Source: a virus
IMG/VR virus record: IMGVR_UViG_3300036861_000176
Coordinates: 1-39,901 of that record
Strand: one strand, 5' to 3'
Length of the DNA: 39,901 nucleotides
How positions within the stretch are numbered: position 1 is the first letter of the stretch; the number at the start of each line of letters is the position of its first letter. The notes beneath the pieces are model-generated. The model was not told where the DNA came from. It did no database searches and saw only the letters and a program-made list of their open reading frames with translations. Shown piece by piece: positions 1 to 39,901 of this stretch. The position numbers and the translations under genes are program-made.

Positions 1-196
1 TTCAGAAGGAAAATGTCGCCATGCATTTCTTATTGAAGCGTTCAAACTTGGCCTACAATTGAATGAAACAACCGTTGAGCTATGTAACAACTGGGCAAAG
101 GCAAGTATGACCGGAAAAATTGTACTTCCCAAGTGGAATGAAAATAAACCCAAGATAGCAGAAGACTTGGGATTCCAACCAGAAGAAATAATGTAA
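1..196 (+). CDS. C-terminal part of possible OB-fold DNA-binding protein (continues from the right end of the window)
   Basis: Open from base 2 to the TAA at 194-196, with no start inside the window. The visible 64 residues are polar and helical-looking (SEGKCRHAFLIEAFKLGLQL near the start). The codon phase and the shared 8-mer TTCAGAAG fit the open gene at 39595-39901, so this is probably the C-terminal half of that gene in a circular genome, 164 residues in total. No catalytic motif is visible. The N-terminal half resembles an OB-fold single-strand-binding protein, so a DNA-binding role is an inference. It is followed 25 nt later by the lysozyme gene. Confidence 0.6.
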   Translation, partial: SEGKCRHAFLIEAFKLGLQLNETTVELCNNWAKASMTGKIVLPKWNENKPKIAEDLGFQPEEIM

Positions 197-221
197 AATT
201 AACTAACACAAAAACAAAAAT

Positions 222-719
222 ATGAAAAATCTAATTCAAAAAATAAAGCGGTACATAATTAAACTAGGTAATCCATTTTACTGGTCTCCATTAAGCATAA
301 CGTTTTATATCGTGTTCGCCGTACTATGTGCCATAATTTACATGGACACGGAAAAAATTAACCTAGATACTGATTTGTATAACTTAGCTTATCCGGCTCA
401 TGCGCAAGTAATTGAATCAAAAAAAGAATCAGAAAAATCAATTCAAGAACAAGTCTGGCAGATGTTAGAGGGATATGGTTTAAGTTTTGAAGAACGTGTC
501 CGCGCTGTTTCAATCATTCAGTGTGAGAGCGGATGGAATCAATACGCCATAAATAAAAATACAGATGGCAGTTTTGATACCGGACTTTGGCAAATCAATA
601 ATAAAATCCACGGAAAAAGCATAACGCGCGGCGAAACATTTGATGTTGAAATCTCAACAAAATACGCTATGGAATTATACAAAAAACACGGATGGAAGGT
701 TTGGATATGTAATAAATAA
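222..719 (+). CDS. Membrane-anchored lysozyme-like endolysin
   Basis: This 165-residue protein has a basic N-terminus and one hydrophobic segment at about residues 24-40, which suggests a signal anchor. A lysozyme/transglycosylase-like domain follows at about 75-165. The probable catalytic glutamate is Glu102 in the CESGWNQ motif. GLWQIN at 121-126 and the terminal WKVW motif are typical of the lysozyme superfamily fold. It would cleave peptidoglycan glycan strands after export. The signal anchor suggests Sec-dependent export without a canonical holin, although holin-like proteins are also encoded on the other strand. It is the first complete gene after the probable genome junction. The fold is fairly sure; the role (lysis versus entry) is inferred. 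Confidence 0.8.
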   Translation: MKNLIQKIKRYIIKLGNPFYWSPLSITFYIVFAVLCAIIYMDTEKINLDTDLYNLAYPAHAQVIESKKESEKSIQEQVWQMLEGYGLSFEERVRAVSIIQCESGWNQYAINKNTDGSFDTGLWQINNKIHGKSITRGETFDVEISTKYAMELYKKHGWKVWICNK

Positions 720-760
720 ACCTATTTTCTTTGTCATTTACAGACTAGAAGTAAGGGTGG

Positions 761-880
761 TTTACGAGTCTACGACTGTGGCGTGTGAGTTAACGCTCGC
801 ACAATCTCGTAAATTCACATGAGCCCAAAATGCGTTTAAATCCGTTGGGGGATTTTACATCGTATTGCGGGCTCATGTGA
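761..880 (+). ncRNA. Strongly structured intergenic element (candidate RNA)
   Basis: This 180-nt gap after the lysozyme gene is dominated by inverted repeats. An 8-bp stem pairs TTTACGAG (761-768) with CTCGTAAA (806-813) and encloses a second hairpin of 783-789 with 796-802 (GTGTGAG/CTCGCAC, one wobble). Immediately downstream, a perfect 12-bp stem pairs TCACATGAGCCC (815-826) with GGGCTCATGTGA (869-880). Its 42-nt interior can pair further (829-834 with 861-866; AAATCC 838-843 with GGATTT 850-855). There is no T tract, so a terminator is unlikely. It could be a processed RNA, an mRNA stabiliser or a protein-binding element. I do not recognise the family. Confidence 0.5.
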
Positions 881-901
881 GTTGTATTAAATTAATATAA
901 T

Positions 902-1270
902 ATGAGAGAAATTAAATTCAGAATGTGGCTTCAAAAAAGCAAAAAAATGTTAATTATAAATTCTACACTAGAACAATTATGTTTTGAGGATGGCCATTAT
1001 TATACATGTAATGGTACGGATGAAGAACCAATTTTTTTACAATACATTGACCTCAAAGATAAAAACGGCAAAGAGATTTATGAGGGAGATATTATTGGAG
1101 ATAAGTATGATACCCTTGGTTATGTTTTGTGGGACGATTATCGAATAAGATATATTTGTAGGCGCCTAGACGAATCATTTGCAATGTCTATCAGTAAAAA
1201 TGTAATTACTCGATATAATTTTTATATCATCGGTAACATCTACGAAAATCCAGAACTCTTAAAGAATTAA
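902..1270 (+). CDS. YopX-family protein
   Basis: This 122-residue protein has the standard YopX layout: an N-terminal MREIKFRMW strand, a central QYIDLKDKNGKEIYEGDII segment at about 47-65, and a C-terminal YIIGNIYENPELL motif. YopX domains are common in phages and prophages of Gram-positive bacteria and other lineages. Their biochemical role is not established. The start follows an AT-rich leader without a clear Shine-Dalgarno. The next gene starts one base after its stop. Confidence 0.9.
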   Translation: MREIKFRMWLQKSKKMLIINSTLEQLCFEDGHYYTCNGTDEEPIFLQYIDLKDKNGKEIYEGDIIGDKYDTLGYVLWDDYRIRYICRRLDESFAMSISKNVITRYNFYIIGNIYENPELLKN

Positions 1271-1271
1271 A

Positions 1272-1454
1272 ATGAAGTATAAAAACAAAACCGGGCCGTT
1301 ATCAATACGTGAATATGAGCGTTTAATATTCATTGTTGAAATGCACCAACGAGAGAATCCAACTAAGGCTACCGAGGATTTACTTATAAAGTTAAAGTAT
1401 TTAATGAACAAGCACTTACAAACTAGATATAGAAATTATGGCAAAGTACAATAA
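1272..1454 (+). CDS. Small hypothetical protein
   Basis: A 60-residue basic, helical-looking protein that I do not recognise. Its ATG lies one nucleotide after the YopX stop, and its 3' end overlaps the next gene by 17 nt. That tight packing is the main evidence that it is real. Confidence 0.55.
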   Translation: MKYKNKTGPLSIREYERLIFIVEMHQRENPTKATEDLLIKLKYLMNKHLQTRYRNYGKVQ

Positions 1455-1656
1455 ATTCATGTTCGCGGTTGATGATGAAACTAATGAGATGATTGCTGAA
1501 ATTATCACTATGTCTACAATCTTACAAAAGCAGACAAAACCAATTTCGCGCTCAGAGGCACTTCGCCAATCCTTAAGAAGATACCATAGTATAATTAAAG
1601 ATGATTTTGAAGAAATGTATGGCAAAGCTGTATCCAAAATTTCCAGCAAAAATTGA
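1438..1656 (+). CDS. Small protein, ribbon-helix-helix-like
   Basis: A 72-residue protein with a short beta-like N-terminus (KFMFAVDDETNEMI) followed by helices containing ISRSEALRQSLRRY at about 36-49. This resembles the strand-helix-helix pattern of small RHH regulators. The match is by eye and weak. It overlaps both neighbours, by 17 nt upstream and 38 nt downstream, which suggests translational coupling in the recombination-gene cluster. Confidence 0.55.
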   Translation: MAKYNKFMFAVDDETNEMIAEIITMSTILQKQTKPISRSEALRQSLRRYHSIIKDDFEEMYGKAVSKISSKN

Positions 1657-2029
1657 AAACAAGCGGATTGAGATTTTTAACAAGCGCGCGTGGTCAAACT
1701 ACCTTGAGCGTTACGACAACAAGGAGGTTTTAATCACGGTTGAAGAGAAGACAAACCCACGCAGCTTATCGCAAAACGCCTACTACTGGGCTTTGTTACG
1801 GATTATCTCGTCAGACACTGGAATCAACGAAGATGAAATCCACAGCGCGCTTAAAATGAAATTCTTACGCTGCAACTACACTAGGGATATGTTTAAACTA
1901 GAAACCGTCAGAAGCACCACGTCCCTTTCAACATTGGAGTTTTCGGAGTACATTGATAAGATAAAGCAATTCAGCCAAGATTTTTTTGGAATCATCTTAC
2001 CAAGCCCTGAAGATTTAACTGTTTCTTAA
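1619..2029 (+). CDS. ninB: NinB-like recombination protein
   Basis: About 136 residues from the ATG at 1619; a longer form from 1601 is possible. The 1619 start is preferred because a purine-rich GAAGAA sits upstream and the conserved part follows. The signature RSLSQNAYYWALLRIIS, then INEDEIHSALKMKFL, matches NinB/Orf-type proteins of lambdoid phages. NinB binds single-stranded DNA and assists RecBCD-independent recombination in place of RecFOR. It neighbours a DUF1064 nuclease candidate, so the two probably form a recombination module. Confidence 0.75.
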   Translation: MAKLYPKFPAKIENKRIEIFNKRAWSNYLERYDNKEVLITVEEKTNPRSLSQNAYYWALLRIISSDTGINEDEIHSALKMKFLRCNYTRDMFKLETVRSTTSLSTLEFSEYIDKIKQFSQDFFGIILPSPEDLTVS

Positions 2030-2030
2030 T

Positions 2031-2450
2031 ATGGTGTGGCTTCAAAAATCAAAATGGACAACAACTAAAAAAATCAGAGTTGGCGATAAGCAGTATGATT
2101 CTAAGTTTGAAGCTGGTTATGGACAAGAACTTTTATTTGATAAAACTGCTGGAAAAATAAAAGATTTCTTAATTCATAAGACTATTCCACTTATCTGCAA
2201 TGGGTACGAGATTGGAACCTACAAAATAGACTTCTGGGTAATTCACAATGACGACAGTATCGAATTAGTGGAAACCAAGGGCTTTGCCTTTAAAGATTGG
2301 AAATGGCGATGGAAAGTTTTAGAGACCATGGTTCAAACAAATCCAAAAAGATACTTTGGAAATTCTAATGTTCGTATGACTTTAATTAAACAATACTCTA
2401 ACTGGAATATGAAAGCTATCAAAAAATTTAGAGCTATGAAAAAATTATGA
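2031..2450 (+). CDS. DUF1064 family nuclease-like protein
   Basis: A 139-residue protein with the DUF1064 pattern: YDSKFEAGYGQEL at 22-34, GKIKDFLIHKTIPL at 41-54, and IDFWV...IELVETKG at 66-84. Asp67, Glu81 and Lys83 fit a PD-(D/E)xK-type nuclease core. The family is widespread in phages next to recombination and replication genes, and a structure-specific endonuclease (for example Holliday junction) role is suggested but not proven. The ATG is one base after the NinB stop, and the next gene overlaps the stop by ATGA. Confidence 0.75.
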   Translation: MVWLQKSKWTTTKKIRVGDKQYDSKFEAGYGQELLFDKTAGKIKDFLIHKTIPLICNGYEIGTYKIDFWVIHNDDSIELVETKGFAFKDWKWRWKVLETMVQTNPKRYFGNSNVRMTLIKQYSNWNMKAIKKFRAMKKL

Positions 2451-2614
2451 CCGATAAAGAATACATCAAGCAAATCAAAGCCATTATCAGTGCAATTAAA
2501 ATTGGATTTGATCAAGATGATACATGGTATGAAATCGGCGACGAAAAAGACTGGCTCAAAAAATTTGATTATTACGGGCTTGTCAAAGAAGCTAAGAGGA
2601 GAAAAATTAACTAA
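2447..2614 (+). CDS. Small hypothetical protein (55 aa)
   Basis: It starts at the ATGA overlap with the stop of the DUF1064 gene and ends with TAA at 2612-2614. The 55-residue product is charged, with a run of helical residues (KEYIKQIKAIISAIKIGFD) and a W-Y/W-L pair. I know no homologue. The four-base start/stop overlap makes it likely to be translated. Confidence 0.6.
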   Translation: MTDKEYIKQIKAIISAIKIGFDQDDTWYEIGDEKDWLKKFDYYGLVKEAKRRKIN

Positions 2615-2625
2615 CCTCTCTCTCT

Positions 2626-3024
2626 ATGCCTAACACCAACCAACCACTCTCTAACTGCTGTAAAGCCCCTATGACCGTCAGTACGGCTGATGAAGGGACG
2701 GCATTTTGGCTATGTTCAGATTGTAAAGAACCATGCGACCCCCAGCCCCCTACGCCGCCAGCCTTGATACAAAGCGATTGGCAAGAATTTTATGAAAACG
2801 GGAATACAAAAATTAACGGTCTTGAGGTTATTATTAACGGAGAAGTAGTAGTCTTTGTCCGAAAATCCGACTCGGTATTGAAGTCAGAGATACAAGAGGT
2901 GATTGAGGAGGAGATGCTTTGTGTTTCAACTAATGACAAAGTAAGATGCGGACATTTAATGAGAAAGGCTTGTGAAACAAACAATGAAGTTTTAGCTTAC
3001 ATACTTCATAAATTACTAAAATAA
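2626..3024 (+). CDS. Small zinc-ribbon-like protein
   Basis: A 132-residue protein whose first 40 residues carry CCKAP (11-15) and CSDCKEPC (30-37), a likely treble-clef or zinc-ribbon knuckle. A proline-rich linker and a mixed alpha/beta part of about 80 residues follow. Such two-part small proteins are common in phage early regions, and their roles are unknown. It sits in a row of small plus-strand genes. Confidence 0.65.
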   Translation: MPNTNQPLSNCCKAPMTVSTADEGTAFWLCSDCKEPCDPQPPTPPALIQSDWQEFYENGNTKINGLEVIINGEVVVFVRKSDSVLKSEIQEVIEEEMLCVSTNDKVRCGHLMRKACETNNEVLAYILHKLLK

Positions 3025-3030
3025 ATTCCT

Positions 3031-3240
3031 ATGCTATTTCATACTCATTATTTTCAAGAAATTGGTAATTCAATATATTGTCGTTGTGGAGAAATAAAAA
3101 GTTTTCCGTGTGAGCATAAGTGGAAAGATACTGGCCAAGTAATAGACAGAGAAAATCCTGTAACTAAGACTATTTTTGCAACAGTTATGGTTTTGCAATG
3201 CGAAAAATGCGGTGATATTAAAACTAAAGAATTAAGTTAA
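3031..3240 (+). CDS. Small zinc-ribbon protein
   Basis: A 69-residue protein with two cysteine pairs, CRC near residue 18 and CEKCGD near residue 58, plus CEHKW at about 28-32. This is the usual spacing of a small zinc ribbon. The function is unknown. It is the second zinc-binding candidate in a row. Confidence 0.65.
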   Translation: MLFHTHYFQEIGNSIYCRCGEIKSFPCEHKWKDTGQVIDRENPVTKTIFATVMVLQCEKCGDIKTKELS

Positions 3241-3500
3241 CCTCCCCTATGCCACAATTTCCTAAAGAGATTTATGTGGAGTTAAAGGAGGAGTAGTTTG
3301 TTCTTCCAACCGGTTTCATTGTTGGGGTGTGCCGAATAATCAATAAGGCACAACATTTCCTAAATGGAATATTTCGGAAGCCTTTCCACAATGGAACCCG
3401 ATGGGAGAAGAAGACGAGCTGGCGGCGGTGTCTGTTCACTGGTTACAGTTGTCTCTCCCTGTCTGAGCCACCATTAAGACAGGGCTTCCCCTGAATAAAT
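3241..3500 (+). other. Gene-free, hairpin-rich stretch; possible RNA or decayed gene
   Basis: There is no convincing full-length gene here. A 15-codon frame (3249-3296, starting MPQFPKEIYVELKEE) looks like the beginning of a phage protein but stops at TAG. A second short frame (3401-3466) is protein-like but unconnected, so remnants of a broken gene are possible. The stretch also holds several hairpins: CCAAC/GTTGG around 3308-3326, TGTGCC/GGCACA around 3329-3353, GGAA/TTCC near 3377-3388, and CCCTGTCT/AGACAGGG at about 3457-3484. A structured RNA is the alternative. Confidence 0.4.
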
Positions 3501-3506
3501 AACTTT

Positions 3507-3640
3507 ATGAAACAATCCAAAAAAAAAGATGGACAAAAATTAAAAAAAAGAAAGATAAAAAATTCAGGCTTCTTAACAGAGGAGCTAAAGATTTTGTAGA
3601 GAGATTCAGTCCAGTGATTAAAAAAATGAGTGAGGAGTAA
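3507..3640 (+). CDS. Lysine-rich small protein, readable only with a -1 frameshift at an A-run
   Basis: The ATG at 3507 opens a 30-codon frame (MKQSKKKDGQKLKK...) that stops at 3597-3599. After the A9 run (3519-3527) or A8 run (3542-3549), the -1 frame reads a protein-like tail (RLLNRGAKDFVERFSPVIKK, then MSEE) to TAA at 3638-3640. This tail has no good start of its own. A -1 slip on A AAA AAA would give a product of about 44 residues. Programmed frameshifting and an assembly indel in a homopolymer are both possible. The stop region carries the GAGGAG Shine-Dalgarno of the next gene. Confidence 0.4.
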
Positions 3641-3644
3641 CCTT

Positions 3645-3815
3645 ATGAAAAAATACAAGAAGAAAAAAGAAACAGAGTTAGAAATTTTATTAGAAACCGC
3701 GTGGGGAATAATTTGTAATGTTGGATACGGTAATTGGTTTTTGCAATCAAAAGAATGGCAAGAAGCAGCCGCAAGATTCAGACAAAAATATTTTGGTTTA
3801 CGGCCTAAAGATTAA
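3645..3815 (+). CDS. Small hypothetical protein (56 aa)
   Basis: The start at 3645 is chosen because GAGGAG at 3632-3637 is well placed before it. The product has a basic N-terminus (MKKYKKKKETE), then an amphipathic part with conserved-looking aromatic residues (WGIICNVGYGNWFLQSKEW) and KYFGLRPKD at the end. I recognise no domain. It lies in the row of small plus-strand genes before the membrane proteins. Confidence 0.6.
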   Translation: MKKYKKKKETELEILLETAWGIICNVGYGNWFLQSKEWQEAAARFRQKYFGLRPKD

Positions 3816-3822
3816 AAAGTAA

Positions 3823-4152
3823 ATGAAAAAACTTTATCTTTTAACTTCAATTTTGGCCCTGATAGCCGTGGTTGTTATGTTATTTTTTTCTGATAATCAA
3901 AAACGGACTGAACGTCCAATTGATTACAGCGGCTATTGTCCGGCGTGTAGGCCGATTATACAAAAAGAAAAATGTGCCACTCCCATTGCAACTGTCCCAG
4001 AACCCGAGTGTATTTACGGAGGAGTAATGATGCAGACGGATACTAAATGCCAGGATAGTATACCTGGTTATGAACAACAGATACTAGATTTACAAGGTGA
4101 AATTAGCGCTTGGAAATTAAGTTATGACGCACTAAAGGCTAAATGTATCTAG
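3823..4152 (+). CDS. Single-pass membrane protein with coiled-coil tail
   Basis: A 109-residue protein with an N-terminal hydrophobic segment at about residues 5-22, a Cys-containing stretch (YCPACRP near residue 40), a Pro-rich middle, and a C-terminal heptad-like helix (QQILDLQGEISAWKLSYDAL). A membrane anchor plus an extracytoplasmic coiled coil is reminiscent of an inner-membrane spanin. The lysozyme is encoded in the same transcription unit, so a lysis accessory role is possible but unproven. The next gene starts one base after its stop. Confidence 0.6.
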   Translation: MKKLYLLTSILALIAVVVMLFFSDNQKRTERPIDYSGYCPACRPIIQKEKCATPIATVPEPECIYGGVMMQTDTKCQDSIPGYEQQILDLQGEISAWKLSYDALKAKCI

Positions 4153-4153
4153 T

Positions 4154-4345
4154 ATGTATGACAAACCAGTAAAAAATAGGATAGTAAGAGAAATGCCGTC
4201 AAATGATTTTACAATAGACTGGCAAAATAAGGTTTTAGATGGTCCTTACTTTAAGAAACCAAAAAAGAGAAACTGGTATAAAGTTTTCCTCTGGCTATTA
4301 TCTATTGTGTTTATTGTATTGCTCTACTGGTGGGGAAAACAATAA
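4154..4345 (+). CDS. Small C-terminally anchored membrane protein
   Basis: A 63-residue protein with a basic segment (KKPKKRNWYK) followed by a hydrophobic helix at about 44-60 and a short tail. That implies the N-terminus is cytoplasmic. It follows the preceding gene through TAG-T-ATG. It is the last gene of the plus unit before the bidirectional terminator. The function is unknown. Confidence 0.6.
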   Translation: MYDKPVKNRIVREMPSNDFTIDWQNKVLDGPYFKKPKKRNWYKVFLWLLSIVFIVLLYWWGKQ

Positions 4346-4362
4346 AATCACTTATAGGGAAC

Positions 4363-4407
4363 AAAAAACCACAGTATAATGTATTTAGCATAATATTGTG
4401 GTTTTTT
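4363..4407. terminator. Bidirectional intrinsic terminator between convergent units
   Basis: AAAAAACCACA (4363-4373) pairs perfectly with TGTGGTTTTTT (4397-4407), and the stem extends inward by four pairs, one of them a wobble. The T run serves the plus strand and the A run serves the minus strand. It lies between the last plus gene (ends 4345) and the last minus gene (ends 4519), exactly where the two long transcription units meet. Confidence 0.85.
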
Positions 4408-4518
4408 CGTCTAATGCAATCCTAGTGTGTCTAGGGGTGTATCTAATACTCTCATTTCCCTAAACTTGCTCGTCAGCAAGCGTAGGGGAAGAAAATACAA
4501 ACGTATCTTTAAATGTTA
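4408..4518. other. Convergent intergenic region with two further hairpins
   Basis: The 111-nt gap contains CCTAG/CTAGG (about 4422-4436) and a larger hairpin at 4456-4490, where CTTGCT pairs with AGCAAG around a CGTC loop, flanked by TTCCCTA/TAGGGGAA. Neither is followed by a clear T tract. They may protect 3' ends of the late transcript or back up the terminator. No gene is seen. Confidence 0.45.
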
Positions 4519-4737
4519 CTATTCCTTTCCCTTTACATAATCATTCACGGGAATATTCGGGTTCGCCCGCAACCACTTGGCAACCGAGGCCAAGGTAGGA
4601 ATTAAAATTCCCAACACTGCCGTCTGGGGTAGCTGTGGAGCTACCTGAATGACAAAGAAATCAATCGCCCAGACTAAGATACAAACTCCTAACACTTCTA
4701 ACCCATGTATGATGGTTTGCTTAATAGGACTATTCAT
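4519..4737 (-). CDS. Holin-like small membrane protein
   Basis: A 72-residue protein with two hydrophobic segments (about 11-31 and 38-55), separated by a short loop containing PQLPQ, and a charged C-terminus. Size, topology and position at the end of the late operon fit a class II-like holin, which would permeabilise the cytoplasmic membrane. No family-specific motif is visible. It starts one base after the stop of the upstream gene (TAG-T-ATG). Confidence 0.55.
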   Translation of the reverse strand: MNSPIKQTIIHGLEVLGVCILVWAIDFFVIQVAPQLPQTAVLGILIPTLASVAKWLRANPNIPVNDYVKGKE

Positions 4738-4738
4738 A

Positions 4739-5800
4739 CTATTTTCCTTTTAAATTATTTAGAAAACTGAAAAGAACATTAACGAATGACCTTTTATCAT
4801 AAACCGTAAACCCTATCATCTGGGGTGGAATAACTTGCTCCTTAATCGTATGTTGGCTGAAATCCCCGAATAATCCCATAAAAACTGGTTCATCAATGAC
4901 CCAATGGTAAAATTTATCTGCTCCAAACATATAGATTTTTGAATCACCTGGGTTTTTGAAAAATGTCATAGTGTCTCCTTCTTCCTCGCTTTTTTTTTGA
5001 GGAATTTCATTAATGATTATTTGATACCCATTGGGATACATTCGATAATCGGTGGCTAATAGTTTAATATAATCCCCATCTACAGCATCAAGATAATTGT
5101 CAAAAATCTCATAACGTACCGGCCCACAAAAGTTGTTAAAATCTGCCTGTGCAACAGTCACATAGTTAATGGTAAAATGCTGTTTCCATTCTTCACCCAG
5201 TTTCATCATCTCGGCTGTAATGTCTAACTTGTTATGATATTCGTCAAATGTCATTCCTTCTTTTTTAGGAAGCATCTTTTTAGGGATACAACCATACCGG
5301 TAGATAGCATCAATGGGTGCTTTTAAGCTATTTCCTGACCGCGTGGTGTTACTTAACATAGCAGAAAACCTGTCAGACAATTCAATATCGCCTATGTCAT
5401 TGATATAACCCTTTTGGATAAGCCAGGCTAAATTTTCATACAATATTTTCTTTTCATCAATTAAATAGTTAATCTGCTTTTCAATCTCGTTATTATGCCC
5501 ACGGGTTACACAATCCATGAAATCTTCCTGACCAAACTGGAGTTCTCCCTTTGGGTAATACTTACCGAAGAGCTTGTTAAAAAATATAACCACATGGTTG
5601 AAAGCATATTCTACGCGGTTATAAATCCCATCTTTGGGTGGCGGCCAAGCATATAGGGCAATTACCAACCCAGCCACTAAATCAGCCACGCCCTTGACTA
5701 CAACGGCTCCAAATTTCCAATCCTCTATGGTTTCCTCGGCTTTTTGCCGGGCTAAATCAAACCCCGTGTTCTTTGATGACATAAGTGTAAATGTTATCAT
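4739..5800 (-). CDS. Papain-like (C1-type) cysteine peptidase candidate
   Basis: A 353-residue protein with a possible membrane-associated hydrophobic stretch at 31-53. The DFMDCVTRGHNNEIEKQINYL segment starting near residue 93, with Cys97 as candidate nucleophile, and LSDRFSAMLSNTTRSGNSL starting near 141 resemble the catalytic-Cys helix and following loop of papain-like proteins seen in phage and CPR contigs. The His/Asn part is not clear to me, so activity is uncertain. It could process virion proteins or act on the host envelope. Its ATG overlaps the upstream stop (TAATG). Confidence 0.45.
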   Translation of the reverse strand: MITFTLMSSKNTGFDLARQKAEETIEDWKFGAVVVKGVADLVAGLVIALYAWPPPKDGIYNRVEYAFNHVVIFFNKLFGKYYPKGELQFGQEDFMDCVTRGHNNEIEKQINYLIDEKKILYENLAWLIQKGYINDIGDIELSDRFSAMLSNTTRSGNSLKAPIDAIYRYGCIPKKMLPKKEGMTFDEYHNKLDITAEMMKLGEEWKQHFTINYVTVAQADFNNFCGPVRYEIFDNYLDAVDGDYIKLLATDYRMYPNGYQIIINEIPQKKSEEEGDTMTFFKNPGDSKIYMFGADKFYHWVIDEPVFMGLFGDFSQHTIKEQVIPPQMIGFTVYDKRSFVNVLFSFLNNLKGK

Positions 5801-5949
5801 TAGTTACTATGTATTCGATTTTTACGTCTGCGGTTTTTGTTGCTGTATACATATTTTTTAGGTTTAATTTTACATGCTGAACAATAATTAGGATTCCAAT
5901 AATAACTTGTTTCTGTCCCGTCCTTATGTTTTACAGTCTTTATAAGCAT
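5800..5949 (-). CDS. Small basic protein with one cysteine pair (49 aa)
   Basis: A 49-residue product starting MLIKTVKHKDGTETSYYW, with CSAC and a very basic tail (KPKKYVYSNKNRRRKNR). The longer frame running up to 6144 is not credible, because its first 65 codons read as out-of-frame sequence over another small gene. The stop overlaps the ATG of the peptidase-like gene (TAATG), which supports translation. The function is unknown. Confidence 0.5.
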   Translation of the reverse strand: MLIKTVKHKDGTETSYYWNPNYCSACKIKPKKYVYSNKNRRRKNRIHSN

Positions 5950-6044
5950 ATGATAGAGGTTAGAATGAGGAGACGGGAGTGCAAAGGAGGGATATTGAGA
6001 GTGGGTTGTTGTGGGTCGAAAGGTTGTTGGGGCAGGCTTCCCAT
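5940..6044 (-). CDS. Possible small ORF (34 aa), weak
   Basis: A 34-codon frame starting MGSLPQQPF whose stop overlaps the start of the next gene. An AGGAG lies immediately next to the ATG, too close for a normal ribosome-binding site. It fills the gap between two better-supported small genes, but only packing supports it. Confidence 0.2.
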   Translation of the reverse strand: MGSLPQQPFDPQQPTLNIPPLHSRLLILTSIICL

Positions 6045-6058
6045 CTCCTCTTAGTGTC

Positions 6059-6172
6059 TTAAAAGAACGAATCGAAAGGCTTGTGTTTTTCGCGGTAGCA
6101 GTGATAGAAGTAAATGGATAGAAATATGAATAGGATGATGGCACAGACAGTGTTGGTGATTTTAGTTTTCAT
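6059..6172 (-). CDS. Tiny single-pass membrane protein (37 aa)
   Basis: It starts at an ATGA overlap with the stop of the vWA gene and ends with TAA at 6059-6061. The product is a short KTKITN head, a hydrophobic helix (about residues 9-23), and a charged tail ending KPFDSFF. The coupling to the vWA gene and the clean membrane helix make it a likely partner of that exported protein. I recognise no family. Confidence 0.55.
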   Translation of the reverse strand: MKTKITNTVCAIILFIFLSIYFYHCYREKHKPFDSFF

Positions 6173-6822
6173 AAACTAACTTCCCGGAAGGTGCCGCTAT
6201 TCTGTCGTGCCAGTGTCTGCATAAACTCTCTGGCTGCTTCATTCCCATTGCCGTTAATTAAAACGGCGTGTATCTTATATCTTTCGGTGTTGGCTTGGTG
6301 TATCTTTTGGAGTGCTTCATCTGGTTTTTCAGTAGTGGGGAGTCCGTCACACTGGACGATGATTTGCCTTGACTTCTTAGATGAAGTCTTGGCGATTTCT
6401 AGGGCTTTGATGACAGCCTTAGAGACGTTGGTGCTATTCTTTGGGACAAGTCCGGCGATGAAGCCTCGTGCTGATTCCTTGTTCGGGATTGAGGCGTCTT
6501 TGGTCTTTTCAGACCACACTTTCAATTCAACATTGAAAGCCAGTAGGCCAAATTCGGCATTAGTGTTTAAGTCAGTTACTGACTTATTGGCCTCACGTTT
6601 GAGTGCTTGCATTTTAGCACCTGTTGCCATTGAACCAGAACTATCCAGCACTAAGACAAACGTGTCTCCGGCATATTCATGCCCCCAGAATACCAGCACA
6701 GTCTCGGCCGTGTTTTCGTCTTCGTTTTCACCCTTGGCATTGTAGGGTAAATCCAGGTTTTCTTTGCGGAAGTCATCAGCGATTGCAGACAGAACGAGTA
6801 GCAGAAATATGGACGTTTTCAT
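6169..6822 (-). CDS. Secreted von Willebrand factor A (vWA) domain protein
   Basis: The start at 6822 is preferred over 6831 because an AAAGGA lies at a usable distance before it. A signal peptide (MKTSIFLLLVLSAIADD) leads a short linker and a vWA fold. DSSGSM at about 60-65 is the MIDAS metal motif, and a later Thr in KNSTN and Asp in CDGLP complete the metal site. vWA proteins bind ligands through a metal ion and are mostly surface or adhesion proteins. A secreted vWA protein is unusual in a small phage, and the gene looks richer in G+C than its neighbours, which suggests a transferred accessory gene. Confidence 0.8.
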   Translation of the reverse strand: MKTSIFLLLVLSAIADDFRKENLDLPYNAKGENEDENTAETVLVFWGHEYAGDTFVLVLDSSGSMATGAKMQALKREANKSVTDLNTNAEFGLLAFNVELKVWSEKTKDASIPNKESARGFIAGLVPKNSTNVSKAVIKALEIAKTSSKKSRQIIVQCDGLPTTEKPDEALQKIHQANTERYKIHAVLINGNGNEAAREFMQTLARQNSGTFREVSL

Positions 6823-6831
6823 AAAACACAT

Positions 6832-7036
6832 CCTTTGTAAAAGGGCTACCCTCTTCGCTAATCACAATTCATTTCCGATGAGCGAAAAAGGGGGAAAGGA
6901 CAACTCGGTTAGTCGGTCATCCTTTCCCAGGTTCGGGTTTTTAAAGGTCACGTTTGATACCTGACCTCTAAAAAGATGGAGGGAAACCGCAAGGCGGTTG
7001 AGCATACAGTCTCCCCCCAAGCCTACTATGACGGCC
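6832..7036 (-). promoter_or_regulatory. Dyad-rich control region before the vWA gene, with a terminator
   Basis: This 205-nt stretch is not convincingly coding. On the minus strand, GGGAAAGGA (6928-6920) pairs with TCCTTTCCC (6900-6892), followed by CCTTTTT, an intrinsic-terminator layout. AGGTCA (6945-6950) and TGACCT (6962-6967) form a spaced dyad, and AACCGC/GCGGTT (6985-6999) forms a hairpin. Another hairpin, GCGGTAC/GTACCGC, sits at 7052-7069 inside the next gene. The vWA gene therefore probably has its own regulated transcript. Confidence 0.45.
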
Positions 7037-7240
7037 TTATTGTCTGCGGTGGCGGTACTCATGTACCGCAGATTGTAGGACCACCCCCTTTCGTTCGTTA
7101 TGTTTCTCTTGCTTCTTCTTGACTAAGAGCATCATCTGGACGAGTCCTCGTTTCTGGACACAGAGATTACAGGAAATGTAGGTCTTGCATCCATTCTTTG
7201 AGTCCCCGAAGATGACCCGACATCCGGCACACACGCGCAT
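7037..7240 (-). CDS. Small zinc-ribbon protein
   Basis: A 67-residue product with a strong GGAGGTGGT ribosome-binding site directly before the ATG. MRVCAGC and CISCNLC give two Cys pairs (4/7 and 24/27 or nearby), so a zinc ribbon is likely in the first 30 residues. The remainder is basic. It belongs to a run of three similar small proteins upstream of the vWA gene. The function is unknown. Confidence 0.6.
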   Translation of the reverse strand: MRVCAGCRVIFGDSKNGCKTYISCNLCVQKRGLVQMMLLVKKKQEKHNERKGVVLQSAVHEYRHRRQ

Positions 7241-7248
7241 ACCACCTC

Positions 7249-7437
7249 CTAGAATCCTACCAATCCTCTGATTGTCTTAAACCATCTCCACTTCTTGGCT
7301 CGTTCTTCTTCGAGCCTGTACTTTTTATTCTTCTCCTCAATACAGGTTTCACAAATGATGACGATTGTCCCTTTCAAAGGTATGGGCTTCTTGCAAAAGA
7401 GACACGAGAGTCCGTTTCGGTTTTCCGAGTAAATCAT
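7249..7437 (-). CDS. Small zinc-ribbon protein
   Basis: A 62-residue product with GGAGA placed about 7 nt before the ATG. CLFCKK near residue 12 and CETC near residue 29 form the metal site, followed by a charged helix (EEKNKKYRLEEERAKKW). Its 5' end overlaps the upstream gene by 89 nt in another frame. Confidence 0.6.
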   Translation of the reverse strand: MIYSENRNGLSCLFCKKPIPLKGTIVIICETCIEEKNKKYRLEEERAKKWRWFKTIRGLVGF

Positions 7438-7561
7438 GAATCTTCTCCATATTGAAATTGTGTTTTACACAACAGGTTAAACAGACAGTGTATTCTAACT
7501 GTTCCCATTCCCGCCCTTGTGTCCGGCGTCCGCAGATTTTACAAATTCGTTGTATTTCCAT
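7349..7561 (-). CDS. Small zinc-ribbon protein
   Basis: The start at 7561 is chosen because GAGGTGG lies just upstream. MEIQRICKICGRR and CLTCC provide two Cys pairs, a typical small zinc ribbon. The last third overlaps the next gene out of frame by 89 nt, so the C-terminus could instead reflect a frameshift. The function is unknown. Confidence 0.5.
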   Translation of the reverse strand: MEIQRICKICGRRTQGREWEQLEYTVCLTCCVKHNFNMEKIHDLLGKPKRTLVSLLQEAHTFERDNRHHL

Positions 7562-7588
7562 ATTCCACCTCAAATTGTAAAGGGCTTT

Positions 7589-8002
7589 CTATTTTATAAA
7601 AATCAATGATAATAATCCCACTATCACAGCCGTTAAAACTATACCGATAAAACCATATATAATATTTTTAATTGGTGCAAATTCCTTATAAGTAACATAT
7701 TTGACATCAAGACTTGATTTTATTTCTTTTATATTATCATGGATATTATTAATATTTTGGCAGATGAGAGGGATACGGGAAATATCAACAAATCTACCAG
7801 ATTCTGCGTTTTCACCAAAAACTTGACGCAATGATTCAGATAACATTCTAATTATCCGTTCATCATTAGACCTTATTTCCTCGGCCTGGGTTAAGATATC
7901 CTTAGCAATATCTTTAGCGTGCGCCACAACAACTTCCGCTGTCTTATTCGCATTTTGGACTACTTTAGCGGCCATGTCTGGGGCTGTTTGTTCATCTGGC
8001 AT
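7589..8002 (-). CDS. Coiled-coil protein with C-terminal membrane anchor (XhlA-like)
   Basis: The start is taken at the ATG at 8002, since the longer frame from 8023 would need TTG. The 137-residue product has a long amphipathic helical part, the segment NINNIHDNIKEIKSSL followed by YVTYKEFAPIKNIIYG, and a C-terminal hydrophobic helix. This resembles hemolysin XhlA-type membrane proteins encoded near phage holins. A role in lysis or in membrane attachment of the tail complex is an inference. Confidence 0.5.
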   Translation of the reverse strand: MPDEQTAPDMAAKVVQNANKTAEVVVAHAKDIAKDILTQAEEIRSNDERIIRMLSESLRQVFGENAESGRFVDISRIPLICQNINNIHDNIKEIKSSLDVKYVTYKEFAPIKNIIYGFIGIVLTAVIVGLLSLIFIK

Positions 8003-8003
8003 A

Positions 8004-8216
8004 TCATTTCTTAGAATTCTCAATTTGAGACTGGATAAAATAGTTAATCTGGTTCTGGCAAATCTTAGCTATGTCTAGTGTATGTCTTTGAATAAAATTT
8101 TCTTCCCGTTTTTCAAATATATGGTCTGCGGCTAAACCTATAAAAATTAATAAGATAGCAGCAAATCCAAGAGTGTAAATGACTATGTGTTTAGGTTTTA
8201 TAATTAAGTCTTGCAT
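8004..8216 (-). CDS. Small single-pass membrane protein
   Basis: A 70-residue protein with one hydrophobic segment at about 11-30, then a polar helical tail ending in SQIENSKK. It is packed between the fibre-like gene (26-nt overlap) and the XhlA-like gene (1-nt gap). It may act with the latter as a pair, but I recognise no family. Confidence 0.55.
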   Translation of the reverse strand: MQDLIIKPKHIVIYTLGFAAILLIFIGLAADHIFEKREENFIQRHTLDIAKICQNQINYFIQSQIENSKK

Positions 8217-9855
8217 AGAACAAATAAACTAAACGTTTAATGATATTTTTAATTGAGTAATATTGGCCTGGGGTGTAGACAGCAGGGTTTTTAATATCAG
8301 TAGTAACCGCATCAACGGTGGCAGGGCCTGATGTTGTTGAAACTACGGTAGTCACAAGTATCCTCGCCGCGGCTACGTCTCCAGCGTTTGTAGTCGCCGT
8401 CACGTCTAGGTTCTCATCTCCAGGCATAGTCATCGCCGCTGAAATCTGTGCGTTATCAATATTTGTAAGGGTAGAATTTGTTACCGCTCCCCCTCCATCT
8501 GCTTGGTTTAGGGTAACATCAGATGTTGAGTTGTTAGCCGCTTCCGCTTGGAAGTAGTAGGTATTGGTTACGCTTGTCCATTCGGTTGAGTCCCATTTGG
8601 TAAGAAAAGTTTGTAGGGCTGTTCCTGCGGCAAAGAGAGTGTTAGCGAGGAGGTATTGGGGTTCGAGTTTTGTGATGCCTAAATCACCCTGTAAAGTGAA
8701 CGGAGTAAAATCATACGAATTCTCAGTCCAACTCCCACTATTATTAACCCACTCTGCACCTCCCGAGTAAGAACTTGTACCACCAGCACTCACCCTATAG
8801 TAATTACTTGTGTCTCTCGCCCCAGAACGAGTTAATTGAATATAGTAAGTATTTCCTGCTGTAAGTCCTGTCGCTGGAACGGTAAAAGTACAAGTAGTTA
8901 AGGTTAAGGTAGTCGTAAGTGAACTTCCTGCAATACTAACCGTCGCAAGAGAAGAACCATCCAAAGTAGAAACTAAATCAACTACTAAGTTATCAGCGGG
9001 TGTTCCCGTTTTAGCTAAAGTCAAAACTACTCCCGAAAGACTCGTAAAACCAGTAAAAGATTGTGCTTGTGCCTGTGTTGTTCCTGTTCCTCCTTGGATG
9101 GCAGCACTTCCACCAGAAGGAGCATTAGAACCAATATTTTGGTCAACCACAATCCCCGCCCTATAAATATCATGGTTATCCATTGAGCCATTGAGGGAGA
9201 AGATTGTGTAGTATCTACCGTCTGTCGGAGTGAAAGCGACACGGGTTCTGGTGGGGACTGTGGTAGTAGCGGCAGAGACTATTGTGGCTACGGATGACCA
9301 GGAGGGAGCGTCAATAGCGGCACTTTCGTAAATATAGACAGAGATAGTGTCCATATCCCCAGAATCATAAACAGCTTCAGCATAAAAGGTTTTAGTCCCG
9401 TCCCATTTTGAAGCGTCGTATTTCCAGTATTTTGGGTTGGTGAGAATGGCGGCAGCTTCAGCTGTTCTTCCTGTGTTATAGTTTCCTATTTCTATCTGGG
9501 TTTCGGTGTTGGTTAGAGTAGTAGCATTTTGGATGATGACAATGCGGGCGGATTTGACTGTAATATTTGCTCCAACAATAACATAATACTCTGTATAGCC
9601 TGGAGTAAAAGAAGATGAGCGATATAATGTAACCGTAGAACCGCTAACTGTGATTGTTGCATCATCAGCTATTCCATTCGAACGACGTAACACAACTGAA
9701 GCATCTGCACCACTATTACTAGCTACTATTTCAAAATAATAAGTAACAGTCCCATTGTATTGAGTTGTGTCTAACCCAACCAATTCTAACCCATCATTCG
9801 AACCTATAGTGGAATGGTCAAGTATATTTATTTCTTGTCGTATCTGAACAGCCAT
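8191..9855 (-). CDS. Tail fibre / receptor-binding-like beta-rich protein
   Basis: A 554-residue Thr/Ser/Ala-rich protein made of beta-sandwich-like units, for example the carbohydrate-binding-like block ending TGNTYYIQLTRSG and repeated units around FYAEA and YFQAEA. The short N-terminal part (MAVQIRQEINILDH) may be the attachment piece. It has no transmembrane or signal segment. It follows another fibre-region gene through TAA-C-ATG. Host-surface recognition is inferred from composition and position. Confidence 0.6.
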   Translation of the reverse strand: MAVQIRQEINILDHSTIGSNDGLELVGLDTTQYNGTVTYYFEIVASNSGADASVVLRRSNGIADDATITVSGSTVTLYRSSSFTPGYTEYYVIVGANITVKSARIVIIQNATTLTNTETQIEIGNYNTGRTAEAAAILTNPKYWKYDASKWDGTKTFYAEAVYDSGDMDTISVYIYESAAIDAPSWSSVATIVSAATTTVPTRTRVAFTPTDGRYYTIFSLNGSMDNHDIYRAGIVVDQNIGSNAPSGGSAAIQGGTGTTQAQAQSFTGFTSLSGVVLTLAKTGTPADNLVVDLVSTLDGSSLATVSIAGSSLTTTLTLTTCTFTVPATGLTAGNTYYIQLTRSGARDTSNYYRVSAGGTSSYSGGAEWVNNSGSWTENSYDFTPFTLQGDLGITKLEPQYLLANTLFAAGTALQTFLTKWDSTEWTSVTNTYYFQAEAANNSTSDVTLNQADGGGAVTNSTLTNIDNAQISAAMTMPGDENLDVTATTNAGDVAAARILVTTVVSTTSGPATVDAVTTDIKNPAVYTPGQYYSIKNIIKRLVYLFYARLNYKT

Positions 9856-9856
9856 G

Positions 9857-10276
9857 TTATTTCAAAGTTATGAGTTTTCCGTATTCACTAATTATCTTAT
9901 TGCGTTCTTGTGTCGTTAAAACCTTATCAAACTGAATTTCGATTTGGTCTACTACTCCGGAACCAAGGACTGATTGAGAATAAAAAACTTTATAAGGAAG
10001 CCCCATTTGAGTTTCAATAAAACTCTTCTGACTCCAAACATCCCGAATCACGAATTTTGAGTTTACGGTTGTCGGTGGAAGTGTCGGATTTGATGCCATC
10101 AGAGTATCCAAAATTGTTTTTTCCTGTGCGGTTAATTCGCGAGAAAAATTGACAAACGTAAACCCCGCTGAATCCCCCATTGCCGTAGGGCGTAATCCTA
10201 CTTCTTGCTCTATTCTCTGCATGGCATTCCAAGCGTATCCTTGTGTTCTGTCTATTTGTGGGTATTTGTATTCCAT
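9857..10276 (-). CDS. Hypothetical protein of the fibre region (139 aa)
   Basis: The start at 10276 (MEYKYPQIDRTQ) is preferred. The 29 extra codons upstream overlap a separate small ORF whose stop lies one base before this ATG. The product has a segment resembling phage proteins of fibre loci (FSRELTAQEKTILDTLM, then VVDQIEIQFDKVLTTQERNKI), which I cannot assign to a family. It could be a fibre chaperone or assembly factor; that is a guess from position. Confidence 0.5.
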   Translation of the reverse strand: MEYKYPQIDRTQGYAWNAMQRIEQEVGLRPTAMGDSAGFTFVNFSRELTAQEKTILDTLMASNPTLPPTTVNSKFVIRDVWSQKSFIETQMGLPYKVFYSQSVLGSGVVDQIEIQFDKVLTTQERNKIISEYGKLITLK

Positions 10277-10277
10277 A

Positions 10278-10370
10278 TTATTTGATTTCGTAGGTGAAAA
10301 TCGTAAAATCTTTTTCATTCGTAAAAATAATGACTTCAACATTCCCCATAATATTCGTAGCATAAAACAT
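10278..10370 (-). CDS. Tiny protein between fibre genes (30 aa)
   Basis: Its ATG is one base after the stop of the 1370-aa fibre gene (TAA-T-ATG), and its own stop is one base before the next ATG (TAA-T-ATG). The sequence MFYATNIMGNVEVIIFTNEK begins a beta-strand-like, protein-like peptide. Perfect packing on both sides is the main evidence. The function is unknown. Confidence 0.45.
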   Translation of the reverse strand: MFYATNIMGNVEVIIFTNEKDFTIFTYEIK

Positions 10371-10371
10371 A

Positions 10372-13300
10372 TTAGTAACTTAATTTATTAGTCCGATACT
10401 CAATCTTCAGATGAATCAACCGTCCAAAATCCGGCCTATCATCTTCGTTTCCGGCCGAAGACCTGGTAAGCCTAAATATAACACTTTCATTTTTAGCTGG
10501 CGTCCCGCCAATAGTAATAAGTGTAGAAGTTGAAACCCTCATAGTGTTTGCCGTTGGCACATTTTGTGAACTCCAGCAATATAGACTTCCCCACGTTGCA
10601 TCAAGAGCATCAGTATTGGCTAAAGAAACAGCATCGGCACACCATCGAACATTTCCAGTGGTACTCGTGGCGGTACTATATAACGTTCCATAAACTGGAC
10701 CGCCATCATAGTTATCTGGCATTTGCACCGTCCATTGAGCAGAGGTTGAAGCTACTGAACCCTCTGGAAAATTGAGTAACGTCATCACCTGTCTATTTGT
10801 GGTAAATAACGTCTTGGTTTGGGTTGAGGTAGCTGCTCCTGCGTCTCCGATTGTTGGTGTTGCACCTCCAGCTGTAAGGATAATTGTACTTGTCGGTCGA
10901 TAGTTTCCAAAGAAATTAATTGTTCCTGTAGCACTATCAAACAAGACTCCATTAGAGGTGTTACCTATCCAAAAGTTACTAGTATTAGTAGCGGACCCAC
11001 CGATAAACAAATTTCCTCCCGAAATGGGGTTTTGTGGTGGAACGGTAGTCCCAATTACTAGACCTCCAGTGGTTGTACCAACACCTTGAAAATTCCAATT
11101 ACCTATTAAAGTGGATGAAGCATTGAAGATAAACCCGCCTGATACGTTTAAAGAGGCTTTGGGGTTAGTTATACCGATACCCACGAGATTTTCATTGGCG
11201 TTAACTACTAACGTATTCGTATCTATCGTTAACCCGCCGGTGAAAGTAGACGTGGCCGTGCCAGCAACACTCAAGTATTCTCCAATATGATGATGTCCGG
11301 TAGTTGTAGCTCCTGCTCCGATGAATAACTGTCCGGCTAAAAGTGGCTGTTGTGGTGGCGCGGTTGCTCCGATAACCAAGCCGACTGAAGTTGTGGCGTT
11401 ACCAGCAACCGTAAGTTCCCCGTCGTTCGCCGAGGCTGTACATCCCCCATCTCCGATACAAACTGAAGTGTCCTCAAATTCAATGATTCCAGTATCAGAG
11501 CCATCCCCAATAATTAAATCTCCATTCGTAACAGTCGGAAACGTCCCATCAGCGTCAATGACTAGTCCCTGGATACCCTGAATGTCATCTTCAACTAGAA
11601 GTAGTCCGTCATCTGGGGCAGTACACCCATCGTCACCGATACACGCTCCCCCATCTTCTAATTCAAGACCGCCAGTATCTGAACCATCACCGATGACAAT
11701 AGAATCATTAACCGCAGCAGGAAACGTGCCGTCAGAATCAATAACAAGTCCGAAAGCGAAGACTCCACCCTCGGCGAGTATTGTTCCGTCGGTTGAGTCA
11801 GGAGTACACCCACCATCTCCTACACAGAGCGGGGCATCTTCAATTTCAACCGTCCCTGTATCCGAACCATCACCTACGATTAAAGAACCGGCTGAAGCAC
11901 TAACAAAAGCTCCGTCATCGTCAATGAGGACACCTGTATCAAAATTTGCAGGACCGACAACCGTTAGCAGGTTTGAAACAGAAATTTGAGTAGTAGACGC
12001 TTGGGTTAAGGCTGCCGTTCCCGAAGCCGCAAGAGAATACGGAGACCCTGTTAAGTATAAAAGAGTTGAAGTGGCACTGGTCTCCTGCCCAAAAACTGCG
12101 GCATGAGTAAACGCATCACCCCCACTGCCACCGCCATCCGTACCGCAACGCAAATGTCCTTCCGCAGTAGTGTCTATAGTATCGCAATTACGCAGGCTAT
12201 CTATTTTTAGGCCAGTCACGGTAGAAGTCGCTGTTGTTGTTGCATTACCGTCTACCTTGAAATCGCCGATAATCGTAGATGATGCTGAAACGATAATACC
12301 GACTGTAGTTGTGGGTTTTATTACTAATTGTCCAGGAATAAAATTCCAATTACTACCAGTACCTACGCCAGTATCATTGTCTGAGGCACAATCCCAGTTA
12401 TTAGCGGCAGTCTTTTTTAAAATCTGTCCGTTTGAACACTCTAGACCATCGGGCATGATTTCACCATTGAAAGAAAAATTCCCAGAAGTGGTGGCATTAT
12501 TTCCCAGATAAGTATCGTTTTGAACATACAAATCACCACCCGAAAAGTTAAAGGCCGCCTGATTTGCAGCCACCGATGAACCAACAGTAAAAGAAACTGA
12601 AGTTGTAACACCACCTTTCAAATATGAATTACCAACAACCGTCAGTTCCTCACCGAATGTTCCACTTGGGGTTGTGGTAGAAATACCAACTTTACCTAAT
12701 TCGTTTATGAATAAAGACGCATTTCCTGTACTAGTGGAAACTACAAAAATTGGTGACGCAAGTGATGTTGTTGTTGCCACAGAAAGCATGGCCCAGGGTG
12801 AAGTTGTACCAACTCCAACTTTACCTGAAGTATTGACACCCCAACCCTGAAGGATAAGACCTGTTATAGGCTGTCCTGCTACTTCTCCAACTGCTTGTTC
12901 AGCGATTACACATTCAATTCCTCCAAAACTAATACATTCATCAGGGCCAAGCCACAAACCAGCCCAACCCCTAGTATTTGAACCCAAATCAAAAGAATCG
13001 TTTGTGATAGGAATAAAGGTAGACGCCACAAATACCCCCTGCAAATCTATACTACTCATAAACCTCACATAATCATTTGACTGTGAACCTGCTGTTATTC
13101 TTAAATTCCCAGCAGACATAAGAAGGCTTCCAGTTTCGTTGACATCCGTTTCAGCTAAATCAATCTCTGGTGCAGAGCTAGAGGCTTCAATGAATCCAGA
13201 AGTATTATAAATAGACCCATCAATACGTACGTCACCCTGAACGTACAAGTCACCACCAGCTAAATCTAGACTTATAGCATTCCCACCAGAGCCTACCCAT

Positions 13301-14484
13301 AAGGCAGTCGTGGCAGTAGCTTTTCCGTCAACCCTGAAATTAGCTGCTATGCTAGACGAAGCACTAACAAAGATACCAGCGGCCGTGTTGGTCGGGCGCA
13401 AGGCAGTGCCTGTAAATATAGATTCCCATGCGCCATTGGCAGTGCCGCCACTGTTAGCATCCGCAGAACAATCCCAGTCATTAACCCCAGTCTTTTTAAG
13501 TATTTGGCCGTTAGAACATGTTGCCCCATCGGGCATCAATTCTGCCATGAATGTAAGGTTCCCTGTTGATGTTGCAGTATCGTTTATGAAAAACTGTCCA
13601 GCCCTAAGTGGACTTGGAGAGGGTGCCCCATCTCCGATTACCAAAGATGTTGCAGTAGAGTGTAAACCCGAAATAAATCCACTCTGAAACGTAACCACGC
13701 TATTAAACGTAGACACTGGCACAAAAGTCAGGCCAGAAGCCGCATTTAAATTAAATTGTTCAATCCCATTGGCTACAAAACTTACTTCATTTCCTCCAGG
13801 ATGATAAAAACCAGTATCAGGGTCACTAGCAAAAGTATATGACGGTGGGGTAACATCACCGTCTCCGGCATAAACAACACCACTAACACTTAAGTTGCCA
13901 GAGGTTGTTGCGTTTCTTCCAATATACGCATCATTTTGGACGTATAAATCTCCACCTGCAAAATTAAATGCTTCTTGATTAGCTGCTACTGATGAACCAA
14001 TAGTTAGAGCATTTACCGTAGTTGCTTTTCCGCCAACAAACAAATCTCCCGTAGGCAAAGGATTAAATGGCGGAACAGTAGAACCTATAACTAAGGATGT
14101 CGCAGTGGCGTTTCCGTCTATTTTGAAATTTCCAATAAAGGTTGATGACGCGGAGACTATAATACCCACGGTAGTGGATGGATAGATGAAAAGTTGGTTT
14201 GGGCCAAATGACCAATTAGAACTTCCACCTGACCCTGAACCACAAGTACCTAACTCATAGGTGAAAGGACTGTCATCAGAAACTTTCAGGCAAGTTCCTA
14301 CTTGCCCAGCCGTGGCACTTCCTAATCCCGTACCCCCTTGGTACGGAAAAAGAATGGTGGCCCCGAAAGTAGGTTCATTTTGAGAACCAAATAATGACCT
14401 TAATTCATCAAGAGAAATCTCAACACCCTTAACTCCAAAAGGAGCAAGTAATAAAAGGAAAATGTAAAGCAGGTATTTCTTCAT
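10372..14484 (-). CDS. Giant repeat-rich tail fibre/adhesin with signal-peptide-like N-terminus
   Basis: A 1370-residue protein that begins with a signal-like segment (MKKYLLYIFLLLLAPFGVKG). It then consists of many short beta repeats carrying motifs such as GGDLYVQND, NATTSGN, DGxxCSNGQILKKT and VGTTSPWAMLSV. Residues encoded near 11.4-12.0 kb form three Asp-rich units with a paired CIGDGGC. I associate this repeat type with Patescibacteria surface proteins and the fibres of their phages. The C-terminal part (WTVQMPDNYDGGPVYGTLY) looks like a globular tip domain. The likely role is host binding. Confidence 0.7.
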   Translation of the reverse strand: MKKYLLYIFLLLLAPFGVKGVEISLDELRSLFGSQNEPTFGATILFPYQGGTGLGSATAGQVGTCLKVSDDSPFTYELGTCGSGSGGSSNWSFGPNQLFIYPSTTVGIIVSASSTFIGNFKIDGNATATSLVIGSTVPPFNPLPTGDLFVGGKATTVNALTIGSSVAANQEAFNFAGGDLYVQNDAYIGRNATTSGNLSVSGVVYAGDGDVTPPSYTFASDPDTGFYHPGGNEVSFVANGIEQFNLNAASGLTFVPVSTFNSVVTFQSGFISGLHSTATSLVIGDGAPSPSPLRAGQFFINDTATSTGNLTFMAELMPDGATCSNGQILKKTGVNDWDCSADANSGGTANGAWESIFTGTALRPTNTAAGIFVSASSSIAANFRVDGKATATTALWVGSGGNAISLDLAGGDLYVQGDVRIDGSIYNTSGFIEASSSAPEIDLAETDVNETGSLLMSAGNLRITAGSQSNDYVRFMSSIDLQGVFVASTFIPITNDSFDLGSNTRGWAGLWLGPDECISFGGIECVIAEQAVGEVAGQPITGLILQGWGVNTSGKVGVGTTSPWAMLSVATTTSLASPIFVVSTSTGNASLFINELGKVGISTTTPSGTFGEELTVVGNSYLKGGVTTSVSFTVGSSVAANQAAFNFSGGDLYVQNDTYLGNNATTSGNFSFNGEIMPDGLECSNGQILKKTAANNWDCASDNDTGVGTGSNWNFIPGQLVIKPTTTVGIIVSASSTIIGDFKVDGNATTTATSTVTGLKIDSLRNCDTIDTTAEGHLRCGTDGGGSGGDAFTHAAVFGQETSATSTLLYLTGSPYSLAASGTAALTQASTTQISVSNLLTVVGPANFDTGVLIDDDGAFVSASAGSLIVGDGSDTGTVEIEDAPLCVGDGGCTPDSTDGTILAEGGVFAFGLVIDSDGTFPAAVNDSIVIGDGSDTGGLELEDGGACIGDDGCTAPDDGLLLVEDDIQGIQGLVIDADGTFPTVTNGDLIIGDGSDTGIIEFEDTSVCIGDGGCTASANDGELTVAGNATTSVGLVIGATAPPQQPLLAGQLFIGAGATTTGHHHIGEYLSVAGTATSTFTGGLTIDTNTLVVNANENLVGIGITNPKASLNVSGGFIFNASSTLIGNWNFQGVGTTTGGLVIGTTVPPQNPISGGNLFIGGSATNTSNFWIGNTSNGVLFDSATGTINFFGNYRPTSTIILTAGGATPTIGDAGAATSTQTKTLFTTNRQVMTLLNFPEGSVASTSAQWTVQMPDNYDGGPVYGTLYSTATSTTGNVRWCADAVSLANTDALDATWGSLYCWSSQNVPTANTMRVSTSTLITIGGTPAKNESVIFRLTRSSAGNEDDRPDFGRLIHLKIEYRTNKLSY

Positions 14485-14485
14485 A

Positions 14486-15250
14486 CTATTTCATATAATC
14501 AACCAAAATAATAGATGTTGTGGGCGGAGCCGTAACAAACGTGATTGTTCTGTTGCTAACAGTGAAATCTTCGCCTCCGCTTTTCATTCTTGCCCCATTA
14601 ACAAAGACTCGTAATGAATCAGTTGGATTTGGGGTAAACTCTAAGGTGAACACCGTGTTCGTTCCGTTAACCGTTCCCGTTGGTACTTCAGAATTAACAA
14701 AATGCTGTTGGATGCCGAGATAACTTGTGCCTCCAACTCCACCTAGTCGTTTCATACGTTTTAATGTTTCAATTTCTTCTTCTAACACTTTTAATTCGGC
14801 CTTACTGACAAAATCAGATACGTCGGTCTTAGGTACTTTTTTCAAAACCTCGGTGATAATTTTAGATTCATCTGCGTCTTTTCCGGCTGGGCCTTGTTCT
14901 CCATCTACACCTTCCTTAATCCTTCGTACTTTATCATGAATAAAATTCATTCCATTACGCTGTTCCTCAAACATTTTTTCAGTCTTTAAAATAAAAGATT
15001 TGTTGGCCTCCTTAATCATCTGCATACACTGCTCTTTCATTTCATCTAAGGAGTATTGAGTATCGCCTTTCATCGTCTCGTGGTCGGATTTGAGATTATC
15101 AATAGCCAAATTAATTTTTTCAAGCATCTTAACTTCAATCTGAAAGACCTGCTGAATAACTTTTTTAAATTCACTAAAGAACTCCTCACGAGTTAAACCC
15201 TCATTAGTTAGTTGAAGAAGTTTTTGGAATTGTTCCAGTTTTTGAGTCAT
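14486..15250 (-). CDS. Tail protein with coiled coil, short collagen-like linker and phage structural C-domain
   Basis: The start at 15250 is favoured by an upstream GAGGGTGA. About 254 residues: an N-terminal coiled coil (about 1-120), a GEQGPAGKDA collagen-like linker, a second heptad region, and a C-terminal beta domain (VNSEVPTGTVNGTNTVFTL, then SLRVFVNGARMKSG). The last domain is widespread in phage tail-fibre and appendage proteins. It precedes the giant fibre gene by one nucleotide, so it may be its connector to the virion. Confidence 0.7.
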   Translation of the reverse strand: MTQKLEQFQKLLQLTNEGLTREEFFSEFKKVIQQVFQIEVKMLEKINLAIDNLKSDHETMKGDTQYSLDEMKEQCMQMIKEANKSFILKTEKMFEEQRNGMNFIHDKVRRIKEGVDGEQGPAGKDADESKIITEVLKKVPKTDVSDFVSKAELKVLEEEIETLKRMKRLGGVGGTSYLGIQQHFVNSEVPTGTVNGTNTVFTLEFTPNPTDSLRVFVNGARMKSGGEDFTVSNRTITFVTAPPTTSIILVDYMK

Positions 15251-15251
15251 A

Positions 15252-15317
15252 TCATTCACCCTCATAAAGAGGTATTGCCAAAACGAGGATTAAAAATATA
15301 ATAAAAGCCCAAATCAT
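15252..15317 (-). CDS. Possible hydrophobic micropeptide (21 aa)
   Basis: A 21-codon frame reading MIWAFIIFLILVLAIPLYEG and one more residue. It is almost entirely one membrane helix. Its stop lies one base before the next ATG (TGA-T-ATG) and its start one base after another short frame's stop, the same junction seen throughout this genome. It is small enough to be chance; packing is the evidence. Confidence 0.35.
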   Translation of the reverse strand: MIWAFIIFLILVLAIPLYEGE

Positions 15318-15318
15318 A

Positions 15319-15372
15319 TCATTTTTTAACCTTATCCCACTCTGCTTTTAGTTGAGAGCGGGTTATCAACAT
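15319..15372 (-). CDS. Possible micro-ORF (17 aa) beginning in the operator dyad
   Basis: The frame MLITRSQLKAEWDKVKK ends in TGA one base before the next micro-ORF. Its ATG lies within the left arm of the 9-bp dyad at 15371-15398. It could be the first product after a minus-strand promoter here, but I see no good promoter on that strand. Confidence 0.25.
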   Translation of the reverse strand: MLITRSQLKAEWDKVKK

Positions 15373-15408
15373 AGGTATAGTTGACAGGTTATACCTATTG
15401 TGTATAAT
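15371..15408 (+). promoter_or_regulatory. Strong sigma70-type promoter overlapped by an operator-like dyad
   Basis: The -35 box TTGACA (15381-15386) and the -10 box TATAAT (15403-15408) are separated by 16 nt, so both hexamers match the consensus. A perfect dyad, ATAGGTATA (15371-15379) and TATACCTAT (15390-15398), straddles the -35 box with a 10-nt centre, as expected for a dimeric repressor site. The predicted start, about 7 nt after the -10, coincides with the ATG at 15415, so the mRNA may be leaderless. Confidence 0.8.
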
Positions 15409-15414
15409 GGACTT

Positions 15415-15618
15415 ATGGAAATCAATAAACGAACCTGTAAGAGATGTAAGCATAAATGGGTTTTGCGAAAACCTGTTGAGCCAGTTATTTGCCCGAAGTG
15501 CAAATCTCCTTATTGGAATAGAAAGGTTATTACTAAGCCTATTCAAGTTAAAAAACACCAACCATATTGCACCGATGGTTTGGAAAAAGTAAGATTTAAT
15601 ACCTGCATTTGTAAATAA
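15415..15618 (+). CDS. Zinc-ribbon protein, probably from a leaderless mRNA
   Basis: The ATG at 15415 is chosen over 15400 because 15400 lies upstream of the predicted transcription start. The 67-residue product has CKRCKHKW (8-15) and CPKCKS (26-31), a classical zinc ribbon, and a further Cys cluster at the C-terminus (CICK). It is the first gene of a plus-strand cassette inserted in the minus-strand late region. The function is unknown; DNA binding or anti-host activity are guesses. Confidence 0.65.
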   Translation: MEINKRTCKRCKHKWVLRKPVEPVICPKCKSPYWNRKVITKPIQVKKHQPYCTDGLEKVRFNTCICK

Positions 15619-15619
15619 C

Positions 15620-15838
15620 ATGGCAAAGTATAGCGACCGCGGGATAAGACATTGTGTGAATTGTGTGCTTCTACAAGGAAGGGGCTGTTGCTGTGAAATT
15701 GGTGTTTGTATAAATCTCCGAAACATGAGACCTGACTTTGAAAATGATTGGCATGGGCACTTACTTTCTCTTGGCGTAAAAGATAGTGATTTAAGAGCGA
15801 GAATTATACGGGCAGTAGCAGAAGAAGTAGAAAGATAA
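15620..15838 (+). CDS. Cysteine-rich small protein
   Basis: A 72-residue protein starting one base after the preceding stop (TAA-C-ATG). CVNC (12-15), GCCCEIGVC (22-30) and a C-terminal charged helix (DLRARIIRAVAEEVER) suggest a metal-bound N-terminal knuckle plus helix. I do not recognise a family. Confidence 0.55.
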   Translation: MAKYSDRGIRHCVNCVLLQGRGCCCEIGVCINLRNMRPDFENDWHGHLLSLGVKDSDLRARIIRAVAEEVER

Positions 15839-15843
15839 AGATT

Positions 15844-16044
15844 ATGAATAAAGGATTTAACCCACAAATAACCGTTGTAACTGTTAAGGGACACCTTATG
15901 CAGAATTGGGTGTGCCAAACTTGCGGTATGATTGATGAAGATACTGGATTTAATGACGGGTGCAAATATCCATTCAAAGAATGCCAAAAAAACTGTGCTT
16001 GCCAGTTTCTTACTTCGTGTAAAGAGTGTAATTGTCATAAATGA
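15844..16044 (+). CDS. Cysteine-rich small protein
   Basis: A 66-residue protein in which ten Cys residues fall in the last 45 positions (CQTCG, CKYPFKECQKNCAC, CKECNC). Metal clustering or several small knuckles are likely. It is the third gene of the cassette, and its stop precedes the next ATG by one base. Confidence 0.55.
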   Translation: MNKGFNPQITVVTVKGHLMQNWVCQTCGMIDEDTGFNDGCKYPFKECQKNCACQFLTSCKECNCHK

Positions 16045-16045
16045 T

Positions 16046-16150
16046 ATGAAAGATTTAGTTCCAATTACTTGGTGGGAAAAAGTGCTTATTACACTATTTG
16101 CTATTATTCTATTGGGTGCCGTGTTTTTCATCGTATCTTCACTTTTATAG
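16046..16150 (+). CDS. Tiny single-pass membrane protein (34 aa)
   Basis: The ATG follows the previous TGA by one base. MKDLVPITWWEKVL is followed by a hydrophobic helix (TLFAIILLGAVFFIVSSLL). Its 3' end overlaps the 3' end of the opposing 826-aa gene by 23 bp. It closes the plus-strand cassette. Longer forms in the same frame are less likely because they overlap the previous gene. Confidence 0.5.
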   Translation: MKDLVPITWWEKVLITLFAIILLGAVFFIVSSLL

Positions 16151-18608
16151 TCTTTTCTCTATTAGCAATCGCTTGGTCAAGTCTATGCCTACCATCTACT
16201 AAGGTTGGTTTACCATCTATATATGTAATTTCGATTGGTTCTGTTACTTTTCTTCCTGCCAATGGTTTTACTGCCAATGGTTTCTCAGCAAGTACAATAT
16301 CTTTTACTGATATTACCTTTATTACATCACTCCCATAACCAATTCCCCTAGCATCCCAGACCCTCTCTGCCTGTTTCAAAAGATTATAGACATCATTGGC
16401 CGATTTGCCTTTCCCATCAACATTTGCAACTTTATCCAAAAACTGTCCTTTATTACTATACTTCTTAGCTTCTTCTATTAAAGACTGACCAGAGGCTTTG
16501 GCTTTGGAGATGGAGGTGGTGAGGTCGTCGGCTTTTATCAATGGATTTTTAATAAAACCTTCCTCTGATTTAGCTGCTTCTTTAGTAAAATTAGTAATAT
16601 TCTTAACAATATCATCAATAGACTGGTTGAGTATACTTTTTTCACTAGTAGTCAGTGCTATGCCATTTTTTAACTTATCAATAATTATATCTATAGCTTT
16701 AATACTAATACCTCTTGCTTTACCAAAAGCTCTTAGAATGGGGATAACAACCGATGGTTGAGATAATAATAACTGTGCAACAGCAATTAATGGATTACCA
16801 GTAACGAGTAACCCACCAGTAACCCCGGCTCTCATATAAGTTCCTACCTTTTGTCCTCCAGTTGTTTGTATATCCTCAACGGCTTTAAGTATCCTGATTT
16901 CTTCAGCAATACCTGGCATAAGATTTTCAAGCCTTCCAAGTACTTGGTCTTTACCTTTACCCGTCAAATTAGCAATCTTATTTAAGGCGCCATCTTTTAA
17001 AGTTCCATCTGACTTTAAATAATCTTTTTTAAGCTGTTTTAATTCTTTCACTTCCGGCGCATAGCGTATATCAAGCTCATTAAGCCCTGGTATTTGTTTT
17101 TTCCCAGTAGCATCATAGACCCTTCTTAATTCTCCAGAAATAACATTGGATAATTGTGTTTTAGTGGCATCATACTTTGCCATTTCTGATAAAGTTGTCC
17201 GAGCATTTAAAAATGCGTTAGACGATAAAAAACGCTCCCTTCCAAATATTCTTTGAAAATCTTCAAAGGCTGTAATATCCCCGGGTTTTAATGGCGGTGT
17301 TTCAGCATCTCTAATAATTTTTCCATTTTTATTAAATTTAATACCATACTTATCAAAAACTTTTAATATTTCACTAGGACTTACCTCGGCAACAGCGGAG
17401 CTTTTACGAATCTCGTTGTATTCCTTCCCAGTTTCTCGCAATTCAGTCAACCTTTTATCCAACACTATTTTTACCCTTTCAGCTAAAGCCGGTCTGTCTA
17501 ATTTTGCCATTTCTGTTTTACTAAAAGCATCGGGCCTTGCAATAACCTGAGCGATAGTTTCAGGATTTAATCCAGTTATTTGAGAAGCAGCAAAGCCTGT
17601 AGTTTTCTTTGCTCCCTCGAATGTTTTTTTGGTAGCATCAATAACTGGCTTTGCAACTTTTTTGACAATATTATCAAACGTTTTTCCAGCAGGAGTACCG
17701 CGAATAAGTCCTTCAAAGGTCAAAGCAGCAGGTAAAATATTCATCGGGTCATTAACCAAAGTCCTTTGTACCTCTTGCCATGCTTTATCTGCCTCATTGT
17801 TCTGGCCAATAGCTCTATTTATTTCTTCTCCAGAGGCATGAGCAACATCTTGAATTATCTTGGGTACAAACGCATCCCTCAAGACTGGGGTTACTCCTGC
17901 TATAATATCAAAAAAAGATGGAACAGGTTGTCCTTGTTTTCCTTCTTCAATCATTGTTCCAATATCAGAACTTAATTTTTGTAGTTGCTGAACAGCTCCA
18001 ACGGGATTTACAACGCCAGCCGTCTCTTTTACAAAATTTACAACACCCTTACCAAAATTCCATAAACTTTTTGGTATATTTCCTATTAACTTTAAGCTCT
18101 CTTTCAAGGTAGATGGATTTACTGTATTTGCGGGAAAAGTAGCTCCAAACATTTCTGCCGATTGTACATCTAATTGTCTTTCTTCTGGCACTATCTCTTG
18201 AAACGGAGCCGGTTTATATTGCTGATAAAGACCATAGACGCTATCAACATACTTGGGAACATTAAATTGAACATTCGGGTTAGCCGAACTCTGTCCAACA
18301 CCGCGATTTCCTTTAGCAAACATATCGGGGTTTCCGCTATTCCACATAGAGGCTATTTGACCTGGGTTATATCCTTTATTCTTCCATTCTTTTATTCTTA
18401 AATACGCAACCTTATTTTCATTCTCTAAAGTTAAGGGAGCGTTGGCATCTCCCAATAGACGCCTTGCTTCCGATTGCCAGGTTGAAGGTAAAAATTGGTA
18501 ACGTGAAGCCATTTCTCCAGTTGCACCGGAGATTTGTCTATTCCCCGTTTCGTGTTGTCTTATAGCTTTTGCCAAAGCTACGACTTGTTCGTCTAGCATA
18601 TTTACCAT
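16128..18608 (-). CDS. Large internal virion protein with N-terminal lysozyme-like domain and C-terminal ParB-like motif
   Basis: An 826-residue protein (start 18608, or 18599). Residues 1-110 read as a transglycosylase-like domain (RQHETGNRQISGATGEMASR with Glu20, then YQFLPSTW and IASMWNSG). A long helical middle follows, with an Ala/Gly-rich hydrophobic stretch near 590-625. The end has DGKPTLVDGRHRLDQA, a ParB/sulfiredoxin-like signature also found in polyvalent phage proteins. By size and position it is probably ejected with the DNA, opening the wall; the ParB-like domain may act on the nucleotide cargo or DNA. Confidence 0.65.
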   Translation of the reverse strand: MVNMLDEQVVALAKAIRQHETGNRQISGATGEMASRYQFLPSTWQSEARRLLGDANAPLTLENENKVAYLRIKEWKNKGYNPGQIASMWNSGNPDMFAKGNRGVGQSSANPNVQFNVPKYVDSVYGLYQQYKPAPFQEIVPEERQLDVQSAEMFGATFPANTVNPSTLKESLKLIGNIPKSLWNFGKGVVNFVKETAGVVNPVGAVQQLQKLSSDIGTMIEEGKQGQPVPSFFDIIAGVTPVLRDAFVPKIIQDVAHASGEEINRAIGQNNEADKAWQEVQRTLVNDPMNILPAALTFEGLIRGTPAGKTFDNIVKKVAKPVIDATKKTFEGAKKTTGFAASQITGLNPETIAQVIARPDAFSKTEMAKLDRPALAERVKIVLDKRLTELRETGKEYNEIRKSSAVAEVSPSEILKVFDKYGIKFNKNGKIIRDAETPPLKPGDITAFEDFQRIFGRERFLSSNAFLNARTTLSEMAKYDATKTQLSNVISGELRRVYDATGKKQIPGLNELDIRYAPEVKELKQLKKDYLKSDGTLKDGALNKIANLTGKGKDQVLGRLENLMPGIAEEIRILKAVEDIQTTGGQKVGTYMRAGVTGGLLVTGNPLIAVAQLLLSQPSVVIPILRAFGKARGISIKAIDIIIDKLKNGIALTTSEKSILNQSIDDIVKNITNFTKEAAKSEEGFIKNPLIKADDLTTSISKAKASGQSLIEEAKKYSNKGQFLDKVANVDGKGKSANDVYNLLKQAERVWDARGIGYGSDVIKVISVKDIVLAEKPLAVKPLAGRKVTEPIEITYIDGKPTLVDGRHRLDQAIANREKTIKVKIR

Positions 18609-20563
18609 GAATAATCACCTGCGCTTGTATTAGTTGAAGCTCCTACTGCGCTAGTCCATCTTAAAATACTTTCTTTTATCTTTTCTAGTTGCACTTTCAG
18701 TTGGTCGCCGCTCTGTAATTGGTCTAATGCTCCAAGAGTAGATTCAAGTAATTTTATTTCTCTATCAGAAACTTGACCCAAAGCACCTCCAGTTTTTGAT
18801 GCTTCCCTCATAGCAGTTAAAGCACCAAAGGCAATATTTGATTTAAGCGTATCAAGTTGAGCCGCAAAATTCCTTGCTTCCGATTCAGGTAACTTACCCA
18901 AGAAAAATGCACCCCAACCGGTTGTATTCCCACTGATTTGAGGAATAAGTTCGTCAATACTTTGTATTGCTTTTTGGGCTGTTTCAGTTTGATAAGGAGA
19001 TATTTCGCCTGGAGCTACTTTGCCTTGCCATTCAGCGAATGTCATTCCAGTTGCCTCACCGCCAGCCAATACATAATTTTTGTATTCGGCGGTTAAATCT
19101 CCTACTGCTTTTGGCATATTCTCACCTAATATCTGCAACGCCTCATCATAAGATTTTGCACTGCTTATTCTCGTAAGTACACTTGCGTCCGTAATTCCTG
19201 CCGAGATAGCTTTTAACTTAATGTCCATAATATCTCTTGTAGCCTGTTTCTGCTCTGCCAAAGCGTCAGCTTGTTGTTGTAAATAAATTTGGACTGAACT
19301 TGCATATCTCGCTTCCTCTTTTTCAAGTTGTGGCATTAAAACATTAAGCTGGGCAATCTTAGCGTTATAGGCAGATTCCCTATCCATATACTCTAATTCC
19401 ACCGCTCTATCAGCAGCCTTTTGCGCCTGATCCAGCTTCCCTTGCATACCTAAAAGTTCTGCCTGAATATATCCAGCCTCAGAAGTTAAAAGATTCTTTT
19501 GAGCAAGATACATTTTATAGTTTCTCGCCTGTGCGCCCTGTAAGCGTGAGAGGGTTTGTGGCCTTCCTTCTTCTTCTGTATTTGCAAGATTATAAGAAGC
19601 CGTGAGGGCGTCAATTTCGGCTACCTTTTTATTGAGTTCGGTTGCCTTGCTGGATAAAGCCTGCTGTTGTGCCTCAATACCTCTTTTTTCTTCTTCGGCA
19701 AGTTGTGCCGCACCCCGGCCAGTTAAGGTACTTGCGTCTGCACCAATCTCTCCTAAGAGCTTAGATACGCTTTTTGATAATTCACTCTCTGGTGGAGTTA
19801 AAAGAGTCTGCAAGCGTTTTATTTCTTGGAGTGCGGATTCAGCATCAGACTTTGCACTTGCGACTGTCGTATCGGCTAAAAAAGTACTGCTACTTGGGTC
19901 TTTCGCAATATTAATATCCACCTCATTCTTTAAAAGATGGGCAGTGATTGTTCCGTCTTTAACTCCACCCATTAAAGTCCAATTAGAATGGATTAATTGA
20001 GTTGCTTCAGGAGAACCGCTAGCTACCACTCTTTTTTCTCCCGTAGGACTTATAAGTGTTGCCGGACGATTATAAAACAGATTTCCTTGAGCGTCTGGAG
20101 AAGTAATATACTTTGACCAATCAGCTTGAGGGACACCGGCCTTAGATAACTCCTCTCTTTTTGTTTGTAAATCCGCTTCATTTAAAATCCTTGAACCCAT
20201 AGGAGCTAAAGGTTGAGGCATACCAACACCGATAGGTGCAGATTGTCCAGTAGATTGGTCTATCCATTTTTGAGGGTCATCCTGATATGTTTGTGCTTGT
20301 TCAGTAGAAGTTATTTTGCTTGAAATTTCTGTCGGAATACCAAAATACGGGTTATAAGGAGCTGGAGCTTGTGCGGTTGCAATTTCCTGGGTTGGAGCGG
20401 TTGTTGTTGCCGGGGCGGTAGCCGTCGGTGCGGTGTAAACTTTAAATTGGTCGCTCAAAAAGCCCATAGCAGGGTCTTTTAACTGGTCAGCGGTATAACT
20501 GACCTTTTGGCCGGATACAGGGTTTATATAAGTTGTGTCTGCGAGAGCTTTAAATTGTGCCAT
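18602..20563 (-). CDS. Long coiled-coil internal virion/ejection protein
   Basis: A 653-residue protein with a Pro/Thr/Ala-rich N-terminal third, a coiled-coil region of about 230-460, and a C-terminal block (FGALTAMREASKTGGALGQV then SDREIKLLESTLGALDQLQS) that recurs in phage virion proteins encoded next to lysozyme-domain ejection proteins. It overlaps the start of the downstream gene. A role in the internal core or injection apparatus is inferred from position and this C-terminal block. Confidence 0.65.
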   Translation of the reverse strand: MAQFKALADTTYINPVSGQKVSYTADQLKDPAMGFLSDQFKVYTAPTATAPATTTAPTQEIATAQAPAPYNPYFGIPTEISSKITSTEQAQTYQDDPQKWIDQSTGQSAPIGVGMPQPLAPMGSRILNEADLQTKREELSKAGVPQADWSKYITSPDAQGNLFYNRPATLISPTGEKRVVASGSPEATQLIHSNWTLMGGVKDGTITAHLLKNEVDINIAKDPSSSTFLADTTVASAKSDAESALQEIKRLQTLLTPPESELSKSVSKLLGEIGADASTLTGRGAAQLAEEEKRGIEAQQQALSSKATELNKKVAEIDALTASYNLANTEEEGRPQTLSRLQGAQARNYKMYLAQKNLLTSEAGYIQAELLGMQGKLDQAQKAADRAVELEYMDRESAYNAKIAQLNVLMPQLEKEEARYASSVQIYLQQQADALAEQKQATRDIMDIKLKAISAGITDASVLTRISSAKSYDEALQILGENMPKAVGDLTAEYKNYVLAGGEATGMTFAEWQGKVAPGEISPYQTETAQKAIQSIDELIPQISGNTTGWGAFFLGKLPESEARNFAAQLDTLKSNIAFGALTAMREASKTGGALGQVSDREIKLLESTLGALDQLQSGDQLKVQLEKIKESILRWTSAVGASTNTSAGDYSW

Positions 20564-20568
20564 ACATT

Positions 20569-22668
20569 TTAGGGGTCTTGTTTGTAAAAGACTGTGACAT
20601 TGATGGAGTTTACAGTTCCACTTTGGGCAGTAGTTTCAAGCCATAAAAAAGCGTTAGCAATTACAGTTGCATCATTGAATGATGTAACTACGCTTCCAGT
20701 AGTTACCGATGTAGTAACTGTCCCACCTGTAACTACTTCTGTACCAGCGGCACTCCTGTCAGCATCGTGCCGAATTGTCCATGTAACTGATGGCGAAGCC
20801 GAGCCAACCAAAACAGCCGTTATTTTTAAAATTGTAATTGCCTTGTCGGTGAAAAAGAATGAAAAGTCCTCACTAGCTCCGGGGTTTGCAATAGTAAGAT
20901 GTTGTACTTGAATCGGAGTTAAAACAACTTCTGCCGCGCCGTCATAAAAATTTAGAGTCTTAGATGTCGTATCAATCGTCACCTCTCCAGCAGCATCTAC
21001 TGTCGTCCCCCCAGCCCCATTCGGTACTTCAAATGATGTTGCACCTCCGTAATCATGAACTCCTGTCCCTACATCTCCTGTATTGAGAATAAAAGCGTCA
21101 TCAACATTGATTTCAGCGTCCCCGTTCCAGCTGATATTCGTTCCAGCGGTTATAATCTCTGCCGGGGTGTTAAAAGTAAACCCCCCCGACGCGCTATCGT
21201 AGGTTACTATGTCATTATCGGCTTCAGTATTAGTGGCCTCTAGGAGTACAGCGTCAATGGTATTATCAGATATTTCTCCAGTAGTGAGAGTTTTAGAGGC
21301 AATTTTATTATAAGTAATACTTCTATCAGGAATTGTAATATCTGTTTGTATTCCGCCAGTTCCTCCAAATATTTGAAATTTAGCCGGAGTACTTGGTGTA
21401 CTCCAATTAGTTCCGTCAAAGTCATAAATCCTAGCCACCGTATTAAGAATTTCATTCAAAACAAGTACCCTGGTTGAAGTTAATGTTGCTAAACTATACT
21501 CACCACCGGCAGTAAACTCTGTAAGATTATAACCATTGCCTACTAATGACCAAGTTGTTCCGTTAAAATCATATGCTCTCAATTGGTCTCCCGCTGGGTC
21601 GGCAAAAGCAATTCTAGAAGAACTAAGTGTCGTTAAGGTTGGCCCAGTGCCTACACTTATAAGATTTAATCCACTTCCGGTTAATGTCCAATTAGTTCCG
21701 TCAAAATCATAAGCCCTTAATTCATCATTGGTAGCTTCTACATACGCTATTCTAGTCGATGACATTCCTGTTATGGCAAGAAAAGTTATTGCACCCAAGG
21801 AAAAACTATTTCCAACTTGAGCCCAATTCGTACCATCAAAATCGTATGTCCTTAATTGATCATCACCAGTATCAGTATAAGCTATCCTACTGGATGATAA
21901 TTTTGCTAACGCTGGGTTGGCCATGTTTGGAATTGAAAAACTATTTCCAACCTGACTCCAATTAGTTCCGTCAAAGTCATATGTTCTTAATACATTGTCC
22001 GTCTGGTTAGCCAAAACAATTCTTGTAGATGACAATGCAACAAGACTATTGCCTCCCCCACCAGATTCGGAAAAACTATTTCCAACTTGAGCCCAATTCG
22101 TACCATCAAAATCAAAAACATATAATGATTGACTAGTTGAATCATCAAAAAATGCAACTCTTGTAGATGATAATGCTGTTAATACATTAGCCCCGATGAC
22201 AAATGCTGAAGAAAATCTATTTAACCCTGTCTTCGTCACTCCAATTAATGTTTTCCCCGCCCCTACAGCATTGCCCGCCGTTGTAGTTGTCTGAAAGGCC
22301 GTTTCGGAAACATTTTTGTCAAAATAAATGTATTCCGTTGAAACTATAGTTGCCGTATCACCGCTACTGATTGAATACGACGTACCATCAGAAAAAGTTA
22401 ACGTACCAGAAGTCCATGCTACGGTATTATAATCCGAAGCACTAAAAACCCCCGTGAATTGCCACTGCATAATTGCTGGATCACTCCCCGGCCTTAAACG
22501 ATAAATGATCGAATCCGTGACCTCCCAATTACTCACTACCCCTCTTTTAGCCATCTCCTCATTCCCTGACTTTTCCTCTCTCGGAACAAAATTTGAACTC
22601 ACATCACCACTCCCAGCCACTTCGCCCAGGGGATAATAGTTTACTTGTATTTCGTCATTAGTCATCAT
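20569..22668 (-). CDS. Repeat-rich virion protein, probable beta-propeller plus C-terminal appendage domain
   Basis: The start at 22668 makes an ATGA overlap with the upstream stop; 22689 is an alternative. After about 150 residues comes a series of about six units of roughly 45 residues with the pattern LSSTRIAFxD...LRxYDFDGTNWxQVGNSFS, suggesting a six- or seven-bladed propeller. The C-terminal third (from TPAEIITAGTNISWNGD) resembles fibre domains. It has no export signal. It is probably a tail-associated adhesin or baseplate-type component. Confidence 0.6.
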   Translation of the reverse strand: MMTNDEIQVNYYPLGEVAGSGDVSSNFVPREEKSGNEEMAKRGVVSNWEVTDSIIYRLRPGSDPAIMQWQFTGVFSASDYNTVAWTSGTLTFSDGTSYSISSGDTATIVSTEYIYFDKNVSETAFQTTTTAGNAVGAGKTLIGVTKTGLNRFSSAFVIGANVLTALSSTRVAFFDDSTSQSLYVFDFDGTNWAQVGNSFSESGGGGNSLVALSSTRIVLANQTDNVLRTYDFDGTNWSQVGNSFSIPNMANPALAKLSSSRIAYTDTGDDQLRTYDFDGTNWAQVGNSFSLGAITFLAITGMSSTRIAYVEATNDELRAYDFDGTNWTLTGSGLNLISVGTGPTLTTLSSSRIAFADPAGDQLRAYDFNGTTWSLVGNGYNLTEFTAGGEYSLATLTSTRVLVLNEILNTVARIYDFDGTNWSTPSTPAKFQIFGGTGGIQTDITIPDRSITYNKIASKTLTTGEISDNTIDAVLLEATNTEADNDIVTYDSASGGFTFNTPAEIITAGTNISWNGDAEINVDDAFILNTGDVGTGVHDYGGATSFEVPNGAGGTTVDAAGEVTIDTTSKTLNFYDGAAEVVLTPIQVQHLTIANPGASEDFSFFFTDKAITILKITAVLVGSASPSVTWTIRHDADRSAAGTEVVTGGTVTTSVTTGSVVTSFNDATVIANAFLWLETTAQSGTVNSINVTVFYKQDP
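21799..22113. repeat. Identical 45-bp direct repeats within the propeller gene
   Basis: The 45-nt stretches 21799-21843 and 22069-22113 are identical and lie 270 nt apart, which is two propeller blades. Neighbouring blades have diverged at the same positions. This points to recent duplication or gene conversion between blades. Confidence 0.7.
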
Positions 22669-24143
22669 ACAAATATAATTTGTTTCCATTCCGGCGTAGT
22701 AGTAGACGTGCCTAGAAGTTCACAACGAATCTGAATTTGCTCAAATTCTGGTATACTAATTTTATCATCATGAAAAGAGGTTACGCCTGTTCCGATGTTT
22801 GTAGTTGTATATGTTCCCAACGTTGTGAAACTGTCAGTTAAATTAATCCGAAATTTAATCCGTATACCTTCACTTGCCGCCAATTCTTTTGCCAAATAAA
22901 AATCCATTGAGTTGAATTTCCGTTTATTTAAATACGTACCCATTTGATACATTGGGGTTTCAAAATACCCACTGTAATTAGTCGTATAAGCAAAAGACGT
23001 AGTACTTAACCTATCTATCCCGTAAGTAGTGTTATCTCGCCAACCAACCACAAATTGGTCACGAGTGATTCCAAGTAATGCTCCAATGATTAAAGGATTC
23101 GTTCCACCTGTTACTTCGGTTGAGATAAAATGCTCAAAATTTAAAATATTTCCGCTAGAAGTTTCCATGAGAGAATAAATACCCATACCATCGGTAGACT
23201 GTGAACCAATCCCGAAGAATAATCGGCTCTTAAAATGCATGATAGCCCCAGGGTATGGCTCTAAATACTTTCCACCTGCGATGTTCGCTACTGATAATGG
23301 AATAATCCCGATAGGCCAGGCGGTAACTCCGTTTGACTTATAAATCTTACCGTCTATCCCGGCCAAGATATAAAGATTCCCACCGATATTTATCATGGCA
23401 TTAACCCCGTTTTCCGTCATTTGAATAAGGTTATTATAGGTTTCGGCGCCACCATCCCAGGTAAAAATATCAGCTATTTTGTTGTCATAAATATTTGTTC
23501 CCATCCATGTCCCTATCATTAGATAGTTTCCAAGTTCCGCTAAGCATTTAACCCGATAATCTTCTGGTAATGTTAAGGCCGAGGCGGTAAAGGTATAAGA
23601 TGCGGCTGTTCCAGGCGCAAAATTTTGTCCACTTGCTTCTTCTACGGTTGCGATATATCGTCCAGTCCCAATATAGAGTTTTCCATCCAGCTTAGAAGTT
23701 AAAATTGGCTCCCAGAGAGTATCGCTTGCAGTAAATGATTTCCACGTTGTAGTCCAGGAAGGAGCACCAGAAAGTGGGCCATAAACATCTAAAGAAGCTC
23801 CAACGGCTACAAATAGATAATCTTTCCAAACCCCCATTCCATTTCCTGTTCCAGCTCTATCTGATAATGTCGCCCATGTATCGCCACTATCAGTTGAACT
23901 ATATGTCTGTCCATTACCGTCTATAGCATAAAGATTGGCTGGAGAAGCTGGGTTTTTCACTATCCATTTAACTTGTTCAGTAACTGTGGTGCTAGACTCT
24001 TTGACTAAGATATTATTTAACCGGGCTACCCCCGAAACATTGAAAATATCTAAATTCCGCATATTCCCAAAACCAACATGGGGCGATGGTGCAATACCCT
24101 GCCGAGGAGCTTCTATAACAAGTGGTTTTGGGCCTTGTGGCAT
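22665..24143 (-). CDS. Tail nozzle-like protein (T7 gp12-type position)
   Basis: A 492-residue beta-rich protein beginning with APRQGIAPSPHVGFGNMRNL, followed by a PGVARLN-like segment. This opening is typical of the large tail tube/nozzle proteins encoded next to the adaptor in short-tailed phages. Internal WD/kelch-like stretches (GNLYILAGIDGKIYKSNG) support a propeller-like fold. It starts one base after the adaptor gene stop. The assignment rests on gene order and the N-terminal motif. Confidence 0.6.
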   Translation of the reverse strand: MPQGPKPLVIEAPRQGIAPSPHVGFGNMRNLDIFNVSGVARLNNILVKESSTTVTEQVKWIVKNPASPANLYAIDGNGQTYSSTDSGDTWATLSDRAGTGNGMGVWKDYLFVAVGASLDVYGPLSGAPSWTTTWKSFTASDTLWEPILTSKLDGKLYIGTGRYIATVEEASGQNFAPGTAASYTFTASALTLPEDYRVKCLAELGNYLMIGTWMGTNIYDNKIADIFTWDGGAETYNNLIQMTENGVNAMINIGGNLYILAGIDGKIYKSNGVTAWPIGIIPLSVANIAGGKYLEPYPGAIMHFKSRLFFGIGSQSTDGMGIYSLMETSSGNILNFEHFISTEVTGGTNPLIIGALLGITRDQFVVGWRDNTTYGIDRLSTTSFAYTTNYSGYFETPMYQMGTYLNKRKFNSMDFYLAKELAASEGIRIKFRINLTDSFTTLGTYTTTNIGTGVTSFHDDKISIPEFEQIQIRCELLGTSTTTPEWKQIIFV

Positions 24144-24144
24144 A

Positions 24145-25086
24145 TTATCTATAAATTCTTTGCTTGGTATGAATAATGGTTTTTCCCATTCGCTCTCTTT
24201 TTTCCCAATAATCTTGAATATCTCGTATATCAGCAGCTAAATCTTGCCTATTCTTTCCAAATTTAGGATGTTTTTCATCCATAAACTTATCAGCGCAATA
24301 ATGAGCCAAAAAGTCATGATGAATAACAGGAATACCGGGCTCTTTACTTAGATGAAAAAAGCCATGAGTTCCTGTTTGCGAACCGGAAGTATTAATCGCA
24401 GTTCCGCTTGGAACAGTGGCAAGTTGAAATGTATCATCAGCTTTTGACACGAGATAATAAACAGTTGTATCGGCAGTAAGTCCAGTTGGTATTGTCCCGT
24501 TGGTTGATAGAATAACCACATCACTATTTGATAGCCCATGTGCAGTTGCCGTCACCACCCCAGGACTTGCGATGGTAATAGTGAATGACACGTACGCAAA
24601 TTTGCTTAATTCTCTATTTGTGTAACATCGTAAACCACTCGTTGAAGCGTAATCAGGGGTTGGAGTAATATAAATGTAATCACCAATCTTTGTACAATAA
24701 TTCGGTATTCCCTGAACCGCTGGGTCGTATGTTTCAATGAAATCCGCTACATCTTCAAAATCCTGATAGACTAAATCCCGTTCCAGTCCACTACTATCCA
24801 AAACCGATACCCGTAAAATCTGAAGCACTTTATTCGTGAAACTACTAATTTTATAATTATTTGTCCCACTTACTAAATTTTGAGTTTCAATCGGGGCTGA
24901 TGTTTTTGCTGTATCATCAAAAGTAAATTGCGGCGCGGATTCAGCAGCTAAAAACCAATACTTATCTAATGCTTCATTGAAATCAGCAATTTTATCTTTT
25001 AATGAATACGCTTCATCGGTTGTATTACAAATCTTGTTTATTCTATCTCTAATCGTATTTTTTGTTATAGCATCGTAGAATTTCAT
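24145..25086 (-). CDS. Head-tail adaptor (tail tubular protein A-like) with inserted Ig-like domain
   Basis: A 313-residue protein. Its ends form an alpha-helical adaptor-like fold (KIADFNEALDKYWFLAAES near 33-50; the C-terminal HHDFLAHYCADKFMDEKHP). Between them, at about 165-250, is a beta insertion (ATAHGLSNSDVVILSTNG, then LTADTTVYYLVS) common in phage structural proteins. Position between the capsid genes and the nozzle-like gene fits a connector. The ATGA overlap with the upstream glycosyltransferase gene shows the accessory cassette is translationally integrated. Confidence 0.6.
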   Translation of the reverse strand: MKFYDAITKNTIRDRINKICNTTDEAYSLKDKIADFNEALDKYWFLAAESAPQFTFDDTAKTSAPIETQNLVSGTNNYKISSFTNKVLQILRVSVLDSSGLERDLVYQDFEDVADFIETYDPAVQGIPNYCTKIGDYIYITPTPDYASTSGLRCYTNRELSKFAYVSFTITIASPGVVTATAHGLSNSDVVILSTNGTIPTGLTADTTVYYLVSKADDTFQLATVPSGTAINTSGSQTGTHGFFHLSKEPGIPVIHHDFLAHYCADKFMDEKHPKFGKNRQDLAADIRDIQDYWEKRERMGKTIIHTKQRIYR

Positions 25087-25700
25087 ACGTAAATAATTTC
25101 CCCAATGTGACCCACTTTTATCGTTGGGTCGGTATAAATTTTAAATCCCTTATCCTTTGCTTTAAAACAGAAATTCCAATCTTCGCCTTCCTTGCATTGA
25201 CCCGTTTCATGAAAAGAAAACTCAAACCACGGCCGTTTTATCTTATAAAATACATCGCATTTTATTAAAATTATTCCTGTGCCTGTGGCGTAACACTCAA
25301 ACACGTCTTTATATTTTGGGTCTGTTTCGGTTTCCAAATTTATATATTTTCCCTTAACAGGTTCAGCTATAGCCATAATTTCCCCTGGTACAATTTTTAT
25401 TTTATATGAACTTCCCCTTGAATGGTACGCAACCCCACAAATGTCTTTTTTGTTACTTATAAGTTTATCCAGCGTATCAGGAGGAAATACCATGTCGTCG
25501 TCTATCATCAAAAGATAATCTGACTTATTGTTAAGTGCCTGGACTGCGATATAATTACGATTCTCGGCGATGGTGTACCCTTCGGATGCGACTACAATAT
25601 GAAAATTATAACCACCATGCGCAACCAATTCCATCAAACACTGAAATGTTTTCGGCTGAATACCCCTATTTGTCGGGCAGGCAATGGTTACTGTATCCAT
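25083..25700 (-). CDS. Glycosyltransferase, GT-A fold
   Basis: A 205-residue protein with CPTNRGIQPKTFQCLMEL at the N-terminus, an ENRN motif, LLMIDDDMVFP (DDD at 67-69, metal and sugar-nucleotide site), GVAYHSRG, and a C-terminal GEDWNFCFKAKDKGF...GHIG. This matches GT2-like transferases in phage genomes. It is clearly paralogous to the gene at 26382-26942. It may glycosylate virion proteins or alter host surface sugars. Confidence 0.8.
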   Translation of the reverse strand: MDTVTIACPTNRGIQPKTFQCLMELVAHGGYNFHIVVASEGYTIAENRNYIAVQALNNKSDYLLMIDDDMVFPPDTLDKLISNKKDICGVAYHSRGSSYKIKIVPGEIMAIAEPVKGKYINLETETDPKYKDVFECYATGTGIILIKCDVFYKIKRPWFEFSFHETGQCKEGEDWNFCFKAKDKGFKIYTDPTIKVGHIGEIIYV

Positions 25701-26392
25701 AGTTTTCCTTCGTATTTTTTCTTAAATACTTCAAACTGCTTATCTGATTCCTTTTTAAACGTTTCGGGGTTATTTTTGAATAACTCTCTAAATGAAGCTC
25801 CGCAGTAATGGTAAATATAGCTTTTTCTGGCAACCACTATGCGATATCCCGCCTGATGAATACGAATACACATATCGTTATCTTCTCCCCCACCAAGTCC
25901 AAACCTTTCATCCCATTCTCCAACCTTATCCATACATTCCTTACTGACAAGAAAACACACCGCCATCAAGTTTAATAAATCCGTATTTTTAATGTACTGA
26001 AACCTCTGTCCGTTATTGTAATCAACGTGCTGTAGTGATTTTGCGCCTCCGAATGTTGGTGTAACCATCCCTACGGTTTTATCATCAAATGCTTTTAACA
26101 TTTCATCTAACCATCCCCTGACAACCACCGTATCATTGTTCAAAAAACAATAGTAATCTCCAGTTGCCAATTTTAAACCAGAATTCATCGCCCCAGAAAA
26201 TCCCTTTGGCTTTTTGTTATGTATAAACTTAGCATCATATCTTTCCAAAAGTTTTGTAATATCCGAGTCTTTACCCTCTTGGACCAAAATCAACTCGTAA
26301 TTTTCAGTGTATTTAACGATGCTATCTAAACATGCCTCAGTTAAATCAGGACGAAACCGTACAGGAATAATAATTGAAACTTTAGTATTCAT
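25688..26392 (-). CDS. Family 2 glycosyltransferase
   Basis: The start at ATG 26392 is preferred because the longer form needs TTG. The 234-residue protein has VSIIIPVRFRPDLTEACLDSI, FLNNDTVV (NND near 85-87), GWLDEML, and the acceptor/base motif GLGGGEDNDMCIRIHQAGY. These are standard GT2 features. It is flanked by two paralogous glycosyltransferase genes, overlapping both. The substrate is unknown. Confidence 0.85.
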   Translation of the reverse strand: MNTKVSIIIPVRFRPDLTEACLDSIVKYTENYELILVQEGKDSDITKLLERYDAKFIHNKKPKGFSGAMNSGLKLATGDYYCFLNNDTVVVRGWLDEMLKAFDDKTVGMVTPTFGGAKSLQHVDYNNGQRFQYIKNTDLLNLMAVCFLVSKECMDKVGEWDERFGLGGGEDNDMCIRIHQAGYRIVVARKSYIYHYCGASFRELFKNNPETFKKESDKQFEVFKKKYEGKLWIQ

Positions 26393-26942
26393 ATAGGCCA
26401 ATATGTGCTGCCTTAACTAATGGGTCACACCATACTTTAAGTCCCGACTTTCTTGCGTTCTTACAAAACACCCAGTCAACGCTTTCTTTTACCATTCCAT
26501 TATCAAACCATATATATCCGTACCACGGTTGCGGAGTTTTTAAGTACACTTCAGTTTTAACGAGCAATAATCCAGTTCCCAAAGCTGCACATTCAAACAA
26601 TTTATCGTGCGGTTGTATGGTATGAAGATACTCAATCACGTAATCCTGTACCTCTGGATACTTTGTTTTGTAAAGACCGCCTATTATGTCCTTATCGTGT
26701 TTCAAGAGTCTGTCTAGCGTGTCCGGCTCATAAATCATGTCATCGTCTACGTGAAATAAATGCGTACACCCTCTTTTTACTGCTTGTGCTGCTATCCAAT
26801 TTCTATTTTCAGCACAATTATATCCTTTAGTGGAAACAATTATCTCTAGTTCATGCTTCGTGTGATTAACTAGTTCTAGTAACGACTTTGCTGTCTTAGG
26901 TTTAATTAATCGGTTGGTCGGTAAACCGCAGGCTATTTTCAT
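26382..26942 (-). CDS. Glycosyltransferase, GT-A fold (paralogue of 25083-25700)
   Basis: A 186-residue protein with CGLPTNRLIKPKTAKSLLEL, CAENRNW, FHVDDDMIYEPDTLD (DDD 66-68), GTGLLLVKTEV and AAHIGLYEY. The order and spacing of motifs equal those of the gene at 25083, so the pair arose by duplication. It overlaps the downstream GT2 gene by 11 nt and the upstream HNH gene by ATGA. Confidence 0.8.
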   Translation of the reverse strand: MKIACGLPTNRLIKPKTAKSLLELVNHTKHELEIIVSTKGYNCAENRNWIAAQAVKRGCTHLFHVDDDMIYEPDTLDRLLKHDKDIIGGLYKTKYPEVQDYVIEYLHTIQPHDKLFECAALGTGLLLVKTEVYLKTPQPWYGYIWFDNGMVKESVDWVFCKNARKSGLKVWCDPLVKAAHIGLYEY

Positions 26943-27535
26943 AAACTGTGCTTATATATCTTTTCAATCTGAGATAGAAATTCTTTAAGTGAATAATTTT
27001 TTTTCATATAATTACACATTTTACAGCATGAAACTGAATTTTCTTTTGTATACCCATCACTATTTTTAATTCTATCAATGCCCTTAGACTGATTAAATCC
27101 TCCACAATATTTACAAGGCTGTAAAACTATATATTTGAACTCTTCCAATAAGATAACGCTTTCTTTCCATTTTTTTTCATGTCTACGCCTTAATAACTTA
27201 TATTTTCCCTTATTAGTTTGATTATATTTTTTATAGCGTAGCTTCCCATCAATAGTCTTTCCATACTCTTTATTATAATTTTTTACTTTTTCTAAATTTC
27301 TTTTAACATAAGATTGGACATACTTGACTCTCTTTTTCTTATTCTCTGGATTTTTAGACCATTCAGCATTTTGTTTATCCTTTTTTTCTTTATTATCTTG
27401 ATACCATTTCTTTCCATATTCACTCATCTGCTTTAAAAGTTTTTCTCTATTTTTCTTCCAATATTCTTTCTGATAAGCTATAACTTTTTTCTTATTCTTC
27501 TCACGCCATTGGCGTTCGTATTCTTTTCTATCCAT
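26939..27535 (-). CDS. Free-standing HNH homing endonuclease
   Basis: A 198-residue, very basic protein. The first 110 residues are repeats of an amphipathic (K/N)KEY..KNR..L type common in free-standing HNH proteins. The catalytic part has CKYCGG, GIDRIKNSDGYT and CCKMCNYMK, a zinc-stapled HNH site. It sits just downstream of the capsid gene and overlaps the next gene by ATGA. It is probably a mobile gene that inserted with the glycosyltransferase cassette. Confidence 0.8.
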   Translation of the reverse strand: MDRKEYERQWREKNKKKVIAYQKEYWKKNREKLLKQMSEYGKKWYQDNKEKKDKQNAEWSKNPENKKKRVKYVQSYVKRNLEKVKNYNKEYGKTIDGKLRYKKYNQTNKGKYKLLRRRHEKKWKESVILLEEFKYIVLQPCKYCGGFNQSKGIDRIKNSDGYTKENSVSCCKMCNYMKKNYSLKEFLSQIEKIYKHSL

Positions 27536-27550
27536 AAGATTATTATTACG

Positions 27551-27568
27551 GGGGGAGAAGCCTCCCCC
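27551..27568 (-). terminator. Strong hairpin after the capsid gene
   Basis: GGGGGAG (27551-27557) pairs with CTCCCCC (27562-27568) around a 4-nt loop, 38 nt after the capsid stop. There is no T tract on the minus strand, so it is more likely an mRNA 3'-stabilising hairpin or partial terminator than a full one. It would favour high capsid expression relative to the genes downstream. Confidence 0.5.
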
Positions 27569-27605
27569 ACATAATAATTATATCATTATAGATATAAACG
27601 TCAAA

Positions 27606-28478
27606 TCACGAGGCAACATTAACATCAATAAAAAACTGTGCCAACTGTGCTGGCCAGTTAAAACTATAGTCAACGCGGCTTGCAATTCCAAGACCAGATG
27701 CCGGAGCATTGGTGGTAACAGAAATCGGCGGGTCTTCAATGAATTTCGCTTTTCCGTACGTTCCTCGCAAAATTCCAAGCTCACCGGTTCTCTTAATACC
27801 GGCAAAAACATGGTTCGCGCTATGAGAATTAGACAGATAATGGTCTACTCCCATATAACGGAATGCCTTTTGAACTGGAATACCATTCTTCAAACTAATA
27901 TCAGCTTCAGTGAAGCCATTAGCTTGAACAAACTCTTCCAAAAGCTCAAAATCCTTTGCGCGCCAGACAATGAAGATACCCCTCTCAACTGCAAATTCTA
28001 CTCCATCATTGGAATATATCTTACGCTTAATAGCGCGAACAAGATTATCAATGTTGGCAGAAGAAACAGTAATGGTAGTGGTATCATCGGCAGCCCCACC
28101 CGTTAAATCGGTAGCACCAAAGTCTTTCCAACTAGCATGTTCGGCAAGCAGGAGAGATTCAATTTTCTCCACTGTTTTCTTGCCGTGAAAGTCAGCGAGT
28201 TCCATTTGGTCAGCATACGTTTGCTGATATCTGTCAGCTTCGTCAATAAAGATTGCCATCTGCTGAATCTTACTGATAGTCATTGTATCAGCAGTCAAGA
28301 CAAAATCTTTATAGGCGTATGCAGTTCCACGAGTGCCAGCAGCCAGAGTTGGCTCGGTACTCATGTAAGAGTTAACAACCGTTCTATTGTCGGAATATTT
28401 TACGTTCAAAATATCCGTCCAAGTGATTGGCTTATTGATTCTGGCTCTCATCTTCATGACGTAATCGTGACGATTATA
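27606..28478 (-). CDS. Major capsid protein, exon 2
   Basis: The frame is open upstream of the ATG at 28457 as far as 28478 (YNRHDYV before MKMRARINKP). Spliced to exon 1 (29119-29136) it gives a 296-residue protein, MANTVV joined to YNRHDYVMKM. The sequence (STEPTLAAGTRGTAYAYKDF, IDEADRYQQ, ADFHGKKTVEKIESLLLAEH) fits HK97-fold capsid proteins of phages with this gene order: portal, scaffold, capsid, adaptor. Without splicing, an N-truncated product from 28457 would lack 13 residues. Confidence 0.85.
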   Translation of the reverse strand, partial: YNRHDYVMKMRARINKPITWTDILNVKYSDNRTVVNSYMSTEPTLAAGTRGTAYAYKDFVLTADTMTISKIQQMAIFIDEADRYQQTYADQMELADFHGKKTVEKIESLLLAEHASWKDFGATDLTGGAADDTTTITVSSANIDNLVRAIKRKIYSNDGVEFAVERGIFIVWRAKDFELLEEFVQANGFTEADISLKNGIPVQKAFRYMGVDHYLSNSHSANHVFAGIKRTGELGILRGTYGKAKFIEDPPISVTTNAPASGLGIASRVDYSFNWPAQLAQFFIDVNVAS

Positions 28479-28485
28479 CTTTTTG

Positions 28486-28857
28486 TTACTTTACATTAAG
28501 ATAATCAATTAAAGACTGTAATAATTTAGGGCTATCTTTTACTTTCCCAAGGATAGTATTACATTTAACACATATCCATCCTCTAAATTTTCCAGTTTTA
28601 TGGTCGTGGTCAAAACAAATTTTTTCTCTATCATTCTTACATATCTCACATTTTTCAGGTCTGGGTCTCCCTGCTATTTCTTCCAATTCTTTAATACGTT
28701 TTAACCACCATTCTTGATTATATTTATAGCGTCTTATTCTGTTTTCCGGATTAGCATACCATGCTTTACTGCGCCGTTTAGCGTCAGCTAAATACTTAGC
28801 GCGTATTTCTGGTTTGCTACGATATTTCTGTTGCGCTCTTGTTTGTGATTCATTCAT
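28486..28857 (-). CDS. Intron-encoded endonuclease VII-type HNH homing endonuclease
   Basis: A 123-residue protein: a basic N-terminal part (residues 1-60), then CEIC (70-73), CFDHDHKTGKFRGWICVKCN (81-100) with the DHDH catalytic motif and paired Cys, and a C-terminal helix (SPKLLQSLIDYLNVK). This is the recombination endonuclease VII-type fold. It stops 8 nt before the intron's 3' end. It would cut intronless capsid alleles and spread the intron. Confidence 0.85.
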   Translation of the reverse strand: MNESQTRAQQKYRSKPEIRAKYLADAKRRSKAWYANPENRIRRYKYNQEWWLKRIKELEEIAGRPRPEKCEICKNDREKICFDHDHKTGKFRGWICVKCNTILGKVKDSPKLLQSLIDYLNVK

Positions 28858-28882
28858 ATAATTTTCTAATAATTATATGTCT

Positions 28883-28911
28883 ATACTATCACAAACTACG
28901 CTATAAATCAA
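28883..28911 (-). promoter_or_regulatory. Possible promoter for the intron-encoded endonuclease
   Basis: The minus strand reads TTGATT (28911-28906), 17 nt, then TAGTAT (28888-28883), with TG one base before the -10 (extended -10). It lies between the intron core and the HNH start at 28857. Separate expression of the endonuclease from an intron-internal promoter is known in T-even introns. Both hexamers are imperfect. Confidence 0.4.
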
Positions 28912-29118
28912 GTCAATGTACGAATAAACATTTCTGTTTATTTCCGCAATTTCTTACTTCAGTTATTTTTGCGGTTCGGACTATCGCATCCCCTTTTACC
29001 ATAAATAGAGGTCTCATCGTTTAGTCTCTTACGCTAGCATTACCCTTGCGCATTGTTACCCTCTTTTAGGGCTTCCAACTCAATTAGATGAGATTTAAAG
29101 TCGTCTATATTAAAGTCA

Positions 29119-29136
29119 AACGACTGTATTAGCCAT
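29119..29136 (-). CDS. Major capsid protein, exon 1 (six codons)
   Basis: ATG GCT AAT ACA GTC GTT (MANTVV) follows a GAAAGTGAATGAT leader, 57 nt after the scaffold stop. The frame hits TGA immediately unless the intron is removed. MANTVV is a usual start of phage capsid proteins, and splicing restores a full-length gene. Confidence 0.8.
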
Positions 29137-29192
29137 ATCATTCACTTTCTATTTAATTTCTAACCAATCAAATGACGACCAGCCAAATTACT

Positions 29193-29810
29193 TTAGTACA
29201 ATATATCGGAGAATTGACTACTTGCTTTATCTTTTTTGAGTCTCGCGTCTATAACTTTTTCAGCGAGTTCGGTATCCGTCGGGGTTTCATAAGTGCCGTC
29301 TGGATTTTTTCTATCAACCCAATAATCTACAGCACCCTTGTTTCCGCCCTTTGGTTTACCGCTTCCTTGTGGCATACCATCTTCGGCCTCCCGTTGAGTT
29401 TGTGATTTTTTGAGCTTCGTTTGAATATGCTCCATTCCCAATACATCGGTTAATGGTAATTTCAAGCGATTTGCTTCATCACGAACAATTTTTTGGTCAT
29501 CGGGATGTTTTATACCCCTACTTTCAAGATAAGCAAGTTTTGCATAATCTGGTTCATTCAATTGTTCCGAACTTTTAGGAGTTTCGGATTCTCCTAGAGT
29601 AATTTTAGAATTACCTTTTGTTGCCTTTTCGGCCTCGGCTTTCCATTTTTTGACTTCGGCCTCGGCTTTCTCGGCACGAATCTTTTGATTTTTTGCGTAT
29701 TCTTTGGCTTTTGCCGCTTCATTCGCTTCATCATTAGATTCGCTTTCAGGAGTAGTGTCCTGGTCACCTTCAGGATTTGAGGCATCCTGATTTTCCAAAT
29801 CATCTAACAT
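29193..29810 (-). CDS. Capsid scaffolding protein
   Basis: The ATG at 29810 (MLDDLENQDASNPEG) is preferred because the longer frame begins with TTG. About 205 residues, acidic N-terminus, a central highly charged coiled coil (AKEYAKNQKIRAEKAEAEV), and a basic GKPKGGNKG segment before a polar C-terminus. That composition and the position directly before the capsid gene are the classic features of scaffold proteins. Confidence 0.75.
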   Translation of the reverse strand: MLDDLENQDASNPEGDQDTTPESESNDEANEAAKAKEYAKNQKIRAEKAEAEVKKWKAEAEKATKGNSKITLGESETPKSSEQLNEPDYAKLAYLESRGIKHPDDQKIVRDEANRLKLPLTDVLGMEHIQTKLKKSQTQREAEDGMPQGSGKPKGGNKGAVDYWVDRKNPDGTYETPTDTELAEKVIDARLKKDKASSQFSDILY

Positions 29811-29854
29811 AGTATTGTTGTTAAGGCAGTACAAACTCTGCCAAATTATAAGTT

Positions 29855-30481
29855 TTAATCAGCATTTGTTAACTCATCTACGATACACACAATATTCTCA
29901 TCATCAACCCTGTAATGAAGTTGCGTACAAGTAAGCTGTGTGTATTCACCTGGGTCAATTACATCGTCATTGGTAGTAACTCCAACCAAATCCATTCCAG
30001 CACCCTTAAGTAGTGTAAGAGTACCACCAGTGGTTGAAGCGTGATGGATTAACCATTGCCTTCTGCTTCCAACACTAGGTAAAATCTGCATCATCGTTGA
30101 AGTGGCAGGCAAAGTCCAACTAAGTCCAGCTTCATCATCGTTATTAAGAATATCTATGTACGTGTAGTTATTTAATTCTTTAAATGTTAATGTGTATGTT
30201 TTCGCATCGGTAGTTGTAGCAAGTTGCTTATCACTACCTGTGATTAAAGACCCATGAATATTCAAATCAAAGAATACGTCAGGGCCAGAAACTGCTCCAA
30301 ATGTTGTATCCGCTGAAACACTTCCAGTTGGGGGATTTGAAACATTGCAGTTATTGCAACCGCCTTCAAATACTGTTCCCACATTTGAACCAGAATAGCC
30401 AAGAACCCAAGCTCCAATACCTAAAACAGCCACCAATGAAATAACTACGTAAAATATTCCATTGTTATTTTTTCTTTCCAT
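29855..30481 (-). CDS. Membrane-anchored beta-rich protein of the head region
   Basis: A 208-residue protein with a transmembrane/signal segment at about 9-28, a CNNC motif near 42-45, and a beta-sandwich-like body (LTFKELNNYTYIDILNN, STTGGTLTLLKGAGMDLVGV). It lies between portal and scaffold genes. It may be a head decoration protein or an exported product, but the N-terminal anchor is odd for a virion subunit. I do not recognise the family. Confidence 0.5.
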   Translation of the reverse strand: MERKNNNGIFYVVISLVAVLGIGAWVLGYSGSNVGTVFEGGCNNCNVSNPPTGSVSADTTFGAVSGPDVFFDLNIHGSLITGSDKQLATTTDAKTYTLTFKELNNYTYIDILNNDDEAGLSWTLPATSTMMQILPSVGSRRQWLIHHASTTGGTLTLLKGAGMDLVGVTTNDDVIDPGEYTQLTCTQLHYRVDDENIVCIVDELTNAD

Positions 30482-30620
30482 ACTTTTTCCTTTCTTTCAA
30501 TTTAGGAGATTCGACCACTTTCTCCTTTTTTTTACCTTTTAATTCTTCCTCAAGCCTTTTTCGCTCCTGTTCCTCGATTTTATCTTTCAATGAGGGAAGT
30601 CGCGCACTTACTAAAGACAT
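30465..30620 (-). CDS. Small highly charged helical protein (51 aa)
   Basis: The ATG at 30620 opens MSLVSARLPSLKDKIEEQER and continues as an almost continuous charged helix ending KERKKYGKKK. It stops at TAA 30465-30467, overlapping the next gene's start by 17 nt. Dense packing and the protein-like helix support it. The function is unknown; a scaffold or portal accessory is possible. Confidence 0.5.
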   Translation of the reverse strand: MSLVSARLPSLKDKIEEQERKRLEEELKGKKKEKVVESPKLKERKKYGKKK

Positions 30621-30642
30621 ACATTTTTGATTATTTGTTATT

Positions 30643-31080
30643 TTATCTAAAAGTTATAGTACTTGTACCCGTACCAGAAGTTTTCACATCAAGAAGTAAA
30701 CCATAGTTAAAACCCACATCAAAAACATACGTTCCTTCTACTTGAGAAGGTTCAATGTATGCTAATTTTCTATTTTGTGGGTCAAAATTTCCCGTAGTGA
30801 GAGACCCGGTTGAAGTTGCATCATAAAGAATAAACTCAACAGTCCCGGCTGACGTTATGATGACTGAACCAAGACCCCCACGACCATTTTTAAGAAGTTG
30901 GTCAGTCCACGCTCCACCAGTTGACGCTGCTGGGGTTGATGTTGCCGTATATTCCTGGCTCTCCACTATACTCCCAAATGGCGTGCTTTGACCATCAACG
31001 AAAAGAGCTACAAAGCCCCCTAGACAGACCCCTAAGACCAATATAATTAATGAATAAAATATTTTTCCCATAGTTTTCAT
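30643..31080 (-). CDS. Membrane-anchored small beta-domain protein
   Basis: A 145-residue protein with an N-terminal hydrophobic helix (about 6-27), a Thr/Ser/Ala linker, and a C-terminal beta domain (GRGGLGSVIITSAGTVEFIL ... YVFDVGFNYGLLLDVKTSGTG). Architecture parallels the protein at 29855-30481, so the two may work together. The start overlaps the upstream stop by one base (TAATG). Confidence 0.5.
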   Translation of the reverse strand: MKTMGKIFYSLIILVLGVCLGGFVALFVDGQSTPFGSIVESQEYTATSTPAASTGGAWTDQLLKNGRGGLGSVIITSAGTVEFILYDATSTGSLTTGNFDPQNRKLAYIEPSQVEGTYVFDVGFNYGLLLDVKTSGTGTSTITFR

Positions 31081-31334
31081 TATTTACCTTTATTAAATTT
31101 ATTAATAGTTACTTTATTGTCTTTATATAATTTTATTTCTATTAAAATCTTCTCAAGTATATTTCTTGCTTCACTGTACGCCCGGTATTGTTCGCCTATA
31201 ATCTCATTAGGTGCTGAACTTTCAATGTTTGGTTTTTGCCGCTCTATACCCTCATTAAAAAAGAAAGTAATCGCTTGCAACATCAAGTCATCGTCATTTA
31301 ACTGTTTAAGTTTTTCTTGAATAATCTCATTCAT
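31080..31334 (-). CDS. Hypothetical protein after the portal gene (84 aa)
   Basis: An 84-residue, mainly helical, charged protein. Its start lies one base after the portal stop (TAA-T-ATG). I recognise no domain. Small helical proteins at this position are often head assembly factors, but that is only positional. Confidence 0.55.
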   Translation of the reverse strand: MNEIIQEKLKQLNDDDLMLQAITFFFNEGIERQKPNIESSAPNEIIGEQYRAYSEARNILEKILIEIKLYKDNKVTINKFNKGK

Positions 31335-31335
31335 A

Positions 31336-33102
31336 TTACTGATTTATATTTTGAGCTTGTTCAGCTTGGCCTAGTTGTTGCAATGGCGCAGTTGTTCCTC
31401 CCCCAGCCATAACCGGAGCCATTTGAGTAGCTGGATTAAACATAATTGGCGATAATCCAGAACTTTCCAAAATCATATTTAGAATCTTTGTCATCTCTAG
31501 GTCTTGGCGTAATTGTGGTGTTGCAATGTATTGGCGCAAAACATTTACCAATTTATCAGTCAAAAGTTCTAAATTCTTTTGCTTTCCTGCAATATTGGTC
31601 ATTACTGAAAGCTCAATATCCTTCATCTCATTCTTTAATATCTCAAAAAATCGCTTTTTACCCTTTTTAGCAGTATCTATTTTTACTTGTTGTTGAAAAT
31701 CAGCAATCAAATCTTCATTAATATCCTGCATACCTAAAATCATCCGTTTTTTAAACTCATTGGTCTTTTTAGTCAAAACCTTTTCAGCTACCATTTGCAT
31801 CTCATCAAACGATAATTCCTGCATGAACTTCTGTTCTTTGACTATTTCAGAAGCTAAATGCGGTAATATCCAATCCCGGTAAATCTCATCCATAAAAACC
31901 GCTAATTTCCCTTGTCGGTACTTATGAAGTCCCTTACCCTCAATTTGTTGCGCCTCATAGAGCTTAAAAGGCGTTCCAGATGACGGTGTTTCTCCCATCA
32001 AAGCGTCTGGCCCTGCACCCACTAATTGAGCGTGTTGGAAAAACCTGTCAACACTTTGATTAAATAGATTTATATTACGAGGAAATGTATCTACTTGAGT
32101 TACCTGTTTTCCTTCCTGTAAGCTCAAAACCTCATTATTTCTTACATTATTAAGATTATTTCGGCTTTTAAGAGTCGGGTCATCTGAAGCAAATATTGTC
32201 TTAGATGCTGAACTCAACATTTCAGAAATCCAAATCTCATTCCAATTTGTCCATATCTGCGGTTCAAATATTTCTTCCACCCCGCCCCTTCCCAACGCCC
32301 TATTTTTTATCTCATCTCTTTTTAAAAACTTAAATGGAGATTCAACCATTTGTTTTTTGAAAAGCGTAACTCCGTGTGCTTGCTTATTTTCATCCTGGTA
32401 AAACGCGACAATTTGTATTTGATTCACGTCCATCTCACTCTCTCCTACAATTTCCTCGTCTTTCATCCATTCAACCGTCATACTCCCGTGAACCTCGTAT
32501 ATTTCAACTACATCCTTATCTTCTTTTTTAAGATGTGAAATAAGAGTCTCAATATCAATATCCGCGCCCTCACCACCCCAGCCACGAAGTTTTGCCTCTT
32601 TTCGTAACTGAGAAAAACTCCACTCGTGTAAAATAGCAAACGGGTTATTTAAAATGTCATGCTGATTACAAAAAGCTAAACTCCGTAAATCTATTACTTC
32701 CGGTTTCGCTTGCTTTGTTTTTCGCACCAATACCCCTCCGTACACGCAGTAATTTTCAACCATTTCATCAATAAACGTGTCTATTTGGTTTTTCAATACC
32801 CAATTATCGTGATATTTTTTTATAAGCAGTGATTTAAAATACTCATCCTGGTTATCCACGTAAATTTCAATGTCTTTCACGTCAAACCCTTCCGTGCGGA
32901 ATTGAATATTTAAAATCGGGAGTATGATATTTTTAAACGGCCGAAGCTCTCTATTGTCATTTTGTTCTGTAAACTGGCTGTTAAGATACAAAAACGACTT
33001 CCGCAAGTGTTCTTTCATTGACCAATCCCAACCATCGGCAAGTTCTACCGGCTTACCGTAGGCTGTTTTTTCCTTTATGATAAAATCAAATATAGTTTCC
33101 AT
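31336..33102 (-). CDS. Portal protein
   Basis: A 588-residue protein placed directly after the terminase region. Portal-like features include FKNIILPILNIQFRTEGFDV near 56-75, a DEYF/KSLL helix, YCVYGGVLVRK near 119, SPFKFLKRDEIKNRALGRGGVEEIFEP (about 255-281), and PDALMGETPSSGTPFKLYEA (about 370). These are typical of podovirus-like portals, which form the dodecameric packaging and ejection channel. The C-terminus is Gln/Ala-rich. Confidence 0.8.
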   Translation of the reverse strand: METIFDFIIKEKTAYGKPVELADGWDWSMKEHLRKSFLYLNSQFTEQNDNRELRPFKNIILPILNIQFRTEGFDVKDIEIYVDNQDEYFKSLLIKKYHDNWVLKNQIDTFIDEMVENYCVYGGVLVRKTKQAKPEVIDLRSLAFCNQHDILNNPFAILHEWSFSQLRKEAKLRGWGGEGADIDIETLISHLKKEDKDVVEIYEVHGSMTVEWMKDEEIVGESEMDVNQIQIVAFYQDENKQAHGVTLFKKQMVESPFKFLKRDEIKNRALGRGGVEEIFEPQIWTNWNEIWISEMLSSASKTIFASDDPTLKSRNNLNNVRNNEVLSLQEGKQVTQVDTFPRNINLFNQSVDRFFQHAQLVGAGPDALMGETPSSGTPFKLYEAQQIEGKGLHKYRQGKLAVFMDEIYRDWILPHLASEIVKEQKFMQELSFDEMQMVAEKVLTKKTNEFKKRMILGMQDINEDLIADFQQQVKIDTAKKGKKRFFEILKNEMKDIELSVMTNIAGKQKNLELLTDKLVNVLRQYIATPQLRQDLEMTKILNMILESSGLSPIMFNPATQMAPVMAGGGTTAPLQQLGQAEQAQNINQ

Positions 33103-33195
33103 TTATTTCTTTCTTTTAGCACGCCTATAAGCGGCTATTCCTTTTTTTGTATAAGAAAAATGCTTCACTCTCTTCCCTACTCGTAATTTTGGCAT
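33103..33195 (-). CDS. Tiny basic protein before the portal (30 aa)
   Basis: MPKLRVGKRVKHFSYTKKGI then AAYRRAKRKK. Peptides of the pattern MPK..GKHFPYTKKG..A are often found just upstream of portal genes in phages. The stop TAA directly abuts the portal ATG with no gap. The function is unknown; its basic charge suggests nucleic acid contact. Confidence 0.55.
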   Translation of the reverse strand: MPKLRVGKRVKHFSYTKKGIAAYRRAKRKK

Positions 33196-33199
33196 ATTA

Positions 33200-33478
33200 T
33201 TATATGTTACTTTTAATCTTATTCTCTAAAAAATATTCCAATGTTTTAGCCCAATGCTGACGAATTATCCTATTGGCGACAATCTTCCTGATACGAAACA
33301 TGTTAAACAAATGTTCATGTTTATCTCTCCCCCTAGATACCGTTAAAACACCCTTTCCCTTTATTTGCTCCCAGCTTAAATTTAAATTCTCAAGAGCCTC
33401 TAAAACAGTTTCTCCTTTACTTTCATATTTCTTTCCCAAAATTTCTAGTGTTACCGTATAATTTTTAGTTTCCGTCAT
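33200..33478 (-). CDS. Hypothetical protein (92 aa)
   Basis: A 92-residue protein with an N-terminal beta part (NYTVTLEILGKKYESKGETV) then helices rich in Arg and Lys. It resembles small phage proteins between terminase and portal, and I know of no defined role. It overlaps the upstream gene by 14 nt. Confidence 0.55.
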   Translation of the reverse strand: MTETKNYTVTLEILGKKYESKGETVLEALENLNLSWEQIKGKGVLTVSRGRDKHEHLFNMFRIRKIVANRIIRQHWAKTLEYFLENKIKSNI

Positions 33479-33752
33479 ATAAAGGGCTATGAAGGAGTTT
33501 TCTTAATTCTCTTATAAACTCCTCATTTTTTAAAAACGTATCCATTGCTTCCGGGTCTGATTTCTTTCGTTTCCACTTAACGATTAAATCCATTACTTGT
33601 CTATATTCTGGTGTGCCAAAATAAACTGATTTACCGACAAGTTTACTAATAACCATGTCTACTTCCGGTTTTCTGACTTTTGGAGCAGCAAACCTATCTC
33701 TTGCGTTTATAATCTCATCGGCCTTGAATGGCCTGAATGTTAACTCGTTCAT
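33465..33752 (-). CDS. Hypothetical protein (95 aa)
   Basis: A 95-residue basic helical protein starting MNELTFRPFKADEIINARDR, located 3 nt after the large terminase gene. No domain is recognised. It is co-transcribed and overlaps the following gene. Confidence 0.55.
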   Translation of the reverse strand: MNELTFRPFKADEIINARDRFAAPKVRKPEVDMVISKLVGKSVYFGTPEYRQVMDLIVKWKRKKSDPEAMDTFLKNEEFIRELRKLLHSPLYDGN

Positions 33753-33755
33753 AAA

Positions 33756-34976
33756 TTAACTTCCTTTATTGAAATTATTTTGTTGGCTTGGTAGGCCGTT
33801 CAACTCTTTTTCAAACACTCTATCCCAATAACTAACTTCTTGCTTAATGCGTCCTAGCGTCTCCATCGCATATCTGATACCGGCCATGTGATGATTGGCA
33901 CACCCTGGGTCTTCTTCGTTAATAATCTTTCCATTCTTATCAGTCATCCAGAGGTAATTTCTCTGCTCTTTTAAAATATTCAAACTGTGTTTGGTAACTG
34001 ATATGGGCTGGTCTTGAACAAGTTGAATCCCTGAATTGACACTATCCCTACCCTTTTTTGAGCCGGTGATATTTATCCCATATGCTCTAATTTCATCTAT
34101 ACTCTTTGGCTCTGCACTATCGGCAATTACTAATGTCTGTGGCTTTTCTAGGGCGTTTAGAAAGTCCGCTAACTGCTTATTTGACATTCCCTTTCGATAC
34201 AGCAGTTCATTGAGTATCCATCCGCCGTTGTAGTAATAAACCTCACCGATTGCACTCGGGTCATTTGTATACCCAAAATCTAGCCACCTGCGTTCTAATC
34301 TCGCTTCAAATAGTATTTCATCAATAATCTTCCAACCGGTATAAATTATGCTTTCAATCTCACCAAGTTGTCCCTCACCATAAACCTTCCACCAATTCTT
34401 ATTATTCTTTCTAGTTTCAATGGAGTCTACAATTGCTTTATCTAACCCCTCATTGTCTTTGTAGGTTAAGATTATATGCTCAATGTCTTGTCGCTTACCT
34501 AGAATATCCGTATAAAACCAAAATTCATTTGTCGGGTTCCAATCAAGCCAAATGGTCTCTTTGGTACGGACTTCCAACTGGTCAAAGGTTTCAAGCGGAA
34601 TATTGTTGACCTCATTCAAAAACAACCTGTCCCGGCGTGGGCCACGGACTTTGCCCGGTTGGTCGGCTGAAAAGAACTCTATCTTACTCCCGGTTTCAAA
34701 CGTGTACGTATAATCAGTCTTGTTCCATCTCTCGGGCTTAAAGTAACCCTGCTCTTCCATTATCAATAGGAAATCCCTGATAGCACCTCGCTTTAAGTGA
34801 GGGAATGATTCGGATACTACTGATGTCAAAGTCTGTGTTTTATCTCTCTGTGCTAAATCTATTAAGATTGAAAGTATTCCAATCGTTTTAGCTGCTGAAG
34901 TCCCACCCTGAACAGCCCTAATGCGTTTCTGCAAGCAGGCTATCTTCTTTATGGCTGTTGTTATCTGAAATGGCAT
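33756..34976 (-). CDS. terL: Terminase large subunit
   Basis: A 406-residue protein. Walker A is QGGTSAAKT (23-31). Walker B with catalytic acid is RLFLNEVN (117-124, Glu122). The nuclease domain has DFGYTNDPSAI, VIADSAEPKSIDE and a late Asp in the GCANHHMAGIRYA region. This is a PBSX/Terminase_6-like packaging motor: it translocates and cuts DNA at the portal. The start overlaps the small terminase by 59 nt; the N-terminus before Walker A has the usual length, so this start is kept. Confidence 0.9.
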   Translation of the reverse strand: MPFQITTAIKKIACLQKRIRAVQGGTSAAKTIGILSILIDLAQRDKTQTLTSVVSESFPHLKRGAIRDFLLIMEEQGYFKPERWNKTDYTYTFETGSKIEFFSADQPGKVRGPRRDRLFLNEVNNIPLETFDQLEVRTKETIWLDWNPTNEFWFYTDILGKRQDIEHIILTYKDNEGLDKAIVDSIETRKNNKNWWKVYGEGQLGEIESIIYTGWKIIDEILFEARLERRWLDFGYTNDPSAIGEVYYYNGGWILNELLYRKGMSNKQLADFLNALEKPQTLVIADSAEPKSIDEIRAYGINITGSKKGRDSVNSGIQLVQDQPISVTKHSLNILKEQRNYLWMTDKNGKIINEEDPGCANHHMAGIRYAMETLGRIKQEVSYWDRVFEKELNGLPSQQNNFNKGS

Positions 34977-35331
34977 TGATGTTAGCTAGTAATGGTGTTG
35001 GTAACTTTTCACCACCTGAAGTAATGTCTTGTGGTATCCGCTTCACTTGAATCTTATTAAATTCCTGCATTGCAAACTCACGCTGTTTAATTGCATTAGT
35101 TGAAAGAGTCTCAATCACGTCCTTTAATTCCCGTGGATTATTTTCAAATGCCCTGCTTAATGCCTCTATCATTGTCGGAGATAAGGTGTTCTCCAATTTG
35201 CAGTCAATCATCTTGTGAAGATTAGACCAAAACTTTGGTGAGAATTTAGTAATGTTTGCCACCAATTGGAACTCTTGCGGTAAAGATTTTCTACCACCAG
35301 TTAAATTTGGAACACCTTTTTGAAACGGCAT
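34918..35331 (-). CDS. terS: Terminase small subunit
   Basis: A 137-residue, mostly helical protein with the GVPNLTGGRKSLPQEF opening often seen in small terminases, followed by helices (LSPTMIEALSRAFENNPREL) and a disordered C-terminus. It directly precedes and overlaps the large subunit gene. It would bind packaging sites and load the large subunit. The identification is mainly from position and size. Confidence 0.65.
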   Translation of the reverse strand: MPFQKGVPNLTGGRKSLPQEFQLVANITKFSPKFWSNLHKMIDCKLENTLSPTMIEALSRAFENNPRELKDVIETLSTNAIKQREFAMQEFNKIQVKRIPQDITSGGEKLPTPLLANINAISDNNSHKEDSLLAETH

Positions 35332-35376
35332 ATTTAAATATATTTTCTTATCTAAATTTACACAATATTATAAATC

Positions 35377-35505
35377 TCAACTATCTATTCCTAAAAATAT
35401 GTCATCAGATTCTATTTTTTTGTCAGTAAATTCATAATGACAATCACACCCACATTCATCAGTATTGCATTTGACTTTCTGGCAAATTTCGCACTTGTTT
35501 CCCAT
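35377..35505 (-). CDS. Cysteine-rich micro-protein (42 aa)
   Basis: The frame starts MGNKCEICQKVKC and continues with CGCDCHYEF, then an acidic tail (IESDDIFLGIDS). Seven Cys and a His in the first 23 residues suggest a metal-bound knuckle. The ATG is 3 nt after the upstream stop. The function is unknown. It is one of many Cys-rich small proteins in this genome. Confidence 0.5.
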   Translation of the reverse strand: MGNKCEICQKVKCNTDECGCDCHYEFTDKKIESDDIFLGIDS

Positions 35506-35508
35506 AAT

Positions 35509-35694
35509 CTATAACTTACATAAATCCTTTTCAAACGATTCGCTGAATCCATCGAGTGATACAATTTTTTTAAGCCTCCGTTCCGATACATGTAAATCCC
35601 TTGCTAATCTTGAATATACTACAAACCTATCTTTTATTAAAAACCGAATGTATTTTTTATCCCCCTCGGACAAGTCTGTTTTAAAACCCCTCAT
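35509..35694 (-). CDS. Small helix-turn-helix protein at the head of the late operon
   Basis: The start at ATG 35694 is preferred over a longer frame (to 35805, TTG) because that frame would run through a terminator and leader peptide. The 61 residues contain SRLARDLHVSERRLKKIVSL, a plausible helix-turn-helix. It is the first gene beyond the attenuator and is followed by the Cys-rich micro-protein and terminase genes. It could bind the late control region or be a packaging factor. Confidence 0.5.
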   Translation of the reverse strand: MRGFKTDLSEGDKKYIRFLIKDRFVVYSRLARDLHVSERRLKKIVSLDGFSESFEKDLCKL

Positions 35695-35696
35695 AA

Positions 35697-35719
35697 AAGA
35701 AAAAAACACTAAAAAGTGT
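35697..35719 (-). terminator. Intrinsic terminator acting as late-operon attenuator
   Basis: On the minus strand, AACACT (35719-35714) pairs with AGTGTT (35709-35704) around TTTT, followed by a continuous T run. The stem is short (6 bp), as expected for a leaky or regulated terminator. Its left arm begins within the leader-peptide stop codon and precedes all late genes. Confidence 0.7.
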
Positions 35720-35760
35720 TCAGTAAAATTTGACTTGAAATGTCTGGCCTTGTCTAGCCA
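35719..35760 (-). CDS. Leader peptide (13 aa) before the late operon
   Basis: The ATG at 35760 follows a perfect GGAGGAG at ideal distance. The peptide is MARQGQTFQVKFY, and its TGA (35721-35719) touches the left arm of the terminator hairpin. A ribosome reaching the stop codon would cover that arm and favour read-through. This is the layout of translation-coupled attenuation. Confidence 0.55.
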
Positions 35761-35793
35761 TATCTCCTCCAAGTTCACGTAAGTTATGGGTTT

Positions 35794-35822
35794 ATTATAA
35801 AACAATTATTGAAATATGTAAA
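35794..35822 (-). promoter_or_regulatory. Late-operon promoter
   Basis: The minus strand reads TTTACA (35822-35817), 17 nt, TATAAT (35799-35794). Five of six and six of six positions match sigma70 consensus at the ideal spacing. The predicted start near 35787 gives a short leader carrying the 13-residue peptide and the attenuator. It faces the whole minus-strand structural region. Confidence 0.8.
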
Positions 35823-35839
35823 ATAGTAAGTAATATTAG

Positions 35840-35848
35840 TTATCCACA
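35840..35848 (+). promoter_or_regulatory. Perfect DnaA box in the divergent control region
   Basis: TTATCCACA matches the consensus TTATNCACA. A near match (CTATCCACA, 38982-38990) lies before the second plus-strand promoter. With no phage replication initiator recognised, the host DnaA may be recruited here. One box alone does not prove an origin. Confidence 0.4.
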
Positions 35849-35858
35849 TGATGACCAT

Positions 35859-35886
35859 TTGCACCTTTCGGGGAATATGGTATTAT
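35859..35886 (+). promoter_or_regulatory. Plus-strand promoter with extended -10
   Basis: TTGCAC (35859-35864), 16 nt, TATTAT (35881-35886), preceded by TG-N (35878-35880), the extended -10 signature. It fires divergently from the late promoter about 60 bp away and would start an RNA near 35893 that enters the structured element at 35907-35991. Confidence 0.55.
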
Positions 35887-35906
35887 AGTTTCAGTATGTT
35901 TAAAAT

Positions 35907-35991
35907 CTCCCCGCAACAATTTAGAAGCTATAAAAAGACTAGAGTTACATGGCTTCTCTTTGCGGGGAGGCCGAGTAAGTCTAGTTTTTTT
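35907..35991 (+). ncRNA. Switch-like structured leader with terminator
   Basis: CTCCCCGCA (35907-35915) pairs perfectly with TGCGGGGAG (35961-35969), with AGAAGC (35923-35928) and GCTTCT (35952-35957) nested inside. AAAAAGACTAGA (35932-35943), inside the loop, can instead pair with TCTAGTTTTTTT (35980-35991), which ends in a T7 run. The two pairings cross, so they form a pseudoknot or alternate. That is the logic of a terminator/antiterminator. Confidence 0.5.
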
Positions 35992-36246
35992 GTGTCTAGC
36001 CCTCGCTTCTGCCTAGCGACTTGACGGACGTTAAATAGTCAAGACAAGGCAAGCCGGATAACGGATTCAACTCCTCGAGAATAGTTAAAACAAATCGCCC
36101 TTTTTACTTTTTTTTCTTTAATCTTTAAGTCATTAAAGACCAACGCTCCAGCCTTATTTGAATATCTAAATTGACTATTCGAGAGGTGGAAAACGGCTCG
36201 CGGGGGGAGGGCTATAGTTAACAATGGTACTACCATAGTAAACAAT
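35992..36246 (+). promoter_or_regulatory. Untranslated control region before the plus-strand operon
   Basis: No gene is visible. The stretch holds dyads that look like operators or RNA stems: CTTGAC/GTCAAG (about 36019-36043), a long-range pair GAATAGT/ACTATTC (about 36079 and 36176), CTTTAA/TTAAAG (about 36130-36146), and ATGGTA-C-TACCAT (about 36226-36238) 10 nt before the first ATG. The last is well placed to be a repressor site for the RHH-like gene. Confidence 0.4.
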
Positions 36247-36417
36247 ATGAGGGATAAGCATTATAAATCAATAGGCATGCGGTTAGATGATGAAAATATT
36301 AAATGGTTAAGGCAAGAAAGAAAAAAGCATAAGAGCTGGAATTTACTAGTTAAAGAGCTTATAAAAAAGTATGATGTTCCCGTGCAAAAAATGCCTAAAC
36401 AATTACTGGAAGCATGA
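36247..36417 (+). CDS. Ribbon-helix-helix-like small regulator (56 aa)
   Basis: The frame MRDKHYKSIGMRLDDENIKW continues as a basic helix with WNLLVKELIKKYDVP. A strand with SIGMRLDD followed by two helices fits the RHH (Arc/CopG-like) DNA-binding pattern. It is the first gene after the plus-strand control region with its ATGGTACTACCAT dyad, so autoregulation is plausible. It overlaps the next gene by 47 nt. Confidence 0.5.
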   Translation: MRDKHYKSIGMRLDDENIKWLRQERKKHKSWNLLVKELIKKYDVPVQKMPKQLLEA

Positions 36418-36625
36418 AGTTATTGATGGTTGGGTTCGGTCAACGTGTCAATTCTGCGCCGAGGAAGTAGAGTTTCCAACTAGAAAAAAGAAAGTACAAA
36501 TATTAAGAACAATAAAAAAACTAGAAGATTGGAAAGCTAAGCGTAAATTATTATCCGTTTCCGTACGATATAACAAACCACCAAGCCGACAAAGAAGTAT
36601 TTTAAATATGATTAAAGACTTATAA
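36371..36625 (+). CDS. Zinc-ribbon protein with basic C-terminal half
   Basis: An 84-residue protein (start 36371 or 36374) with FPCKKC (3-8) and STCQFCAEE (about 24-32) as a zinc ribbon, then a Lys/Arg-rich tail that resembles a nucleic-acid-binding extension. It sits between a putative regulator and nucleotide-modifying genes. The function is unknown. Confidence 0.6.
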   Translation: MMFPCKKCLNNYWKHEVIDGWVRSTCQFCAEEVEFPTRKKKVQILRTIKKLEDWKAKRKLLSVSVRYNKPPSRQRSILNMIKDL

Positions 36626-36640
36626 CTAACCCCCCATGAT

Positions 36641-37117
36641 ATGAAAATAATAAAAGCACCAAATAAAGTAGATTTTAATAAGCCGACACTTTTTCTGTCT
36701 GGTAGTATTGAAATGGGGAAAGCAACAAATTGGCAGAATACTGTGATAAGGATGATAAAGAATTGGGGAGATTGGGACGGGACGATATTAAATCCCCGAC
36801 GAGATGATTGGGATAGTAGTTGGGTTCAAAACATTGAAAATAAGAAATTTAGAGAACAGGTGGAGTGGGAACTTGAGGGATTAAAATGGTGTGATTATGT
36901 ATTTATGTTATTTGACCCAAACACAAAATCCCCTATTACTTTAATGGAGTTAGGAATGATGGCAAACAAAAAAAACATGATAGTGGTTTGTGGGTCTGAA
37001 TTTTGGAGAGCAGGAAATGTTCAAGTTTTTTGCGCATTTTATGGGATACCTTTGTTTGATAGAATTGAAGAAGCAGTTGAACAATTATGCAGAGGATTTT
37101 TAAGAATGAAAATGTGA
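36641..37117 (+). CDS. Nucleoside 2-deoxyribosyltransferase-like protein
   Basis: A 158-residue protein with the signature LFLSGSIEMGKATNWQ (17-32), ILNPRRDDWDSSW (49-61), FREQVEWELEGL, CDYVFMLFDPNTKSPITLME LGMMA and CGSEFWRAGNVQVFC. This is the Nuc_deoxyri_tr2 family. It is related to enzymes that cleave or transfer the base of deoxynucleosides, so it may salvage or modify nucleotides, or act in host takeover. The 3' end overlaps the methyltransferase gene by 31 nt. Confidence 0.85.
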   Translation: MKIIKAPNKVDFNKPTLFLSGSIEMGKATNWQNTVIRMIKNWGDWDGTILNPRRDDWDSSWVQNIENKKFREQVEWELEGLKWCDYVFMLFDPNTKSPITLMELGMMANKKNMIVVCGSEFWRAGNVQVFCAFYGIPLFDRIEEAVEQLCRGFLRMKM

Positions 37118-38271
37118 AATATTTTTCAATGTTTAGTGGTATAGGTGGTTTTGAATTAGGAATACAACAAGCGTATGAAGAAGTTTTGGATACAACTAAC
37201 AGAAAGAAGAACAGAGGAGGCGAAACAACTTCGGAGAATGGGAGTAGTGAAAGACACTCGCAATCTGAAAGTTCTAATGCCGAGGGAGGACGGTCTAGCC
37301 AACACGATAACAGCAACGGCGAAGACGGACAAGAATACCCTACTTGTGTGGGTTACTCCGAAATTGATAAGTACGCTATCCAAATCTACGAAAAACATTT
37401 CAAACATAAAAACTATGGAGATGCTACAAAAATCAACGCAAGCGAGCTTCCTGACTTCGACCTCCTCGTCGGTGGATTCCCTTGCCAGGCATTTAGCATT
37501 GCTGGAAAGCGTAAAGGATTTAACGACACCCGAGGCACTTTATTCTTTGACATCGCTCGGATACTCAAAGAAAAGCAACCAAGATTGTTCGTACTGGAAA
37601 ACGTCAAAGGACTCTTATCTCATGACAATGGACGAACTTTCAAAACCATCATCTCCACGCTTACAGAACTTCGGTATGACCTCCAATGGCAAGTGCTTAA
37701 TTCAAAGAATTTCGGCGTCCCCCAGAATCGGGAAAGAGTGTTCATTGTCGGACATCTTAGAGGAACACCCAGACCAAAAGTATTTCCTTTCACAACGGAT
37801 GGTAAAAAGACTAATGAGCTACAAGGATACGTCGCTAACACCCTTACTGCAAGATACGAAGGAGCGCAAGCCACGGGAACATACATCGCAAACACAATCA
37901 GCACAGGAAAAACCCATACAGTCGGAACATATATTGGTGAAAGTAAACTCAATGCACAAAAGATAAATGTATTAAAAAATTCTTACTATGATACCGATAG
38001 ACTTTACGCAACATTAAGTAATATTCTTGAACAATTAAAAAAAGATGGATTAAAGATTACTCAAAAAGGAATGGATACGTTACTTAAATCTCATGATATA
38101 AAAATCCGTCGTCTGACTCCCACCGAATATTGCAGGCTTCAGGGTTTTCCTGATAATTGGGTTGATGAAATTTCGGACACACAAAAGTATCGTTGTCTCG
38201 GTAACGCCGTTACGGTAAATGTGATAGAAGCAATTATGAAATCTCTCCCCGTGCTAGAAGTGGATAAATAA
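37087..38271 (+). CDS. dcm: DNA cytosine-5 methyltransferase
   Basis: A 394-residue protein with motif I MFSGIGGFELG (15-25), motif IV GGFPCQAFS (129-137, catalytic Cys133), motif VI ENVKG (171-175), motif VIII QNRERVFIVG (214-223), and motif X near GNAVTVNVIEA. The target recognition domain lies between VIII and IX. Between motifs I and II is a hydrophilic insertion (about 31-84, SENGSSERHSQSESS-like), unusual for the family. It probably protects phage DNA against host restriction. Confidence 0.9.
   Translation: MQRIFKNENVKYFSMFSGIGGFELGIQQAYEEVLDTTNRKKNRGGETTSENGSSERHSQSESSNAEGGRSSQHDNSNGEDGQEYPTCVGYSEIDKYAIQIYEKHFKHKNYGDATKINASELPDFDLLVGGFPCQAFSIAGKRKGFNDTRGTLFFDIARILKEKQPRLFVLENVKGLLSHDNGRTFKTIISTLTELRYDLQWQVLNSKNFGVPQNRERVFIVGHLRGTPRPKVFPFTTDGKKTNELQGYVANTLTARYEGAQATGTYIANTISTGKTHTVGTYIGESKLNAQKINVLKNSYYDTDRLYATLSNILEQLKKDGLKITQKGMDTLLKSHDIKIRRLTPTEYCRLQGFPDNWVDEISDTQKYRCLGNAVTVNVIEAIMKSLPVLEVDK
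37175..37966 (+). other. Long second frame fully inside the methyltransferase gene
   Basis: A 263-codon frame without stops runs in the +1 frame relative to the methyltransferase. Parts read as protein-like, for example LMPREDGLANTITATAKTD near residue 34 and CSLSDILEEHPDQKYFLSQ near residue 195. Such strings recur in proteins annotated beside phage methyltransferases. It may be a shadow frame of a conserved gene or real dual coding. Confidence 0.25.
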
Positions 38272-38276
38272 TAAAT

Positions 38277-38654
38277 ATGAAAAAGTTTAAAATCCCAATT
38301 TTTACGAATGAGTATAGCGTAATTGTTTATATCGGCAAGCGCATAGATTTAGTCCGCGAGGGAGCAAAATTTACCACCTATTCTCCAAAAACCATTGAAC
38401 GAGATTTTATAAACCGTCGAGGTGTTACTTATGATTTATTCGCTAACCAAAATCACCCCCTAATTTTAATAGACGGGGATATGTCCGCTTATGACGCCCT
38501 TGCTACCTTAGCCCATGAAGCTGTCCATGCCGTAAGATTCATAGAAAACTATCTAGGCATTAAAGATTCTTCTGATGAGTTTACAGGGCATGGTGTTGGA
38601 ATAATTATGCGGACAGTTGGAAAGATAATATTAAATAATCTCCCCAAGGAGTAA
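38277..38654 (+). CDS. Small HExxH metallopeptidase-like protein
   Basis: A 125-residue protein with LATLAHEAVHAVRFIENYLG around residues 76-95, in which HEAVH (80-84) is a zinc-binding HExxH motif. Downstream DEFTGHGVG may supply the third ligand. Single-domain HExxH proteins of this size are frequent in phages and are not experimentally defined. Five nucleotides separate it from the methyltransferase stop. Confidence 0.65.
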   Translation: MKKFKIPIFTNEYSVIVYIGKRIDLVREGAKFTTYSPKTIERDFINRRGVTYDLFANQNHPLILIDGDMSAYDALATLAHEAVHAVRFIENYLGIKDSSDEFTGHGVGIIMRTVGKIILNNLPKE

Positions 38655-38659
38655 ATCCT

Positions 38660-38977
38660 ATGAGCCTTAAATCACAACTCAACAACCTGATTAAAGAAAA
38701 AGGCTACATCACTTACCAGGAGATGATTGAATTTTGTGTTGAAAATGGAAAAAAAAGTAGCAACGGGGAGAGACGGCTTAGACGTTCAGAATCACCAAAC
38801 ATACAAGCTGTTATGGGGAAAAAGAAAAAAGGCGGTTTGGCTATAATCGGTTATAAGTGGGTAGGTGAAATACCGCACAAAGAGGATATAAACTCGTCTA
38901 ATGACGTTTTAGAGCGTCTAGGAGGCATTCCAGCCGAACAGGGTCAATTGTTTACCTTAAAAAGGAATTTTGAATAA
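38660..38977 (+). CDS. Hypothetical winged-helix-like protein (105 aa)
   Basis: A 105-residue protein starting MSLKSQLNNLIKEKGYITYQ, with a helical N-terminus followed by a short beta part (LAIIGYKWVGEI), which gives a winged-helix feel. The end QGQLFTLKRNF may be a partner-binding tail. Similar small proteins occur in phage early regions with unknown roles. Confidence 0.5.
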   Translation: MSLKSQLNNLIKEKGYITYQEMIEFCVENGKKSSNGERRLRRSESPNIQAVMGKKKKGGLAIIGYKWVGEIPHKEDINSSNDVLERLGGIPAEQGQLFTLKRNFE

Positions 38978-38997
38978 AAATCTATCCACAGCATTAC

Positions 38998-39025
38998 TTG
39001 ACATATTATATAGATGTGCTATACT
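38998..39025 (+). promoter_or_regulatory. Strong promoter with extended -10
   Basis: TTGACA (38998-39003), 16 nt, TATACT (39020-39025), preceded by TG-N (39017-39019). A near-match DnaA box (CTATCCACA) lies just upstream at 38982-38990. It would drive the rest of the plus-strand unit across the genome junction, with a 5' leader of about 150 nt. Confidence 0.75.
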
Positions 39026-39184
39026 AGATATATATAGAGAAAAGCACGGCCATTCGCTGAAATCCTAGTACGTGTTAGGTGTACCTGGAATGACAAGCTC
39101 CAGGTAACAAAGCATCGAGGCGGTATGGAGAGTAAGGGATAAACTGCGGGGATGGCCTCCCGCACTTAAACCTAAAATTTCATT
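39026..39184 (+). ncRNA. Structured 5' leader of about 150 nt
   Basis: There is no gene. Hairpins: CCTA/TAGG (39064-39079), TACCTGGA/TCCAGGTA (39082-39089 with 39099-39106, perfect 8 bp), and TGCGGG/CCCGCA (39145-39150 with 39159-39164). The last resembles TGCGGGGA-GGCC in the leader at 35961. It may be a riboswitch, a stable small RNA or a translational control element. I cannot name a known family. Confidence 0.45.
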
Positions 39185-39343
39185 ATGAAAAAATCACTTA
39201 GACAATTAAGGAAAGAATATTGGAATCGTTTACAACAGTGGCACGATATGTTAAACACACGCAAAAACGTTGACAGTAAAACTGGAAAACTTACGCGCGA
39301 ACATTTAGATAACTGCGCAGGTTGCAGTTTGTGTACTGAATAA
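39185..39343 (+). CDS. Small basic protein with C-terminal Cys triplet (52 aa)
   Basis: The frame starts MKKSLRQLRKEYWNRLQQWH and ends NCAGCSLCTE. The C-x2-C-x2-C tail may bind a metal or form disulfides. The ATG is the first after the structured leader, and the stop is one base before the next ATG (TAA-T-ATG). No family is recognised. Confidence 0.55.
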   Translation: MKKSLRQLRKEYWNRLQQWHDMLNTRKNVDSKTGKLTREHLDNCAGCSLCTE

Positions 39344-39344
39344 T

Positions 39345-39587
39345 ATGATTACCGTCGGACAAAAGACAAAGCTCGGAATAATTGAGCGTGACATCCAAAG
39401 CCTGTACTGGCAAGATAAGGTCACGCAAAACGAAATGACACGCGCGACTGAAACATTAAAGTCAATCATCGCGTCAGACGACGGTTTTGCAGCGTACCAC
39501 ATGATTAAGCACTACAACGAAGACAAGTCAGTTTTAGAAGTAATCAAATTAATCGCGTCCGGGATTAGTAATATAATTAACGCTTAA
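39345..39587 (+). CDS. Hypothetical helical protein (80 aa)
   Basis: An 80-residue protein, mostly helical (KLGIIERDIQSLYWQDKVTQ, TRATETLKSIIASDDG). I recognise no domain. It is coupled to the preceding gene through TAA-T-ATG and is followed 7 nt later by the gene that crosses the probable genome junction. Confidence 0.55.
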   Translation: MITVGQKTKLGIIERDIQSLYWQDKVTQNEMTRATETLKSIIASDDGFAAYHMIKHYNEDKSVLEVIKLIASGISNIINA

Positions 39588-39594
39588 TAAATAT

Positions 39595-39901
39595 ATGCAA
39601 AAAATAATCACCATTTCAGACGTAAAAAATTTTGAAAAAAATGTTCAGATTACAGACCAAGATAAAATAAAATATACTTTCTTTAAAATCGCATACAACA
39701 CTCAAGACACGCCAAGTGAGCAATACGCCCAATTCCAAGAGTTTCAGTTAGCTAAAAATTCAATTATCGGAATTGAGTATAAAGTTAAAGACGAGTATAA
39801 AAATATTCAAAAGTTTTACCGTCCGACAGAGCAAGCAAGAACATCCGTTGTACCATTCACTGAAAAACCTAAAGACGTTAATTGGGATGTAATTTCAGAA
39901 G
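39595..39901 (+). CDS. N-terminal part of possible OB-fold DNA-binding protein (continues at the left end)
   Basis: It opens at ATG 39595 and is still open at the last base. Its visible 102 residues have alternating beta-strand patterns (QKIITISDVKNFEKNVQITD; KDEYKNIQKFYRP) reminiscent of OB-fold single-strand-binding modules. Joining the ends through TTCAGAAG continues the frame into bases 2-196, ending at TAA, for 164 residues. The placement with recombination genes downstream agrees with a DNA-binding role, but the family is not certain. Confidence 0.55.
   Translation, partial: MQKIITISDVKNFEKNVQITDQDKIKYTFFKIAYNTQDTPSEQYAQFQEFQLAKNSIIGIEYKVKDEYKNIQKFYRPTEQARTSVVPFTEKPKDVNWDVISE

Follow-up and report, generated by a model that had tools for sequence, protein, structure and literature searches.

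Introns in phage capsid genes have been described before: mycobacteriophage LittleE carries a probable group I intron of ~820 bp in its capsid gene, whose splicing was shown by RT-PCR and protein sequencing in a paper that also cites a capsid intron of Tuc2009 (PMC3706429). Homing endonucleases of the DHHRN (Endo VII-motif) type, with the signature CX2C, DHDH, R and CX2CN, are known as well, some of them encoded by group I introns that interrupt DNA polymerase genes of phages (PMC6083498), and in Bastillevirinae phages a single gene can harbour several group I introns whose endonucleases differ (PMC11878797, whose text mentions neither capsid nor Endo VII). The element reported here, in a viral window of 39,901 nt (the whole stretch of DNA that was analysed), is therefore familiar in kind, since both capsid introns and intron-encoded Endo VII nucleases are already published. 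As in LittleE, an intron lies in the major capsid gene, exon 1 ends in U, the intron ends in G, and an endonuclease gene sits inside; but LittleE has a LAGLIDADG-like ORF on the opposite strand, whereas ours is of the Endo VII type and on the coding strand. LittleE has one site only, whereas the relatives of the window use four or five, and exon 1 of the window has 18 nt. The endonuclease shares its C-terminal motif with the F-CphI/DHHRN family (PMC6083498); F-CphI is free-standing beside the psbA intron, whereas the present gene lies inside a capsid-gene intron. Finally, splicing in LittleE was shown by experiment, whereas the splicing of our intron and the activity of its enzyme are predicted from sequence. 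The original prediction had called an intron so close to the start codon of a capsid gene unusual. This needs qualification: capsid-gene introns as such are on record, and a first exon of 18 nt is indeed short, yet it recurs in this lineage.

We think that the element is a mobile group I intron inserted between codons 6 and 7 of the capsid gene of an uncultivated tailed phage, an account in terms of ribozyme splicing and homing to which we give a probability of roughly 0.92. The features of the locus, all on the minus strand, are as follows.

29119 to 29136, minus strand: exon 1 of the major capsid gene (MANTVV, 18 nt), the joined product matching intronless homologues.
28479 to 29118, minus strand: group I intron of exactly 640 nt, last base G (28479), placed by intronless homologues, the U.G 5' site and the G 3' site.
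27606 to 28478, minus strand: exon 2 of the major capsid gene, from YNRHDYV to the stop, identified through phrog_267 in homologues and the HK97 fold of the intronless homologue L002.
29119 to 29124, minus strand: exon arm of P1, GUCGUU, with its guide arm GACGAC at 29105-29100.
28974 to 29096, minus strand: ribozyme core, P3 to P7', found with a covariance model built without the window.
29012 to 29093, minus strand: P3, UCUCAUC (29093-29087) with GAUGAGA (29018-29012); in siblings, both bases differ in 6 of the 7 pairs.
29031 to 29079, minus strand: P4 (29079-29076/29055-29052), P5 (29071-29068/29062-29059) and P6 (29051-29048/29034-29031), from helix reading and sibling covariation.
28979 to 29026, minus strand: P7, GACUA (29026-29022) with UAGUC (28983-28979), crossing P3 as a pseudoknot.
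28990 to 29011, minus strand: P8, CCUCU (29011-29007) with AGGGG (28994-28990), from helix reading and sibling covariation.
28923 to 28974, minus strand: P9 (28974-28969/28949-28944) and P9.1 (28942-28936/28929-28923), arms picked by eye.
28486 to 28857, minus strand: intron ORF of 123 aa, predicted Endo VII (DHHRN-type) homing endonuclease with its catalytic residues kept.

The DNA of exon 1 (29136-29119, minus strand) reads ATGGCTAATACAGTCGTT and encodes MANTVV. On recomputation, removal of the 640 nt joins it in frame to YNRHDYV, as had been predicted, and gives a protein of 296 aa with the N-terminus MANTVVYNRHDYV, which matches dozens of intronless homologues. The minus-strand ORF list contains instead a frame of 283 aa that opens at ATG 28457, so that a plain gene caller would lose exon 1 and report an N-truncated capsid protein, again as foreseen. 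Because bases 1-3 of the intron are TGA, translation of an unspliced capsid message would halt at the first intron codon. Production of the capsid protein almost certainly requires the removal of this group I intron.

Dozens of relatives of the capsid protein are present in IMG/VR, and the intronless ones supply the exact empty site. The 5' end of the gene is intron-free in 45 contigs, which form 33 clusters at 95% identity, vs about 8 distinct intron-bearing ones, window included. The existence of the 283-aa frame, and of free-standing Endo VII genes in other phages, could be taken to mean that nothing is spliced, the capsid protein starting at ATG 28457 behind what is merely an endonuclease gene. 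We consider this very improbable. Relatives whose 5' end is intact and uninterrupted start with MANTVxxNKHDYV or a variant of it, upstream of the position of 28457; a start at that position, combined with a lack of covariance-model matches, was what the original prediction had named as fatal to itself; N8, D11, Y12 and V13, which adjoin the junction, are invariant in 16 aligned proteins; joining at the exact ends of the ribozyme restores the upstream residues; and the ribozyme core covaries.

This covariation was assessed within the capsid gene family, in which 13 introns could be given exact boundaries from their sequences; excising each of them restores conserved capsid protein sequence (13/13). 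All 13 share the order P1-P3-P4-P5-P6-P7-P3'-P8-P7', most add P9 and P9.1, and the window intron has the canonical group I order P3-P4-P5-P6-P7-P3'-P8-P7' with its P3/P7 pseudoknot. The helices first proposed (P1 with U.G, P3, P5, P6, P7, P8, P9 and a P10 option) are all present, together with P4, P9.1 and a P10 of 4 bp. Helix arms in the 13 introns were chosen by eye, a few being missed by automatic location, so that the near-perfect pairing over these introns is partly by construction. For the window, two tests are free of this weakness. In a MAFFT alignment of the 12 siblings, from which the window was excluded, the structure pairs 92.7% of cells, vs 70.7% when shuffled and 36-45% when slid by 1-3 columns, and 24 of 33 pairs change on both sides; the last pair of P7, for instance, is A-U in 6 siblings and G-C in 6. 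A covariance model built from the same 12 siblings, the window left out (model R1), has as its sole match in the 39.9-kb window the core at 29096-28974 (minus strand; 97.3 bits, E 1.2e-21). The sibling model, the covariation and the intronless homologues therefore agree that an intron splits the capsid gene after six codons, as first claimed.

A search with the Rfam group I model, the check initially recommended, gives no match in the window, either at the gathering cut-off or at E<=10, although the intron is real, and Rfam at gathering does not match six sibling loci either. Only when whole records were searched with RF00028 was a match found to the L089 intron, which occupies the same site with an offset of 1 nt (50.8 bits, cut-off 50, model positions 1-253); the site-D intron of L032 reaches 29.8 bits (E 2.3e-8). 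The L089 sibling is the only one among the introns found that passes the RF00028 cut-off, and the window copy goes unrecognised. The absence of a stem between P7 and P3', which are separated by 3 nt in all 13 introns, indicates that the intron does not belong to subgroup IA. The minimum-free-energy fold of its 5' part is not significant (z -1.5), with a method that cannot represent a pseudoknot.

Group II introns, inteins and translational bypasses like that of T4 gene 60 can each restore a split gene and travel with endonucleases, so an insert of another type deserves mention; we give it next to no chance. An intein is rejected by the stop codon TGA at the first intron position. A group II intron is disfavoured, Rfam giving no group II match in the window. 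The T4 gene 60 bypass is far shorter than 640 nt. Moreover, the sibling model finds a group I core with its pseudoknot, and one sibling passes RF00028.

The splice sites also bear the marks of a group I intron. In the window, the exon sequence GUCGUU pairs with the guide GACGAC, with U.G at the splice site, and the last intron base is G. Over the 13 introns, 9 different exon arms fit their own guides in 78/78 pairs, a figure that falls to 59% when arms are swapped. P10 has a mean length of 4.6 bp, vs 2.4 bp for exons exchanged between sites; it reaches up to 8 bp in L020 and L089. At the site used in the window, the introns of L020 (4264-4998), L024 (4180-4998) and L089 (1884-2555) end 1 nt later than those of the window (29118) and of L032, and this slide moves the U.G pair and the last G together, leaving the protein unchanged. 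In 6 of the 13 introns, the first codon to include intron bases is a stop (binomial P 1.6e-4, independence assumed), and such stops have been read in a review as favouring intron folding (PMC3984707). Given a first exon of 18 nt, the initiating ribosome would cover P1 itself.

That the interrupted gene codes for the major capsid protein, as originally claimed, rests on its homologues, because the window protein itself has no match to curated head-protein families. Among the 16 family members, 11 match phrog_267, major head protein (best 2.3e-9). A predicted model of the intronless homologue L002, which is 77-78% identical (mean pLDDT 77), resembles 5vf3 (Z 17.7, rmsd 3.9 over 254 residues) and 1ohg (Z 16.2, rmsd 4.3 over 234 residues). 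By homology and by the predicted fold of this relative, the split gene product is an HK97-fold major capsid protein. The same window contains a terminase gene, whose nearest relatives, in Flavobacterium phages at ~46%, are too distant to name a host, and the capsid protein was not found in any isolate phage or GTDB genome contig. A leader motif, GGTCGTCATTTGATT, stands at 29180-29166 (minus strand), 29 nt before the capsid start codon, in a single copy in the window. In most relatives, intron-bearing or not, close versions of it (GTCGNCGTTTGATT) precede the start by 20-31 nt; it may act as a late promoter or as a translation signal.

The intron ORF (28857-28486) matches Recombination endonuclease VII (PF02945, 2.1e-20), and C70, C73, D83, H84, H86, R92, C96, C99 and N100, that is, the complete DHHRN motif (CXXC, D-H-x-H, R, CXXCN), are invariant in 11 proteins. 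This bears out the proposed endonuclease VII-type HNH gene, with one small correction: its stop codon leaves 7 nt, rather than 8, to the 3' splice site. The three components of the locus, namely a group I intron, an Endo VII-type ORF of the HNH superfamily and a major capsid gene, are thus each independently supported. A free-standing endonuclease VII/HNH-like ORF lies just downstream of the capsid gene (27535-26939, minus strand; phrog_1035, 8.8e-9), and model R1 finds no intron core there.

Is the intron still mobile through its own enzyme? We believe that it probably is. One could argue that it splices but has ceased to move, or that the Endo VII ORF serves some other function (for example as a resolvase), the whole being inherited vertically. 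Some observations lean that way. A sigma-70-like promoter with 10-12 of 12 matches precedes the endonuclease in 9 of 12 endonuclease-bearing introns, and the best one upstream of the window endonuclease has 9/12 matches, which is not significant; a scan of the coding strand before this gene found nothing. In L030, a sibling at another site, the endonuclease is gone save for a remnant. We nevertheless regard immobility as unlikely, because all catalytic residues of the window enzyme are intact, its Endo VII motif lies at the C-terminus, where the homing clade of PMC6083498 also has it, the intron is patchily present among close relatives, and the closest relative of the enzyme in this data set, 74% identical, is the ORF of another intron at the same site, that of L089.

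The introns of the relatives occupy four, perhaps five, sites in this one capsid gene.

Site A, codon 6/7: the window and L032; one base later in L020, L024 and L089.
Site B, after NKHD, codon 11: L034, L031 and L005/L004.
Site C, residues 188/189: L030 and L087; L183 by reading.
Site D, residues 192/193: L088, L089, L091 and L032.
Candidate site E, codon 2/3: L088, 3' splice end only (GTAACAAGAAAG), not counted as proven.

Some genes carry two introns, A and D in L089 and L032, B and C in L031/L087. Sites A and B lie 15 nt apart and have Endo VII ORFs in common; the distance is 12 nt between C and D, whose shared ORFs belong to another HNH type. The ORF of the L020 site-A intron is LAGLIDADG-like (by reading), and the ribozyme of this intron and that of L089 at site D are sisters (98/98) that differ in site and in endonuclease, so that the history of the ribozyme is separate from that of the endonuclease. 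In L030 (1093-1444), a site-C intron of 352 nt has its HNH endonuclease reduced to a C-terminal remnant (KAFHYKNLQSLWAKENVSKGAKTL); to judge from its sequence, this is an intron caught in the act of losing its endonuclease. A further HNH type, with a CHRKTDTWG-like ending, is encoded directly before the capsid gene in L003 (2150-2600), L088 (1-215) and L183 (554-1183); in L088 it is followed by the intron-like 3' end at codon 2/3, and an intron core sought by eye upstream of the capsid gene in L003 was not seen.

Over 25 contigs of the family, the introns found by model R1 are confined to the capsid gene. Run over 153 loci with related endonucleases, the model matches three: L183, a more distant capsid gene of the same family; L135 (2192-2306, 86.6 bits), in a different major head protein (phrog_267, 5.3e-11); and L234 (4347-4452, 82.5 bits), at the 3' end of an ORF whose resemblance to capsid genes was judged by eye. 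Since these loci were drawn by their endonuclease, the three matches do not prove a preference for capsid genes. The L135 intron has its endonuclease ORF before P3, with the stop inside the P3 strand. Less ordinary than the element itself are the four, perhaps five, sites in one gene, some of them neighbours, the slide of 1 nt, the differing endonucleases at one site, and the same ribozyme type in the capsid genes of other phages. It is tempting, if speculative, to see here mobile ribozymes of one clade spreading through the major capsid genes of phages, with four to five sites in one of them, reinserting nearby, swapping three types of endonuclease, and probably acting as a drive or a weapon between co-infecting phages.

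From the boundaries, core, covariation, empty sites and intact catalytic residues of the intron, which can be read directly in the sequences, we infer splicing in the cell, the use of guanosine, cleavage and homing. The ribozyme would fold in the transcript around the P3/P7 pseudoknot, its guide sequence pairing with the end of exon 1 to form P1 with U.G at the splice site. Exogenous guanosine would then drive splicing, MANTVV being joined to YNRHDYV in the 296-residue HK97-fold protein, and a ribosome entering the intron would halt at its first codon, TGA, and so would not run into the ribozyme core. Most probably, the Endo VII-type enzyme cleaves capsid genes that lack the intron, those of relatives infecting the same cell, and repair of the cut gene would copy the intron into it.

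The locus indicates that the gene for one of the most abundant proteins of a phage can bear large self-splicing insertions, with only 18 nt of coding sequence ahead of the first. Natural variants of a single gene occur in the lineage: empty, interrupted at four to five sites, with three endonuclease types, with a remnant, and with a slide of 1 nt. Such variants are useful for understanding how a mobile intron comes to occupy a new site or to carry another endonuclease, and how splicing can keep up with translation just behind a start codon.
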